A stretch of 64,000 bases of DNA, taken from NCBI GenBank assembly GCA_903857165.1, contig CAIODU010000056.1, forward strand, positions 1 through 64,000. The letters run 5' to 3'. Positions within the stretch are counted from its first letter, which is position 1; every line of letters begins with the position of its first letter. Position numbers and translations under genes: made by a program. This document shows positions 1 to 64,000 of this stretch, in pieces. The stretch comes from an uncultured Methylococcaceae bacterium (GTDB taxonomy: Bacteria > Pseudomonadota > Gammaproteobacteria > Methylococcales > Methylococcaceae). A model generated the notes under the pieces. That model saw nothing but the letters and a program-made list of their open reading frames with translations. It was not told where the DNA came from and made no database searches.

Positions 1-122
1 TCGTCCGCCGCGCCATCTGGGCTGGCAAGTATTTCGTCAACTCCAAAACCGGCAGCGACCGGTTGGAATTATCTTGCCGTGACTGGGATGCCTTGCTGGA
101 TCAACTCGCGGCGGTGGCTTAA
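1..122 (+). CDS. 3' end of a CDS cut by the window edge, unknown product
   Basis: Open frame from base 3: VRRAIWAGKYFVNSKTGSDRLELSCRDWDALLDQLAAVA*, stop at 120-122. Confidence 0.4.
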   Translation, partial: VRRAIWAGKYFVNSKTGSDRLELSCRDWDALLDQLAAVA

Positions 123-399
123 AAAGGCCAAAGTCGAGTAAATCTAATCCACCCATTTAGAGAAGGAAATGGGAGAACTCAGCGGATATTATTTGAGCAT
201 ATTGCTTGGAACTGTAATTACCACCTTGATTGGAGTGTAGCGACCAAGGATGAGTGGGTAAGAGCAAATATATTAAGTGTTTGTTGTGACTTTAGTTTAC
301 TTAAAGAAATATTTAATAATGCATTATGTAATATTCCATAACATACTAATTGATGATTGATCCGTGTAAGAAAACGCGGTAAGGCCCATTCGGGCGCAA

Positions 400-575
400 T
401 TGGGCAGTAAGGATGCGCTGAGGTACGAAGCGCATCATTCGCGTGACCTCGATTGATGCACCTCCCTCGTCGGCACATCCTACGATGTCAACGCGGCGCA
501 GCGGTGCTCTACTACATATTGCGCCAGATGAATAGGGCCGGGTGCGGCGAGGAACGAACCGCACCGTTCGCGTAA
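400..575. repeat. Island repeat family, composite copy
   Basis: GCGCATCATTCGCG..GATGCACCTCCCTCGTCGGCACATCCTACGATG; followed by TATTGCGCCAGATGAATAGGGCCGGGTGCGGCGAGGAACGAACCGCA. Confidence 0.65.
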
Positions 576-645
576 TTTCATCGCCTAACAGGAAGATATG
601 TGTTTTCAAATCTTTCGCGAGAACGCAAATCAAAAAGCCCAACCC

Positions 646-894
646 ATGACCAAACAAGAAAAACTGCTGACATCACTCCGAAACAATTCAAAAACGGTTC
701 GGTTTGATGATGCTTGCAAGATAGCCGAACGGCTAGGATTTTCACGACAGGGTGGTAAGGGTTCACATCGGACTTACGGCAGGATGGACGAGCCGTTTTT
801 GTTGAACTTCCAAAATCGTGGCGGGTACATCCTTCCATATCAGGCAAAACAATTACTAGACATGGTGGACAAATATGCAGACCTATCTAATTGA
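646..894 (+). CDS. hicA: HicA-like toxin (type II TA)
   Basis: MTKQEKLLTSLRNNSKTVRFDDACKIAERLGFSRQGGKGSHRTYGR: small dsRBD-like HicA pattern with GKGSHR; overlaps the HicB-like ORF. Confidence 0.7.
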   Translation: MTKQEKLLTSLRNNSKTVRFDDACKIAERLGFSRQGGKGSHRTYGRMDEPFLLNFQNRGGYILPYQAKQLLDMVDKYADLSN

Positions 895-1087
895 AACATT
901 TTGGAGCGAGGAAGATGATGCTTATCTTTGTATAGCACCGGATTTGCCCGGCTGTAGTGCTGCGGGCGATACCCCCTTAGAGGCAATACAGGAAATGCAG
1001 GATGCCATGGCTTCTTGGCTGCAAGCCTGCTCCAATATGGGTCGAGAGCTACCTTTTCCTCTGGCAAAACCTCGCAAAGCAGCCTAA
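875..1087 (+). CDS. hicB: HicB-like antitoxin
   Basis: MQTYLIETFWSEEDDAYLCIAPDLPGCSAAGDTPLEAIQEMQDAMASWL: HicB partial RNase H-like pattern. Confidence 0.75.
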   Translation: MQTYLIETFWSEEDDAYLCIAPDLPGCSAAGDTPLEAIQEMQDAMASWLQACSNMGRELPFPLAKPRKAA

Positions 1088-1227
1088 CAACACTATGCCG
1101 GACGGGATAGGTCATTCCGTCCGAAACGTTTTGTACCTTGCCGTACAAGTTACTCGAACACAAAACAACAGGGCCGGGATTACAAATCCCGCATCGCTTT
1201 GGTGTCAAGCAGTCAGGTTATTTAAAG

Positions 1228-1821
1228 ATGTCTTACAGTGATTTTGATTTGAAAAAAGCCAAATCCGCATTCAATTTGAATATTGTGGAAAAGGAGGATT
1301 TGTTTTCCAAAATCGAACGGGTTGAAATCAGCCCTTTATTGGCGGAGATACTGCAACAGAACGTGCCTCTGGCTTTGGCAATTGGCACGGAAAAAGCCAA
1401 TTCCGAGTTGATTATTGTCAATTTTTTCTTGGAATTAAAGCGCCGATCCCCAATCAGCTTTTTCTCCGGCATTGAGTTTACCGTAGACAAAGAAAAAGGG
1501 CTTAATGGATTTTGTGATTTTATCGTCAGCCAATCGCCGGAGCAATTGTTTCTGGATACCCCTATCCTAGCCGTTGTGGAGGCTAAAAACGAACGGATCG
1601 CGTCCGGCCTAGGCCAATGCGTTGCGGAAATGGTGGCAGCGAAAATTTATAACGAAAGGGAAGGCAAGCCTTTGCCCATCCTCTATGGCGCGGTGACCAC
1701 TGGCCAAGCTTGGAAATTCCTGCGGCTGCAAGGCGACACCGTTTACATTGACCTTGCCGACTACTACATAGACAACCCCGGCAAGATATTGGGGATATTG
1801 GTTGGCATGGTTGGACATTAG
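1228..1821 (+). CDS. Uncharacterised protein, PD-(D/E)XK nuclease-like
   Basis: ORF with ...GFCDFIVSQ...PILAVVEAKNE..: D...(E)xK-like core; start at ATG 1228. Confidence 0.5.
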   Translation: MSYSDFDLKKAKSAFNLNIVEKEDLFSKIERVEISPLLAEILQQNVPLALAIGTEKANSELIIVNFFLELKRRSPISFFSGIEFTVDKEKGLNGFCDFIVSQSPEQLFLDTPILAVVEAKNERIASGLGQCVAEMVAAKIYNEREGKPLPILYGAVTTGQAWKFLRLQGDTVYIDLADYYIDNPGKILGILVGMVGH

Positions 1822-2043
1822 TTAGAAGTTGTAGCTGGGCTAGGCGCACATTGGAAGAACCTTTCCGGTTGTGCTGTTATCCCAAGCTCCAGCTTGGGAA
1901 TCCCTATCGTACAAGCTTCTGCTTGCCAACATTATGGAAGCAGGCGCTTCCCAGACCTCATTCCCAAGCTGGAGCTTGGGAACGAGCAAATCCAGTTATT
2001 TCTAGATTTAAACTTTTTCCAAACATACTTTGAGAGTAAAAAA

Positions 2044-2478
2044 ATGAAAACATTTTTAGTTAATTCAAACACTAATCCTTCATGTAAAGGTCCACATTGT
2101 TTTGAATATATGATTCGTCATAACAAAGTTTGCGCTTATTATAGGACTTTCAATACACAAATAGACATTATCCTAAAAGGAGATTTAGTTCTTTTGTATC
2201 ATAACGATAATAGAATTATTGCTGTTGGTTTTGTTGTGAAGAGTTTTAGACCCCACGATTATCAGACAGATATGGGAATAGCTGATGAACACTGGGCTGA
2301 TGTTAACTGGATTTGGATAGCATCTTTTGATGACCAATTAAATCCTGTAAATCCTATAATTAGAACGGACTTAGATATTAAGATGGTTAACAGGACTGTT
2401 GTAAACATCACAGACCAATTAGATTACAGGAGTCTTTTTGAAGAAATTGGTAAAAGACAAATATATATGCCTAAGTAA
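2044..2478 (+). CDS. Uncharacterised protein, possibly EVE/PUA-like
   Basis: 144-aa ORF MKTFLVNSNTNPSCKGPHCFEYMIRHNKVCAYY...GDLVLLYHNDNRIIAVGFV; AT-rich relative to flanks. Confidence 0.4.
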   Translation: MKTFLVNSNTNPSCKGPHCFEYMIRHNKVCAYYRTFNTQIDIILKGDLVLLYHNDNRIIAVGFVVKSFRPHDYQTDMGIADEHWADVNWIWIASFDDQLNPVNPIIRTDLDIKMVNRTVVNITDQLDYRSLFEEIGKRQIYMPK

Positions 2479-2673
2479 GTCGTCTTACAACGCTATTATT
2501 AACAACTTTTAACACGGACTAGATATTTTGTCACGAAGTGTCTAAAAATAGACTTGTTCCCAACCATGTTCATGCTTTTAATACTGCCATATAATATGGC
2601 GTTTAACCCCTAATATAAACAGACAACCCATGGCCTACGAAAGATTTAAAAAGCTAGATGGTAAGAAGCACGA

Positions 2674-2786
2674 CCGTAGGATTAAGTCCATCATTCGCGA
2701 ATGATGCGCCTCCTTCGTCGGCACATCCTACTATGTCAAGGCCGTAAGGCGCAATAGCGGCTTGCCGCGTATTGCGCCGAATGAAT
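2674..2786. repeat. Island repeat family, copy
   Basis: CGTAGGAT...CATCATTCGCGAATGATGCGCCTCCTTCGTCGGCACATCCTAC plus GCGCAATAGCGGCTTGCCGCGTATTGCGCC. Confidence 0.75.
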
Positions 2787-2834
2787 AAAAAGAGCAAAAT
2801 CCATGAAACCCCGGCATTGTTTCTCTGCCCACCC

Positions 2835-2930
2835 GCCTAACCCGCCGTACCAGCCGACCCGCGCCCATCGCTTGCCGTGTTCGGTTTGGGTTCCGTGGCG
2901 GGCGCGGTCGGCTGAGCGGGGTCGTTAGGC
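2835..2930 (+). other. Integron attC-like recombination site
   Basis: GCCTAAC (RYYYAAC) at 2835-2841 and GTTAGGC (GTTRRRY) at 2924-2930; inner arms CAGCCGACC(C)GCGCCC / GGGCGCGGTCGGCTG pair with one extrahelical base. Confidence 0.75.
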
Positions 2931-3003
2931 TTATTCATCATGGCGTATTTAAAGTAGTTTTTTCAGGTCGTTAGTGCTAGGCATTTTAACTTTAGGAGTA
3001 GAT

Positions 3004-3585
3004 ATGTTATTAATTTTAAAAAACGGCAGAATTATTGACAGCAAAATCAAAAACGCGATTAGTCCAATAATAGAACATGATGACATGGTAAAAGTATCTG
3101 GAATTATCGTTCATCAAACCGGAGGATCAACTGCTAATTCTTCTCTTTCTAGTTATAAAAATAAAGGAGCAAACGGCGCACATTTTTTAATTGACAAAGA
3201 TGGAACAATTTATCAGACCGCTTCTATATACAAACAAACATGGCATGTTGGTAAATTAAAAAGTCGTTGTGTGTTGGAAAAAAGATGTTCAAAAGCAGAG
3301 ACAGAACGGAATAAAACTTACAATCCAAGTAAAGAAAACGAGCGGGAACAAAAAAAGTCCCCTCCCGACAGATTTCCATCTAACAAAGATAGTATTGGCA
3401 TTGAATTAGTTGGCGAAACTGATAAAGATGATAATTATGTTGCCGTAACTCATGAGCAAAACAAATCGCTAAAATGGCTGATTGAGCAATTAGAGTTAAC
3501 TTTATTTATCCCTTTTACTGAAGTATTTAGGCATCCAACAGTATCCAGAAAGAATCCAACTGAAGCGAATACAGCCCAATGGTAA
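3004..3585 (+). CDS. N-acetylmuramoyl-L-alanine amidase (Amidase_2/PGRP-like)
   Basis: Catalytic-type motifs IVHQTGG, GANGAHFLIDKDGTIYQ, TWHVG, SIGIELVGE, RHPTVSRKNPTEA; no signal peptide evident. Confidence 0.75.
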   Translation: MLLILKNGRIIDSKIKNAISPIIEHDDMVKVSGIIVHQTGGSTANSSLSSYKNKGANGAHFLIDKDGTIYQTASIYKQTWHVGKLKSRCVLEKRCSKAETERNKTYNPSKENEREQKKSPPDRFPSNKDSIGIELVGETDKDDNYVAVTHEQNKSLKWLIEQLELTLFIPFTEVFRHPTVSRKNPTEANTAQW

Positions 3586-4025
3586 CGTATTTACGGCTTT
3601 GGGTAGTTACAACACTCCTTTTATTTTGGAATATTAGCTATGCGAAAACCACTTGCACTACAGCAACGGAATATCAACCAGAATTATGTCGAGTTAAGTT
3701 GCCACAAATTGTATCTGTAGATATCGAAGAAAATGGTACAACCTCAAAAGCCGATAATGAAAAATCAAATTGTTCTAAATTTAAGCTTACTGTGATTGGT
3801 GTGCGGCGTTATTTTTCTAGGGCATTGGAGATAAAAAATGCTGAAGATGCTCAGCATACACTTGACTGGTTACCCTGCTATGCAAGTGGCACTATGCGTT
3901 TTGCGGATAACAGAAAAATTCATTGGACTATTTATCAAAGTCAGACGGGGAAGCTCGTTTTGGATAACAAAAAAGAGATATTTTTTTATTGTCCTGATTG
4001 TAAATTTGCACCTTTTTTGTATTGA
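3579..4025 (+). CDS. Secreted/periplasmic small Cys-containing protein, putative immunity partner
   Basis: ATGGTAA overlap with the upstream amidase stop; N-terminal signal MVTYLRLWVVTTLLLFWNISYAKTTC; ends FFYCPDCKFAPFLY. Confidence 0.55.
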   Translation: MVTYLRLWVVTTLLLFWNISYAKTTCTTATEYQPELCRVKLPQIVSVDIEENGTTSKADNEKSNCSKFKLTVIGVRRYFSRALEIKNAEDAQHTLDWLPCYASGTMRFADNRKIHWTIYQSQTGKLVLDNKKEIFFYCPDCKFAPFLY

Positions 4026-4040
4026 TACTAAAGCGATAAA

Positions 4041-4114
4041 GGGCCGTAGGATGGGCTGAGCTTGCGAAGCCCATCAATCGCGAATGATGCGCCTCCTTCG
4101 TCGGCACATCCTAC
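4041..4114. repeat. Island repeat family, copy
   Basis: GGGCCGTAGGATGGGCTGAGCTTGCGAAGCCCATCAATCGCGAATGATGCGCCTCCTTCGTCGGCACATCCTACGAT. Confidence 0.8.
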
Positions 4115-4213
4115 GATGATTGCAAGCAAGTTTTTTATCAGGGTGTTCACATGACGGAAACCTTATGCTCGTCCAGCATTGACAGATTGTAGTCTTGCGG
4201 CTACAGTTCATCT

Positions 4214-4504
4214 ATGATTGAAATCCGCAAGACTGAGGCATACGCTCTGTGGCTGGATGGACTGCGCGACCTAAATGCAAGAGCGCGCATTCAGGTTCGT
4301 GTTGAACGATTGGCTGCGGGTAATGCAGGAGATGTTAAACCTGTAGGCGAAGGTGTATCCGAGTTGCGAATCGATTACGGTCCTGGTTATCGGGTGTACT
4401 TCACAATGCGTGGTCGCGAGTTGGTGATTCTGCTGGCGGGTGGCGATAAGCGAACACAAGCCACGGACATAAAAACTGCCCTGCGCCTCGCACGCAATCT
4501 GTAA
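4214..4504 (+). CDS. RelE/ParE-superfamily addiction module killer protein (HigB-like)
   Basis: MIEIRKTEAYALWLDGLRDLNARARIQVRVERLAAGNAGDVKPVGEGVSELRIDYGPGYRVYF.. typical motif. Confidence 0.85.
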   Translation: MIEIRKTEAYALWLDGLRDLNARARIQVRVERLAAGNAGDVKPVGEGVSELRIDYGPGYRVYFTMRGRELVILLAGGDKRTQATDIKTALRLARNL

Positions 4505-4513
4505 TAACACATT

Positions 4514-4858
4514 ATGAGCAAAACAGTTACCACTCGTTATGATGTTGCCGAACACCTCCGAACCCCGGAAGAAATGGCCGCCTATTTGGATGCTTGCTTT
4601 GAAGAAGCAGATGGCAATTCAGCATTCATTGCCAAAGCGCTTGGCGACATCGCTCGTGCTAAAGGCATGTCGCAGATCGCCCGCGATGCTGGGCTATCTC
4701 GCGAAAGTCTTTACAAAGCCCTCTCCGGTGAGCGTAGCCCCGACTTCGATACTATTCTAAAAGTAGTGAATGCACTAGGCTTGAAGTTGCACACCGAAGC
4801 CAGAGTGGTAATGCGCAATAGCGGCGGCTTGCCTCGTATTGCGTCGGAAGGGCCGTAG
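4514..4858 (+). CDS. Addiction module antidote protein (HTH)
   Basis: AEHLRTPEEMAAYLDACFEEADGN..FIAKALGDIARAKGMSQIARDAGLSRESLYKALSGE; follows the RelE-like gene. Confidence 0.85.
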   Translation: MSKTVTTRYDVAEHLRTPEEMAAYLDACFEEADGNSAFIAKALGDIARAKGMSQIARDAGLSRESLYKALSGERSPDFDTILKVVNALGLKLHTEARVVMRNSGGLPRIASEGP

Positions 4859-4923
4859 GATGGGCTGAGCTTGCGAAGCCCATCATTCGCGAATGATGCG
4901 CATCCTTCGCCGGCACATCCTAT
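4813..4923. repeat. Island repeat family, copy overlapping the 3' end of a HigA-family gene
   Basis: GCGCAATAGCGGCGGCTTGCCTCGTATTGCGTCGGAAGGGCCGTAGGATGGGCTGAGCTTGCGAAGCCCATCATTCGCGAATGATGCGC. Confidence 0.8.
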
Positions 4924-4994
4924 GCGAGTCTCTTAATATGGCCTAACATTCCGTTCCAGCGCGCGCGCCCGCGCCACGAAGCGGCTTCGTGTTT

Positions 4995-5093
4995 TCAAGA
5001 CAACACAGCATTCGCATAAACGATCAATTCCGTGTGTGCTTTGTATGGACTAGCGAGGGGCCAAAAGATGTCGAGATTGTTGATTACCATTAA
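4995..5093 (+). pseudogene. higB: higB toxin 3' remnant
   Basis: In-frame SRQHSIRINDQFRVCFVWTSEGPKDVEIVDYH*, the conserved HigB C-terminus, with no N-terminus. Confidence 0.8.
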
Positions 5094-5105
5094 TGGAGCC
5101 TTGCC

Positions 5106-5432
5106 ATGAGCAATACAAACAAGCTTCCGCCAGTTACTCCAGGTGAAATTCTACTTGAAGAACTCCTGAAACCGATGGGAATTTCTCAATATCGACTGGC
5201 TAAGGAAATTGGCGTTCCCGCTCAACGAATTAGTGAAATTGTCGCTGGTCGTCGTGCAATTACGGCCGACACTGATTTAAGGTTGTGCCGATTTTTTGGG
5301 CTATCCGAAGGATGGTGGCTACGCGGTCAGGCGCGTCATGATACCGAATGCGCCAAGGATGTTCTAGCAGCAACATTGTCCAAAATTAGGCCGTGGACGG
5401 AAGTGATCACCAATATCGCCGCCCATTCCTAA
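5106..5432 (+). CDS. higA: HigA-family antitoxin (XRE)
   Basis: LPPVTPGEILLEELLKPMGISQYRLAKEIGVPAQRISEIVAGRRAITADTDLRLCRFFGLSEGWWL. Confidence 0.9.
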   Translation: MSNTNKLPPVTPGEILLEELLKPMGISQYRLAKEIGVPAQRISEIVAGRRAITADTDLRLCRFFGLSEGWWLRGQARHDTECAKDVLAATLSKIRPWTEVITNIAAHS

Positions 5433-5581
5433 CCCACGCTCAAGTTTGCCCCTTGCTGAGTATTGCGCCATATGGAAAAGCAAAGAGCATTAGGGCCGCA
5501 GGACGCAATGCGAAGCAATTGTACGGACTCTGTCCATCATGCTATTTGCAAAACATACGGCATTGCCATATTATGGGACTA

Positions 5582-5905
5582 ATGTTTACTCTCATCGAAT
5601 CCCCAATTTTTTCAAAGCGTTGGCCTGACTACTGGTCAGAAGAAGAACGTGGAAAATTTGCTGCTTGGCTTGCGCAGAACCCGGAAGTGGGAGATGTGGT
5701 TCTTGGATCAGGCGGGGTTCGCAAAGTCCGCTGGCCGAGCGAAGGTCAAGGAAAACGCGGGGGCGTAAGAGTCATCTACTATAACCAGATTGGCAAAAAT
5801 TTGATTTGGCTTCTGACCGTCTATGCCAAATCCCACCAAAAGAATGCCCCATCGCATATTCTCAAAGCACTGAAAGAGGAGCTTATAAATGATAATAATG
5901 AATGA
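5582..5905 (+). CDS. RelE/HigB2-like toxin
   Basis: MFTLIESPIFSKRWPDYWSEEERGKFAAWLAQNPEVGDVVLGSGGVRKVRWPSEGQGKRGGVRVIYY..IWLLTVYAKS. Confidence 0.85.
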   Translation: MFTLIESPIFSKRWPDYWSEEERGKFAAWLAQNPEVGDVVLGSGGVRKVRWPSEGQGKRGGVRVIYYNQIGKNLIWLLTVYAKSHQKNAPSHILKALKEELINDNNE

Positions 5906-6206
5906 AAATGAGCTGGTTGAGCGCGATCTAAAACGCGATGTGTGGCAAGAAGCCTTAGATGCTGTGAGAAGTATTAAAGCAGGGAATGTCGGCACTATCC
6001 ACGCAATTGATATTAAACCTTTTCCCGTTGCCGAAGCTAGAAACAAAACCGGGCTTTCCCAAGCAAAGTTCGCGGAGCTTCTCGGCGTATCGGTCAGAAC
6101 CCTGCAAGATTGGGAGCAAGGCCGAAGGCAACCAAGCCGGGCAGCCGCATCTTTGATTCAAATTGCAAAAAAACGTCCAGACGTGCTCAATGAGATTTTT
6201 GGGTAA
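5889..6206 (+). CDS. XRE-family antitoxin (HigA2/NadS-like)
   Basis: RNKTGLSQAKFAELLGVSVRTLQDWEQGRRQPSRAAASLIQIAKKRPDVL; overlaps the toxin gene. Confidence 0.85.
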   Translation: MIIMNENELVERDLKRDVWQEALDAVRSIKAGNVGTIHAIDIKPFPVAEARNKTGLSQAKFAELLGVSVRTLQDWEQGRRQPSRAAASLIQIAKKRPDVLNEIFG

Positions 6207-6259
6207 CTTAGGGCCGGGTGTGGTGAGGAACGAACCGCATCATCGGGTTGTATATCTGA

Positions 6260-6370
6260 AGGGGAAACATATGAAGAAACCATGGCGAACATCCATGAGG
6301 CGGCAGAAGGCTGGTTAGCCGTTGCCATCGAACAATTGCCGACAGAAGATCAAGTGCAAATTGCGGAAAT
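6260..6370 (+). pseudogene. hicB: hicB antitoxin fragment (5'-truncated)
   Basis: In-frame GCISEGETYEETMANIHEAAEGWLAVAIEQLPTEDQVQIAEIEL* resembles a HicB C-terminus; coordinates approximate. Confidence 0.75.
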
Positions 6371-6375
6371 TGAAT

Positions 6376-6435
6376 TGTGAAAGTCGTCTCCGGCAAGCAT
6401 TTATCCAAAGTATTGGAAAGTAGAGGTTGGTAATT
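6376..6435 (+). pseudogene. hicA: hicA toxin fragment (3'-truncated)
   Basis: GTG start: (M)KVVSGKHLSKVLESRGW* equals a HicA N-terminus interrupted by a stop; coordinates approximate. Confidence 0.7.
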
Positions 6436-6510
6436 AAAGCGTATCCAAGGGAGTCACCACATATACACACAGGCTGGTAATCCAAAAATTCTTACGGTTC
6501 CTAACTGCAA

Positions 6511-7311
6511 TTAGAAACTATGCTCCTCCGCCGGGAATCTTCCGCTGCGGACAGCCAGTGCATAGGCGCGTATGGCAGAGGGTATGTCGCCCGCTTCCGC
6601 CATGAAATCCTTCACAAAGCGGGGGCGTTTGCCTTCCCCCAAGCCCAGCAGGTCATGCAGCACCAAGACCTGCCCGTCACAACCCACTCCCGCACCGATG
6701 CCAATCACGGGAATGTCCAGCGCACTGGCTATTTCATCCCCCAATGCGGCCGGTATGCACTCGACAACCAGCAGGCCGGCACCGGCCTCTTGCAATAGGA
6801 GCGCGTCCTCCAGCAGGGCTTGTGCGGCACGATCCTCCCGACCCTGCACTAGGTAACCGCCAAGGTGATTAATGGACTGTGGCAACAGCCCAAGATGCCC
6901 ACAAACCGGGATGCCCTGCCCTACCAAGAAGCGCACGATGTCCGCCCGGTTGCGCCCGCCCTCCAGCTTGACCATCTGCGCATGTCCTTCGCGAATCAAG
7001 CGCGCAGCGTTTTCGGCTGCCCGTTCCGGTGTCGGATAGGTCATGAAGGGCAAGTCGGCCAGCAACAACGCCCGCTGGGTCCCTCTCGCCACGCAGCGCG
7101 TGTGGTAGACCATGTCATCCAGAGACGTGGGCAACGTGGTCTCATGGCCCTGAATCACCATGCCGAGCGAGTCGCCGACCAAGATGACATCCACCCCGGC
7201 ATTGTCCAGCGTGTGGGCGAAAATTGCGTCATAGGCGGTCAACACGACGATTTTCTCACCGCGTGACTTCATGGCCGCCAACTCAGGCACGGTGATTGCC
7301 GGGCTAGTCAT
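6511..7311 (-). CDS. panB: 3-methyl-2-oxobutanoate hydroxymethyltransferase
   Basis: MTSPAITVPELAAMKSRGEKIVVLTAYDAIFAHTLDNAGVDVILVGDSLGMVIQGHETTLPTSLDDMVYHTR. Confidence 0.97.
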   Translation of the reverse strand: MTSPAITVPELAAMKSRGEKIVVLTAYDAIFAHTLDNAGVDVILVGDSLGMVIQGHETTLPTSLDDMVYHTRCVARGTQRALLLADLPFMTYPTPERAAENAARLIREGHAQMVKLEGGRNRADIVRFLVGQGIPVCGHLGLLPQSINHLGGYLVQGREDRAAQALLEDALLLQEAGAGLLVVECIPAALGDEIASALDIPVIGIGAGVGCDGQVLVLHDLLGLGEGKRPRFVKDFMAEAGDIPSAIRAYALAVRSGRFPAEEHSF

Positions 7312-7816
7312 GTCCAATTGCCTCCAGGCCACGCCGGGGGCATGCCGAGACCAGATCGCTTAATATCCCCATGCCGGGAATTGCCAGATGGGGCGGGGCG
7401 ATTTCCGCCAATGGATACAGCACAAACTCGCGTCCGGCGATGCCTGCATGGGGTATGGTAAGCCACTGGTCGGAGATTTGTTCGAGACCGAACATCAATA
7501 AATCCAAATCCAATGTGCGCGGCCCCCAGCGCTGATCGGTGCGGACCCTTCCGTGAGACAACTCGATCATTTGCAAAGCCTTCAACAGATCACGGGGGGC
7601 AAGGGAGGTTTCCACCGCCATCACCGCGTTGACAAAATCGGGCTGGTCGACAGGACCCATCGGCGCACTGCGATAGAGGCTGGAAAAGGCAAGCTCGCGG
7701 ACTCCAGGCACTGCCTCAATCGCCTTGCGTGCCGAACCTAGCAATTCCAGCGTATTCTCCAGATTGCCGCCCAAGCCAATGTAAGCGATGGTGGACAGGT
7801 TGGATTCAGGTGTCAT
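7304..7816 (-). CDS. folK: 2-amino-4-hydroxy-6-hydroxymethyldihydropteridine pyrophosphokinase
   Basis: YIGLGGNLENT..SSLYRSAPMGPVDQPDFVNAV..RWGPRTLDLDLLMFG. Confidence 0.97.
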   Translation of the reverse strand: MTPESNLSTIAYIGLGGNLENTLELLGSARKAIEAVPGVRELAFSSLYRSAPMGPVDQPDFVNAVMAVETSLAPRDLLKALQMIELSHGRVRTDQRWGPRTLDLDLLMFGLEQISDQWLTIPHAGIAGREFVLYPLAEIAPPHLAIPGMGILSDLVSACPRRGLEAIGHD

Positions 7817-9164
7817 GGGTGACTTTCGGCCTTCTCGGCCCCCGTCGGCGGGAGCGTGACCGCGGCACCCCAGTGCGTGGTGATGCGCCTTCGCGGGTCA
7901 TGGCCCGCTGTTCGGCCTCATTGGCACTTTGGAAACGGGTCCACCAATTGGCTAGTTCCGGCTCGGCTTCGCCGGTTTCGGCTCGCAACGCCAGAAAATC
8001 GTAAGCCGCGCGAAAACGCGGATGGCCCAGCAGTTTTAACGGCCTAACTCCCTTGGTGCGCTCCAAGCGGGGCTGCAATGTCCATATTTCGCGCATGGTC
8101 AGGCTAATCGTCCTAGGGATGGCCACACTGCGGACTTGTCGGTTTAGCACCTCGGATGCCGCCTCTTGGTAAGCGAACACTTCATTGTCACCCGCCTTGA
8201 TTTTGGCATTGGCAAGAATTCTCACCGGCTCCCAAAGCAGGGCGGCGAACAGGAAAAACGGCGCGACCCCCTTGTTTCCCTGAATCCGCTCGTCGGTGCG
8301 TTCCAAAACCTTGGCCAGAAAAACCAGCGGGAAACCTTCGGGCTCCCTTGCCAGGCATTGCTCGGTCTCGGGAAATAACAGCCCGAACAATTTGTAATGG
8401 CGCAATTCCTCGAAGGTTTGCACCGAATAGCCTGAAAGCAGGAGTTTGATGACTTCGTCAAACAGGCGGGCCGAGGGAATGCCCTCCAGTAAGCTTGCCA
8501 GACGGGGCATCGGCTCGGCGCAACTGGGGTGGATGGTGAAGCCAAGCTTCACCGCGAAGCGCACCGCCCGCAACATGCGCACAGGGTCTTCGCGGAAGCG
8601 CTGCTCGGGGTCGCCGATCAGGCGCAGAATGCCCGCCTTGTGATCGTCCATGCCGCAGACGAAATCCACCACGGAAAAATCACGGATGTTGTAATACAGG
8701 GCGTTGACGGTGAAGTCCCGTCGCCAAGCATCCTCCTCAATCGTGCCATAAATGTTGTCGCGCAGGATGCGGCCGTCACGGCCATGCTGCCGGTCGCCCA
8801 CGCCGTCGTCGTTCAGTGCGCGGAAGGTGGCCACTTCTACGATCTCATTGCCAAAGTGGACATGGGCCAGCCGGAAACGCCTGCCGATCAGGCGGCAATT
8901 GCGGAAAACGGCGCGAATCTCATCGGGGTGCGCATCGGTCACCACGTCAAAATCTTTGGGTTCGCGCCCTAGCAGCAGATCGCGCACACAACCTCCCACC
9001 AAGTAGGCTTGATAATCTGCTTTGCGCAAGCGATAAAGCACCTTAAGCGCATTGTCGCTGATCAATGTGCGCGAAATGGTATGTTCGGATCGTGCGTAAA
9101 CCTTGACCGACGGCACGGTTGACCCGGTCGGTTCGGAGGGCGGCGGTTGCCGGGACTGGAACAA
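7806..9164 (-). CDS. pcnB: Poly(A) polymerase I
   Basis: YLVGGCVRDLLLGREPKDFDVVTDAHPDEIRAVFRNCRLIGRRFRLAHVHFG; adjacent to folK. Confidence 0.95.
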   Translation of the reverse strand: MFQSRQPPPSEPTGSTVPSVKVYARSEHTISRTLISDNALKVLYRLRKADYQAYLVGGCVRDLLLGREPKDFDVVTDAHPDEIRAVFRNCRLIGRRFRLAHVHFGNEIVEVATFRALNDDGVGDRQHGRDGRILRDNIYGTIEEDAWRRDFTVNALYYNIRDFSVVDFVCGMDDHKAGILRLIGDPEQRFREDPVRMLRAVRFAVKLGFTIHPSCAEPMPRLASLLEGIPSARLFDEVIKLLLSGYSVQTFEELRHYKLFGLLFPETEQCLAREPEGFPLVFLAKVLERTDERIQGNKGVAPFFLFAALLWEPVRILANAKIKAGDNEVFAYQEAASEVLNRQVRSVAIPRTISLTMREIWTLQPRLERTKGVRPLKLLGHPRFRAAYDFLALRAETGEAEPELANWWTRFQSANEAEQRAMTREGASPRTGVPRSRSRRRGPRRPKVTHDT

Positions 9165-9329
9165 ATTGTGGACAAAATCGAGGATAGTCAGTGGAGTTTT
9201 CTACTCGCTTGGTTAATTTATCTGCAAAATATTAACCTACCCGAACGCCAGTCTCAAATCTACATGATAAATTTATCTGCAACGGGCTGTCGGAAGCAGG
9301 CGGAATGGGGGAAAACCAAGCTACCAACC

Positions 9330-10292
9330 TCACTCCCAAACCGTATCCGGCTGGGCGAGTTTGTCCAGCAATTTCAGATAACGCTGGTGGCGGGCCGGGG
9401 CGATTTCGCCTTTTTCCATCGCCTCGCGCACGGCGCAGCCTTTGTCGTTGATATGGCGGCAGTCGTTAAAACGGCAATGGCCGATGTGGGCTTGGAATTC
9501 GCGGTAGCCCCAGGCCAAATCTTGACCTTTGATGTCGGCCAGGCCGAACACGGCAACCCCGGGGCTGTCGACCAAGTCGCCGCCCGCAGGCAAATGGTAG
9601 AGCGTTGCGGCGGTGGTGGTGTGACGGCCCAGGCCGCTACGTTCGGAGATTTCATTCGTGCGCAAATTCTTCTCCGGCAACAGGGCGTTGGTCAGGGAGG
9701 ACTTGCCGACACCGGATTGGCCGGCAAGCATTGAGCAGTGTTCGTGCAAGGCTTGTTTCAATTCGACTATGCCGAGTCCTTTGCGGGCGCTGACCGGGTG
9801 GACGGGGTAGCCGATGCGGACATAGTCGTTCAGTTCGGCCAGGGCTTGGCCCTCGTTTTCCGCCAAGTCGATTTTGTTGTAGATGATTTCGGCGGGAATG
9901 ACGCGAAATTCACACACCGCCAGATATTGGTCCACCAACAACCAATCCGGTTGGGGGGCAGGGCTGATGACGACGAACACCCGATCCAGATTGGCGGCCA
10001 CCACTTTGTTTTTGCCGGCATAAGCTGGGCGGACGAGGACTGAGCTTCGCGCTAGGACCTCCTCCACCCTGCCTTGCAACCCATCCTCACTCGGTGCCCA
10101 TAATATCCGGTCACCCACCGCCACATCGCCCAAACGACGGCGGGTCTGGCAAAGAATAATGTTTCCGTCCGGCGTTTCCACCGCCAACCCTTGGCCTAAA
10201 TGGGAAATCACCAGCCCATGCAGCAAGCTGTTGGGGGAAACCGGGCCGGTTTTGGGCTTTTGTGGGGCGTTGCGGCGACCTTTTCCCTTCAC
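9330..10292 (-). CDS. rsgA: Ribosome small subunit-dependent GTPase A
   Basis: AGQSGVGKSSLTNALLPE, DSPGVAVFGL, C..H..C Zn motif (HIGHCRFNDCRHINDKGCAV); start likely GTG 10292. Confidence 0.93.
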   Translation of the reverse strand: MKGKGRRNAPQKPKTGPVSPNSLLHGLVISHLGQGLAVETPDGNIILCQTRRRLGDVAVGDRILWAPSEDGLQGRVEEVLARSSVLVRPAYAGKNKVVAANLDRVFVVISPAPQPDWLLVDQYLAVCEFRVIPAEIIYNKIDLAENEGQALAELNDYVRIGYPVHPVSARKGLGIVELKQALHEHCSMLAGQSGVGKSSLTNALLPEKNLRTNEISERSGLGRHTTTAATLYHLPAGGDLVDSPGVAVFGLADIKGQDLAWGYREFQAHIGHCRFNDCRHINDKGCAVREAMEKGEIAPARHQRYLKLLDKLAQPDTVWE

Positions 10293-10293
10293 A

Positions 10294-11535
10294 TCAAGCC
10301 TTGGTTTCGAGATTGGCGATGCGGATTGCCGCCGGCGGATGGCTGTAGTGGAAAGCTGAGTACAACGGGTCGGGAGTGAGGGTGTTGGCGTTGTCGCGGT
10401 AAAGCTTGACCAAGGCACTGATGAGATCGCGTGGACGTGCGTAGGTTGCGGCGAAGTCGTCCGCCTCGAACTCAAACTTGCGCTGAAAATAAGCCATCGT
10501 CGGTTGCAGAAATAGCGTGAAGGCCGGCGATGCCAGCATAAACAGCAACAAAGCGGTTGAGTTGGATTGCTGGCTCACGCCCAAGCCTTCGTAAAACCAG
10601 TTTTGCCCGATCAGCCAACCCAGCAGCCATAAGCTTAAGAGGGTTATGACGGCACTGGCGGCGAGCATTTTCAGCACATGCTTGCGCTTGAAGTGCCCTA
10701 ATTCATGGGCCAACACGGCCTCCAATTCTTCATGGTTCAGCGAATTGACCAAGGTATCGAAAAAGACTATTCGCTTGTTGTTGCCAATGCCGGTGAAATA
10801 AGCGTTGCCATGCCCCGAACGGCGGGAGCCGTCCATCACAAATATGCCCTTGCTATGAAAGCCGCAACGGCCTAGCAAGGCTTCGATGCGTTCGCGCAAG
10901 CTGGCATCTTCCAATGGCGAGAATTTATTGAATAGCGGCGCGATGAAAGTGGGGAAGGCCCAACTCATCAAGATCGAAAAGCTTTGCAGGATGGCCCAGG
11001 CCAATACCCACCACAACGGCCCGACCGCGCCCATGACCCACAAGATCAAGGCCAACAGCGGCCCGCCTATGGCCAGCGTCAAGCCCATTTGCATGAACAG
11101 GTCGGTGACAAATTGTTTGGGCGTGTTGCGATTAAAGCCGAAGCGCTCTTCAAGATCGAAGGTCTTGTAAATGCTCATTGGCAAATCAATCAGTTGCATG
11201 AGCATCAACGTGGATAGGATGATGGCGACGCCGATCAGCGTGGCAGGCCAGGCAAAGCCCATCCAAAACTCGGCGATCCAGTCGATGCCGCCACCCAACG
11301 TGAACAGCAGTAGCACAGCCAGGCTGACGGCACGGTCAATTTCCGCCAGTTTGCCCTTGGCCAGGGTGTAATCGGCGGCCTTCTGGTGGGCATCCAAGGT
11401 GATGCTGTCGCGAAAAGCCTCGGGGACTGAGTCGCGGTGAGCCAGGACATGGGTACATTGCCGTCTTGCCAGCCAATATTCCACGGCATAGGAAACGGCG
11501 ACGGCGATGAGGAAAATAATCGTAAATGCATTCAT
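10294..11535 (-). CDS. M48 family metallopeptidase (Ste24-like)
   Basis: HEELEAVLAHELGHFKRKH zinc motif, multiple TM segments. Confidence 0.93.
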   Translation of the reverse strand: MNAFTIIFLIAVAVSYAVEYWLARRQCTHVLAHRDSVPEAFRDSITLDAHQKAADYTLAKGKLAEIDRAVSLAVLLLFTLGGGIDWIAEFWMGFAWPATLIGVAIILSTLMLMQLIDLPMSIYKTFDLEERFGFNRNTPKQFVTDLFMQMGLTLAIGGPLLALILWVMGAVGPLWWVLAWAILQSFSILMSWAFPTFIAPLFNKFSPLEDASLRERIEALLGRCGFHSKGIFVMDGSRRSGHGNAYFTGIGNNKRIVFFDTLVNSLNHEELEAVLAHELGHFKRKHVLKMLAASAVITLLSLWLLGWLIGQNWFYEGLGVSQQSNSTALLLFMLASPAFTLFLQPTMAYFQRKFEFEADDFAATYARPRDLISALVKLYRDNANTLTPDPLYSAFHYSHPPAAIRIANLETKA

Positions 11536-11668
11536 CAGTAAACCTTGTTGGTGTGAAGCCTCCCCTTGCGGGGCGTGGGTGTTGTTGGCAGCGCGGCTAT
11601 GGCATCGTTAACCTTCCTCCTGTTATCCTTATCCGTTCGAGAGGAAGAACAAACCACAAGGCGATAAT

Positions 11669-12214
11669 ATGGCTATTGACCCGCAAAACATGATCTGGAT
11701 CGACCTGGAAATGACCGGACTCGACCCGCAAAACGACTCCATCATCGAAATTGCCACAGTGGTCACCGATAAAAACCTTAATGTGCTGGCAGAAGGCCCG
11801 GTGTTGGCGGTGCATCAACCGGAAGCAGTTTTAGCCCGCATGGACGATTGGAACCAAAAACAGCACGGAGGTTCCGGCCTCATTCAACGCGTCAGGGATA
11901 GCGTGCTGGATGAGGCAGAGACTGAACAAACAACCTTGGCGTTTATTCGGGCTTGGGTGCCGGTCAGAACATCGCCCCTGTGTGGCAATAGCATATGCCA
12001 GGATCGCCGTTTTCTCTACCGTTGCATGCCCAAGCTCGAAGCTTTTTTCCATTACCGCAACTTGGATGTTTCCACGGTCAAGGAATTGGCCTCACGCTGG
12101 GCGCCGGAACTGAAGGATTCGTTCAAAAAATCGAATAACCACTTGGCTTTGGATGATATTATGGAATCCATCGCCGAGTTGCGTTTTTACCGCGAGCATT
12201 TTTTCAAATACTGA
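11669..12214 (+). CDS. orn: Oligoribonuclease
   Basis: [42 protein letters not shown]. Confidence 0.97.
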
Positions 12215-12303
12215 GTTCCCGTGAAATGGAGGGCTTTTTATTGTCTTAAACAACCCAATCGCTTAGTATCCCAACTAATACAGTCAACTTACGCCAGCTT
12301 TCA

Positions 12304-13101
12304 ATGTCCGCACATAGCGCCAATAGCTCCATCGAAGATGTCCAAAACAGCGGGGATACCCGCCGGATCGGCATAGACCGGGTCGGCATCAAGTCGATTC
12401 GCCATCCCATTCTGTTCCGGCAGCGTGACGGCGGATCGCAAGCGACCGTGGCCGTCTTCGACATGACGGTGAACCTGTCCCATGAGCAAAAAGGGACGCA
12501 TATGTCACGCTTCGTCGAAATCCTCAACGAGGAACTGGGGGAGTTGGACATCCAAACGTTCCCTCAAGTCATTGCAGACATGACCGCCCGGCTGGAGGCG
12601 GATTGCGGTTTCATCGAAACCCGCTTCCCGTTTTTTGTGCGCAAGAAGGCACCGGTCACCGGCGTCCCCAGTTTGTTGGATTACGGGGTCACCCTGACGG
12701 GCGAATGGGTTAAAGGCGCGGCCAAGCTTTGGCTCAAGGTTGTGGTTCCGGTCACCAGCCTTTGCCCCTGCTCCAAAAAAATCTCCGACTACGGTGCGCA
12801 CAACCAGCGTTCCCATGTCACCCTGACGGTTCGGTCTGAGCAACCGCTGTGGGTGGAGGATTTGATTGAACTGATCGAACGGCAGGCATCAAGTCAGATC
12901 TACGGTTTGTTAAAGCGCGCCGATGAAAAATATGTCACCGAACGGGCCTACAACAACCCGAAGTTTGTCGAGGACATTGTCCGTGACCTTGCCAACGACC
13001 TCAATAAACAAACCGGCTTGCTTTACTACAAACTGGAAACGGAAAATTTTGAATCCATCCATAACCACTCTGCCTATGCCGTGATAGAAAAATCCAAATA
13101 G
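12304..13101 (+). CDS. folE2: GTP cyclohydrolase FolE2
   Basis: [46 protein letters not shown]. Confidence 0.95.
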
Positions 13102-13184
13102 GCGGAGAGGAACAGCATCCCTGATAAGACAGCCGCTTACAGTGGCTCCGTGAGCCGTTTAAAAATTTCAATACGAGGTAATCC

Positions 13185-14180
13185 ATGAAAGCCATACTGA
13201 TGACTCAGACTGGCGGGGCCAATTTGCTGGAAGCGGCGGATATTCCCGAACCCGCCATTACCGAACCAAACCAAATCAAAGTCCAACTAAAAGCCGCCGG
13301 GGTCAATCCGGTTGACACCAAGCTGCGCCAGCGTGGCGTATTTTATCCTAACGCGCTTCCAGCCGTGCTGGGTTGCGATGGTGCCGGGGTGGTGGTGGAA
13401 ACGGGAAGTGCCGTCAGCAAATTCGAGGTCGGCGACAAGGTCTGGTATTGCCACGGCGGACTCGGCGGGGATCAAGGCAATTACGCCGAGTTCAATGTGC
13501 TGGACGGGCGTTGGGCCACGCATATGCCCAAGACCCTCAGTTTTGAGCAGGCCGCAGCGGGGCCTTTGGTGTTGATTACCGCTTGGGGCGCCTTGTACGA
13601 CCGGGCCAGGCTGCAACAATCCGACACGGTGTTGATCCATGCCGGGGCCGGCGGCGTGGGGCATGTCGCCATACAATTGGCCAGGCTGCATGGGGCAAAA
13701 GTCATCGCCACCGTGGGCACCGATAACCATGTCGCATTGGCAAGGTCTTGGGGGGCCGACGAGGTGATCAACTACACCACGCAGAATTTTGTCGATGCCG
13801 TCAACGACCTGACCGGAGGCAAAGGCGCGGAGGTGGTGCTGGAGTCGGTGGGACAGGGGACTTTTGAGCGCAGCATCCATTGCACCGCCCATTTCGGCAC
13901 CATCGTCACCCTGCTTGAAATCGGCAACGCCGACTTAAAGGAAGCCCGGATGAGAAATTTGCGCATTGGTTTTGAACTGATGCTGACCCCTCAACTCCGC
14001 CAACTTGCCGGCGGGCTGGACCTGCAAGTGGACATGCTAAACCAATGCGGCCGGTGGATCGACCAAGGCAAGTTGAAAATCCACGTCGGCGAAGTCCTGC
14101 CGCTGGAGCAAGCCGCCAAGGCCCATGAGATTATCGAGGGTGGACATGCAACCGGCAAGGTGGTGTTGAAAATTGATTAA
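13185..14180 (+). CDS. NADPH:quinone reductase / zinc-type alcohol dehydrogenase-like protein
   Basis: AAGVNPVDTKLRQRG..PAVLGCDGAGVV..VLIHAGAGGVGHVAIQLARLHGAKVIATV. Confidence 0.9.
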   Translation: MKAILMTQTGGANLLEAADIPEPAITEPNQIKVQLKAAGVNPVDTKLRQRGVFYPNALPAVLGCDGAGVVVETGSAVSKFEVGDKVWYCHGGLGGDQGNYAEFNVLDGRWATHMPKTLSFEQAAAGPLVLITAWGALYDRARLQQSDTVLIHAGAGGVGHVAIQLARLHGAKVIATVGTDNHVALARSWGADEVINYTTQNFVDAVNDLTGGKGAEVVLESVGQGTFERSIHCTAHFGTIVTLLEIGNADLKEARMRNLRIGFELMLTPQLRQLAGGLDLQVDMLNQCGRWIDQGKLKIHVGEVLPLEQAAKAHEIIEGGHATGKVVLKID

Positions 14181-14196
14181 GGGGTGACCAATCGTC

Positions 14197-14532
14197 CGTG
14201 ACACCGAGGTTTTAGTGCCTGACATCGCCGGCTGGAAGCGTGAGCGCATGCCGGTTTTGCCGCAGGATCACCGCTTTGAGATTGTCCCGGATTGGGTCTG
14301 TGAGGTTCTGTCGCCAAGCACTCAAAGAAAAGATAGGGTAATCAAAAGGAAGACCTACGCCCGTTACGGCTTGAAGTTTTTATGGTTGATTGATCCTTGG
14401 TCTCGGATTCTGGAAAGCTATCACCTAGACGATGGGCATTGGGCCGTAAGCGGTTTGTTTCAGGATCAAGACGAGGTTTCCACGCCTCCCTTTGATGCCG
14501 TTGTGATTGCCTTGGGCGATCTTTGGCAGTAG
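14197..14532 (+). pseudogene. Uma2-family endonuclease, N-terminally truncated
   Basis: RDTEVLVPDIAGWKRERMPVLPQDHRFEIVPDWVCEVLSPSTQRKDRVIKRKTYARYG lacks the usual N-terminal ~70 aa. Confidence 0.7.
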
Positions 14533-14607
14533 TAGTAGCAATAAGACCGCCTTGGCGGCCGTTTCCGGCGAAACACTGAAAATGCAATGATGAGTGGAGT
14601 CTAATAC

Positions 14608-14841
14608 ATGACTGATAATACAGAAAATCTGGTGCTTGAAATATTACGACAAATGCGCGGCGACATAAGTACTCTTCGCAACGAAATGCGCGACGGTTTC
14701 AACCGCGTCGAGGTTCGGCTCGGCTATGTCGAGCAATCCTTAGCCGGCAATTTGGCGGTAGCGGCTTCCGACCGTGATGAAATTCGCAGTTTGAAGCAAC
14801 GGATAGAACGTATAGAAAGGCGGTTGGAACTTCAGGGTTGA
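14608..14841 (+). CDS. Small coiled-coil hypothetical protein
   Basis: MTDNTENLVLEILRQMRGDISTLRNEMRDGFNRVEVRLGYVEQSL.. Confidence 0.6.
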   Translation: MTDNTENLVLEILRQMRGDISTLRNEMRDGFNRVEVRLGYVEQSLAGNLAVAASDRDEIRSLKQRIERIERRLELQG

Positions 14842-14937
14842 TTTTTGCTAGGTTTTATATAAATCCAGATAAGAAGACCGAGTCGGTCCTTGGTTGCTGG
14901 TTCCCAAGCCGGAGCTTGGGTGATCTAGCGTCAGGAG

Positions 14938-15667
14938 TTACTTTGCCTTACGCTGCTTCTGCGGCTTTCTAGTGATCGCGGCTCCTAGGCCAATCAGCAT
15001 AAGGGCCAGCGAAGAAGGTTCTGGTATGGAAGACGTTGGGCCGGAAACGTAGTTGACGCTGACATTATCCATTACAGGGCCGTAAGTGGTTCCCCCGTTC
15101 TGGTTTGTGCCGAAGAACGTAATTGTTGTGGAAGTTCCTGCTGCTGTGAATTGGTAGGAGAATGGATCAAAGGTTTGGGTTGCAAACGAACCGCTTCGTG
15201 TTGTCGTAAAGCTTTGGTTCACCAAAGACCCTGCTGTTACCAACCCCGTGTTGAACTGATTTAAAACAGACGCTACACCAAAACTCAGCTCATATACAGC
15301 GCCGCTGATGGTTGGAATGGCTGTGGCGATGGAGCTAGATGTCTGGTGAACAAGATCAACTGAATACAAGCCATTCATAGCCCCGTATGTAGGGGTTTTA
15401 ATCCAATCAACTCCGTTTCCCGGCCCACCAACCGTCCAGCCTGTGATTGTCGTACTTCCTACAGCAAGCCCCATTGCATCAGGCGGTGCATTTGCCACAA
15501 AATCTCCTAATTCAAAACTACCTGCCCCAGCACCGTAGGTGTCATTGATGATATTGGCATAGGCAGTGACCGGCTGAATGACGCTAAACGCCGCAAAAAG
15601 AAATGCCCCTCGGAAGATTCCTTTGGAGTGCGGTGCTAAGATTTTTTGTGACTTGTGACTGTTTCAT
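14938..15667 (-). pseudogene. PEP-CTERM sorting-domain protein, frame broken near the N-terminus
   Basis: C-terminus SSIPEPSSLALMLIGLGAAITRKPQKQRKAK; signal segment GIFRGAFLFAAFSVIQPVTAYA continues in frame with the main ORF but joins MKQSQVTK only after a 1-nt shift in T6 at 15642-15647. Confidence 0.7.
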
Positions 15668-15819
15668 GATGGTTTCCTATAAATGTCAGGGTTTATTGAT
15701 CTGCATGTCTGTACATCCGATTCCTTCCTGTGAACCGTTTACACTAAGCCTGCCGAAGTGCGAAACTCTTCAACATCCCCAATACTGTATAATAAATCAG
15801 AAAAATGTTCCATCCGTAT

Positions 15820-15980
15820 AATTACTTACGGATTTGATGTTACACAGCAACGGTTCTGGGTTGCCGTAGGGTGGCCTTCGGGCCGCCAAGCAAGCCCCAA
15901 GTTTCGCTTTACCCACCGAAGCGGCCTGAAGACCGCCCTACGGGTGCTAACTGCGTAACATCAGTTACGGATGTAACGCA
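15820..15980. repeat. MITE-like element, TIR family TGATGTTACGCA
   Basis: Left TGATGTTACACAGCAACGG, right CTGCGTAACATCA; interior palindromic CGTAGGGTGGCCTTCGGGC..GCCCTACGG. Confidence 0.65.
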
Positions 15981-16110
15981 CGACGAACGCATTTGGCTTG
16001 TAATGTTTGCTGGTTCCCAAACTCCAGCTTGGGAACCCTTAACCCTGCAAGCTCTAGCTTGTATTGAGTCGAAAGCGTGAGCGGTCACGTTCCCAAGCTG
16101 GATATCTCAT

Positions 16111-16466
16111 CGTTATACACAAGTCGTTGCGGGAGCAGCAGAACCCCGAAGGGGTTCAAGCTATTAGCCGGGGGTTGAGCGAAGCGACACCCCCGGGCGG
16201 CAAACCGAATAAAACATCGACCCCGGAGGTGTCGCAGTCTCTTCGGCACGGCCTTAGGATACCACCAGTCTGAACCTAGCATTTGTAGCGTTTTTGGAAG
16301 AGCGCCTAGGTTCTTGGGCCGATTGCTGCGACCCCTCCGGGGTCGTGGGTCTTTTTTCCGCATTATCCGGGGGTGTCCGCTTCGCTCAACCCTTAGGCTT
16401 TTGTCTGGCAACCCCCCGGGTTGCAATAGCTCGGCATTTTTGGCCCAGCGGGACTTGTGTATAACG
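16111..16466. repeat. Composite inverted-repeat region flanked by CGTTATACACAAGT / ACTTGTGTATAACG
   Basis: CGTTATACACAAGT 16111-16124 and ACTTGTGTATAACG from 16453; inner GCCGGGGGTTGAGCGAAGCG..CGCTTCGCTCAACCC. Confidence 0.7.
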
Positions 16467-16540
16467 ATGAGAGCTGGAGCTTGGGAACGAGCGTTAACTG
16501 GTTAACTCAGCGATTGATCTTTGTGGTAGTGCGATAGTTT

Positions 16541-17890
16541 ATGACCAACCAAAACCTTTCCCAACGCGACCACGCCGTCCTCTGGCATCCTTGCACCCAG
16601 ATGAAGGATCATGAGCTTCAACCGGTCATCCCCATCCGCCGGGGGCAGGGCGTGTGGCTGGAGGATTTCGACGGCAAGCGTTACTTGGATGCCGTCAGTT
16701 CGTGGTGGGTGAACCTGTTCGGCCATGCCAATCCGTATATCAATGCCGCATTAAAAAATCAGTTGGAAAAGCTAGAGCACGTCCTCCTTGCCGGCTTCAC
16801 CCACGAACCCGCCGTCTGCCTGGCCGAGCGTCTCATTGCCTTGGCCCCGCCCGGATTAAGCCGCTGCTTCTTTGCCGACAACGGTTCCTCGGCTGTCGAG
16901 GTGGCACTGAAAATGAGCTTCCACTACTGGCGCAACTGCGGCCAAACCGGCAAGACCCGTTTCGTCACGCTGGAAAACAGCTACCATGGCGAGACTTTGG
17001 GCGCGTTGGCGGTGGGCGATGTGGCCCTGTACAAAAGCACCTACGCACCGCTGCTGATGCAAGCCATCATTGCGCCTTCACCGGATTGTCATCACCGCGA
17101 GCCGGGCGAGTCCTGGGCGGATTATTCAATCCGCCGTTTTGCAGGCATGGAGCGTATTTTGTCCGAACATGCCGGTGAGGTTTGCGCCGTCATCGTCGAG
17201 CCTTTGGTGCAGTGCGCCGGTTCCATGCGCATGTACGACCCGGTTTATCTAACCCGTCTGCGGGAAGCGTGCGACCGCTACGGTGTCCATCTGATTGCCG
17301 ATGAAATCGCCGTCGGTTTTGGTCGAACCGGTACGATGTTCGCCTGTGAGCAAGCCGGCATCACGCCTGATTTTCTCTGTCTATCAAAGGGCATCACCGG
17401 CGGTTACTTGCCTCTGTCCGCCGTGTTGACAGGGGAAACGGTTTATCAAGCGTTTTATGCAGATTACGCCACACAAAAAGCCTTCCTCCATTCCCATAGC
17501 TACACCGGCAATGCTTTGGCCTGCACCGCCGGGCTGGCCACCTTGGACTTGTTTGGGAAGGATGACGTGCTGAACCGCAACCGGGAACTGTCCCGCTTGA
17601 TGGGCGAGGCCGCAGCGCATTTTGCGGACCATCCCCACGTTGCCGAAGTGCGCCAGACCGGCATGATACTGGCTATTGAAATGGTCAAAAACAAACAAAC
17701 CCGTGAGCCTTTCGACTGGCGCGAACGTCGCGGCCTCACCGTTTACCGCCATGGCTTGGAACGTGGCGTGCTGCTGCGGCCTTTGGGCAATGTGGTCTAT
17801 TTCATGCCGCCTTATGTCATTACGCCGGAAGAGATTGATTTCATGGCGAAGGTGGCATGGGAAGGGGTTGATTTGGCGATACAAAATTAA
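16541..17890 (+). CDS. bioA: Adenosylmethionine-8-amino-7-oxononanoate aminotransferase
   Basis: WHPCTQMKDHE..RYLDAVSSWWVNLFGHANP..FFADNGSSAVEVALKM..LIADEIAVGFGRTGTMFACE. Confidence 0.97.
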   Translation: MTNQNLSQRDHAVLWHPCTQMKDHELQPVIPIRRGQGVWLEDFDGKRYLDAVSSWWVNLFGHANPYINAALKNQLEKLEHVLLAGFTHEPAVCLAERLIALAPPGLSRCFFADNGSSAVEVALKMSFHYWRNCGQTGKTRFVTLENSYHGETLGALAVGDVALYKSTYAPLLMQAIIAPSPDCHHREPGESWADYSIRRFAGMERILSEHAGEVCAVIVEPLVQCAGSMRMYDPVYLTRLREACDRYGVHLIADEIAVGFGRTGTMFACEQAGITPDFLCLSKGITGGYLPLSAVLTGETVYQAFYADYATQKAFLHSHSYTGNALACTAGLATLDLFGKDDVLNRNRELSRLMGEAAAHFADHPHVAEVRQTGMILAIEMVKNKQTREPFDWRERRGLTVYRHGLERGVLLRPLGNVVYFMPPYVITPEEIDFMAKVAWEGVDLAIQN

Positions 17891-17995
17891 ATTCTTCATT
17901 TAAGCATAGCAGTGTCTCTAGCCAGATTGTAAAGTATGGTGTAAAGTCTTGACTGTTTTTTTAACTAACACTTTCTCGATACCGAGGTAATTGTC

Positions 17996-18796
17996 ATGAG
18001 TGCTCCGTGGGGTAATGCGCCTATTTTTTATGCTTTGGCGCATGTCCAGTTCAATGCGATTCCTGCGATGGCGAAATATGCCCCCGAAATCGCAGATCGT
18101 TTGCGTCGTGCTGGCTACCCCGATGCACAAGAGGATAAACAATCTGTGGCGTCGTTCGACATGACTATCGGCGGAGACCCAGATGCTCAAAAAATGGATC
18201 GAAGGGAAGTGTTGCGTTGGCGGCTCTCAAATCGGGAAAAAACTGCCTGCTTCCTGTTGTCACAAGATGCCTTGATCTATCAGACCACGCACTACAGTGG
18301 GCGAGATGCCTTCTTCGCCGAACTGCAAAAGGGGCTGGAGGTGGTGCATAAGGTCGTTGGACTTGATTTTGTAGATCGCATTGGTTTGCGCTATCTAAAT
18401 TCCGTGTTGCCGTGCGAGGGAGAAACGCTGGATCAATATTTGATCCCTGAAGTCTTAGGATTAAGTGGAAAATTGAAGGATGGATTACAACAGGGTTTGG
18501 TTGAGGCAGTTGCGCAATTATCATATGGCATACTCGTGAGTCGTGCATATACTGTTGTATCACAGGGGGGGAATCCTCCTTTGCCACCTGAATTATTGCC
18601 CTTGCAGCTTGAGGTTCAGCCGCGTTTCAGCCCACGTAATGGCTTTATAACCGTTCTCGATAACGACTGTTTTATCCAGAAGAGGGACGCATTTTCTTTG
18701 TCAAGTATTGTGGCAACACTGCAAAAATTACGTGAAGGCATTGGTCTCGCTTTTGATTGTTCATTTACTCCATTTGCACAGGATCGCTGGAAATGA
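17996..18796 (+). CDS. TIGR04255-like family protein
   Basis: MSAPWGNAPIFYALAHVQFNAIPAMAKYAPEIADRLRRAGYPD..IGLRYLNSV. Confidence 0.7.
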   Translation: MSAPWGNAPIFYALAHVQFNAIPAMAKYAPEIADRLRRAGYPDAQEDKQSVASFDMTIGGDPDAQKMDRREVLRWRLSNREKTACFLLSQDALIYQTTHYSGRDAFFAELQKGLEVVHKVVGLDFVDRIGLRYLNSVLPCEGETLDQYLIPEVLGLSGKLKDGLQQGLVEAVAQLSYGILVSRAYTVVSQGGNPPLPPELLPLQLEVQPRFSPRNGFITVLDNDCFIQKRDAFSLSSIVATLQKLREGIGLAFDCSFTPFAQDRWK

Positions 18797-19521
18797 CAAA
18801 CATAATACTCTCTACAGAGAACCTGTACCCCCGCAGTGGCGATATATCCAAGTCCTATCCACGGTATATCCACACGCATGAATCTCCTATGCAGGAGAAG
18901 CTAGATTATTTCAGTGCGCCATTTGAGCTTGTTTCCCGTATTGGTGTTACCGCATTAATCTGTACAAGTCTGGGTTCTGGTGCGATGCATGGCCTGACCC
19001 TGACTGAAGATGGATTGCGTGAAGCACTCCGCCGTAACCGTGCCAGCTTAATTCATCATTCGGTCGGGAATAAAGATCGGGCCACAAAGAGTGAAGAAGT
19101 TGAAAGTCGCACACTAACTGAACAACTGCGCGATATTCGCAAGGCGTTTGGTCTGAATGCGAGCGATTTGGCGACCTTGATCGGTGTCTCTCGCCCCACT
19201 CTCTACACATGGCTGGATGGTCAAGCACCTAAATCAGCAGAGGCAGTGGAGCACATTTTCAGTCTCTCCAAGGTGGCAGACGACTTCGCCAGCCTTGGCT
19301 TGCGCCGACCTGATAACCTAGTCAAGCGCCCTATGTTTGAAAACGGCGCATCGCTTTTTGGCTTGCTCCAGCAGGGCAAGGACATTCACAACCGATTTGA
19401 GGCCTTGCGTACCCTAGACGAAAAAGAGGCAACGAGTCGCGGTAAGATTCGTGGGTCTGATAAGTCGATTATTTCGCTGGATGAAGCGGCTTCAGAAAGT
19501 GTCCCGGCATATTCGGAGTGA
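18793..19521 (+). CDS. HTH (XRE-like) protein
   Basis: LRDIRKAFGLNASDLATLIGVSRPTLYTWLDGQAPKSAEAVEHIFSLSKVAD; ATGA overlap with the upstream gene. Confidence 0.7.
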   Translation: MTNIILSTENLYPRSGDISKSYPRYIHTHESPMQEKLDYFSAPFELVSRIGVTALICTSLGSGAMHGLTLTEDGLREALRRNRASLIHHSVGNKDRATKSEEVESRTLTEQLRDIRKAFGLNASDLATLIGVSRPTLYTWLDGQAPKSAEAVEHIFSLSKVADDFASLGLRRPDNLVKRPMFENGASLFGLLQQGKDIHNRFEALRTLDEKEATSRGKIRGSDKSIISLDEAASESVPAYSE

Positions 19522-19531
19522 GGATCATTGA

Positions 19532-20422
19532 ATGGATGCAATGATCCGGGTTTGGAAGACCTTGGTGCAAAGAGCTAAACTACTCTTAAATTCATGTATT
19601 TTCATGAATTTAAGACAAAATCAACCTATTGAGCCATCATGGAGTCAAGATACACTTTACCGACAAGGTTCCGTGTTATCAAGCGATGTCGCAGTCTGTT
19701 GCCTAGGAATAACCAATGGTGATGAATTTGCTGTGGTCGTTTCGCATGATTGCGACATAACTAACGCTGTCATAACGGAGGGAGCCATGAAGGAGCCTTT
19801 TGTTGAAGCCATTATTGCCCGAGCCGTTGATCGCATGGATGGCAACTGTTCCCAAGCTAAGAATTCGCGATTGTTGCATATTGAGTTTGCACGGAATAAC
19901 CAATCCTGCTTCATGGAGTTGGTCGCCACGGAAAAGCGGACAATTGGCAAAATTGCCCTGGTCAACTCAGCCCCTGATAGTTCATTCAGCTTATCTGATA
20001 GCAACCGACAGATTCTTCAAAGATGGCTGGCTGCGCGCTATCGGCGTCATGCCTTTCCAGACACCCTTAATCACCGTTTGGGGCTGGCATTTGACAAGAA
20101 ACTCAAACAGTCTGCTGACGAAATCATGGCTGTATTCATCAATTATGAACCGCGCAATAAGGAGTTACCTGAAAACGAGCCTTATGAATTATGGGTATAT
20201 GTCGTAGCTGACACCACCAAGTGGGAAAGCATCGAGAAAGCCGGGGCTATAACTCAAAAACTTAAGGAAGGACTGGACAAGCTGAAAGGGCTGGACATCG
20301 TCGAATGCAAGGCAGTGGCTGACACTGAATTTACACTGGCCGACACCCGCAGAACAATTGAATTTCGACTGGAACACCTTAGCCTCCGCCGCGAACCGTT
20401 CGGCGCAATTGCCGAACACTGA
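19532..20422 (+). CDS. Uncharacterised protein with VVVSHDCDI motif
   Basis: Complete ORF directly downstream of the HTH gene: LYRQGSVLSSDVAVCCLGITNGDEFAVVVSHDCDITNA. Confidence 0.55.
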   Translation: MDAMIRVWKTLVQRAKLLLNSCIFMNLRQNQPIEPSWSQDTLYRQGSVLSSDVAVCCLGITNGDEFAVVVSHDCDITNAVITEGAMKEPFVEAIIARAVDRMDGNCSQAKNSRLLHIEFARNNQSCFMELVATEKRTIGKIALVNSAPDSSFSLSDSNRQILQRWLAARYRRHAFPDTLNHRLGLAFDKKLKQSADEIMAVFINYEPRNKELPENEPYELWVYVVADTTKWESIEKAGAITQKLKEGLDKLKGLDIVECKAVADTEFTLADTRRTIEFRLEHLSLRREPFGAIAEH

Positions 20423-20432
20423 ACGAACCCCC

Positions 20433-21164
20433 ATGCGCATTTCCCGATTCTTTCTACCCCAACCGTTAAACTCTGGAGCGACTATTCACCTTGAAGAGGA
20501 AAGCGCCCATTATGTCCGCACTGTATTGCGCCTGAAAAAAGGGGCGGATTTGATTGTTTTCAACGGGGAGGGCGGGGAATACCCGGCCACACTGCTTGAA
20601 GCCCACAAGGAAGCCGTCAGTGTCCAGTTAGGTGAGTTCAACCCACGCGAAACGGAATCGCCGCTTATCATTTCCTTGGGGCTAGGCATCTCGCGTAGCG
20701 AACGCATGGACTTGGCAATCCAAAAAGCGGTGGAATTGGGTGTTTCATCCATCACACCCTTGCTTGCCGAGCGTTGCGTGGTGCAACTGGACGACCCTGC
20801 GCGCAAGGGCCAGCGCTTGCGCCACTGGCGCAAAGTCGTCCAAGGCGCTTGCGAACAATGCGGGCGCAACCGCCCCCCGCCGATTTTTGAGCCGGTGAAA
20901 TTGGAAGACTGGGTTACTTGCCAGGCCGGGCTGCGACTGTTCCTAGACCCCGGCGGGACAAAGACATTGCGCGAACTGCCTCAGCCGGAAGGTGCTGTGT
21001 GCCTGTTGACAGGGCCGGAGGGCGGATTCAGCGGACACGAACGAAAAATTGCCTTGGCAGCGGATTTTTTCGCCCTGCGGCTGGGTCCTCGTGTCCTGCG
21101 CACTGAAACGGCGGCCTTGGCGACCGTTTCGGCCATTCAAACGCTGTGGGGGGATTTGGGGTGA
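20433..21164 (+). CDS. rsmE: 16S rRNA (uracil1498-N3)-methyltransferase
   Basis: MRISRFFLPQPL..AHYVRTVLRLKKG..LLTGPEGGFSGHE..LGPRVLRTETAALATVSAIQ. Confidence 0.96.
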   Translation: MRISRFFLPQPLNSGATIHLEEESAHYVRTVLRLKKGADLIVFNGEGGEYPATLLEAHKEAVSVQLGEFNPRETESPLIISLGLGISRSERMDLAIQKAVELGVSSITPLLAERCVVQLDDPARKGQRLRHWRKVVQGACEQCGRNRPPPIFEPVKLEDWVTCQAGLRLFLDPGGTKTLRELPQPEGAVCLLTGPEGGFSGHERKIALAADFFALRLGPRVLRTETAALATVSAIQTLWGDLG

Positions 21165-21177
21165 TAAAGCAGTTTTG

Positions 21178-21415
21178 GGTTTTTCCACTTAGACAATTCG
21201 ATAAGCGTACCGGACAAGGCCGACTGGCTCACTGCCGAAATCCTGCATTGCCGCCTAGAGTATGAATCCGTGCATTTGTGGAAAATTGGCTGGATCAACC
21301 GGTCCCATCGGGTCAAGGACGATGTCTTGCGCGAGTCGCGGGACTTGCATCTTTACGCTTTGCGGGACGTTTGCAAGCGCGATGATTTTGGCGAAGAAAT
21401 GATGGGGCGCACATG
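21178..21415 (+). pseudogene. 5'-truncated gene fragment coupled to the TPR gene by ATGA
   Basis: Open frame ..SISVPDKADWLTAEILHCRLEYESVHLWKIGWINRSHRVKDDVLRESRDLHLYALRDVCKRDDFGEEMMGRT* without an upstream ATG. Confidence 0.4.
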
Positions 21416-23851
21416 ATCGAACGTTGGCGAGCCGCCTTTAAGGCTGACCCAAAACAAGCCATCACCGATTTGTTCAGCGGCAGGGCGGGTTTGGGTGCTG
21501 GCTTGCGGCTGGACATCCCCGAATTGCTGTATCAAGAATTCCCCGACATGCCCGGACTGTCCGGCGAGCGCGAAGCCTTGGATGGTGCTTTGCTAGGCTG
21601 GCTGGTGGCGATGCGCAAGGACTATGCGGCCCAAGTCAAGCGGCTAGGGTTTGGCGTTTACAGCCTACGCTTGTGCGATGCGCTGTCTGCTGCGCAATTG
21701 CTGGCACTGCCGCGCACGATTTATCACATCCGGCAAACCTTGGGCGCGTGGCTGGACAGCCTGGTCCCGTTGCGGCTGGCCCCGGAGCGCGACCCGGCGC
21801 TGGAATGCTGGCGTTTGCTGACCCTGCGCCAAACTGATGCCGCCCACACTGCGGCTTGGCTGCGGCTGGCGGCGGATACGCGCCCGGAATATCTTAGCGT
21901 GGCCCTGGCTGGCCTGCAACGTCTGCCCAACCAAGGCGATGCCCGCCTCAACCAAGTGTTGATGGTGACGGCCCTGTTGCACCATGCCGCCCGTGATAGT
22001 GACCTTGATGCGGCTTATGAATTTTTCACGCAACGCTATTCCGCTTTGCGTGGATTTTACCCCGCAGGGCCGGATCATTGGCAAGCGGTGCTGGACGATG
22101 CGCTCAAAGGATTCCAGAACCACGCCAAAAAGCTACCAACGGCACGAGCCTTGATTGCACAAATCAACGCCGCACCCAAGCCCAAGCAGCGAAAAAAGCC
22201 GCCAGTGGTGACGGAGAGAGTGCGTCCTTCCGATAGAGGTGAGAATGAACAATTACTGCGGGATATTCGACAGACTAGGCAATCCGGCGATAGCCTGGCC
22301 GAACGGTTGTTCATGATTTTGCAACAAAACCACCACTACTCTGATGCAACCGGGGACAGCTATTATTTTGTGCATACCCTTAGCAACCACGGCACCCAAT
22401 TATTGAAACGCCATCGCTTAAGTGCTGGGAGTTTGGGCCGCTTGTCGAGGATGATAGAACGTGGCTTGGACTGTGAACCGATGAATCCGTTTATGTGGAT
22501 GCTGTGGGCGAATACGCTGGCCCACCAACAACACCGGGATGCGCAGGAATGGGTGTTACAGGAAACCGCACGGTTGTTTCCGGGCGATGAACCCTCGCGG
22601 GTGGAACTGGCGCGGCTGTTGATCCAGCGCGGGGAAGACCGTTGGGACGAAGCCGAGCGTTGGCTGCGGGAAGTGACCGAGTTTAGCCCCAATGATGAAC
22701 ACTCACGGGTGGAACTGGCGCGGCTGTTGATCCAGCGAGGGGAAGACCGTTGGGACGAGGCCGAGCGTTGGCTGCGGGAAGTGACCGAGTTTAGCCCCAA
22801 TAATGAACCCTCACGGGTGGAACTGGCGCGGCTGTTGATCCGGCAGGGTGTTGACCGTTGGGACGAGGCCGAGCGTTGGCTGCGGGAAGTGACCGGGTTT
22901 AGCACCAATCACGAACCCTCTCGGGTGGTGTTGGCGAGGCTGTGGGCTAGGCAAGGCAAACGTACTGAAGCCATCGAACTGCTGGAGGTGTTCTTGGCCC
23001 GTTATCCGCAAAACTCCACTGCTCGTGATTTTCTGGAAAAACTCCAACCCGGGATTGACGCTCAGTTTGACGAACACGCTGAGGACGACTTGGATTCAGA
23101 GGCTTCGCCGCCATTTGATCGCCCCCCTCCTAACCTCCCCCCGTTGAGGGGAGGAACTAATTCAACAGCAGTAGGCCGGAATAAGCCCGCTTTAGTGGGC
23201 GTTTCCGGCAAACCGACAGGCCAAACGCCGGAAACAGTCGTTGCACGACCTTATTCCGGCCTACATCCAAACCTTAATTCAACAGTATCACCCCCAGATG
23301 GGGCAGGGCTTGCCACGACCTCACTGGACTGGGCCGGGGGCGAGGTGGCGGAATCCGGTTTGCTAAACGAACTGGCACGCCGGGGAGGTTTGCAGAGCGA
23401 GTTTCACCGCGCCCTCGCGGCCAAGGCCGGCAACCCCGACACCGCATTGATCGACGCGGCAGCAGCTAATGGCGATGCCTTGGCCGGCTTGTTCCGTCAG
23501 TGGCTATCGCCAGACTTCAGCGCAGAACCGCCGCCCCATGCTTGGGCATGGCGGGCTTGCCGTTTGTATCAAACCGCAGCAGCGGAGCAGGATTGGCAAG
23601 AACTGGAACGGGATTGCAATGAATTCTTGGTGGAAACCCGCTTTCTACACTTACAAACAATGCAGCAAGCAGATGAACGGGAGGATCAAGCCCGCCGGTT
23701 TCACAAGCGCTTCATCGAACCGGCGGGCGCTAAGGGCTTGACACCGTTGGAGCAGTTCATGGCGGAAACCCTGGACCGCCCGCCTTCACCTGAACTTGCC
23801 CTAGCCGTGCTGTCCAGCGCCGCCGTCGGCGCACCGCAATTCCTTAGGTGA
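21413..23851 (+). CDS. Large TPR-repeat protein
   Basis: 812 aa; repeats EPSRVELARLLIQRGEDRWDEAERWLREVTEFSPND. Confidence 0.8.
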   Translation: MIERWRAAFKADPKQAITDLFSGRAGLGAGLRLDIPELLYQEFPDMPGLSGEREALDGALLGWLVAMRKDYAAQVKRLGFGVYSLRLCDALSAAQLLALPRTIYHIRQTLGAWLDSLVPLRLAPERDPALECWRLLTLRQTDAAHTAAWLRLAADTRPEYLSVALAGLQRLPNQGDARLNQVLMVTALLHHAARDSDLDAAYEFFTQRYSALRGFYPAGPDHWQAVLDDALKGFQNHAKKLPTARALIAQINAAPKPKQRKKPPVVTERVRPSDRGENEQLLRDIRQTRQSGDSLAERLFMILQQNHHYSDATGDSYYFVHTLSNHGTQLLKRHRLSAGSLGRLSRMIERGLDCEPMNPFMWMLWANTLAHQQHRDAQEWVLQETARLFPGDEPSRVELARLLIQRGEDRWDEAERWLREVTEFSPNDEHSRVELARLLIQRGEDRWDEAERWLREVTEFSPNNEPSRVELARLLIRQGVDRWDEAERWLREVTGFSTNHEPSRVVLARLWARQGKRTEAIELLEVFLARYPQNSTARDFLEKLQPGIDAQFDEHAEDDLDSEASPPFDRPPPNLPPLRGGTNSTAVGRNKPALVGVSGKPTGQTPETVVARPYSGLHPNLNSTVSPPDGAGLATTSLDWAGGEVAESGLLNELARRGGLQSEFHRALAAKAGNPDTALIDAAAANGDALAGLFRQWLSPDFSAEPPPHAWAWRACRLYQTAAAEQDWQELERDCNEFLVETRFLHLQTMQQADEREDQARRFHKRFIEPAGAKGLTPLEQFMAETLDRPPSPELALAVLSSAAVGAPQFLR
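22589..22912 (+). repeat. Three tandem 108-bp near-identical coding repeats plus degenerate fourth
   Basis: GAACxCTCxCGGGTGGAACTGGCGCGG starts at 22589, 22697, 22805; divergent copy at 22913. Confidence 0.9.
23158..23287. repeat. MITE/REP-like palindromic insert inside the TPR ORF
   Basis: TAATTCAACAG..GTAGGCCGGAATAAG ... CTTATTCCGGCCTAC..TTAATTCAACAG; frame stays open through it. Confidence 0.75.
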
Positions 23852-24322
23852 TTTCCAATAACGAACCCACCAAAAGAATCGTCCACGAAAAACACGAAAG
23901 GCACGAACAAGACATGCTTTTGTTCGTGTTTTTCGTGCCTTTCGTGGACTCTATTTTTTGCCTGCGTATCAGATTTTTGATGGGATGTTCTTTCTCAGGA
24001 ATCACCTTAGGCACTGGATACCGGCATCCTAAGCCGGTATGACGAAGTTCTCGGCACTGGCCGAAGAACCTTGCTAATCGGGATCCCTTATATGCGGTTA
24101 AGATGATTTCAGGCATCTTGCCAAGCTGAAGGTGGGAGAGTGTGAATTGGCTCGAGTAGGCAAGCTGCTGAATCGATTGCCCACGCGGAAAACTTATGGC
24201 TTGTTGGATGCCTGATGTAAGGCGGGCGGCTTGCTTGCCTTGGCTTTGTTAGCCGTCCGCCTAGTTTGATTAACGCTGTTTAACTGACGCCATGCCGGTG
24301 GGACATTATCGCAAGTTTTGGG

Positions 24323-24544
24323 TTACTTGCGTAATTCCTGATCCCGGTAATGGGCGTCCACCCAGCAACGCGGAAGTTCTTCGCCAGATGGGAAGAGTAG
24401 GTTTGTCTTGGGGAACTTGTCAGCTTCCCCCATCTCTTCGCCATAATGCAACCGACCGACCACGCTGGCATGGGTGGGGTTGAACAGATCATTGAGGCTT
24501 AACACCTCGACCAAATGGCCTTCACTTTTTTGTTTGAGAAACAT
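24323..24544 (-). CDS. Small conserved hypothetical protein
   Basis: MFLKQKSEGHLVEVLSLNDLFNPTHASVVGRLHYGEEMGEADKFPKTNLLFPSGEELPRCWVDAHYRDQELRK. Confidence 0.6.
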   Translation of the reverse strand: MFLKQKSEGHLVEVLSLNDLFNPTHASVVGRLHYGEEMGEADKFPKTNLLFPSGEELPRCWVDAHYRDQELRK

Positions 24545-24691
24545 GGCTGTCACTCCTCTTTTACATAAAAGCACGGGTTCACTTTGAACTCCACTTACGC
24601 AGCGGATTAGACAATAGTATCGTTCCAAAATTCGCTGCCCATTCCCGTTATAATTGACGTTTTTCCGCCTTCGACAGAAAAATTATTTATC

Positions 24692-25507
24692 ATGGAACAA
24701 CTACCTCAAGAAGGGTTGGCGCTGATTCTGCTGGTATTCGTACTCGGCATGAAGCATGGCCTGGATGCAGACCATTTGGCCACCATCGACGGGATGACCC
24801 GCTATAATGCGCCCGTCAACCCGGCATTGGCCCGCTTCTGTGGCGTTTTATTCTCATTGGGTCATGGTGCCGTGGTCGTGGCTGTCGCCACCTTTGCCAG
24901 TTGGGCCGCCAAAACCTGGACAGCCCCGGAATGGATGGAAAGCTTCGGCGTTATTACCTCTATTTTTTTCCTGTCCTTGCTCGGTTGCGCCAACCTGCTT
25001 GCCGTCCTGCGAACCCCTGCCAATCAGATCGTGCAACCCGTGGGGGTGAAGGGTCGATTTCTCGGCAGTCTGCAAAGGGCTGGCAGCCCCTCCATCATCG
25101 CTTTGGTGGGTGCATTGTTCGCGTTGTCTTTTGACACCATGAGCCAGGCGGCTTTGTTCGCGCTCAGCGCCCGGCAGGAAGGGGAATTCTGGCGCGCGCC
25201 GTTGCTGGGAGGGATTTTCATGTTTGGAATGTTGGTGACTGACGGGCTCAATGGCCTTTGGATATCACGGGTGTTACGCCGGGCGGATAGGATGGCCATC
25301 ATTGCCTCGCGGGTCATGGGCTTGACCGTCGCCACACTCAGCCTGGCGGTGGCAGCCTTGGGCGCGGCAAAATATTGTTCACCCGCCATTGGCGGTTTGA
25401 TGGAAGGCTTGGAGATGCAAACCGGCCTGGCCGTTTTTGCCGCCGTGTGCATTGCCCTTGCGGCAGGGATGCTGCTTTCCCATCGGCGGGCGGACAAAGT
25501 TGCCTGA
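24692..25507 (+). CDS. HoxN/HupN/NixA-type nickel/cobalt transporter
   Basis: LGMKHGLDADHLATIDGMTR, FSLGHGAVV, LFALSFDTMSQAALFAL. Confidence 0.9.
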   Translation: MEQLPQEGLALILLVFVLGMKHGLDADHLATIDGMTRYNAPVNPALARFCGVLFSLGHGAVVVAVATFASWAAKTWTAPEWMESFGVITSIFFLSLLGCANLLAVLRTPANQIVQPVGVKGRFLGSLQRAGSPSIIALVGALFALSFDTMSQAALFALSARQEGEFWRAPLLGGIFMFGMLVTDGLNGLWISRVLRRADRMAIIASRVMGLTVATLSLAVAALGAAKYCSPAIGGLMEGLEMQTGLAVFAAVCIALAAGMLLSHRRADKVA

Positions 25508-25602
25508 CCGTAAATCCACCCAATTATGATCGGCTTATACCGCTTTATAACTTGCCGACGACTTGGCCGGCAGTTTTTTCAAGCATTGTGGAGATCACCT
25601 TA

Positions 25603-26697
25603 ATGGACAAGAAAGCATCCCGGCTACCGTCTTGGGCGATGTGGGCAATGATGGTTGTATTGATGGTGCTAACGATCCATGTTGTGATCGAAAGCGCAGT
25701 CCAACTGTATTTTGCCAACCAGTCCGGGGCTTGGAAGTACCTCTCGGAATTCCGCGAAAAAGCCAGGCAAGCGGGGTTGAGCCTCAGCCAATACGGGCAG
25801 AAGGTTGGGCTAGACCCTTATCTGGGTTGGTGCCGGGAAGAGGCCAGGCAACACGAACCCCCGCCAACGGTTGCCAAATCCGGCACGGTTCTATTTGTCG
25901 GGGATTCTGTCACCGCCGGTCACGACGTGCGGGCGGGCGAGGAAGACTATCCCTCGCTGCTGGCTGCACAGTGGGGCAAACGCGGGGTCAAAGTGGTCAA
26001 TCTTGCTGCGCGTGGCTATGGAGTGGATCAAATGTGGCTAAAACTTCTGTTACAGGCAGGAGGCTACCATCCTGATGCCATCGTTTTCGCCTACATACCC
26101 CATGACTTGATCCGGCCTGGCAATGACTTTAATTTTGGCCTGCCCAAGCCAAGGTTCCATTTCACGGGGCCGCACACAGCACTTACTTTGGCAGAGGAGA
26201 TAGGGGAATACCATCGACACTATGATGCCGCTCGCTCCGGTTTCCACTTAAGCGGGTGGTTCGCCGGCCACTATTGGGACAATAAGGAATACTACGCGCC
26301 GGCTCTGGCAACGGATTACTTCGACCGTTTGTATCGCCACATAGGCGAAGGCTTGGCGCAAATATCACAAGAATGGAAAATACCCGTGATCGTGGTCAAA
26401 CTGACCAATTTCCGCCAGTTTAGCGGGTCTGCCCCACTCATCCTGCTGGCGGCATCAGGCTTGGTCAACCCGAAGCATCTGGACAAAGCCGATGTGCGCT
26501 ATCTGGACATGGACGACTGTGTCCCGGCCAAGGCCAAAGCCCGGGGGCTTGAGCTTGAAAAGGAATTCGCCCATCATCCAAGCCCGCCTGGCCACCGCCT
26601 GTTGGCCGAATGCCTGGGCGACTTTATGGAGCCTATTGTACTTAACCGTCTGAATGGATCGACGGTCAAAGACAGCCCTAAACCGGCAGAAAATTGA
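25603..26697 (+). CDS. SGNH/GDSL-like hydrolase, membrane anchored
   Basis: N-terminal TM segment, VLFVGDSVTAGHDV, ..HHPSPPGHRLLAE. Confidence 0.75.
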   Translation: MDKKASRLPSWAMWAMMVVLMVLTIHVVIESAVQLYFANQSGAWKYLSEFREKARQAGLSLSQYGQKVGLDPYLGWCREEARQHEPPPTVAKSGTVLFVGDSVTAGHDVRAGEEDYPSLLAAQWGKRGVKVVNLAARGYGVDQMWLKLLLQAGGYHPDAIVFAYIPHDLIRPGNDFNFGLPKPRFHFTGPHTALTLAEEIGEYHRHYDAARSGFHLSGWFAGHYWDNKEYYAPALATDYFDRLYRHIGEGLAQISQEWKIPVIVVKLTNFRQFSGSAPLILLAASGLVNPKHLDKADVRYLDMDDCVPAKAKARGLELEKEFAHHPSPPGHRLLAECLGDFMEPIVLNRLNGSTVKDSPKPAEN

Positions 26698-26699
26698 CA

Positions 26700-27734
26700 T
26701 CAGCCAGAGCCATTAAGCCGGCTTTCCAACTGTTGCAGGAAAAAGCGAGGGATGCGCTCCTCCAGCCAATAGCGCGGCCGCCCCGGAATGTTTCCCGCAA
26801 CAAAACCCACATGCCCGCCTGAACGGGCGAGTTCAACATGCACGGCGGGGGAAAGCTCCTCCACTGAGGGTATGACCTGCGGAGTCATGAAAGGGTCGTC
26901 AAGCGCATGGATAACCAAAGTAGGCGTGAGAATGTCTTTGAGATACTGCCGGGAACTCGATTTTGCATAATAATCGTGAACATCGCGAAACGGATAGAGC
27001 CCGGCAATGACCCTGTCGTCGTACTGCCAAAACGAACGGATGGGGGACAAATCGCCAAGCTTGCGCAGCATGTCCGCTTCCTTGGCATGGCCCATCGTCT
27101 GCAAATGCTTGTGTTTCAGATAGATGTATTGCTTTAATTCCCGCAGCAGTCGGTTTCGGTACAGCCTTGAAAACCCCAAGTCCATCCGGCTTGAACATAG
27201 GTTCAGCAGCAGCGGCACGGAAACCGCCGCTGCGGCGAACAAATCGACATTCCGCCTGCCTTCCCCCAGCCATTTCAGCAACACATTGCCGCCCAAGGAA
27301 TAACCCACTGCCGCCAGCGGTGTGTGAGGACAGGCGTTCCTAATGTGTCGGTACAAAAAATCAAGATCGTCGGTGTCGCCAGAATGGTAACAGCGCGCGG
27401 TCTGGTTCGGTTGGCCGCTACAGCCGCGAAAATTCAAGGCAACACTGCTAAAACCCTTGCTGTGCAGGGCAACCTGCATGCCGAGTATGTAAGTCGAATT
27501 TGATGAGCCCGACAAGCCGTGTATCAGCATGACGACGGGGCGGGACGCATCGCCGCACCAGTCAATGTCGATGAAATCGCCGTCAGAAGTGGTCAGGCGT
27601 TCGCGCGTCGTGACCGGCCTCGGGGGGCGTCGCAACAAGGCGGGCCAGAGTGTCTGCAAGTGCGGGTTGTTTAGCCACCAAGCGGGCTTGAAGCCGATTG
27701 TGTTGGAAATAGGCATGTGATTCCGTAGACTCAT
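26700..27734 (-). CDS. YheT-family alpha/beta hydrolase
   Basis: NNPHLQTLWPALLRR, VMLIHGLSGSSNSTYI, AVGYSLGGNVLLKWLGE. Confidence 0.93.
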   Translation of the reverse strand: MSLRNHMPISNTIGFKPAWWLNNPHLQTLWPALLRRPPRPVTTRERLTTSDGDFIDIDWCGDASRPVVMLIHGLSGSSNSTYILGMQVALHSKGFSSVALNFRGCSGQPNQTARCYHSGDTDDLDFLYRHIRNACPHTPLAAVGYSLGGNVLLKWLGEGRRNVDLFAAAAVSVPLLLNLCSSRMDLGFSRLYRNRLLRELKQYIYLKHKHLQTMGHAKEADMLRKLGDLSPIRSFWQYDDRVIAGLYPFRDVHDYYAKSSSRQYLKDILTPTLVIHALDDPFMTPQVIPSVEELSPAVHVELARSGGHVGFVAGNIPGRPRYWLEERIPRFFLQQLESRLNGSG

Positions 27735-27981
27735 CGCTGAAGAAAAAACCTTTCGCCATACAGATTATCAGCCTTTATCTGCAATGGTTAAGCAATTCGC
27801 GCAAAAGGACAAAAAGTTTTTTGAAAGACTATATTGCGTTTCCTTGCGATTGCTGTAATGCTTTCCATCAATGTGGTCGCGCACCTCGTCCGGCAGACAG
27901 GGCGCACCCAGAGAAGAAGTGGGGATTTTGTCACGGGTTTTGCACCATCCGGTTCATACACACAATAAAAGAGGGGTAGGT

Positions 27982-28704
27982 ATGTCAAATATAGCTGGCA
28001 AGGCTTATGCGATGAATGTGATCACACCGATCAGGCCGTATACGACCTGGGTTAATAAATTCATCTTTTGGATCGCAGTAAAAATTCCGGGTACATTGAA
28101 AGGTTTGATCACCCTTTCATTGATTCACTACGCCCGTTGGGTAATCATAGGCAAGGATCAGTTCCCGCATTTGGACCCGAAGCAGCCCAAGGAAGAGTTA
28201 AATTACACCTACATGATGTTCTTCAGCAACTTCAACGGCAGTTGGGACCAGTATGTCGATTCCTTTACGTTTGCAATTCCTGGCGGGCTAGACTTGTTCT
28301 GGAAATGGAATATCCGTTATTCGAAATCGGTTCCGTTGACACCGTTTCATGATTACATCCGTTACAACCAGATCGAAACCATCCACTACTATAACGCTTA
28401 TCCACTGGCCGCATCGAATGATGTGAAGAGTGCCAAGACCGTCAAAAGTTCGCTTATCAAGTTTGAGCAGGATACACGGAATGTGAGCGGCGACAACTTT
28501 CTGAAGCTCTACAATGCATTGTTGCGCGGCTTGCAACATGACATGGGCGATATGTATCCAACGCCTATCGTCAGCATGTCGGCCCACCAAGTGGAAAGAC
28601 GGCAAAAGTGGCATGCGGCCAATCTGCCAGAAGGGGGAGCCGGCCCTACAGGTGGAACGGCGCCGAAAGAGGCACACGGGCATTCTGCTAAAAAGGGGAA
28701 ATAG
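27982..28704 (+). CDS. Uncharacterised DyP-cluster protein 1
   Basis: MSNIAGKAYAMNVITPIRPYTTW..LNYTYMMFFSNFNGSWDQYVDSF. Confidence 0.65.
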   Translation: MSNIAGKAYAMNVITPIRPYTTWVNKFIFWIAVKIPGTLKGLITLSLIHYARWVIIGKDQFPHLDPKQPKEELNYTYMMFFSNFNGSWDQYVDSFTFAIPGGLDLFWKWNIRYSKSVPLTPFHDYIRYNQIETIHYYNAYPLAASNDVKSAKTVKSSLIKFEQDTRNVSGDNFLKLYNALLRGLQHDMGDMYPTPIVSMSAHQVERRQKWHAANLPEGGAGPTGGTAPKEAHGHSAKKGK

Positions 28705-28706
28705 TC

Positions 28707-29441
28707 ATGTCAAGTAATATCAGCGGCAACGCCTACGCTTTAACCATTTTATCGCCGATCAAGGATGGATTTACGCAAGACGAAATTGCCTACGCAGACA
28801 TCGTGAGGGATCGTTTGCAAGGCTGGAACGCCGAGCATAACAGCCCGATGGCATTGGTGCCGCAAACTTACCTATGCCGCTATTTTGTGCTGGACGATGT
28901 CTACTTGGAATCCTTGCCGGGTGGGAGCGCGATAGATACACTCGTCGATTGGCTACCCTTCGTACCCGACACCTTGCGACGCTGGGCATGGCCGAAAGAA
29001 GATCACCTGAAATCTCGCTATCTGGTTTTCTCATGCAATTTCCATGGCGGGCCAAAGGCCGATCTCGACGGCTACCTGCGTGGAATGTGGAATGCGATTG
29101 GTGATCGCATCAAGGAAATCTGGGGCTATTGCCACGGTTTCGATCAAGTCGATAATGCCGATAAATTTATCGACTACATGAAAAAGTGCCAGCTTACCGC
29201 AACCTTGTTTTTCGTCGGTTCCAACGATGATCCGCTGGAAGAGCAATTGAAAGCACTCTATCTGAAGCAGGAATTCGCAAAATTCGCCATCGACAATCAG
29301 GGGCTTGATGCCGCCACAGTGAAGACGAACTTTCAGGCTTTCGTCGATCGCGTCAGGCCGTCCGAACTGGACGGGCCGACATGGAAGGCGGGTGCCTATC
29401 GGGTGGATGAATTAGTTGAGTTAAAGAAAAATAAGGGGTGA
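28707..29441 (+). CDS. Uncharacterised DyP-cluster protein 2 (N-terminally similar to protein 1)
   Basis: MSSNISGNAYALTILSPIKDGF..LKSRYLVFSCNFHGGPKADLDGYL. Confidence 0.65.
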   Translation: MSSNISGNAYALTILSPIKDGFTQDEIAYADIVRDRLQGWNAEHNSPMALVPQTYLCRYFVLDDVYLESLPGGSAIDTLVDWLPFVPDTLRRWAWPKEDHLKSRYLVFSCNFHGGPKADLDGYLRGMWNAIGDRIKEIWGYCHGFDQVDNADKFIDYMKKCQLTATLFFVGSNDDPLEEQLKALYLKQEFAKFAIDNQGLDAATVKTNFQAFVDRVRPSELDGPTWKAGAYRVDELVELKKNKG

Positions 29442-29445
29442 TATT

Positions 29446-31101
29446 GTGACCAAACAATTAGACTTGCTAGATATCCAAGGTAATATTCTTCGTGCCTATG
29501 GTCGCTTCGGCTACCCGGTTGCCCGCTACGTATTTCTGAATGTCAGAAATACGGCCAAAGGCCGGGAGTTTGTCGGCGAGATTACCAAAAAAGTGACGAC
29601 ATCCGTGGAATGGGGGGATGGGCCGGGCAAAATTAAGCAACCCGACAGGACAGTCAATATTGCGTTCACCTACCAAGGGCTGAAGGATCTGGGTGTGCCG
29701 ATATCTTCGCTGGTTGGTTTCTCGCCGGAATTTGCCAGTGGCATGAAGGGACGCAAGGACATACTGGGCGATGACGGCCCCAGTTCACCAGAACATTGGG
29801 ATCCGATATGGCGCGGGAACCGGGAGACGCGGGAGAAGGATGTGCATATCTTCATCTCGCTGAATGCGTTGGCCGGCCAAGGTTTGGACTGGTTGACAGT
29901 TGCCGAGAAAAACCGTGACGACGCTTATGCATGGTTGTTGGATGAGATCAACAAAACTGAAGGTGGCGTGGTTTTGTTGGACGGCCATCTAGGTGATGAC
30001 GATGCCAACCTGAACTATCAAGATGTCAGAGTCGTGCTGGACAACAATGGCGTGCCCACGCCCAAAGAACATTTTGGCTACACTGATGGCATCAGCGATC
30101 CGGTGTTTGAAGGTGTGCCCTATGATGAGAGGCGCGTCAAGGGCCGAGGCAAACAAATGCCGGGAGGCACATGGGCACCGCTGGCAACCGGGGAATTCTT
30201 GCTCGGTCACGTTGATGAGGCCAAAGAATACCCACCCGCACCCGAGCCTATTCTGCTGTCGCGCAACGGCACTTACATGATTTACCGCAAGCTGCATGAA
30301 AACGTTGCCACCTTTGACCGCTACCTGGAAGAGCAGGGTTCGAAGTTCCCCGGCGGAAAAGCACTGCTTGCGGCCAAATTTGTCGGTCGCTGGCCTGACA
30401 CGGGTGTGCCATTGGTCAAAGCCCCGGATGCGGCGAGTAATGCGAAGTTCGGCGCCCAACTACTGTCACTTAATGCAGCTTTGAATGCGGCACAAAAAAA
30501 AGGTGACAAGGAGTCCGTAAAGTCCAATGAGCAAGCCATAGACGATATTCTGAGCGACTTCACCTACGACGACGACATGAGCGGTGCCAAGTGTCCGTTT
30601 AGCTCGCACATCCGTCGCATCAACCCACGCGCATCACTAGAAATGATGAACGAAGAGGGTGACAAGCCAGGTTCGTTCAAGGTCAGCAAAGATGCGTTTG
30701 ACACCCCCGGCGCACTGGCGAATCGGCGTCGCCTGCTCCGTCGCGGTTTGCCTTATGGCGAGGTCAAAGATCGCACTCGCGACGACGGCAATCACGGCAT
30801 CGTCATTATGATGGTCAATGCCGACATCAATCGCCAGTTTGAGTTCGTGCAGCAGCAGTGGGTCAACTACGGCAACGACTTCAAGGCGGGCAACGATAAG
30901 GAGATTATCTTGGGCAACCACAGTATGGATGACAATTTTCCGAGCAAGGCCGTGATCGAAGCTGACCCGGACAGTGACCAGCCGCCGTATATCCTATCCA
31001 AGATTCCCCGTCTGGTGGTGACCCGGGGCGGTGATTATTTTTTCATACCAAGCATGACCGCATTGAGGATGATTGCCCAGGGTGTGATTGATCCGACTTA
31101 A
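29446..31101 (+). CDS. DyP-type heme peroxidase
   Basis: DIQGNILRAYGRFGYPVARYVFLNV, HFGYTDGISDPVFEG (GXXDG), CPFSSHIRRINPR. Confidence 0.92.
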   Translation: MTKQLDLLDIQGNILRAYGRFGYPVARYVFLNVRNTAKGREFVGEITKKVTTSVEWGDGPGKIKQPDRTVNIAFTYQGLKDLGVPISSLVGFSPEFASGMKGRKDILGDDGPSSPEHWDPIWRGNRETREKDVHIFISLNALAGQGLDWLTVAEKNRDDAYAWLLDEINKTEGGVVLLDGHLGDDDANLNYQDVRVVLDNNGVPTPKEHFGYTDGISDPVFEGVPYDERRVKGRGKQMPGGTWAPLATGEFLLGHVDEAKEYPPAPEPILLSRNGTYMIYRKLHENVATFDRYLEEQGSKFPGGKALLAAKFVGRWPDTGVPLVKAPDAASNAKFGAQLLSLNAALNAAQKKGDKESVKSNEQAIDDILSDFTYDDDMSGAKCPFSSHIRRINPRASLEMMNEEGDKPGSFKVSKDAFDTPGALANRRRLLRRGLPYGEVKDRTRDDGNHGIVIMMVNADINRQFEFVQQQWVNYGNDFKAGNDKEIILGNHSMDDNFPSKAVIEADPDSDQPPYILSKIPRLVVTRGGDYFFIPSMTALRMIAQGVIDPT

Positions 31102-31109
31102 CTGTTTAG

Positions 31110-31138
31110 AAAAAAGCCGGCTTGTCCGGCTTTTTTTT
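31110..31138 (+). terminator. Rho-independent terminator
   Basis: AAAAAGCCGGCTTGTCCGGCTTTTTTTT just after the DyP stop. Confidence 0.9.
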
Positions 31139-31296
31139 GCATTCATGGATATCCCCGTGGGGATGAGACGGTTCCTTCATCGGGTAATCACCAAAATGAG
31201 AATTGCTGCGTCCATAGTTGGACTTGCCGGTTGAGTCTGCCGTGTGACAGGTTCGGTAGGTTCATTGAGTAAAAAAATGTAACGAGGAATATAGAT

Positions 31297-32310
31297 ATGA
31301 CCAACAAACAACTTGCCCAAGAAACCATCCCGCCAGACGAAGCCAAATATATTGAAGATCTCGCTGAACGCTTAAAAGCGAAAATCATCAAAGACAACCC
31401 AACCGGCATTATGCGTCGCGATGCCCACCCAAAAATGCATGGTGTCGTCAAGGCGGAGTTTATTGTCGAACCCAACATTCCCCAAGAATTGAGGGTAGGC
31501 TTGTTCAAGGAACCAAAGACCTATCAGGCGTGGATTCGCTTCTCGAATCAAGATGGCAGCATAAATCCAGATATAGACCGTGACATTCGAGGCATGGCAA
31601 TTAAGTTAATGGGCGTTCCGGGGGAAAAAATCCTGGAGCAGGAAAAAAATGAACAGACCCATGATTTCATTGTGATCAGCACCAATGTCTTCGTCACTAA
31701 GGATGCGGAAGAATTCGATGACATGATCAAATCGTTTACTGGCAGTGTCTTCGCAAAAGTCTGGTTTTTCCTGACTCATTGGCGCGTGGGCTGGAACTTG
31801 TACAAATCGATGGTTAAATTCGCCAACCCGCTGCAGATTCGCTACTTTAGCACCACGCCTTATTTATTCGGTGCGACCGCAGCCAAATATTCGGCCATCC
31901 CGCACATCAATAATACGCCTGATAAAATTCCCGACAACCCGGCAGACGATTATCTGCGACTGGCAATGGTTAAACAGTTAAAAGAAGGCGAAGCGCTGTT
32001 TGACTTTGCCGTGCAATTGCAAACTGACCCCGATGCCATGCCGATTGAAGACCCCGGACATGAATGGGCGGAATCAATGTCGCCGTTCCGCAAAGTCGCG
32101 ACGATCAGGATTTTACAGCAGGAGTTTGACAGCGATAAACAGAAGGAATTTGGGGAGAATTTATCCTTCACGCCTTGGCATGCGTTGCCCGAACATCGGC
32201 CGCTGGGTGGCGTCAACCGGGCGCGTAAGGTGGTATATCGGGCTATTTCGCTGTTCCGGCACGAATACAATAAAACACCGAGGGTTGAGCCTGCCAGTTG
32301 GGAGATTTGA
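31297..32310 (+). CDS. Catalase-like heme protein
   Basis: DAHPKMHGVVKAEFIVEPNIPQELRVGLFKEPKTYQAWIRFSNQDG..DIRGMAIKLMGVPGE. Confidence 0.85.
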   Translation: MTNKQLAQETIPPDEAKYIEDLAERLKAKIIKDNPTGIMRRDAHPKMHGVVKAEFIVEPNIPQELRVGLFKEPKTYQAWIRFSNQDGSINPDIDRDIRGMAIKLMGVPGEKILEQEKNEQTHDFIVISTNVFVTKDAEEFDDMIKSFTGSVFAKVWFFLTHWRVGWNLYKSMVKFANPLQIRYFSTTPYLFGATAAKYSAIPHINNTPDKIPDNPADDYLRLAMVKQLKEGEALFDFAVQLQTDPDAMPIEDPGHEWAESMSPFRKVATIRILQQEFDSDKQKEFGENLSFTPWHALPEHRPLGGVNRARKVVYRAISLFRHEYNKTPRVEPASWEI

Positions 32311-32324
32311 TTTAAAGACGATCA

Positions 32325-33572
32325 ATGCGCTTCCTCCACGCCTCCGACCTGCACATCGACAGCCCCCTGCGCGGTCTCGACCGTTACGACGGCGCTCCGG
32401 TAAACCGGCTACGCACGGCAACCCGGGCCGCGCTTGAACGTTTAGTCGACCGGGCGCTGGGCGACCCGGTCGATTTCCTCCTGCTGGCCGGTGACATCTA
32501 TGACCGCGACTGGCAAGATTTCCACACCGGGCTGTTCTTCCGCGAGCAAATGGTGCGCTTGAACCGCGCGGGCATCCGTGTCTTCGCCGTACAGGGAAAC
32601 CACGATGCCCAAGGCGTGATTTCGCGCCAATTGCCACTGCCCGACAATGTCCATGTATTTTCCAGCAGGGTTGCGGAAACCCGGCGCATTGATGAACTGT
32701 CGGTGGCGATTCACGGGAGGAGCTTCCCCAACCGTGCCGTCGAAGAAGACCTAGTGCCCGCTTACCCCGACCCCGTGCCGGGTTTCTTTAACATTGGCCT
32801 GTTGCACACTAGCCTGAATGGCCGGCCTGGCCACGACACCTACGCACCCACCGATCTCGCCACCCTGACAGCCAAGGGTTATGACTATTGGGCGCTGGGA
32901 CATGTCCATGCGCGGGAGATAGTGTCGGAGCAACCGCGCATTGTGTTTTCCGGCAACCTTCAGGGACGGCATGCCAACGAAACCGGTGCCAAGGGCTGCG
33001 AAAGGGTTTCGGTGGAGGCCGGGCGGGTTGAATCTGAGTTTCTGCCAATGGACGTGGTGCGCTGGAGCCACCTCACTGTGAGCCTTGACGGAATTGACCG
33101 GCTTGAGGCTGTCAATGAAGCCTTCCAGTCAGCGTTGGCACCGGCATTGATTGGCGCGGCCGACCGGCTTCATGCCGTGCGCGTCACCTTGACCGGCATG
33201 ACCGGATTGCATCGGCATGAAGCCGGGCAACCAGGCACCTTGGCGGCGACGGTGCAAGCGGCGGCTCAAGATGTGGTGGAAGCAGAAATATGGATCGAAC
33301 AAGTGCGCATCGACCTGACCGCGCCGCTGGATCGGATGCAGTCGGCCCAGCGCCAAGACGCGGTAGGCGAGCTAACCCGTTTGGTTGATGGCTTGGTGGG
33401 CAACCATGAATCCATGCAGGGCTGGGCGCAATCGGCGCTGGGCGATGTCCTGTCGGCCATGCCCACGGAAGTGAGCGCCGGCGAAACCCCCAGGCTGGAC
33501 AATTTCGCTGACTTGCGGGCCTTGCTGCTGGATGCGGAAGCCACAGTGCTTGCACGTTTGGCGGACGGGTGA
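32325..33572 (+). CDS. SbcD/YhaO-like DNA repair metallophosphoesterase
   Basis: MRFLHASDLHIDSPLRGLDRY, LLLAGDIYDRDW, VQGNHDAQG, YWALGHVHARE. Confidence 0.92.
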   Translation: MRFLHASDLHIDSPLRGLDRYDGAPVNRLRTATRAALERLVDRALGDPVDFLLLAGDIYDRDWQDFHTGLFFREQMVRLNRAGIRVFAVQGNHDAQGVISRQLPLPDNVHVFSSRVAETRRIDELSVAIHGRSFPNRAVEEDLVPAYPDPVPGFFNIGLLHTSLNGRPGHDTYAPTDLATLTAKGYDYWALGHVHAREIVSEQPRIVFSGNLQGRHANETGAKGCERVSVEAGRVESEFLPMDVVRWSHLTVSLDGIDRLEAVNEAFQSALAPALIGAADRLHAVRVTLTGMTGLHRHEAGQPGTLAATVQAAAQDVVEAEIWIEQVRIDLTAPLDRMQSAQRQDAVGELTRLVDGLVGNHESMQGWAQSALGDVLSAMPTEVSAGETPRLDNFADLRALLLDAEATVLARLADG

Positions 33573-33593
33573 GGGTTTTGTTTATTTTCTTCA

Positions 33594-33733
33594 CTGATGT
33601 TACGCAACGGCCTAGGATTGGAGCGTCAAAGCTTGCTTTGACAGGCGAAGCAAGCTTCGCATTTCCCGCTCTCTTGTCAAAGCAAGCTTTGGCGCTCCCG
33701 TCATCCCTCTTTCGCGTCCATGCGTAACATCAG
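33594..33733. repeat. MITE-like element, TIR family TGATGTTACGCA
   Basis: CTGATGTTACGCAACGG..GGAGCGTCAAAGCTTGCTTTGACA..TGTCAAAGCAAGCTTTGGCGCTCC..TGCGTAACATCAG. Confidence 0.85.
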
Positions 33734-33744
33734 TTCTTCAGTCT

Positions 33745-36700
33745 ATGAAATTATTAAAGTTGTTGTTACAGGCATTCGGACCCTTTACCGAAACAACGCT
33801 CGATTTTGCCAGTGGCCCGGCCAACCTGCACATAATCTATGGGCCCAACGAAGCGGGAAAATCCTCGGCGCTCCGGGCGATGACGGATTTGCGTTTCGGG
33901 ATTCCAACCCGCAGCCCGGATGATTTCATCCACCCGTTCAATCAACTGCGCATCGGCGGCGTATTCATGGACGGGCAAGGCGAAACCCTGGGCTTGACCC
34001 GCCGCAAAGGCCGTGGAGCCACCTTGACCCAATTCAATGTGTCCACCGGACTGCCCGATCCCAATCTTCCGGTCACCCGCGAACTCGAATTGGCGTTGAC
34101 CGGCGGTTTGGAGCGGGGCGAGTTCGAGGCGATGTTCGGGCTCGACCATTTCCGGCTGCGCGAGGGCGGTGGCTTGCTGTTAAAGGGCGAAGGCGAGCTT
34201 GGCTTGGCGTTGTTCGAAGCCAGCGCCGGAACGCTTGGGATTGGGGCTATCTTGGCGGGTCTCGATGCCGATGCCAAAAAGCTCTACAACCCCCATGGCG
34301 CGGCCAAAAACTCCACCATCAATGAGGCACGCGGGCAACACGACCTGCAGCGGCAAATCCTTCGTCAGGCACAAACCAAACCTAACGACTGGCAAACCTT
34401 GCAGCGTGACCACGAATCCGCAAAGTCGGCGCTGGCCGATGTTGATGGTGCATTGGAAACCCAGCGCCGGCGTGAAAATGAACTGACCGAATTGCGTACC
34501 GTCGAACCCTTGCTTAGGGAACACGACCGGTTGCTGGCTGAATTGCAAGATTACGCCGGTATTCCTGATTTGCCGGAAAACGCCCGCGAGGAGCGTTTGT
34601 CGGCTGAACAAGACTTGCACCGTATCCGGCTGGAAATCCAAGATGCCAGCCAAGAGTTGGGCCAATGCGCGGAAAAACTAGCCATCCTTGCCATCGAACC
34701 GGCCTTGCTGGATCATGGCGAAGCCATCGAACGCCTGACCGCAGGTGTCGAATCAGTGGCGCGCAGCCGCTTGGAAATAAGGCAACAACAAGTCGCCATC
34801 GAAAAAATGCAGGGCGACATTGCCGCCGCGTCCGCCCGAATCGGACTCGCCTCCAAGGAATTGGAGCCTGTATTGCCCTCCGCCGGCGAACGTGTCAGCC
34901 TTGATCGTCATCTCCAGGAACTCGGCAAACTTGCCGAGCGGTTGGACGGTTATCGACAACGGGCCGAAAAGGTGGAACGGGCATTGCGCCAGCACTTCGA
35001 GGAAACTCCTGTCTTACCTGATCGTCCAGGCTACGCAGCATTGGCACTGGCATTACGCCATGCCCAAGGTTTGGGCGATGTGTCAAGGAAAAAATCCGAG
35101 TTGAGCCGGCAACTTAGAAGCTTGGAAAGCCAGATGGCCCAGTCATTGTCGGATTTAGGCATTGCATCTGTGGATGCACTGCGAGGCATAAGCCCCTTGT
35201 TGGAAAACGAGATCGCCGATACTCGGCAGAGGTTGGCCGATATTGACAAAGCAATACACACACTGCGGAGTGAGGAAAGCCTAATCCGTCGGGATTTGGG
35301 TTCACAGTGCTTGCGCAGACGGCAATTCCAAGCGGAAGGCGAGGTTGTCACCGCAGAAACCTTGCGCCTTGCCCGTACCCGGCGTGACCGACACTGGCAA
35401 CAAATCCGCCAAGCCTATGTGGAAAGGCAAACGTCCATTGCCGAACAGGAAGGTTCCTTGGCAGATGTCTTCGAGACGGAGCAAACCGAAGCAGACCGAC
35501 AGGCGGACATGCTCAGGGCCGATGCCAAACGGGCGGCCGGATTCGAGGAATGTTCCGCCCGCATCGAGGAGATGGAAAAACGTCAGCCGGACATTGCCAA
35601 CGGGCTGCTCAGTTTGGCCACCCGTGCCGAAGCCATCCATGCCGGTTGGTCGCAACGTCTGGCGCGAGCCGGTTTGCCTATGCTTCAAGCCGATTCGCTG
35701 CGGGAATGGCAGGGTTTGCGGCTGGATGCATTGGCTCTCCATGACCGGTTGTCGGCGGCACAGGCGGATTTCGATTTGGTCGAAACCGAATCCCGGTCGG
35801 TGGCAACCGTGTTGGTCGCCGCATTGAAGGCGGTAGGATGCCAGCCTGCGGAAGGGGGCGATGCCAAGGGTTTGCCAGCCTTAATCGAACAAGCCGCAAC
35901 ATGGGTCAAATCTTCCACCGAGGCCCATGCGAAGCACGAAGAACGCATCAAATCCCTCCGCTTCCAACAAATGGAACAGGAAGAAGTCGGCAAACGCATC
36001 GCCGAAACCGAAACCGGTTTACGGCTTCACCAAGACGGATTGAGGGAATGGCATTCCCGGCTGTTGTTAAAGCCAGACAGTCCGCCCGTGGCGGTCAAGG
36101 CCAGACTCGAAGAACTGGATGTCTTAGAGCGCCAAATGGCACAATTGAATGATGCGCTGCTGCGCCAAGCCCAACGACAGTCCGTCATCGACGATCACGA
36201 ATCCCAAGCCATCCGATTGGCCGGCTTGCTGGGCGAGCCAACTCCCGGACTGGTGGAAGACTTCAGCGACAGGCTGCGCAAGCGCTTAAACCTGTCCAAA
36301 GAACAAGACCAACAGCGCAAGAGCTTGCTTCGCGACCAGGCGCGGGCTGCGGAAAAACTCAAGCGGGCTCAAGCGGCCTTGGAGTCCAACACCGCACTGC
36401 TGGCACAGCTATGCAAGGCCGCAGGCATCGAGTCGACCGGATCGTTGCCCGAACGGGAACAAGCGGCGTCACAGAAACGCCAGGCTCGCAATGACCTCGC
36501 CCGGTTGCGGCAGCAATTGGCACAGGCATCGGCCCGGGGGGAACAGTCATTGCGGCAAAGTCTGGCTGGTTTGGATGCCGTCGCCGTCAACAGCGAACAC
36601 GAGCGCTGTAAAGCCGGGATTGTCCGGTTGGAGCAAGGGCAGATTTTGGCACGACAGAAAGAAGAGCAGACTCGCCGGGCATTGGAAGCCGTCGACGCTT

Positions 36701-37245
36701 CCGACAACGCAGCCAAGGCAAGGGAATCCATGGAATCCGCCGCCGCCCGCTGGCGGGTGGCCTTGCGGCCTTGGGCGCGATTGCGATTGGCCCATGCGCT
36801 GCTGGCGGAGGCGCTGAATCGCTTCCGCGAACGCGCCCAAGCGCCGATGGTCGCCTCCGCCTCCGCCTATTTTTGCTTGATGACTGACGGCCGCTACGAA
36901 AAACTGGTGGCGGAAGAGGAGGATGGCAAGCCAGTGCTGCGGGCATTGCGGGCGGACGGGGTAAGAATCGGCATTAATGCCATGAGCGAGGGCACGGCGG
37001 ATCAGCTTTATCTGGCCCTGCGTCTGGCTGCGCTGGAACTGCGCAGAAGTTCACATCCACTGCTGCCTCTAGTGCTGGATGATGTCCTCGTCACCTCCGA
37101 CGACCAACGTGCGACAAACATTTTGCGGGCATTGGCACACTTTGCGGAAGGTGGGCAGGTAATGCTGCTTACCCATCACCGGCACCTTATCGAATTGGCG
37201 AAGGGGGAACTGGACGGGCAAGCCTTGGCCATCCATTATTTATGA
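33745..37245 (+). CDS. SbcC/YhaN-like AAA ATPase
   Basis: GPNEAGKSSALRAMTDLRFGIP Walker A; long coiled coils; MSEGTADQLYLALRLAALE signature; PLVLDDVLVTSDDQR Walker B. Confidence 0.92.
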   Translation: MKLLKLLLQAFGPFTETTLDFASGPANLHIIYGPNEAGKSSALRAMTDLRFGIPTRSPDDFIHPFNQLRIGGVFMDGQGETLGLTRRKGRGATLTQFNVSTGLPDPNLPVTRELELALTGGLERGEFEAMFGLDHFRLREGGGLLLKGEGELGLALFEASAGTLGIGAILAGLDADAKKLYNPHGAAKNSTINEARGQHDLQRQILRQAQTKPNDWQTLQRDHESAKSALADVDGALETQRRRENELTELRTVEPLLREHDRLLAELQDYAGIPDLPENAREERLSAEQDLHRIRLEIQDASQELGQCAEKLAILAIEPALLDHGEAIERLTAGVESVARSRLEIRQQQVAIEKMQGDIAAASARIGLASKELEPVLPSAGERVSLDRHLQELGKLAERLDGYRQRAEKVERALRQHFEETPVLPDRPGYAALALALRHAQGLGDVSRKKSELSRQLRSLESQMAQSLSDLGIASVDALRGISPLLENEIADTRQRLADIDKAIHTLRSEESLIRRDLGSQCLRRRQFQAEGEVVTAETLRLARTRRDRHWQQIRQAYVERQTSIAEQEGSLADVFETEQTEADRQADMLRADAKRAAGFEECSARIEEMEKRQPDIANGLLSLATRAEAIHAGWSQRLARAGLPMLQADSLREWQGLRLDALALHDRLSAAQADFDLVETESRSVATVLVAALKAVGCQPAEGGDAKGLPALIEQAATWVKSSTEAHAKHEERIKSLRFQQMEQEEVGKRIAETETGLRLHQDGLREWHSRLLLKPDSPPVAVKARLEELDVLERQMAQLNDALLRQAQRQSVIDDHESQAIRLAGLLGEPTPGLVEDFSDRLRKRLNLSKEQDQQRKSLLRDQARAAEKLKRAQAALESNTALLAQLCKAAGIESTGSLPEREQAASQKRQARNDLARLRQQLAQASARGEQSLRQSLAGLDAVAVNSEHERCKAGIVRLEQGQILARQKEEQTRRALEAVDASDNAAKARESMESAAARWRVALRPWARLRLAHALLAEALNRFRERAQAPMVASASAYFCLMTDGRYEKLVAEEEDGKPVLRALRADGVRIGINAMSEGTADQLYLALRLAALELRRSSHPLLPLVLDDVLVTSDDQRATNILRALAHFAEGGQVMLLTHHRHLIELAKGELDGQALAIHYL

Positions 37246-37312
37246 GGTCACACGTAGGGGCGGGTTTGGAACCCGCCCCTAATGCGATTGGGTTGAAAAT
37301 CGAATGAAAGCC

Positions 37313-38329
37313 TCATGGCCTTTTCTTATTATTCTTATGAACAGTCGAATCTTCCGTTTCCTGGGGCATTGTCTGGCCTATGGTGAATTTGGCGACGGCC
37401 CCGGCTTTACTTTTTGGCGGCGTGAAAGGCTTGCCATTGAACTCGATCCTCGTTGCGGGGGCGTTGCCCAAGACGACAAGGAAGGGTGCCTGCCCCGTGA
37501 AACTTTGGTCGGTGCCGGCTGGTATCTTTTTGTAGACAAGGCGGCGACCGGCATGGTCGCGGATACCCACCCAGGCAGTGGCAGAAAGGTGGATGGCAAT
37601 CGTGTCTGGCCCAAGGCTTTCAGGCGGGCTTGACGCGGCAGGACTCCCCGCCGCTTGCGAACTTGCATTGGCTGTCTTTTCATCCCCGGCCTTGGTGGCT
37701 TCAGGCTTTGGCGTATCCACAAGTTCATTTGTGCCGGTCGCAATCGCAGGCAAGGGTTTCTCCGCAAATTTGGCAGACTCGGCATTATCGCCCGGCTGGC
37801 TGCCCTGCCCATTGGGCAGGCTTTCCGACGACCCCTCGGGGGTTTTATTCCCATCCGCCGTTGGCGTGGATGACAGCGGCAGGGAGCCTGTCTCCACCCC
37901 CCACTGCGCTGCCGGCATCCACACTGAAAACAAATATCTGCTGCCAGCCCACGCAGCCACCGACAAAACACCAACAACTAGCAGCAGATAAAGACCCCAA
38001 GGCGGTTTTGCAGTTTCTGAGTTTTGCGGTGGCGTTTGGAGGTGGGCTTGATCCGGGAGAATAGCCCGGCTATAGGATTCGACCAAGGGTTCGGTTGGCA
38101 GACTTAACAACCGCCCGTAATTGCGGAGATAGCCCTTCACGAACACTGGCTGGAACTGGCCGAAATTGTTTTCTTCCAGCGCAATGATGACGCGGGGTGA
38201 GAGATGCAAACTGGCGGCAACGGATTGAATCGACAGATTGCCCGCTTCTCGCGCCCTGCGGAGTTGCCTGCCCACATCCACAAGGTGCTCGGTCGGTTCT
38301 TGGGGGTTCCCCTCGCTAAATTTAGACAC
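37313..38329 (-). CDS. RodZ-like HTH/DUF4115 protein
   Basis: VGRQLRRAREAGNLSIQSVAASLHLSPRVIIALEENNFGQFQPVFVKGYLRNYGRLL; TM; C-terminal DUF4115-like region. Confidence 0.85.
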   Translation of the reverse strand: MSKFSEGNPQEPTEHLVDVGRQLRRAREAGNLSIQSVAASLHLSPRVIIALEENNFGQFQPVFVKGYLRNYGRLLSLPTEPLVESYSRAILPDQAHLQTPPQNSETAKPPWGLYLLLVVGVLSVAAWAGSRYLFSVWMPAAQWGVETGSLPLSSTPTADGNKTPEGSSESLPNGQGSQPGDNAESAKFAEKPLPAIATGTNELVDTPKPEATKAGDEKTANASSQAAGSPAASSPPESLGPDTIAIHLSATAWVGIRDHAGRRLVYKKIPAGTDQSFTGQAPFLVVLGNAPATRIEFNGKPFTPPKSKAGAVAKFTIGQTMPQETEDSTVHKNNKKRP

Positions 38330-38682
38330 GTTTTACTCCAACAGATAATAAACTATTCAAGACAGTATTTTCGAATGCCTGCATCAATTTCACTTGGGCA
38401 ATCCCACACCCGACCGCCAAGACAATCGCTGCAACAACGCATTTCATGCTAGCCACACCTCGCCGCTAAAAATTAAGGGCATCTGCGGCCAAGATCGCCC
38501 TTGGCCTTCACTTGATGATAACGGGCAGTTTACATGATTTTGTTGCCGCTGACTCTTCAAAGCTTAAGTCAACAGCAATAATCACTTTGACTTTTTGCCA
38601 TCCAATGCAATGGAAGTGCAATGAACCACCCGGTAAATGGTATACTTCCAAAAAAACAGACGAATGCAATCAGTTGATTAAC

Positions 38683-39987
38683 ATGAAATACCTGACAGAA
38701 TGCCCAGAACGGAAATCACTCAACGATGATATTCATGCCAGACCTTATCTGGAACTGAATCCACCGGAACAGATTTCTTATCTTGCCTTGTTAGTGGACC
38801 GGGAAGAACGCTTACGCGAGCCGGCGCACTTGCGATTGCTCTGCGAGCAGTTCGGCTTGCCGCAGCCAGTCAATTTGGACAGCAAAGATATTTTAATCGA
38901 TTTTGGCAAATTCCGCCTGAAGATGGAGGTGCACGCGGAATATACCCATTACAAAATCATACAACAGTCAAAACCTAAAGACCCGTTCGCCAGACCGCCT
39001 ATACTATCGGTACCCGGGGAATGGCTTGGCGGGTTGCCGGGAAAAGTATTGGTCGGCATCCATGTTGCCATTCTTGATGGGTCAAATTCAAAACTAAATC
39101 TTGCCCCGGAAAACCTGCCCCGCTATTTTGACGGCAATCGCTTGATTGGCGGCAACATTGCCGGCGGAAACGGGGCCGCTTATAGTGACTTCTTGATTCA
39201 TGAAGATGGCTTTAGCCGCCTACTCATCGTCAATCACCAGTTTGCCCCCGGCCAGGCGGGGCGGTGTTTGCAGCGGTTATTGGAAATCGAAACCTACCGC
39301 ATGTTGGCCTTGCTCGGCTTGCCGAAGGCGAGGGCCATTTTGCCTGAATTGCCCAATGCCGACCACCAGTTGGTCAGATTGACGGCTTCCCTGGATGAGG
39401 ATGACGGGCAATCCGACGAAACCTTGCTGGACGAACTGACCCGGCTCGCCGCCACCATCGAAAACAAAGTGTCCGCGACCTATGCCCGCTTCAACGCCAC
39501 CCGCAGTTACGCTTCCCTCGTCACGATTAGGCTGGAACAACTGCGCGAATCCAAAATAGAAGGCATACCCACCTTCACCGAGTTTTTGGAGCGCCGTTTG
39601 AACCCCGCCATCAGTACATGCAATTCGGTTGACCATTGGCTGCACCAGTTGGCCCAACGCATCTCCAATATCAACCAGTTATTGCTTACCCGGATTGATG
39701 TCCGGCGCAAGCAGCAAAACCAAGATATATTAGAGTCCTTAAACCGACGTGCAAAAATGCAACTGCGTTTGCAACAGGCCATTGAGGGAGTGTCGGTGAT
39801 GGCAATCACCTATACCGCCGTGAGTTTGATTGGCGTACTGCTCGGCGGGGTCAAGTCGATAGGCATCCATATCAACTCTGACTTGGCCATGGCCTTGGTC
39901 ATCCCCATCATTGGATATTTTGTTTATCTCGGCGCGGTTCATCTTAATGAAACCATAGAAAAGGAAGACAAGGGGCAAAATGGTTAG
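38683..39987 (+). CDS. DUF3422-family membrane protein
   Basis: RKSLNDDIHARPYLELNPPEQISYLALL..FRLKMEVHAEYTHYKII; two C-terminal TMs. Confidence 0.85.
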   Translation: MKYLTECPERKSLNDDIHARPYLELNPPEQISYLALLVDREERLREPAHLRLLCEQFGLPQPVNLDSKDILIDFGKFRLKMEVHAEYTHYKIIQQSKPKDPFARPPILSVPGEWLGGLPGKVLVGIHVAILDGSNSKLNLAPENLPRYFDGNRLIGGNIAGGNGAAYSDFLIHEDGFSRLLIVNHQFAPGQAGRCLQRLLEIETYRMLALLGLPKARAILPELPNADHQLVRLTASLDEDDGQSDETLLDELTRLAATIENKVSATYARFNATRSYASLVTIRLEQLRESKIEGIPTFTEFLERRLNPAISTCNSVDHWLHQLAQRISNINQLLLTRIDVRRKQQNQDILESLNRRAKMQLRLQQAIEGVSVMAITYTAVSLIGVLLGGVKSIGIHINSDLAMALVIPIIGYFVYLGAVHLNETIEKEDKGQNG

Positions 39988-40046
39988 GACATTTGCGGGA
40001 ATGCCCTTACCCGAAGGGATTTTTTTTCGAAAATCGCCTTGGCACA

Positions 40047-40853
40047 TTAACACACCTCGTCCCTGACCGGATTGGTGAGTTTGCCGATATTTTCAATCTC
40101 AACAGTCACCGTATCGCCCTCCTTTAGCCAAACGGGTGGGGTACGCGCCATGCCGACGCCGTGCGGCGTGCCTGTCAGAATCACGGTGCCCGGCAGCAGC
40201 GTCGTGCTGCCGCTCAAGAATGCAATCAGCGCCGGCACGTCGAAAATCATGTCGCTGGTGTTCCAATCTTGCATGATCTGTCCATTCAGGACGGTCTTGA
40301 TGCTCAGATTGTTCGGATTGGGAATCTCATCAGCTGTAACCAGCACCGGGCCGAGTGGGCAGAACGTGTCGAACGTCTTGCCACGGCACCACTGGCCGCC
40401 TCCCCCAGACTTCTGCCAATCACGGGCGCTGACATCATTGGCGCAGGTGTAGCCCAGCACATGGGCGAGGGCGTTCTCCCGGCTCACATTCTTGGCTGCC
40501 TTGCCGATGACCACCGCCAGTTCGCACTCATAATCGACCTTGTCGCTTTTCAAATGCATAGGCAGGAAGATAGGTTCCCCCGGATGCTGAATGACGTTCG
40601 GCAGCTTCATGAACACCACAGGATGCTGCGGAATGGCCGCCTTCGCCTCTTCCGCATGAAACGTGTAGTTCAAGCCGATGCACACAATCGCCACCGGCTG
40701 AATCGGAGCGAGCAACCTTGACACCTTGACTTGGCGATCCGTCACTTGATACTCACCAAACAGATTGCCTTCAATTGCCAGCGCTGAACCGTCCGGCTGT
40801 TGCGAGGCGTGTCCGCCATCACCCTGCGCATCAATGTAACGGATTATCTTCAT
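40047..40853 (-). CDS. Fumarylacetoacetate hydrolase family protein
   Basis: [75 protein letters not shown]. Confidence 0.95.
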
Positions 40854-40888
40854 TGTAAATATTGCCAAAAAGGGGTTGGGGAGTGTGC

Positions 40889-41013
40889 CCAATACTGTTG
40901 AATTAAGCCTATGCAACAGAATCCGTAGGGCGGCAACCCTTTGCCGCCGAGGGGAGAACAAGTTCATTGTCGGCATGGGGATGCCGACCTACTCCTTAAT
41001 TCAACAGTATTGG
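40889..41013. repeat. MITE-like element with 19-bp TIR CCAATACTGTTGAATTAAG
   Basis: CCAATACTGTTGAATTAAG ... CTTAATTCAACAGTATTGG, flanked by direct repeat GGGGAGTGTGCC. Confidence 0.85.
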
Positions 41014-41107
41014 GGAGTGTGCCTGGGGGTTTACCGGACACCTGAGCATGAAAAATACGCAGGCAGAGGCGGATTGTCAATCAATTTGGACAACCCGCGT
41101 CAATAGC

Positions 41108-42640
41108 TTACTCTGGAAGCTTGTAGCCTTTGTCTTGAAATAATTTCACACAAGCATCGACCACAGGCCCGTCGAACAGAATGCCCCGTTGCGCGACGAT
41201 TTCCCCAAGCGCCGCCTTGACGCCAAGGGCGGGCCGGTAAGTGCTGTGGGACGACATGGCTTCGACCACATCGGCGACGGCGAGAATTTTCGATTCCAGC
41301 AACATTTGATTGCCTTTCAAGCCTTGTGGATAGCCCGTGCCGTTGACGCGCTCGTGATGCTGCAAAATAATCTGCGCAATGGGCCAAGGGTATTCTATGT
41401 CTTTAACCATCTCGAAGCCAAAGCTTGAGTGTTCCTGTATCAGGGAGAACTCTTTGGAGGTCAAGCCTCTTGGTTTGCTGAATAATTCGGACGGAATGCG
41501 AATCTTGCCGACATCATGAAATGTGGCTGCCAGGTGCAGGCCATGAATACGATCTTCCGTTAGCCCCAACTGACCGGCAATCTCCCTGCAGAGGCTTGCA
41601 ACCCGGCGTTGATGCCCTCCGACATGGGTGCCGCGCAGGTCGATCATGGAAGCGATGGCTTGGATCGACTGTTCCAGGCTGTTGCGCAGTGCGGCTTCGT
41701 TCTTTCTGTAGGTGGCGAGTGTGCGCAGAGTGACGATGCCATAAGCCAGATCGTCAGCCAGTTCTTGCAGCAGCGCCCGTTCTTCGACTGGCCAAGTCTC
41801 AATCGACGAACCGTACACCGTGACACACCCCAACAAACCACTGGCGTGGCGAAGCGGCAGTGCGATTGCCGAATGATATCCGCGCGTCAATGCCTCGACC
41901 CTCCATGGGATCATGCTGGGATCGTTGGCGATATCTTCGACGAATTGCAATTCGCCCGACCTGATCGCGTTGCCGGTCGGCCCCAATCCTTTCTCGGTGT
42001 AGCCCCAAGTGACTTCCGCAACTTTCAAATAACCTTCTTCGTAACCATAGTGGGCCATCGGTTGCACCCGACTTCCCCCTGATGCGTCGGCATAACCCAC
42101 CCATGCCATGCGATAGCCCCCGGTCTCCACGATGACGCGGCAGATTGAGTTGAGCAGATCCAATTCGTCCGGTGTGTTTATCAAAACTGTCGTGGTGTCG
42201 CTGATGACTTTTAACGCACGGGCGGTGATTCTCAGTGCTTTTTCCGCCAAATCCTGCGCGGTGATATTGCGTATCGTGCACTGAATGACAGCAACGCCAT
42301 CGTAGTTTGACAAAAAACAGGCAAATTCGACGGAAATTTGCTGTCCATCCTTGGTTTTCAATGGAAGGTTGTCATAACGGATGTGGCCCTTCTTCTGCAA
42401 ATCGACAAAAGCTTCCTTGCCGAGTTCGGTGTTCTCAAACACACCCACTTCCCAAACCCGCTTTCCTAGAAACTCTTCACGGGTATAGCCCAGCAAGTCA
42501 ACCATAAAAGGGTTGACATCCTCGATTTGCGAAGTCCATGCATTAAGCAAGAGGATGCCATCTTGGGCAGTTTCAAAAAGCTGACGGTAGCGCCGGTTCA
42601 GATCGGCTGCCGAAAGCGGCATACTGCTTTGTGTCATATC
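41108..42640 (-). CDS. PAS-GAF-HD-GYP signalling protein (putative c-di-GMP phosphodiesterase)
   Basis: YRQLFETAQDGILLLNAWTSQIEDVNPFMVDLLGY (PAS); HDVGKIRIPSELFSKPRGLTSKE.. HHERVNGTGYPQGLKG (HD-GYP). Confidence 0.9.
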   Translation of the reverse strand, partial: DMTQSSMPLSAADLNRRYRQLFETAQDGILLLNAWTSQIEDVNPFMVDLLGYTREEFLGKRVWEVGVFENTELGKEAFVDLQKKGHIRYDNLPLKTKDGQQISVEFACFLSNYDGVAVIQCTIRNITAQDLAEKALRITARALKVISDTTTVLINTPDELDLLNSICRVIVETGGYRMAWVGYADASGGSRVQPMAHYGYEEGYLKVAEVTWGYTEKGLGPTGNAIRSGELQFVEDIANDPSMIPWRVEALTRGYHSAIALPLRHASGLLGCVTVYGSSIETWPVEERALLQELADDLAYGIVTLRTLATYRKNEAALRNSLEQSIQAIASMIDLRGTHVGGHQRRVASLCREIAGQLGLTEDRIHGLHLAATFHDVGKIRIPSELFSKPRGLTSKEFSLIQEHSSFGFEMVKDIEYPWPIAQIILQHHERVNGTGYPQGLKGNQMLLESKILAVADVVEAMSSHSTYRPALGVKAALGEIVAQRGILFDGPVVDACVKLFQDKGYKLPE

Positions 42641-42900
42641 GTGCCTATTGCCTTTGTCCACGGAAATCCTCCAACAAGAAGTGAAGCCTGAATTGAATTC
42701 CCCCACCATTGGGGGTAGCTCAAGGATACTCCGAAGTATCGGACGATGAAACCTTGTGACCGCAGGAAACACCCTCCCGCCTTGTTTTAGGGCGTCAAGA
42801 ACTTCGCGTCGAGGTCAACACTTACATAACGGCAAGTTACCGTCCATGGCACTGGATTCCTGCATCCCTGCTGGAATGACGGCATTTTCGGTTTGGCGGG

Positions 42901-43030
42901 ACTTGTGTATAACGACGAGAGCTCCAGCTTGGGAACCCATTGCTGGCAAGCTCCAGCTTGTCTTGTCCGGGGAAGCTGGAGCTTCCAAGGCCGCATTCCC
43001 AGGCTGGATCTCTCGCCGTTATACACAAGT
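42901..43030. repeat. Inverted-repeat element with ACTTGTGTATAACG ends
   Basis: ACTTGTGTATAACGACGAGAG ... CTCTCGCCGTTATACACAAGT, interior CAAGCTCCAGCTTG palindromes. Confidence 0.8.
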
Positions 43031-43198
43031 GTAAGAGGCCCGTCATTCCGGCATGGACTGCCGGAATCCAGTCACAAGGATGTGAACCTAGGGGCTGGCA
43101 ACTCACCTGAATCAAGCACTTGTGCAAGCGGCATGTTACCGTCCTTAGGCTCTGGATTCCGGCAGTCCATGCCGGAATGACGGCATTTTCGGTTTGGC

Positions 43199-43323
43199 GG
43201 GACTTGTGTATGACGATGAGAGCTCCGGCTTGGGAACCCATCGCTGGCAAGCTCCAGCTTGTCTTGTCTGGGGAAGCTGGAGCTTCCAAGGCCGCATTCC
43301 CAAGCCGGAGCTTGGGGACGAGC
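43199..43323. repeat. Second partial copy of the ACTTGTGTAT-bounded element
   Basis: ACTTGTGTATGACGATGAGAGCTCCGGCTTGGGAACCCATCGCTGGCAAGCTCCAGCTTGTCTTGTCTGGGGAAGCTGGAGCTTCCAAGGCCGCATTCCC. Confidence 0.7.
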
Positions 43324-43460
43324 GAAAATACAAATGATTGTGCCGAAGGCACTCCTTCTTGTCAAAAGCCTTTTAGACTCCAACCCATTGATTTATCGTT
43401 GTCAAAATGGGCAAAAACCGAATACTTTCACAGTCTCCTGAACGCGGGAATCATCACAAC

Positions 43461-44207
43461 CTACACCGATTTCGTCCGCCCGCGCCGCCGCGCCACGAGC
43501 CACCAGGCCGCGATGGCACTGGCTACAAGGGCCAGAGACGGCGGCTCTGGCACCGACTGTGTTTTTCCGAAGGAAATACTCAGCGTTGGATAGCTGTCGA
43601 GGGTGTTTAAGTAATTGGCAGTGTTGTTACGGAACGTGTCGAGTGCGGTGAATCCGTCGCCGACGGTATAGGCAGCGTTGGTGGTGCCATTCGCATATCC
43701 GGTCTGCCGCATCACTCCTAAATTGACGGAGGGACTGTAGAGAATCAGGGAATAGGCGGTATCGCCGCTCATCACATAATTCGACACATTAGGAATTTGA
43801 CTGGCATCGAGATTTAAATCGAAGGAAGTAGCAGTGGTTGTTGGCAACGTGAAAGAAAGCGTGTCAACCGCAAGTTCACTCGACCCGGCTACCGCTGAAT
43901 AGGCGATGGCGTTGTTGGTGTTATGCAGCGCTAGTTTTACCGTGGCGCTAGGGCCACCCGAAACGCCGGAGGAGTTCAGCCCTAGCTTCACCCAGTCAAG
44001 CGAGTAGCTGCTGCCCGGGCCGGTTTTGAACGCGACACCGACATTGCTCGTATAGCTAGTGCCGGCAGGAAAGTTAGGAAAGTTAACATTTGAATTGCCT
44101 GGTTGAGTGGGAGCAAACCACGTTATGGGGGTGGCGTTGGCGATGCTGCCGACACTCCCATAAATGAGTGTGGCGGTAATGGCTATTATTTGGAACGAAG
44201 CTCGCAT
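43461..44207 (-). CDS. PEP-CTERM sorting-domain exported protein
   Basis: Signal peptide MRASFQIIAITATLIYGSVGSIANA; C-terminus SVPEPPSLALVASAIAAWWLVARRRGRTKSV. Confidence 0.85.
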   Translation of the reverse strand: MRASFQIIAITATLIYGSVGSIANATPITWFAPTQPGNSNVNFPNFPAGTSYTSNVGVAFKTGPGSSYSLDWVKLGLNSSGVSGGPSATVKLALHNTNNAIAYSAVAGSSELAVDTLSFTLPTTTATSFDLNLDASQIPNVSNYVMSGDTAYSLILYSPSVNLGVMRQTGYANGTTNAAYTVGDGFTALDTFRNNTANYLNTLDSYPTLSISFGKTQSVPEPPSLALVASAIAAWWLVARRRGRTKSV

Positions 44208-44921
44208 AAATGCACCCCTATGGGCAGAGTAAAAGCATTCATTTTACATGTTTATAAATGTAGGTCAAAACTTTCGCCAATCAGCATGAGTGATTTGGCT
44301 GGTTCCCAAGCTCCGGCTCTCATCGTTATACACAAGTCCCGCTGACCCAAAAACGCCGTCATTCCGGCATGGATGCCGGAATCCAGAGCCTAAGGACGGT
44401 AACTTGCCGGTTGCGTAAGTGTTTGAAAAAGGCTTGATGGCGACCCCTAGATTCACATCCTTGTGACTGGATTCCGGCAGTCCATGCCGGAATGACGGGC
44501 ATCTTACACTTGTGTATAACGACGAGAGCACCCGCTTGGGTATGGGGTTCCGCCGGCCCCATGCCCAAGCGGGTGCTTGGGGTTCCCAGTAGGTCGGCAA
44601 CCCTTTGCCGACATGGGTGCTGAGCGAAGCCTGCCAGTAGCATGCGCAATGGCAGCGGCAAGGGCTCCCCGCCGTGACGGTCGCGGTCAATTTGTCCTCG
44701 CTACAGTTCCGCCAAAGAAATTTTCGAGGCGTTGGGCAAAAAAGCGCAGGCCGTACTGGTTTGATCCCGGCTTTCCTTGGAATTTAAAGTAGATACATTT
44801 TCAGCCTAGTTTGAAGCGATGTGGTGTAAAATTGGACGGCTAGGTCCGTAAGACAACCCGCCACAAAAACACGGGGGACCGGATTCATTTATTTTTTTTA
44901 CTATCAGCGGAGAAATTATCC

Positions 44922-46382
44922 ATGGCGGAATTAGCCGAATATGTTGAAGGCCTTCCCAATATCTGCGGCCAGGAAGCCGAAATAGAAGCGACCCTGAAAC
45001 AACGGGCCACCACGATTTACGCACCCGAAACCCAGATTCCCTTTGACCGGATCAACAGTGCTTGCGCGATTGCCCTGCACATGCACCAACCGCTGATTCC
45101 GGCTGGCGGATGGGAACTGCGCACCGCCGGCATCATCAGCAACCTTCAATACATGATGGAAAACCAGGGGATCGGCGATAATCACAATGCCGGGGGTTTC
45201 CACTGGTGCTATAAACGGATCGGCGAATTTGTGCCGCAATTGATCCACGAAGGCAAGCAACCCCGCGTGATGTTGGAATACTCGGGAACCCTGTTCCATG
45301 GGCTTAGGAAAATGGGTCTGCACGATGTTTTTGATGTTTTGAAAAACGTCACTTGCAACCACCAATACCGCCACGCCGTGGAATGGCTCGGCGCACCTTG
45401 GGGCCATGCGGTCGCGCCGTCCACGCCGGCGCAAGATTTCCGTCTCCACGTCAAGGCTTTCCAGCATCATTTTGCCGCCATTTTCGGCAAAGAGGCGTTA
45501 AGTCGGGTGCGCGGCTTCTCGCCTTCGGAAATGGCACTGCCCAACCATCCCGACGTTGCTTACGAATACATAAAAACACTGCGCGATTGCGGCTATTCTT
45601 GGGTGTTGATCCAAGAGCACTCCGTCGAGCTTGCCGAAAACGGCCATGGCTTGGAAAAAAAGCACCTGCCCCACCGCCTCGTGTGCCAGAACTCCAAAGG
45701 GGAAAGCGTCGATATCATCGCCATTATCAAGACGCAAGGCAGTGACACCAAGTTGGTGGCGCAGATGCAGCCCTACTACGAAGCCAAAAGCCTGTCGCGT
45801 TGGGAATTGGGAGGCAAAAGCGTGCCGCCCTTGGTGACCCAGATCGCCGACGGTGAAAATGGCGGGGTGATGATGAACGAGTTCCCCGGCAAATTCCTTG
45901 AAGTGGCCCGCGAGTCGACCGGTTCGAATACGCCGATGCTGAACGTCACCGAATATTTGGAGTACCTGTTCGGCTTAGGTGTCAAAGAAAGTGATTTCCC
46001 CGTGATCCAACCCATTCACCAGAAAGCCATTTGGGCTCGTTTCACGGCAGGTGATGGCCCGGGGAAACTGGCGCAAACCATTGCCGAACTGCGCAAGGAA
46101 GATTATCGCTTCCACATGGAGGGCGGCAGTTGGACCAACGACATTTCCTGGGTGAAGGGTTACGACAACGTACTCGGCCCGATGGAAGAAGCCAGCTCGC
46201 TGTTCCATGAAAAAGTGCTGAAGCCCGGCATTCCGGCCAGCGACCCGCGCTACCGCAACGCCTTGTTCCATCTGATGACCGCGCAGACCAGTTGCTACCG
46301 TTATTGGGGCCAGGGGCAGTGGACGGACTACGGACGGGAGATTTGCCGCCGGACGGTGGAAATCCTACGCAATGATTTCTAA
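44922..46382 (+). CDS. Glycoside hydrolase family 57 protein
   Basis: CAIALHMHQPLIPAGGW, GFSPSEMALPNHPDVAYEYIKTLRDCGYSWVLIQEHS, MMNEFPGKF. Confidence 0.88.
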   Translation: MAELAEYVEGLPNICGQEAEIEATLKQRATTIYAPETQIPFDRINSACAIALHMHQPLIPAGGWELRTAGIISNLQYMMENQGIGDNHNAGGFHWCYKRIGEFVPQLIHEGKQPRVMLEYSGTLFHGLRKMGLHDVFDVLKNVTCNHQYRHAVEWLGAPWGHAVAPSTPAQDFRLHVKAFQHHFAAIFGKEALSRVRGFSPSEMALPNHPDVAYEYIKTLRDCGYSWVLIQEHSVELAENGHGLEKKHLPHRLVCQNSKGESVDIIAIIKTQGSDTKLVAQMQPYYEAKSLSRWELGGKSVPPLVTQIADGENGGVMMNEFPGKFLEVARESTGSNTPMLNVTEYLEYLFGLGVKESDFPVIQPIHQKAIWARFTAGDGPGKLAQTIAELRKEDYRFHMEGGSWTNDISWVKGYDNVLGPMEEASSLFHEKVLKPGIPASDPRYRNALFHLMTAQTSCYRYWGQGQWTDYGREICRRTVEILRNDF

Positions 46383-46450
46383 GCACTGATTTCCGTTGGC
46401 ATATTGACAGAACCAAGCTGGATTGGCGATAATTGACAGTCTCATAGCGT

Positions 46451-46527
46451 GGCAACGTAGCTCAGTTGGTTAGAGCATCGCATTCATAATGCGGGGGTCG
46501 CAGGTTCAAGTCCCGCCGTTGCTACCA
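46451..46527 (+). tRNA. tRNA-Met (anticodon CAT), CCA encoded
   Basis: GGCAACGTAGCTCAGTTGGTTAGAGCATCGCATTCATAATGCGGGGGTCGCAGGTTCAAGTCCCGCCGTTGCTACCA folds as a cloverleaf. Confidence 0.97.
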
Positions 46528-46534
46528 TAAATTC

Positions 46535-46569
46535 AAGCGGTTAGGCGATATTGCCTACCGCTTTTTTTT
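46535..46569 (+). terminator. Rho-independent terminator after tRNA
   Basis: AAGCGGTTAGGCGATATTGCCTACCGCTTTTTTTT. Confidence 0.9.
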
Positions 46570-46734
46570 CGTTGACTTGCCCAAAACGCCAAAGAAAAGC
46601 CGTGTGAATAACGTTGCCGGACGGGGCGAATGGCAGATCGAAAACGCCCCAAAGAAACAAACCGGAGGCACAACGACGGACTATCTTCAAATTATCACCC
46701 TTGAACCCGGCAAGCCAATCACAGGAGACAACTA

Positions 46735-46950
46735 ATGCGTGAATATCATGTGTCCGCTTTCTGGGACGACGAGGCCAAGGTTTGGGTAGGCACGAGCGAA
46801 GATGTTCCGGGCTTGTGTGTTGAGGCGGCGACGCTGGAAGAGTTCATGCATGCGGCGGGCGAGTTGATTCCCGAACTATTGATTCTGAATGGGGTATTGC
46901 AACGGGGCGACGGCAACCCGGCTCCTTACCGTCAGCACTTTGTCTCATAA
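46735..46950 (+). CDS. DUF1902/HicB-like small protein (orphan antitoxin-like)
   Basis: MREYHVSAFWDDEAKVWVGTSEDVPGLCVEAATLEEFMHAAGELIPELL. Confidence 0.75.
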   Translation: MREYHVSAFWDDEAKVWVGTSEDVPGLCVEAATLEEFMHAAGELIPELLILNGVLQRGDGNPAPYRQHFVS

Positions 46951-47559
46951 TGAGAATTGCTGTCTGTCAAACCCTGCCCGCCACTCGCTGGCGCGTTTTT
47001 GCGCCTCGGCGATTTGCGCGTCGGTCATGCGTTTTTCCGTGTGCTCACGGCTGGCTGCGGCATCCGGGTGTCCGTTGCCGGCTGCAATGTTCAGCCACTT
47101 GTGCGCTTCAATATAATCTTGCGCCACGCCCAAGCCTTCGTAGTACATCATCCCCAAATCAAATTGCGCGCTGGCATGACCCTGCGCCGCCGCCTTGCGA
47201 TACCAAGCAACGGCCTTTTTGTAGTCCTGCCCGACACCGAAGGCTTTGTCATAGAGGTAGCCTAGATTGGTTTGCGCCTCGGCATCGCCCCGTTCGGCTG
47301 CCTTGGTGAACCAGAACAGGGCTTGCCCATAATCCTTTTCCACGCCTAGGCCATTGAAATACACCGCCCCCAACTGCAACTGCGCCGGGACAAACCCCTG
47401 CTCCGCCGCCGAACCATACCACTTGACCGCCTCCACATAGTTGCCGGCGTCATACAGTTCAAGCCCAAGCTCAAAATCCTCTTGCGGGTCGGCAATGGCT
47501 TGGACGGTGCCAAAACACAGCAGGCCCGTACCTAAGATTTTCAATAGTGCTTTGTTCAT
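46945..47559 (-). CDS. SEL1-repeat exported protein
   Basis: Signal peptide; repeats AAEQGFVPAQLQLGAVYFNGLGVEKDYGQALFWFTKAAERGDAEAQTNLGYLYD. Confidence 0.9.
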   Translation of the reverse strand: MNKALLKILGTGLLCFGTVQAIADPQEDFELGLELYDAGNYVEAVKWYGSAAEQGFVPAQLQLGAVYFNGLGVEKDYGQALFWFTKAAERGDAEAQTNLGYLYDKAFGVGQDYKKAVAWYRKAAAQGHASAQFDLGMMYYEGLGVAQDYIEAHKWLNIAAGNGHPDAAASREHTEKRMTDAQIAEAQKRASEWRAGFDRQQFSL

Positions 47560-47570
47560 GCCTCTTCCGT

Positions 47571-47684
47571 CTGATGTTATGCATGGACCTATGGCTGGAG
47601 CGTCAAAGCTTGCTTTGACATCAAGGCGAAGCCTTGACGGATACGTTGCCAAAGCAAGCTTTGGCGCTCCCTGCGTAACATCAG
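47571..47684. repeat. MITE-like element, TIR family TGATGTTACGCA
   Basis: CTGATGTTATGCA..GGAGCGTCAAAGCTTGCTTTGACA..AAAGCAAGCTTTGGCGCTCC..TGCGTAACATCAG. Confidence 0.85.
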
Positions 47685-48215
47685 CTACTGACTTGAAAGC
47701 CATTGCCATTGCAATCCATTGACTTTTTCAGGGATATGCCCATGACGGGTGCATCCCAAGGTCATTTCAAAAGGGATGATTGCACCTACGCCCCTGCTTT
47801 TGTTATACACCCGCCACCAAGCATTGTCATCGTCCAAGGCGATGTCCCGAGCCGTCGCATCACGATAGGAAGCTTCGAGTCCATGGATTATCTCCAACCC
47901 CGTTTGGCAATATTGCTTAGGATTGAAAACCCAAGGGCCTGTGGAATCGGTGGATGTGAGCACTCCAATCGCCGCGTGAATGTCCAAATCGCGCATGACC
48001 AGCAATGAACGGAGCGACCCGGGCGCAGGCCCGTCCGCCATGGCGTAATAAACTTCGCCGGTGCAACTCTTTCCAGCTTCCCGGAAAAGCCTGACATCCA
48101 GCATGTAAAGCAAACAAAACACCTTCACCGGGTCATGGCTGGATATTTTCGCAAACTGGTGGGCTGCATGGATTAATCGTTCTCGGCCTGGGTTAATCTT
48201 CATTTTCTGTTGCAT
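47685..48215 (-). CDS. Panacea/SocA-like domain protein
   Basis: RERLIHAAHQFAKISSHDPVKVFCLLYMLDVRLFREAGKSCTGEVYYAMADGPAPGSL resembles the antitoxin SocA/DUF4065 motif. Confidence 0.65.
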   Translation of the reverse strand: MQQKMKINPGRERLIHAAHQFAKISSHDPVKVFCLLYMLDVRLFREAGKSCTGEVYYAMADGPAPGSLRSLLVMRDLDIHAAIGVLTSTDSTGPWVFNPKQYCQTGLEIIHGLEASYRDATARDIALDDDNAWWRVYNKSRGVGAIIPFEMTLGCTRHGHIPEKVNGLQWQWLSSQ

Positions 48216-48914
48216 GGGAATTTTTCCGAATGTTTCAGGCAATTTTAAGTGGAGGGTCATCCACCCTAAGTTTAAGGCTCGACAAGCTTGAAACTTAGGT
48301 GATCAACTCATTTGTAAATCCTTAAACGCAATAATCGCGCCTATCAACAAAAACGCTGGCATACGTCAATAGGCTGGGGGGTCAACGTGCTGTGTAAAGC
48401 AGCACGGCCGATGAAGTGCCATCCCCTACTTGCGGCATAAGTGCCGCAAACAAGCCTCAACCTTGGCTTGGACTGATTGTTTTTCCGGCATCATCCCGCG
48501 AAGAACCGATGCCGTCCCTAGTCATTTGCTTCCAACGTTAACGCTCGACACTATGGAATAATTTGGTGCGCAAGCCATAAAGCGGGGCAACCATCCTTAT
48601 ATTTTCCCTATATTCCATGTCAGTGTAACCCAACTGTCATTTTGTCAATCGTTGACACCCCTATTTTCTGTATATTATTATGAATTTAGTTCATTTACCG
48701 TAAATGGCTTGCGCAACCATGTTAAGATGAATTGAATCATTGGAAGGCGGTTCTTTCTAGCCACTCAAGCATTTTCCCAAGCCTTTGTCGTCCACCAGAC
48801 AAACTTTATCATGCTACGCAACTAATCTAGCCAGTTAATTCCTTCTGGCAATACAGTGTTCCCTATTGAAATACTATCATTACCTTTATAAACCTTTTAA
48901 AGAGAGTATATAAA

Positions 48915-49685
48915 ATGCAACTTACCCCTCAGGGTTCGCAAATCGTCGAAGAAATGGCAAGGCGCTACTACGTTAGCGTGGATGCCGTCATGACCCTGCT
49001 TGAAGCGGTCAACAACGGCGGCGGGACCATGGCACAATTCAGCCATCCTGACTTTGGCGGGTCGGGACAATGGATGCAAGGCGGCATGACCATGGTGGGC
49101 GACATGTTCAATAACAACCTAAAAGCAAAGGTGGACAACCTCTGCTGCGAACTGGCCGGACTGCTCGCCAACCAACCGTTATTCGTCCAGCCGGCACCCA
49201 GCCAGACGCAGAACCAAGGGGGATACGGCGCGGTCAGCCTGTTTGTGGGTGGCGGCGGCAACCAGTGGTGGCCGTCCGATCTTGGATCGCCCTCCTCCAC
49301 CGGTTCGCAAAACAACATCCGCTATGCCATTTTCCCATCAACCCGTCGGCTGGCAATCGACATCAACGGGCAAGTGACGGTTTACGACACCTTGGACCAT
49401 CAAATCGGCGGCGTCGGGCAACAACAAGGCTATGACGCCTCCTTTACGTTCAGCAGCCAATACGGTCTGGTTGCAGTCGCCAGCTTGCCGGTGGTTCAAG
49501 GCATCGGCAATACGCAGCCTTATTTTCAGCCCGCGCCATTCGAGACGCCCACACAACAGGCATCGAATATCGACGAGGGCGACATCTTTGCCAAGATCGA
49601 GCGGCTTGCCGAACTCCGGCAAAAAGGCATTTTGTCCGATGCCGAATTTGACAGCAAAAAAGCCGAACTGCTGGGCCGGTTGTAA
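48915..49685 (+). CDS. SHOCT-domain hypothetical protein
   Basis: C-terminus DIFAKIERLAELRQKGILSDAEFDSKKAELLGRL. Confidence 0.8.
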   Translation: MQLTPQGSQIVEEMARRYYVSVDAVMTLLEAVNNGGGTMAQFSHPDFGGSGQWMQGGMTMVGDMFNNNLKAKVDNLCCELAGLLANQPLFVQPAPSQTQNQGGYGAVSLFVGGGGNQWWPSDLGSPSSTGSQNNIRYAIFPSTRRLAIDINGQVTVYDTLDHQIGGVGQQQGYDASFTFSSQYGLVAVASLPVVQGIGNTQPYFQPAPFETPTQQASNIDEGDIFAKIERLAELRQKGILSDAEFDSKKAELLGRL

Positions 49686-49693
49686 TCCGCACC

Positions 49694-50524
49694 ATGCACA
49701 TAAGATTCGGCTACGACATCAGCCTTCGCTTCCCCGCGCCCACCGAAATGATCATGATGCTGCACACGCATCCCAGCCTGTGCGCATCCATGCGGACTTA
49801 CGAGCATTTGATTTCAGACCCGCCGGTCTCGCTGGAACCTTTCATCGACCTGTACGGCAACCATTGCACCCGCGCTAGCTGTGGGGCCGGGGTTTTGCGC
49901 CTCAAGAACGATGCCATCATTTACGATAGCGGGCTGCCGGACACTGTGTCACCGCAAGCCCGGCAATTCAGCCTGCACGAACTCCCCACCGACACCCTGC
50001 ATTATTTGATAGGCAGCCGCTATTGCGGACTCGAAATGCTTTCGGACATCGCTTGGAACTTGTTCGGCCAGGGACCAACCGGATGGGGCCGTGTGCAGGC
50101 GATTTGTGACTGGGTCCATAACCATGTCACCTTCGGGTATCAATATGCCCGCGTCGACCGCACCGCCTACCAGACCTATCTCGAACGCCGGGGCGTCTGC
50201 CGCGACTACACCCACCTTGCCATCGCTTTCTGCCGGTGCATGGGGATACCGGCCCGCTACGCCACCGGCTATCTGGGCGACATCCATGTGCCGCCCGATC
50301 CCAACCCGATGGATTTCAGTGCTTGGTTCGAGGTTTTTCTCGGCGGGCAGTGGCACACCTTCGATGCGCGAAACAACAAGCCGCGCGTGGGCAGGATTTT
50401 AATGGCGAGGGGCCGGGACGCTGCGGATGTAGCCTTGACGACCACCTTCGGCAAGCATATGCTGGAAAATTTCACCATCTGGACCTATGAAATTTCCGAG
50501 GGGCAAGCCAGGCTTGGGCTGTGA
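49694..50524 (+). CDS. Transglutaminase-like protein
   Basis: RRGVCRDYTHLAIAFCRCMGIPARYATGYLGDI..DFSAWFEVFLGGQWHTFDARN (C-H-D triad). Confidence 0.93.
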   Translation: MHIRFGYDISLRFPAPTEMIMMLHTHPSLCASMRTYEHLISDPPVSLEPFIDLYGNHCTRASCGAGVLRLKNDAIIYDSGLPDTVSPQARQFSLHELPTDTLHYLIGSRYCGLEMLSDIAWNLFGQGPTGWGRVQAICDWVHNHVTFGYQYARVDRTAYQTYLERRGVCRDYTHLAIAFCRCMGIPARYATGYLGDIHVPPDPNPMDFSAWFEVFLGGQWHTFDARNNKPRVGRILMARGRDAADVALTTTFGKHMLENFTIWTYEISEGQARLGL

Positions 50525-51549
50525 GCATTAAGGGGGATATTATCCGGCTGGGGCAAATCCCCGATGCCCTGCTCGAAATTTCCGCAACCGAATTGCACCG
50601 GTTATTTCCCCGGCCCGCCTTGATCCACCTGGGAGGCGATCGAGCGGAACCATTATTCGTCTCCGTGCTGCTGCATGGCAACGAAACGACCGGCCTGGCC
50701 GCTGTGCAGGCTCTATTGAAAAACTATGCATCCAAACCCTGGCCGCGTGCGGTTTCGTTCTTTTTCGGTAATGTGAAAGCGGCACGGGAAGGTTTGCGTA
50801 GGTTGGGCAATCAACCTGATTTTAATCGCATCTGGCCGGGAACGGAGATGGCGGATTGCCCGGAAACCCTCTGGGCGCAAAATGTTTATGAGGAGATGGC
50901 CCGTCGCGGCGTGTTTGCCAGCATTGATGTGCATAACAACACGGGTCGCAATCCCCATTATTCCTGCGTGGAGCGACTGGATGGCCCGTCGCTGAACTTG
51001 GGCGCGTTGTTCGACCGACTGGTGATTTACAGCCCGCATCCAAAAGGCGCCCAAACTGGCGCTTTTGCTTTGGCTTGCCCGTCGGTCACGCTGGAATGTG
51101 GACAGGCTGGCGAGGCTGCCGGAGTGGGACATGCAGTTGAATTCATCGAGAAATGTCTGCGCCTGCCCGAAATTCCCCGCCCGCCACCACCGCCACAGGA
51201 TATTGAGTTGTTCCATGCCTTGGCCCAAGTGACGGTGCGCGATGATGTCAGTTTCAGCTATTCCGACCCCGCTGCCGATCTGGTGCTGCGCGAACAACTG
51301 GACCTGCTGAACTTTACGGAACTTACGGCTGGCACCGTCTTGGGGCATGTCACCCCTCGCCACCCGGCAAAACCGCTACCCTTGATCGCCCGCACCGATG
51401 ATGGCCGGGATGTCGCCGCCGGGTTTTTCCGTGTCGAAAACGATCAACTTGCCTTGACCCAGGCCGCCATGCCTTGCATGTTGTCCATGGACGAGCGCAT
51501 CATCCGGCAGGATTGCCTATGTTACCTGATGGAGCGAATCAAGAGATGA
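50521..51549 (+). CDS. M14/AspA-type zinc carboxypeptidase-like protein
   Basis: VLLHGNETTGLAAVQ, FNRIWPGTEM, ASIDVHNNTGRNPHYSC, SVTLECGQ. Confidence 0.85.
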   Translation: MSIKGDIIRLGQIPDALLEISATELHRLFPRPALIHLGGDRAEPLFVSVLLHGNETTGLAAVQALLKNYASKPWPRAVSFFFGNVKAAREGLRRLGNQPDFNRIWPGTEMADCPETLWAQNVYEEMARRGVFASIDVHNNTGRNPHYSCVERLDGPSLNLGALFDRLVIYSPHPKGAQTGAFALACPSVTLECGQAGEAAGVGHAVEFIEKCLRLPEIPRPPPPPQDIELFHALAQVTVRDDVSFSYSDPAADLVLREQLDLLNFTELTAGTVLGHVTPRHPAKPLPLIARTDDGRDVAAGFFRVENDQLALTQAAMPCMLSMDERIIRQDCLCYLMERIKR

Positions 51550-51574
51550 CATCCCTAACAGATCGACTGCCACA

Positions 51575-52140
51575 GTGGCTCTGCGGATGTGGCCTTGACG
51601 ACCACCTTCGGCAAACATATGCTGGGGAACTTCACCATCTGGATCTATGAAATTTCCGAGGAGCAAGCCAGGCGCGGGCTGTGAGCATTGATGGGGATAT
51701 TATCCGTCTGGAGCGAATCCCTGATGCCCTTGTTGAAATCCCCGCCAACGAATTGCACCGGATATTTCCCCGACCGGCCTTAATTCACCTGGGAGGGGAT
51801 CAGCCGGAACCCTTGTTTGTCTCCGTTCTGCTGCACGGCAACGAAACCGCCGGGCTGTCCGCCGGGCAAGCGATGCTGAAAAGACATGCCACTAAACCGT
51901 GGCCGCGTGCGATTTCGTTCTTTTTCGGCAATGTCCAGGCAGCGCATGAGGGTGTGCGGCGATTGGACAGCCAACACGATTTCAACCGCATCTGGCCGGG
52001 GACGGAACTGGACGCGTGCCAGGAAACCCGATGGGCGCAAGAAATTTATCTGGACGAGTTGAATTTTACCGAACTTAAGCCTGGAACCATTCTGGGACAC
52101 GTCACACCACGCCATCCGGCAAAACCCTCGCCCTTAGTTG
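51575..52140 (+). pseudogene. Duplicated transglutaminase 3' end and internally deleted M14-like gene
   Basis: 51575-51680 nearly copies the end of 49694-50524; then M14 N-terminus jumps from RWAQEIY straight to LDELNFTELKPGTILGHVTPRHPAKP. Confidence 0.85.
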
Positions 52141-53048
52141 CCCCGAAGGTTTCGAAGTCTTACTTCCGTAGCTGCCAATTCGTAAGCAAAAGCATGATTC
52201 ATATCAGTGTGAGCCGTTTTCCCATCATAGCGGCTTCCACCTGGATTGATACAATAATTACGAACAAGAGCAGTCCCATTTAAATTATAAGAAAACTCAG
52301 GCAGCAAAAAGTTAGTGTAATTCGATACGGTGCCTTTAGCAGCTCCTGCACCATGGACTTGGACCGCATCAACTGGGTTATAAAAATTGTGAACGTAATC
52401 TTTCACCCTAGCTTGCGCACCCTGAGGATGACCCGGCGAAGTCGGCGAAAGTTGCCACAAATTCTCATCCGAAACCCTTAAAACCATTGCTGTTTTTATG
52501 AATCTGAACCCGTCCAAATCGCGCTCTACCCGGAAAGTTCCGGCACGTTTACCTCTAAAGAACGGGCAAGCAAAGAGGTAAGCCTGAGCAATGACACCAC
52601 CGGGGCGGGGCGCGAAGTAGGTTAAAGCGTGCCCTAAAACATTACCACCATGACTATGCGTAATAACGTGAACGGTGTTCCCGCGACCTTGGAGCGCTTT
52701 TAAAATTTTTGCCAAATAGAAACCACCTTCTTCTCTTTCCATTGTATTGATTGAACCGGACCATCCAAAGACGCAAACTAAAGGGTTATCTAATTGTGTT
52801 AACACCATCAATTGAGCTATTCTGTCCGCTACGCTGTCATGTTCATTATTTTTCAGCTTACTGGCAACCGATACTTCTCCTACATCGCCTTCATTAATAT
52901 TCTCCTGTGTAAAATCCCTTAAACCCGTTTTTACCTGTGTCCCATTCCAAAGGTACCCCTTTGTCACTGTCTTCGCCGCGGAAAAGGTTCCGTGTACATA
53001 AATAATGATGTTTCTGTTTTCGATGCTGGTTGGATCAATAGTAGGCAT
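52134..53048 (-). CDS. Lipase-like alpha/beta hydrolase
   Basis: NIIIYVHGTFSAAKTVTKGYLWNG..GNTVHVITHSHGGNVLGHALTYF; lower GC than flanks. Confidence 0.7.
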   Translation of the reverse strand: MPTIDPTSIENRNIIIYVHGTFSAAKTVTKGYLWNGTQVKTGLRDFTQENINEGDVGEVSVASKLKNNEHDSVADRIAQLMVLTQLDNPLVCVFGWSGSINTMEREEGGFYLAKILKALQGRGNTVHVITHSHGGNVLGHALTYFAPRPGGVIAQAYLFACPFFRGKRAGTFRVERDLDGFRFIKTAMVLRVSDENLWQLSPTSPGHPQGAQARVKDYVHNFYNPVDAVQVHGAGAAKGTVSNYTNFLLPEFSYNLNGTALVRNYCINPGGSRYDGKTAHTDMNHAFAYELAATEVRLRNLRGN

Positions 53049-53060
53049 ATGCTTCTCCTT

Positions 53061-53090
53061 TGTTATCTGATGGAGCGAATTGAGGCATAA
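53061..53090 (+). pseudogene. 3' tail of the interrupted M14 duplicate
   Basis: TGTTATCTGATGGAGCGAATTGAGGCATAA matches the M14 end TGTTACCTGATGGAGCGAATCAAGAGATGA. Confidence 0.75.
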
Positions 53091-53118
53091 TTGCCTCATT
53101 GCCGGGAATTAGTTGATT

Positions 53119-53703
53119 TTAACGCCCGATTTTGCTTTCCTCGCCGCTCATGATGCGCTGTATGTTGGTTTTATGCCGCCAGAACAGCAGGCTACACATT
53201 AGCACAGTGGCGACGGTCAGCACAGGCGATTGCAGCAGGAACCAGACGTACAACGGGGCGAGGGCAGCAGCGGTCAAGGCTGCCAGGGAGGAGATTCTGG
53301 ACAGGTAAGCGACGGACAGCCAAGTCAGCAGCGCGGCGAGCCCCACGAGCCAGGAATAGCCTGCCAGCACGCCTAATGCCGTGGCCGCACCCTTCCCACC
53401 CTTGAAACCGAAGAACACCGGGTAGAGATGCCCGAGGAAGGCGGCCAAACCGACTGCCGCCAGCACTTCGTATGGCGCATCCAATGCCTTGGCCACAACC
53501 AAGGGAACCAAACCTTTCAGCAAGTCGCCCAAGAGCGTGATTATCGCCGCCTTTTTCCCTCCCAAGCGCAACATGTTGGTGGCACCTGGATTTTTCGAGC
53601 CTTCTTCGCGGGGATCGGGCAAACCCATCAAACGGCTGGTAATCACCGCGCTGGAAAGCGAGCCAAGAAGATAGGCGAAAGATACCAACAGCCATTGCCA
53701 CAT
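53119..53703 (-). CDS. plsY: Glycerol-3-phosphate acyltransferase
   Basis: YLLGSLSSAVITSRLMGLPDPREEGSKNPGATNMLRLGGKKAA, PVFFGFKGGKGAATALG. Confidence 0.97.
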   Translation of the reverse strand: MWQWLLVSFAYLLGSLSSAVITSRLMGLPDPREEGSKNPGATNMLRLGGKKAAIITLLGDLLKGLVPLVVAKALDAPYEVLAAVGLAAFLGHLYPVFFGFKGGKGAATALGVLAGYSWLVGLAALLTWLSVAYLSRISSLAALTAAALAPLYVWFLLQSPVLTVATVLMCSLLFWRHKTNIQRIMSGEESKIGR

Positions 53704-53790
53704 CAGTGTGCCCTCATAAAGTTAAAAGTTGATTGGTTGCGGCATTTGTGATAAGACTGTGCCATCACTACACAACAACCGGGATTGAAG

Positions 53791-54156
53791 ATGGACATTA
53801 TATTTCTGCGCGGCCTGCATATCGAGACCATTGTTGGCATTTTTGATTGGGAACGGATCACACGCCGCACTGTCGTGTTGGATCTGGAGATGGCAACCGA
53901 TAACCGCAAGGCTGCCGCTTCCGACGCCATCAAGGATGCCTTGGATTATTCAGCGGTCTCCCAGCGCATCGTTTCCTTCGTCGAGCAGAGCAGTTTCTTC
54001 CTTGTGGAAACCTTGGCGGAAAGGATTTGCGAAATCATACTGACTGAATTCGGTGTGCCTTGGGTAAGGCTGACCCTGAACAAAATAGGTGCAATCCAGA
54101 ATGCCAGCGATGTCGGCATCATCATCGAGCGCGGCGGGAAATCTGGACAAGGTTGA
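53791..54156 (+). CDS. folB: Dihydroneopterin aldolase
   Basis: MDIIFLRGLHIETIVGIFDWERITRRTVVLDLEM..ALDYSAVSQRI..FFLVETLAERI. Confidence 0.95.
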   Translation: MDIIFLRGLHIETIVGIFDWERITRRTVVLDLEMATDNRKAAASDAIKDALDYSAVSQRIVSFVEQSSFFLVETLAERICEIILTEFGVPWVRLTLNKIGAIQNASDVGIIIERGGKSGQG

Positions 54157-54520
54157 GATTTTCCCCGGCCTCGGCAGGAATATTGATGGGGTGCGCATCC
54201 ATACTACCCTCAGGGGAATTAAAGAGTCTGTTCGCACTCCTGAATGCACCCAGCAGTTGCGAGTGCGAACCCGCAGGCCTTTTCGGGGAAGCATTTGACA
54301 GCTTAGGTTGTCAGGCTTGATTCGGGTTTGTGAGTCTGTGGAATCACGCGTTTGATCCGCGAAATGAAAACCCCCCACGAACAATCCGGGGAAAGCAGAA
54401 AGTTTGAAGCCCCAACGCTGGATAATGAACCTTTTTCTACATGCACTGCTGTGAAACGGTTGTGGCAAGTATGGGTTTGTCAGCCTTAAGCCTCTGCCCA
54501 TGCTTGCCACGTTCCGTAGT

Positions 54521-54649
54521 TTACTTGGGTTCTTGGTCGTCCTGGAAAACCCAGCGGATAAAGAATACCCCAACTGCGATAATAACGATGGTGACGATGA
54601 TACCCGTGGGGGATCTCATTTTTTCAACTAAATCGAGAATTGCTCCCAT
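54521..54649 (-). CDS. Small single-TM membrane protein (42 aa), absent from the supplied ORF list
   Basis: MGAILDLVEKMRSPTGIIVTIVIIAVGVFFIRWVFQDDQEPK*; one TM helix. Confidence 0.6.
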   Translation of the reverse strand: MGAILDLVEKMRSPTGIIVTIVIIAVGVFFIRWVFQDDQEPK

Positions 54650-54861
54650 TTCTTGACCTACCTTAAGCGTAATTTGATTTTAAGAGGCTTTTGAATAGTG
54701 TTTCAGATTGCATCTGTCTGCTATCACAATGCCTATTCTTAACCGCGTAACCAACGGATGTCAAGCAAATAGTTGATTACGCCCGTGTCGCCAGAAGCCA
54801 GCCCGGCGCTGGGCTTTGCGCAAAGCCTTTGCTGTGAAGCACAAGGGGAATCATTCCCCTC

Positions 54862-54894
54862 AAAAAAACGCCCAGACCTTGCGGGGGTCTGGGC
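54862..54894 (-). terminator. Rho-independent terminator (minus strand)
   Basis: Minus strand GCCCAGACCCCCGCAAGGTCTGGGCGTTTTTTTG. Confidence 0.85.
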
Positions 54895-54989
54895 ATCAAA
54901 AAAACCCAAGACACCTGTCTTGTAATTATACCGCCTAACCGTAAAGTCAGGCGAATTCCAGTGTTTCAGCGACCAGGGGCAAACCGAAC

Positions 54990-55124
54990 TTACAGGCTCG
55001 GTGCGCCAACTGGAGCGGACTGCTTCGGCAGCTTCTGAGCGTCGCCGTCCGGTGAATTGCCGCAACCCATGATGCCGATCGACAACAGAGCAACGCTGAT
55101 AACGCAAAGTACGAGCTTCTTCAT
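54990..55124 (-). CDS. Small lipoprotein
   Basis: MKKLVLCVISVALLSIGIMGCGNSPDGDAQKLPKQSAPVGAPSL, lipobox-like IMGC. Confidence 0.75.
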   Translation of the reverse strand: MKKLVLCVISVALLSIGIMGCGNSPDGDAQKLPKQSAPVGAPSL

Positions 55125-55373
55125 AAAAATCCTCCTCAAAATTTGAACATTGGAAACATGCTTCTTTTCTAGGTAGTGCATTGAGCACAGGTGCTTTATA
55201 AAGAAGATTTTAGGAAATTGCAAGGGATCAAGTTTGCAAAAACCTCATTTTATGGATAATATTTTTATATCACATTGATATATATAAGTTTATTAATCTT
55301 TATCAAATGTGTCGGAAAACGTCGCGTCACCTCGTCCACAAGTGCCCCAGAAGTGTCGGCAAATCCCTTTTTA

Positions 55374-56393
55374 TCAGTTTTTCGCAAGAAAAATCGCACG
55401 CACGGGTGACGGAAGCCCTTCGACTGTCAATGCCGGGTCGGCTGGATCCAAGCAGTCTTGCAATGATTGGAAGCGCATCCAATCAGTTGCACGTTGCTCA
55501 GTAGGCGTGGTTTGGGTCACGTCAAGCAGCCTGATATCACGAAAACCGCATCGCTTCAGCCACCCTTCGAGCATCGCGCAACTGGGAATGAACCACACAT
55601 TCCGCATCCTGGCGTAGCGGCCCTCGGGAATCAACACTTCCCTTTCCCCGCCATGGATCACCAAGGTTTCCAGCACCAGCTCCCCGCCTGTGCGCAATAG
55701 GCCGCGCAGTTCCAGCAAGTGATCAAGGGGAGAGCGTCGGTGGTACAGCACGCCCATCGAAAAAACCGTGTCGAAAGCGGCCAACTTCCCAGGCATTTCC
55801 TCAATCCCCAAGGGCAGGACATGGACCGGGCATTCCCCCGCGAAATGCTTGATTGCTTGAAATTGAATAACGCTAAGCAGTGTCGGGTCGATGCCAATCA
55901 CCAGCTTGGCCCGCATTCCAGCCATGCGCCAACAGTGGTATCCATTGCCACAACCGACATCAAGCACTGTCCTGCCCCGCAAAGGCTCTATATGCCCGCT
56001 CAAACGGCGCCATTTCAAGTCTGAGCGCCATTCGCTGTCGATATGGACGCCGTGTACGAGGTAAGGCCCTTTGCGCCAAGGGTGCAGTTTTTTCAACTGC
56101 CCTTCAATGGCTTGACGGATGTCCGCATTACTATCGCCGGGCAAACCGATGCCCGGAGCATCGGCATCAAGATCGATGCGCGAGGCTTGCAACACGGGAA
56201 GCCTGGCCAGCACGTCCTGCCAACGGCTTAGATCGCCGTGCGTGGACGGGTCAAAAGCTTGGGCCAATTTGCCTGGCAGCGCATCCAGCAAGGGGTATAA
56301 GGCAGGCTGGCCGTTGATGTCGGGGAGGAAGGTGGCGTAATTTGGCATGGCTTGATTATATCTTACGAAAGGACTGGCTTCATGCATGGGCAT
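55374..56393 (-). CDS. cmoB: tRNA 5-methoxyuridine(34)/uridine 5-oxyacetic acid(34) synthase
   Basis: WRKGPYLVHGVHIDSEWRSDLKWRRLSGHIEPLRGRTVLDVGCGNGYHCWRMAG; ..FSMGVLYHRRSPLDHL. Confidence 0.95.
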   Translation of the reverse strand: MPMHEASPFVRYNQAMPNYATFLPDINGQPALYPLLDALPGKLAQAFDPSTHGDLSRWQDVLARLPVLQASRIDLDADAPGIGLPGDSNADIRQAIEGQLKKLHPWRKGPYLVHGVHIDSEWRSDLKWRRLSGHIEPLRGRTVLDVGCGNGYHCWRMAGMRAKLVIGIDPTLLSVIQFQAIKHFAGECPVHVLPLGIEEMPGKLAAFDTVFSMGVLYHRRSPLDHLLELRGLLRTGGELVLETLVIHGGEREVLIPEGRYARMRNVWFIPSCAMLEGWLKRCGFRDIRLLDVTQTTPTEQRATDWMRFQSLQDCLDPADPALTVEGLPSPVRAIFLAKN

Positions 56394-56409
56394 GGGCGTA
56401 AGCGAATGA

Positions 56410-58052
<1,643 letters not shown>

Positions 58053-58079
58053 CTATATCACTCCTGCATTGAGACTTAA

Positions 58080-59183
<1,104 letters not shown>

Positions 59184-59315
59184 CTGCCGTAGGTCGGCAA
59201 TGCGCCCCTTGCCGTGCCGCTTGGAGGCGTGAGATGCACGCATACGATGAAATACACAATTTAATTGAATCGGTATCCTACCTTTAAAATTTACTTGATA
59301 AAGCAAACCCACACT

Positions 59316-59855
59316 ATGACGAAACCCGCATCAAAAAAGTCTGCCGCACCTGTCGAGGAAGTCATCCTGATCATCATGGTGATTTTCTGCCTAGTGGGAA
59401 TCGCCGTCACTGACTTCTCACCCCAAGATGCATTCATGTATTGGATGGCCATGATCTTCGTGTTCGGCTTCGCCGCCATGATCGCCGGCTGGCACAATGC
59501 GAGAAGGCATTTCGACCCGAACGGGGAGGGCAACGAAGTGAAAGAGTTGTTCAAGACCCAATCCTTGCATTGGCTGGGTTCCCTAGTCGCCGTCCTGTGC
59601 CTGTTCAGCTTCGTCGAAGCGGGGCACATGACCCAGGAAGCCACCGGACTGATGGTCCTGCTGATCCTTGCCTTGACCACTTTCCTCGACGGAATCCGCA
59701 TCGGGTGGCGATTCAGCCTCACCGGAATTTACCTAGTCATAGCCGTGGTGGCAGCCAATCTGTTGGAAAGCTTCATGCCTTGGCTATTCGCATTAGCCGT
59801 TTTCATCATCGCCGCCACTGTCTACCGTGAAAAGCGCAAAGAAATCCAAAAATAA
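59316..59855 (+). CDS. Multi-TM hypothetical protein
   Basis: Several hydrophobic segments (VILIIMVIFCLVGIAV, AMIFVFGFAAMIAG, LVAVLCLFSFVEAG..). Confidence 0.7.
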   Translation: MTKPASKKSAAPVEEVILIIMVIFCLVGIAVTDFSPQDAFMYWMAMIFVFGFAAMIAGWHNARRHFDPNGEGNEVKELFKTQSLHWLGSLVAVLCLFSFVEAGHMTQEATGLMVLLILALTTFLDGIRIGWRFSLTGIYLVIAVVAANLLESFMPWLFALAVFIIAATVYREKRKEIQK

Positions 59856-59874
59856 TCCCTGAGGCTTGAAGAGC

Positions 59875-60711
59875 ATGCCACAAGACCGATATGCCGTGTT
59901 TGGCCACCCCATCAACCATAGCAAATCCCCCCGCATCCATGCTTTGTTTGCACAGCAAACCGGCCAGGCCATTCATTACACATCACAGGATGTGCCCGCC
60001 GAAAACTTTCGGGAGGAACTTAAGCGGTTTGCCGCCGAAGGTGGGAGGGGCTTGAGTTGCACTGTGCCGTTGAAGGAATTGGCCTGGGGCATCGCCGACA
60101 GGAAAAGCGTGCGAGCCGACAGGGCGAAGGCGGTCAACACGCTTGTGCTTGGCAAAGACGGCAGACTGTTTGGCGACAATACCGATGGCGCGGGGCTCTT
60201 ACGCGATCTTACCGTGAACCTAGGCTTGACCGTCACTGGCCTCAATATTTTATTGCTTGGCGCAGGCGGAGCCAGCCGGGGTATCCTTGAGCCGTTGTTG
60301 GCAATGAAACCAAGGCGGTTGATTATTGCCAACCGCACGGTCGCCAAGGCCGAAAAGTTGGCAATTGAATTCGCCGATTTGGGTTCAATCGAGGCGCTGC
60401 CATTCAAGGCTTTGGCCAGTGAATCTTTCGACCTGATCCTGAATGCCACCGCAGCCAGCCTGAGCGGTGACTTGCCACCCTTGCCCGAAGGGATACTGGC
60501 CGCTGGCGGGGCTTGTTACGATTTGGCCTACGGCAACCAGCCAACGGCCTTTGTCCGCTGGGGAGGGAGCATGGGGGCGAAGCTTAGCGTGGATGGCATT
60601 GGCATGCTGGTCGAGCAAGCGGCCGAGGCGTTTTTCATCTGGCGCGGCATGCGACCGCAAACCCGCCCCGTCATCGAACTACTCAACGCAGAAAGAAGCC
60701 AAGCGAAATGA
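59875..60711 (+). CDS. aroE: Shikimate dehydrogenase
   Basis: YAVFGHPINHSKSPRIHALFA, TDGAGLLRDL, LLLGAGGASRGILEPLL, DLAYG. Confidence 0.96.
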   Translation: MPQDRYAVFGHPINHSKSPRIHALFAQQTGQAIHYTSQDVPAENFREELKRFAAEGGRGLSCTVPLKELAWGIADRKSVRADRAKAVNTLVLGKDGRLFGDNTDGAGLLRDLTVNLGLTVTGLNILLLGAGGASRGILEPLLAMKPRRLIIANRTVAKAEKLAIEFADLGSIEALPFKALASESFDLILNATAASLSGDLPPLPEGILAAGGACYDLAYGNQPTAFVRWGGSMGAKLSVDGIGMLVEQAAEAFFIWRGMRPQTRPVIELLNAERSQAK

Positions 60712-60839
60712 CAACTTTTTGAACATCAGGCAGGGCTTTGGGGAGCCGGACTGCCACGCATCTTGTCCGGCTTGGCACTTTTCCATCCAGTGCCGCCGAA
60801 GTGGCGGGGCATCCACCCCGCTACTTAATGAGGCTTGCG

Positions 60840-61337
60840 CTAGCCTAGGTTCTGGGCCGCAACCATGAAATAGAGCATCGGTATGGAAAACATGGTGTTG
60901 AAACGGCTAGTAAGCATTGCCGTCCGTGCGGTAGCCTTCTTCTCATCGTCCCCGGCCGGAACCAAACCCAGTACCTTCTGCTGGTTGGGCCAAATGATCA
61001 TCCAAACATTGTAGGACATGACCAACCCCATCCACATGCCAAGACCAATGTAGGTGTCCCTGCCGCCTTGGAAATAGCCCAAGAGCAAGGCCTTGAAGAT
61101 ATAACCATTCAGAGCCGCCAAGATCAATCCAGTGACGACGGTGGCAAGGGCCGCCCAACGAAACCAGAATAGCGCGGCGGGCGCAATCACCTTGCTTATC
61201 GCAGGCTTTTGCTCGTCAGGGATTTTTGGCATGGACGGGATTTGGACGAAATTGAAGTACCAAAGCAGACCAATCCACATGATGCCCGCAAGTACGTGCA
61301 GCCAACGGAACAGAAAAGTCAGCCAAACCTGGGACAT
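60840..61337 (-). CDS. Urate hydroxylase PuuD-like membrane protein
   Basis: FLFRWLHVLAGIMWIGLLWYFNFVQIPSMPK..; start uncertain, frame open to 61460. Confidence 0.75.
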   Translation of the reverse strand: MSQVWLTFLFRWLHVLAGIMWIGLLWYFNFVQIPSMPKIPDEQKPAISKVIAPAALFWFRWAALATVVTGLILAALNGYIFKALLLGYFQGGRDTYIGLGMWMGLVMSYNVWMIIWPNQQKVLGLVPAGDDEKKATARTAMLTSRFNTMFSIPMLYFMVAAQNLG

Positions 61338-61489
61338 TTGGATGCTACCTGTCGCCAAGGCAAGAATGACCGAAATCAGAATCCCAGAAAAACACGCAAA
61401 AAATCCAACTATGAACCCTTCGGGCTTTTGCTTGTCCCAAAACTGCACATAAACCAACATACTTTCAAGACCAAACGGAACCCCCAGGC

Positions 61490-61978
61490 ATGAGCTTCAG
61501 AACCCCCGACCTATGCGACCAGTTCGCCGGCAACTCCCGCCATTTGCAAATTGCCGACCCTGTGTTTAAATCCTTCGGTGGTGTCCACTCCTTCTGTGGC
61601 CGTGTCACCACGTTGAAAACTTTCGAGGACAACGGACTGTTGCGACTCGTGCTGGAAGAAAAAGTCGAGGACAGGGTGCTGGTGATTGATGGTGGCGGAT
61701 CGCACCGCTGTGCATTGTTCGGTGGTGATCTTGCCAGGCTGGCATCGGACAACGGCTGGAAGGGCATCATTGTCTATGGCTGCATCCGCGACTCCCTGGC
61801 CATTGCCGAATTACCCATCGGGGTTCGCGCCATCCACACCCATCCGATGAAGAGCCATCAGCGCGGCGGTGGGGACCGTGACTGCTTGATTACCTTCGCC
61901 GGGGTGAATTTCCGCACTGGCAGCTACCTTTATGCCGATGAAGACGGCGTGGTTGTCGCCGACGACAAACTGGTTTGA
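61490..61978 (+). CDS. rraA: Ribonuclease E activity regulator RraA family
   Basis: TPDLCDQFAGNSRHLQIADPVFKSFGGVHSFCGRVTTLK..GWKGIIVYGCIRDSLAIAELPIGVRAIHTHPMKS. Confidence 0.95.
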   Translation: MSFRTPDLCDQFAGNSRHLQIADPVFKSFGGVHSFCGRVTTLKTFEDNGLLRLVLEEKVEDRVLVIDGGGSHRCALFGGDLARLASDNGWKGIIVYGCIRDSLAIAELPIGVRAIHTHPMKSHQRGGGDRDCLITFAGVNFRTGSYLYADEDGVVVADDKLV

Positions 61979-62535
61979 GGCGGGCTGTGGGGCATCGACT
62001 TTCTAAAATCTACACCCGTACCGGTGACGACGGCACGACAGGTCTCGGTGATGGCAGCCGGGTGGCAAAAGACTGCTTGCGCGTCGAATCCTATGGAACG
62101 GTGGATGAGCTGAATAGCCATATCGGCATGGTGCTAACCAGCGAACTGCCGGCCAACTTGGGCGAGACGTTCAGCGAAATTCAACATTTACTGTTCGATC
62201 TTGGCGGGGAGCTTTGCATGCCTGGCTTCGTTTTCATCAAGCAGGGACATGTGGACTGGTTGGAGCAGGAACTGGACAAGCTCAACGACAACCTACCCAT
62301 GCTAAAAGAATTTATCTTGCCGGGTGGCAACGCTGCCGCGGCGGCCTGCCACATCAGCCGCACCGTCTGCCGCCGCGCCGAACGCTTGATGGTGGGCCTT
62401 GCAAGGGAAGAAACCATCGAACCTTGTGCCTTGGCCTTCATCAACCGCCTATCCGATTTCCTCTTCGTCGCGGCGCGTGTCATTGCCCGTGCCGATGGCG
62501 GGGAAGTGCTGTGGCGGGGGGGAGGGCAGAAATAA
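61975..62535 (+). CDS. Cob(I)alamin adenosyltransferase (PduO type)
   Basis: LSKIYTRTGDDGTTGLGDGSRVAKDCLRVESYGTVDELNSHIG..CRRAERLMVGL. Confidence 0.95.
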   Translation: MRRAVGHRLSKIYTRTGDDGTTGLGDGSRVAKDCLRVESYGTVDELNSHIGMVLTSELPANLGETFSEIQHLLFDLGGELCMPGFVFIKQGHVDWLEQELDKLNDNLPMLKEFILPGGNAAAAACHISRTVCRRAERLMVGLAREETIEPCALAFINRLSDFLFVAARVIARADGGEVLWRGGGQK

Positions 62536-62623
62536 ACCGAGTCGGTCTTATTGCGTTGATTCCAAAGTGCCGAAGTGACACAATGCCCTCTTATTCAATT
62601 CTTAAATAGAACAGACACATCCA

Positions 62624-63559
62624 ATGGAAATCATTCTTGCCAATCCCAGAGGTTTTTGCGCCGGTGTAGACCGTGCCATTGAAATCGTCGAACGCGCCAT
62701 CGAAGAGTTCGGTGCCCCCATCTATGTGCGCCATGAGGTCGTGCATAACCGCTACGTGGTTGATGGGCTGCGTGAGCGCGGAGCGGTTTTCGTGGAGGAA
62801 TTGGCCGAAGTGCCGGATAATTCCACTGTCATCTTCAGCGCCCACGGCGTTTCCAAACAAATCCAAATGGAATCGCGTGAACGTGGTTTGAAGGTGTTTG
62901 ATGCCACTTGCCCGTTGGTGACCAAAGTGCATATCGAGGTCCATGCCCACGCCAACGAGGGACGGGAAATCGTTTTCATCGGCCACACCGGCCACCCGGA
63001 AGTGGAAGGCACCATGGGCCAGTACGTCAATCCCGATGGCGGAATCTATTTGGTGGAATCCCCCGCCGATGTGGTCACGCTCAAGGTCAAGAACCCGGAC
63101 AACCTCGCCTATGTGACCCAGACGACGCTGTCCATCGACGACACCCAAGCTATCGTACTTGCCTTGTGCGAACGTTTTCCCAAGATTATCGGCCCGAAGA
63201 AGGACGATATTTGCTATGCCACTCAAAACCGCCAAGACGCGGTGAAAACCTTGGCCGCCGATTGCGATGTTATTCTGGTGGTCGGTTCCCCCAACAGTTC
63301 GAACTCCAACCGTCTGCGGGAAATCGCCGAAAAGCTAGGCAAAGGCTCCTATCTGATTGACGATGCCAACGAGCTAAAACGGGAATGGGTGGAAGGTGCC
63401 AACAAGGTGGGTGTCACCGCCGGTGCCTCGGCCCCGGAAATCCTAGTCAAAAAGGTCATTTCACAACTCAAGGCTTGGGGCGGCAAAATGGTGACTGAAA
63501 ATGCTGGCATAGAAGAGAAAGTCGTGTTCTCGTTGCCCAAGGAGTTGCGGGTGAAATAA
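62624..63559 (+). CDS. ispH: 4-hydroxy-3-methylbut-2-enyl diphosphate reductase
   Basis: [67 protein letters not shown]. Confidence 0.98.
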
Positions 63560-63720
63560 GTTTCACCCTAACTTGGCAAACACCTGTGGGGCGGTCTTCA
63601 GTCCAACGGGATTGGTGGCGCCCAAGCTAAGATCAGGCATAGTGGGTGGTCTGATGGCCACCCTACAAAAGCCATCAAGCGGAACTTCTGAGAGATCAAT
63701 TCAATTCGGAGAAAATAAAC

Positions 63721-64000
63721 ATGGCATTAACAGCGATGGACTTGGTTACAGCGGCAAAGCAGCACATTACCGAGGTCGATGCGGCACAAGCCAAGAATAT
63801 ATTGGATAAATCCCTGGTGCTGGATGTGCGCGAACCGGCCGAATACGCAGCAGGCGCACTACCCGGCGCATTGAACATTCCGCGTGGCGTGCTGGAATTC
63901 AAAATTGACGGGCATCCCGCCTTTGCGGGCAAACAAAATGAGGAAATCATTGTTTACTGCCTTACCGGCGGGCGCTCGGCATTGGCGGTGGAAGCCCTGC
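63721..64000 (+). CDS. Rhodanese-like domain protein (truncated by window end)
   Basis: SLVLDVREPAEYAAGALPGALNIPRGVLEF..IIVYCLTGGRSALAVEAL. Confidence 0.92.
   Translation, partial: MALTAMDLVTAAKQHITEVDAAQAKNILDKSLVLDVREPAEYAAGALPGALNIPRGVLEFKIDGHPAFAGKQNEEIIVYCLTGGRSALAVEAL

Follow-up and report, generated by a model that had tools for sequence, protein, structure and literature searches.

Does the 96-nt element near the left end of contig C56, which starts with GCCTAAC and ends with GTTAGGC, belong to an integron, and if so, where is the integrase that would act on it? The window considered here is the whole stretch that was analysed, 64,000 nt (C56:1-64000) of a 4.9 Mb genome assembled in 428 contigs. 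A sequence-only reading had taken the element for an attC-like site and the first 6.4 kb for a decayed or sedentary cassette array, and this integron reading turned out to be essentially right. We put the probability at about 95% that 2835-2930 is an attC of a large chromosomal integron, lying in a partly decayed array that ends at or before a gene which we take to be panB (6511-7332).

The 96-nt element at 2835-2930

The element occupies exactly window positions 2835-2930 on the + strand, with the two ends that had been described for it. They form an R'' box (consensus RYYYAAC) and an R' box (GTTRRRY) that are perfectly complementary, as the assignment to the attC consensus demands. By itself, GCCTAAC occurs 8 times in the window against 5.0 expected, which is not significant. 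The inner arms, CAGCCGACC[C]GCGCCC and GGGCGCGGTCGGCTG, were also found to be paired except for one C, as claimed. This unpaired C is displaced relative to the consensus of the sibling sites, in which an A of the L'' arm, three positions earlier, is the extrahelical base (CCAGCCG[A]CCCGCG / CGCGGGCGGCTG). In the window attC this A has a T opposite it on the L' side and is paired, and the bulge shifts to the C three positions further in. When the site without its first base (2836-2930) was folded as single-stranded DNA, the energy was -30.6 kcal/mol, about 9-10 kcal/mol below that of dinucleotide shuffles (z = -3.7 on the + strand and -3.4 on the - strand; 0/200 shuffles equally stable).

An attC covariance model, R2, was built from 23 aligned attCs adjoining intI in other species, the source integrons coming from GTDB genomes scanned with the integrase of the present genome; the training set held no sequence from this genus. 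At known integrons, 126/128 R2 hits (some of them training sites) fell on the expected strand. With filters off, R2 gave one clear match in the 64-kb window, 2835-2930 on the + strand (29.9 bits, E 2.6e-6), compared with 12.3 bits on the opposite strand and at most 10.8 bits elsewhere in the window. The covariance check that the sequence-only reading had proposed thus returned an attC match on the expected strand. In the genome-wide search the same site scored 30.0 bits (E 2e-4) and was the weakest of the clear sites. No Rfam family matched the site or the region, and a second complete attC was not found in the 64-kb window.

The left 6.4 kb and the rest of the genome

The features of the left part of the window are as follows.

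3..139, strand not applicable: contig-end repeat whose 137 bp recur unchanged at the start of C239 (blastn)
534..589, +: probable attC remnant, a second-type flank GTGCGG..GAACGAACCGCACCGTTCGCGTAA-N6 and R'' GCCTAAC at 583, the rest lost
598..1087, +: HicA-like/HicB-like toxin-antitoxin cassette (HicB_lk_antitox E 2.7e-9; HicA below cut-off only)
1138..1821, +: uncharacterised ORF, no family match
2044..2478, +: uncharacterised ORF, closest gene upstream of the attC, no family match
2684..2788, +: repeat and hairpin GCGCAATAGCGGCTTGCCGCGTATTGCGC, recurring upstream of attCs in this genome
2789..2834, +: pre-attC block AAAGAGCAAAATCCATGAAACCCCGGCATTGTTTCTCTGCCCACCC, directly 5' of R''
2835..2930, +: attC site (covariance match, fold, R'' GCCTAAC / R' GTTAGGC)
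3004..3585, +: N-acetylmuramoyl-L-alanine amidase (Amidase_2; Pfam E 1e-17)
3579..4025, +: uncharacterised ORF (open reading frame)
4214..4858, +: cassette-borne pair of RelE/ParE-type toxin and HI1420-type antidote (TIGR02683 E 5.8e-39, TIGR02684 E 4.2e-36)
4941..4997, +: 5' half attC (R'' and L'' arm, without the 3' half), 81-86% identity over 56-57 bp to attCs of C239, C354 and C192
5106-5432, +: HigA-type antitoxin
5393-5905, +: RelE-like ORF
5889-6206, +: MqsA/HTH-like antitoxin
6511..7332, -: panB-like gene, right border of the array, with matches in 39/41 relatives' genomes searched

The array is cut on its left by an assembly break: window base 1 is the first base of the contig and falls within a repeat. 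The gene content of the first 6.4 kb (toxin-antitoxin genes, an amidase and ORFs) is typical of cassettes, and two of the cassettes have relatives that carry attC sequence. The HicAB stretch 625-1090 shares 87% nucleotide identity with an intact cassette of HicAB, block and attC in a congener (G003, L212), the attC being lost in the window and intact in the congener. The RelE/antidote stretch 4141-4848 likewise has a counterpart on C213, at 90% identity, with the hairpin, the pre-attC block and a truncated R'' lying after it. The flank of the probable R'' remnant at 583 also precedes intact attCs on C272, C195, C276 and C239. With the half attC at 4941-4997, the probable R'' remnant at 583, and HicAB and RelE/antidote cassettes related to attC-bearing copies, 0-6.4 kb can fairly be called a "decayed cassette array", and that part of the sequence-only reading holds. 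Beside panB, no attC was found in ten relatives, and among the genomes tested an array at this position is therefore peculiar to this one. Synteny was compared to see whether the window is the distal end of the intI array: left of panB, the sequence differs from relative to relative, and the genes flanking intI do not lie beside panB.

Elsewhere in the genome, the integrase gene of the integron lies on contig C281; its product is full-length (TIGR02249, 472.6 bits; cut-off 265), matches the V. cholerae IntI4 structure (2a3v, E 7e-91) over its length and retains the catalytic R..K..H-x-x-R..H..Y residues as well as the IntI-specific insert. Beside this intI, downstream in array orientation, are three attCs of the sequence family of the window attC; the cassette genes adjoining intI are oriented divergently, the first of them being a cold-shock-domain gene, and a candidate attI, GGTTAGGC, is located at L009 15847-15854. 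The sibling attCs beside intI and their cassette genes share the orientation of the window attC and the + strand genes, in agreement with what had been proposed. Genome-wide, R2 (E<=1e-3) identified 44 attCs on 20 contigs. Multiple attCs with unrelated cassettes, by which an integron is recognised, are thus found here (44 sites, with divergence downstream). The sequence-only reading had staked itself on a covariance match and on an intI or other attC sites in the genome, and all of these are present. Separately, C420 (L240, about 208-321) carries a fragment resembling the IntI N-terminus, split by a REP-like repeat, which appears to be a second, broken intI copy.

Each of the six congeneric genomes also has attCs (14-89 per genome), and at least one attC was found in 29/38 genomes of the family; the closest IntI outside the genus is that of Candidatus Methylumidiphilus alinenensis, of the order Methylococcales (69%). 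Of the 38 family genomes, 25 contain PmoA/AmoA-family genes, three of the 25 being congeners, and no match was found in the present assembly, which may be an assembly gap. The host is therefore described as a member of a methanotroph-containing family and no more.

Established integron biology provides a likely course of events at this site. The bottom strand of the window attC would fold into a hairpin and be bound in that form by the C281 integrase, and recombination with attI or with other attCs would take place at G|TTAGGC; the cassette upstream of the attC could then be excised or captured. The window array may be physically linked to the intI contig.

The sequence directly upstream of the attC sites

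The resemblance between the window attC and its siblings extends about 95 nt beyond the 5' start of the site, to about 2737, and includes a conserved block of 46 nt. The block is common to 25/46 attCs of this genome and 83/123 attCs of the genus, across different cassettes and attC subtypes, counting sites that matched the consensus better than any control position (0/116 controls); the loci are window 2789-2834, L009, L097, L127 and L203-L222. Column identity is 0.37-0.57 within 50 nt before the attC, falling off sharply at about -50; after the attC it is about 0.26, beginning with the very first base. The sequence before GTTAGGC is common to the sites and the sequence after it differs, as expected for cassette junctions. 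Nothing of the kind was detected in 17 other arrays; L074, which has repeated cassettes, is conserved on both sides, and L051 is marginal. In a second genus of the family (G022, G013; L235), a block of unrelated sequence occupies the same position. The block was absent from the viral contigs (exact pattern) and plasmids searched.

Several simple accounts of the block were rejected. A coding sequence is not indicated, as substitutions lack a clear 3-base periodicity (0.139/0.103/0.155), and RNAalifold predicted no RNA or DNA structure in which the block pairs with the attC. It does not behave as an independent repeat either, since copies without a complete attC mostly enter truncated or mutated attCs; the remaining such copies break off within the block. 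In a congener, a HicAB gene is followed by an apparent old attC start and then by block and attC. This arrangement, a half attC followed by block and attC, was rejected as a general pattern (5/83 cases, weak). Tentatively, comparison of these sequences raises the possibility that the block is a new cis-acting part of the cassette, by which "block + attC" might be joined to new genes or by which recombination or transcription might be controlled, although we would sooner bet against this proposal than for it. A description of the block was not found in the open-access literature searched, which is not proof of novelty.

Other repeats accompany these sites. A hairpin repeat, GCGCAATAGCGG..CCGCGTATTGCGCC (window 2737-2788 and 4808-4840), is often located 5' of the block, and hairpin and/or block were matched at about 40 places in the present genome. 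A REP-like repeat, GGGCCGTAGGATGGGCTGAGCTTGCGAAGCCCATCATTCGCGAATGATGCGCCTCCTTCGTCGGCACATCCTA, occurs at window 402-496, 2684-2731, 4040-4123 and 4849-4922 and on other attC contigs. In addition, a 22-nt inverted repeat, TCCCAAGCTCCAGCTTGGGAAT / ATTCCCAAGCTGGAGCTTGGGA, 100% complementary, lies at window 1880-1982, with relatives on C86, C354, C53 and C14. A chimeric site lies on C89 (L128 599-865), where a 5'-half attC and its block run directly into another block type and a complete attC.

Alternative explanations and known systems

With REP-like repeats abundant in the region, and GCCTAAC not a rare sequence, one might suppose that the element is a chance or unrelated inverted repeat such as a terminator, a REP element or a MITE end. 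This is refuted by the intI, the R2 match in the window and the genome-wide attCs; with the strand asymmetry of the covariance match, 43 sibling sites in the genome and a region without Rfam match, we regard its probability as negligible. A harder question is whether the attC is dead, an inert fossil preserved by drift. Its score is the lowest among the clear sites of the genome, its usual extrahelical base is paired, and neighbouring attCs are truncated or reduced to an R box, but both R boxes are perfect, the arms are strongly paired, and its L' variant CGCGGTCGGCTG is also present in one otherwise intact attC on C104. On balance we doubt that the site is dead, while giving the idea appreciable weight.

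Opinion could go either way on whether the window array is a CALIN (a cluster of attCs lacking an integrase) that formed or was stranded apart from the intI locus and can now be reached by the integrase in trans only, and we give this even odds. The attCs are scattered over 20 contigs, three of which (C33, C276 and C56) show attCs and then many kb without any, and the relatives lack arrays flanking panB. However, an assembly of 428 contigs, broken at repeats, is compatible with one array or with several, and the intI-linked contig has attC families in common with other contigs. An attC of a large chromosomal integron remains our reading of 2835-2930.

As an integron the find is ordinary, and it is the pre-attC block that merits further study. 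A large integron is now documented in a genus of a methanotroph-containing family, with attCs in every genome examined, and the block, if confirmed, would offer a handle on how genes acquire an attC and on why the attCs of one genome are so alike. Earlier work on Methylococcales described attC models specific to the order, together with complete integrons (Ghaly et al. 2021, PMC8352920; PMC8527097). The 14-89 attCs per genome found here exceed the few to about ten reported in Methylococcus, and no upstream block was found in the searched text on Methylococcales attCs and Methylococcus integrons (PMC8352920; PMC8527097).

The system resembles the sedentary chromosomal integrons of Gammaproteobacteria, of the V. 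cholerae superintegron type, in its intI, many cassettes and homogeneous attCs, and further in its toxin-antitoxin cassettes and single gene orientation. It differs from them in that its attCs sit on 20 different contigs of a fragmented assembly, a single array being unproven, and in that most attCs are accompanied by an upstream block that is absent in the control arrays (Vibrio not among them). The window also resembles a CALIN, having an attC and remnants but no intI; unlike a CALIN, however, it belongs to a genome that does encode the cognate intI.

What the first reader, a model, noticed from the sequence alone, without database searches (positions are those of the whole stretch)
3004..4025. 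Peptidoglycan amidase overlapped by a secreted Cys-rich protein: candidate effector-immunity pair
The amidase has Amidase_2-type catalytic motifs (IVHQT, TWHVG, GIELVG, RHPTVS) and no signal peptide. It overlaps by ATGGTAA with a gene for a signal-peptide protein of about 125 mature residues ending FFYCPDCKF. Cytosolic amidase plus coupled periplasmic partner is the architecture of antibacterial peptidoglycan effectors with immunity proteins (the T6SS Tae/Tai logic). It lies directly after the attC-like site, so it may be an effector-immunity module carried as an integron cassette.
Basis: partly seen in the sequence, partly recalled or inferred. Interest (0 to 1): 0.75.

Follow-up and report, generated by a model that had tools for sequence, protein, structure and literature searches.

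The report
Secreted cell-wall amidase with immunity protein
Two overlapping genes encode a cell-wall-cutting enzyme that relatives carry next to the type VI "molecular syringe" tube gene, and a small exported protein that most likely protects its owner from it; the pair sits right behind an integron recombination site, as do two other probable weapon genes of this genome, which suggests that integrons can store weapon-and-antidote pairs.

Summary
An Amidase_2 gene (3004-3585, no signal peptide) overlaps by ATGGTAA a gene for an exported protein (3579-4025). A scan with the amidase alone returned 80 loci from more than 20 proteobacterial genera. All carry the exported partner directly downstream, in nearly all as an intact gene and in 47 of 81 with the same 7-base overlap; 77 of 81 partners form one family. 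In 32 loci the T6SS tube gene hcp lies 13-79 bp upstream of the amidase; in Collimonas the pair sits inside the T6SS core cluster between tssC and hcp. Putative metal-site and catalytic residues are invariant. The two families have matching distance matrices (r = 0.85). This genome encodes T6SS. I therefore conclude it is a T6SS peptidoglycan-amidase effector with periplasmic immunity protein, a subfamily apart from Tae1-4 and remote from AmpDh3, with an immunity family absent from Pfam, NCBIfam and PDB. The attC (2835-2930) is real: the genome has IntI and about 28 attC copies. It lies upstream of the pair and no complete attC follows, so cassette status is unproven. Two further effector-like modules in the genome (EagR-PAAR; Tse2-like) also directly follow an attC.

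The parts
2835..2930 (+). complete attC site (R'' GCCTAAC ... R' GTTAGGC), 73 bp upstream of the amidase start
   Evidence: same sequence type found ~28 times in this genome by covariance model, 83 bits for this copy; pattern search 20 copies on genome, control 0; IntI in same genome, TIGR02249 472 bits
2994..2998 (+). probable ribosome binding site AGGAG of the amidase gene
   Evidence: sequence
3004..3585 (+). peptidoglycan amidase effector, 193 aa, Amidase_2/AmpD-PGRP fold, no signal peptide; putative Zn ligands H37, H177, E187, catalytic E134
   Evidence: Pfam 1e-17; AF2 pLDDT 97, Foldseek AmpD 2.5e-7; residues invariant in 82 sequences; metal-ligand assignment by spacing to AmpD is inference
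3579..4025 (+). exported (periplasmic) partner = putative immunity protein, 148 aa, signal peptide 1-22, conserved C65/C100
   Evidence: found downstream of 81 of 82 amidases as open frame, 77 of 81 in one HMM family; AF2 pLDDT 87; no Pfam/NCBIfam/PDB relative
3579..3585 (+). ATGGTAA overlap of the two reading frames (start of partner within end of amidase)
   Evidence: -7 overlap in 47 of 81 loci, -10 in 15
4039..4125 (.). palindromic interspersed (REP-like) repeat behind the pair
   Evidence: repeat families D1/D2
4941..4960 (+). 5' half of an attC (GCCTAACATTCCGTTCCAGC) without a recognisable R' half, behind the next gene pair
   Evidence: 0 mismatches to array consensus, 0.01 expected by chance; not found as full site

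Best explanation
A T6SS antibacterial effector-immunity pair. The 22 kDa amidase is made in the cytoplasm, away from its substrate, is loaded (probably as cargo in the Hcp tube, inferred from hcp linkage and small size) and is injected by the T6SS into the periplasm of a neighbouring cell, where as a zinc amidase of the AmpD/PGRP fold it cuts peptidoglycan (MurNAc-L-Ala bond expected from the fold) and lyses the cell. The translationally coupled, Sec-exported partner sits in the producer's periplasm, disulfide-stabilised (C65-C100, inferred), and blocks the enzyme when siblings fire it. Shown: gene structure, enzyme family and invariance of putative active-site residues, near-universal partner linkage, hcp/T6SS linkage in relatives, T6SS in this genome. 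Inferred: secretion, bond cut, toxicity, binding, immunity.
For: (1) Unbiased scan with the amidase only: 80 loci, >20 genera, Alpha-, Beta- and Gammaproteobacteria; 81 of 82 amidases (window and one viral-collection contig included) have an open partner frame downstream, 79 with hydrophobic N-terminus, 77 in one HMM family; the exception L079 has a stop in the amidase and a partner remnant still starting ATGGTAA. (2) hcp immediately upstream (13-79 bp) in 32 of 81 loci, annotated as T6SS tube protein in Erwinia pERA54, Pfam T6SS_HCP 2e-25. (3) Collimonas L088: clpV-tssB-tssC-amidase-partner-hcp-..-tssK-..-vgrG. (4) Own genome: three VipB/TssC loci and a T6SS cluster with tssM, hcp, tssE, tssF. 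(5) H37, Y51, H60, E134, H177, K183, E187 invariant in 82. (6) Distance matrices of the two families agree, r = 0.845 vs at most 0.137 in 1000 permutations; partner diverges faster (26% vs 51% mean identity), as expected of immunity proteins. (7) Tandem partner copies in Erwinia, partner genes without amidase (5 loci), and partner kept beside a broken or truncated amidase in G030 and G121: the orphan-immunity pattern.
Against: No experiment. In the window itself no hcp, vgrG or PAAR gene is adjacent, and 47 of 81 relatives also lack a recognised T6SS gene within 6 kb. Delivery by Hcp is therefore inference for this copy. No complex prediction could be run. Relatives are not independent (many Erwinia, Burkholderia), though hcp linkage spans about ten genera. 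In four Paracidovorax/Acidovorax loci the downstream exported protein is of another family.
Confidence: 0.88

Rival explanations
1. The pair is real effector-immunity cargo in origin but in this strain works only defensively or as an addiction/stability element of the integron region: the amidase is no longer delivered, and the pair is kept like the toxin-antitoxin modules around it.
For: No hcp/vgrG next to it here; neighbours are HicA/HicB-like and HigB/HTH modules; relatives with dead amidase and intact partner; region absent from the panB neighbourhood of six same-genus genomes.
Against: Amidase and its putative active-site residues are intact here; genome has T6SS; a cytosolic peptidoglycan amidase is not obviously toxic without export, so addiction alone is a poor fit.
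Confidence: 0.07
2. Effector-immunity pair delivered by another machine (bacteria-killing type IV system).
For: PF01510 amidase domains occur among X-T4SS effectors with periplasmic lipoprotein inhibitors (PMC6536674).
Against: Repeated hcp linkage and a T6SS-core location; partner lies downstream, whereas X-Tfi genes are usually upstream; the window partner has a plain signal peptide without a lipobox; the 193-aa protein is filled by the amidase domain, leaving no room for an extra signal domain.
Confidence: 0.03
3. Phage or prophage lysis module (endolysin plus spanin-like exported protein).
For: Amidase_2 endolysins exist and fold matches include XlyA and T7 lysozyme.
Against: No match to the pair in 50,697 phage records; a single IMG/VR contig; no phage genes nearby; partner is not spanin-like.
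Confidence: 0.01
4. Housekeeping: cytosolic AmpD-type recycling amidase, or autolysin, with a regulatory envelope inhibitor.
For: Fold closest to AmpD.
Against: Patchy: partner in 6 of 301 relatives and 7 of 369 genomes of the class; 35% GC against 53% for the window; NCBIfam AmpD score far below its cut-off (29 vs 143 bits); hcp linkage.
Confidence: 0.01

Closest known systems
AmpDh3 (PA0807) / AmpDh3i (PA0808), Pseudomonas aeruginosa T6SS
   Same: Amidase_2 (AmpD-superfamily) zinc amidase used as T6SS effector against competitors' cell walls, with dedicated immunity gene (table in PMC10281587; Wang et al. 2020 cited in PMC12494544). Best PDB profile hits of our family are AmpDh2/AmpDh3.
   Different: Only remote similarity (profile E = 0.0027 to AmpDh3; 18% identity in the fold match). 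Ours is a single 193-aa domain with a family-specific central stretch; not shown homologous at the immunity side (PA0808 sequence not compared).
Tae1-Tae4 with Tai1-Tai4 (incl. Serratia Ssp1/Ssp2-Rap1a/Rap2a)
   Same: Small peptidoglycan-cutting T6SS effectors with signal-peptide immunity proteins encoded next to them, often by the T6SS cluster.
   Different: Tae1-4 are cysteine (papain/NlpC-like) peptidases (own knowledge); our family matches none of their solved structures by sequence or fold, and the partner matches none of the solved Tai/Tsi proteins.
TseP/TsiP (Aeromonas dhakensis)
   Same: T6SS effector with Zn-dependent amidase activity neutralised by an immunity protein (PMC11893102).
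   Different: Larger two-domain amidase-lysozyme effector carried by VgrG2; different zinc-site residues.
Vibrio cholerae TseH/TsiH near the chromosomal integron
   Same: T6SS effector-immunity module close to a chromosomal integron (3.5 kb; PMC5361080).
   Different: There the module is outside the array and the authors state no evidence for integrase-mediated insertion; here three modules begin 35-79 bp behind an attC.

Membership tests
T6SS peptidoglycan-targeting effector-immunity pair (functional class) | peptidoglycan hydrolase without signal peptide | tested here: met
   Amidase_2 1e-17, AmpD fold, invariant putative active-site residues, no N-terminal signal
T6SS peptidoglycan-targeting effector-immunity pair (functional class) | adjacent exported immunity gene, conserved linkage | tested here: met
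   81 of 82 loci, 77 in one family
T6SS peptidoglycan-targeting effector-immunity pair (functional class) | genetic linkage to T6SS genes | tested here: met
   met for the family: hcp directly upstream in 32 of 81 loci, inside T6SS core in L088; not met at this copy
T6SS peptidoglycan-targeting effector-immunity pair (functional class) | T6SS-dependent secretion, periplasmic toxicity, neutralisation by partner | not testable with these tools
   needs experiment
Tae1-Tae4 families | papain/NlpC-like Cys-His peptidase fold | tested here: not met
   Amidase_2/AmpD fold, best fold hits AmpD, XlyA, AmpDh2/3; profile hits AmpDh2, AmpDh3 and XlyA only
AmpDh3-type T6SS amidase | Amidase_2 catalytic domain | tested here: met
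AmpDh3-type T6SS amidase | same subfamily (strong sequence similarity, same domain architecture) | tested here: not met
   0.0027 profile E-value, 18% identity, TM 0.54/0.42; ours is single-domain
Integron gene cassette | integron (IntI, attC array) in the genome | tested here: met
   IntI 472 bits, about 28 attC copies; activity of the integrase not tested
Integron gene cassette | gene begins directly behind an attC | tested here: met
   attC ends 2930, amidase ATG 3004
Integron gene cassette | own attC at the 3' end of the gene(s) | tested here: not met
   no complete attC 3' of the pair; only a half site at 4941, behind the following TA-like pair
X-T4SS effector/inhibitor | extra secretion signal domain on the effector and inhibitor gene usually upstream | tested here: not met
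   single-domain amidase; partner downstream in all loci; comparison from PMC6536674

The most novel reading that the evidence does not exclude
A sedentary chromosomal integron serves as a bank of T6SS effector-immunity modules. In this one genome three effector-like modules begin within 80 bp behind an attC: amidase-immunity (window), EagR-like chaperone + PAAR effector + membrane protein (G000:C8, attC 6472-6562) and a Tse2-like ADP-ribosyltransferase + small ORF (G000:C104, attC 1584-1674). The integrase would then supply and reshuffle the T6SS arsenal.
Probability: 0.35. Interest if true: 0.75.

Novelty: new variant of a known kind. Interest (0 to 1): 0.55.

Why it matters
It defines a widespread amidase/immunity family, linked to hcp in about ten genera, whose immunity half has no Pfam or NCBIfam model and no PDB fold match, so databases now call these genes 'peptidoglycan recognition family protein' and 'hypothetical protein'. 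The invariant Glu at the position where AmpD has its Asp metal ligand is testable. If integrons also capture such pairs, they would be a route by which bacteria exchange T6SS weapons and antidotes, a mechanism for which a 2017 Vibrio study found no evidence (PMC5361080).

Tried and rejected
Phage origin: no match in phage records; the single IMG/VR contig was not pursued. Partner homology to known inhibitor families: Pfam, NCBIfam, PDB sequence and PDB/viral fold searches all negative. Neighbour scans of the non-hcp loci showed mostly housekeeping genes, with no T6SS hit in the families shown apart from VipA and VipB, each in one protein, which are those of L088; these neighbour ORFs were picked by length, so some are spurious, and only the first 25 families per scan were shown. 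A regular-expression hunt for attC sites was too strict and was replaced by a covariance model. The original paper on AmpDh3 as effector is not in the library, so I rely on papers that cite it. The idea that the upstream attC belongs to the amidase gene is rejected: by integron convention an attC closes the cassette in front of it.

Full report
OBSERVATION. The window is bases 1-64000 of contig C56 (78 kb) of a 4.9 Mb, 428-contig assembly. The amidase ORF 3004-3585 and the exported ORF 3579-4025 are as described, overlapping by ATGGTAA. The first is Amidase_2 (1e-17), the second matches no Pfam family at its cut-off. GC of the pair is 35% against 53% for the window. Sequence shared with six same-genus genomes begins at about base 6500 (panB), and none of the genes of bases 640-6200 has a match in the panB neighbourhood fetched there. 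So the pair lies in strain-specific DNA.

CONSERVATION OF THE PAIR. The partner alone has homologs in only 6 of 301 relatives and 7 of 369 genomes of the class, the own genome counted in both: a patchy distribution. Using the AMIDASE alone as query in 84,980 species genomes gave 80 loci; this choice does not favour loci with a partner. Of 82 amidases (the window and one IMG/VR contig included), 81 are followed by an open frame of 90 residues or more; 47 of these start 7 bases before the end of the amidase stop and 15 start 10 bases before. 79 of 81 have a clearly hydrophobic N-terminus, and 77 of 81 fall in one HMM family. In four Paracidovorax/Acidovorax loci the exported partner is of another family. 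The one exception, Lampropedia L079, has a stop codon in the amidase and a disrupted partner that still begins ATGGTAA and still shows family-like sequence. Distances in the two families are correlated (r = 0.845; 1000 permutations reach at most 0.137), and the partner evolves faster (26% versus 51% mean identity). Part of the correlation reflects shared ancestry of the hosts.

LINK TO TYPE VI SECRETION. In 32 of 81 loci an hcp gene ends 13-79 bp before the amidase; the genera are Massilia, Burkholderia, Variovorax, Trinickia, Erwinia, Cupriavidus, Serratia, Xenophilus, Comamonas and unnamed Burkholderiaceae. In Erwinia rhapontici plasmids the gene before the amidase is annotated T6SS tube protein Hcp or matches T6SS_HCP at 2e-25, and one plasmid has two tandem partner genes. 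In Collimonas antrihumi (L088) the order is clpV, tssB, tssC, amidase, partner, hcp..., tssK..., vgrG: the pair is inside the core cluster. The window's own genome has three TssC/VipB loci, one in a cluster with tssM, tssB, tssC, hcp, tssE and tssF. The window copy itself has no T6SS gene next to it.

ENZYME. H37, Y51, H60, E134, H177, K183 and E187 are invariant in 82 sequences. By spacing, H37/H177/E187 correspond to the AmpD metal ligands His34/His154/Asp164 and E134 to its catalytic Glu116 (numbers from memory; inference). If so, the third ligand is Glu instead of Asp or Cys. The model has pLDDT 97; its best PDB matches are AmpD, XlyA, LysC and AmpDh2/3 with TM about 0.5-0.6 and about 20% identity. 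The profile's only PDB sequence matches are AmpDh2, AmpDh3 and XlyA.

PARTNER. The model (pLDDT 87) shows a signal helix and then a mixed fold with five longer strands and two helices. No PDB match below E = 1, no viral-structure match below E = 0.7, and no Pfam or NCBIfam model for the family. C65 and C100 are invariant, consistent with a periplasmic disulfide (inference).

ORPHAN IMMUNITY. In G030 one partner sits beside a truncated amidase; in G121 the amidase is frameshifted and the partner open; five other partner genes have no amidase within 1.3 kb. This fits selection to keep immunity after the toxin is lost. A sequencing error cannot be excluded for G121 (draft).

INTEGRON. The genome encodes IntI (472 bits, curated cut-off 265). 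A 25-base core of the window's attC occurs 20 times in the genome with up to 3 mismatches, 0 in the reversed control, and a covariance model finds 28 sites at E < 1e-5, the window's among them. In the window there is one full site, 2835-2930, and a 5' half site at 4941-4960 (0.01 expected). By convention an attC closes the cassette upstream of it, so this site belongs to the gene before. The pair starts 73 bp behind it, but no complete attC closes the pair; a REP-like repeat (4039-4125) and a HigB-like/HTH pair follow before the half site. The pair is therefore at a cassette boundary, cassette status open. Two more places in this genome look alike: attC then, 35 bp on, a DcrB/DUF1795 (EagR-like) gene, a PAAR-domain protein and an overlapping gene for a protein with several hydrophobic segments (L165); and attC then, 79 bp on, a Tse2-like ADP-ribosyltransferase and a small ORF, followed by an IS-like transposase reading frame (recognised by eye) that could account for the missing attC (L140/L166). 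Three of about 28 sites is more than expected if about 0.4% of genes are effectors (rough estimate, made after the fact). EagR/PAAR assignments are by family; Tse2-like proteins can also be toxin-antitoxin components.

VERDICT. A T6SS amidase effector-immunity pair (confidence 0.88), new at the family level rather than in kind. The most novel open reading is the integron as a store of T6SS effector-immunity modules.

Noticed in passing
G000:C8 (L165) 6472-8897: attC directly followed by EagR-like (DcrB/DUF1795) chaperone, PAAR-domain protein with glycine-rich C-terminal part, and an overlapping gene for a probable membrane protein: looks like a complete T6SS effector-immunity module behind an attC.
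   Followed up: partly
G000:C104 (L140/L166) 600-1674, minus strand: attC followed by a Tse2-like ADP-ribosyltransferase toxin (Pfam 4.7e-15) and an 89-aa ORF; an IS-like transposase frame follows where the cassette's attC would be expected.
   Followed up: partly
G000:C281 14587-15531 and contigs C48, C104, C195, C272, C86: Chromosomal integron: IntI with about 28 attC sites; cassettes include HicA/HicB, HigB/HTH, a TIR domain of CAP12 type, a NADAR-DarT1 antitoxin and proteases.
   Followed up: partly
window 643-1087, 4214-4858, 5106-5432, 5579-6209: A run of probable toxin-antitoxin genes (HicA/HicB-like, Gp49/HigB-like with HTH partners) in the strain-specific DNA around the pair.
   Followed up: no
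window 450-494, 2656-2742, 4039-4125, 4848-4934: Palindromic interspersed repeats (GGATGGGCT..GGCACATCCTACGATG type), three of the four placed directly behind genes or before attC sites.
   Followed up: no
window 2044-2478: 144-aa ORF with weak EVE-domain similarity (E = 0.025) in front of the attC; if real it is the gene of the cassette that this attC closes.
   Followed up: no
L082, L085, L086, L104 (Paracidovorax/Acidovorax): Same amidase family and same overlap, but an unrelated exported partner: possible replacement of the immunity gene.
   Followed up: no
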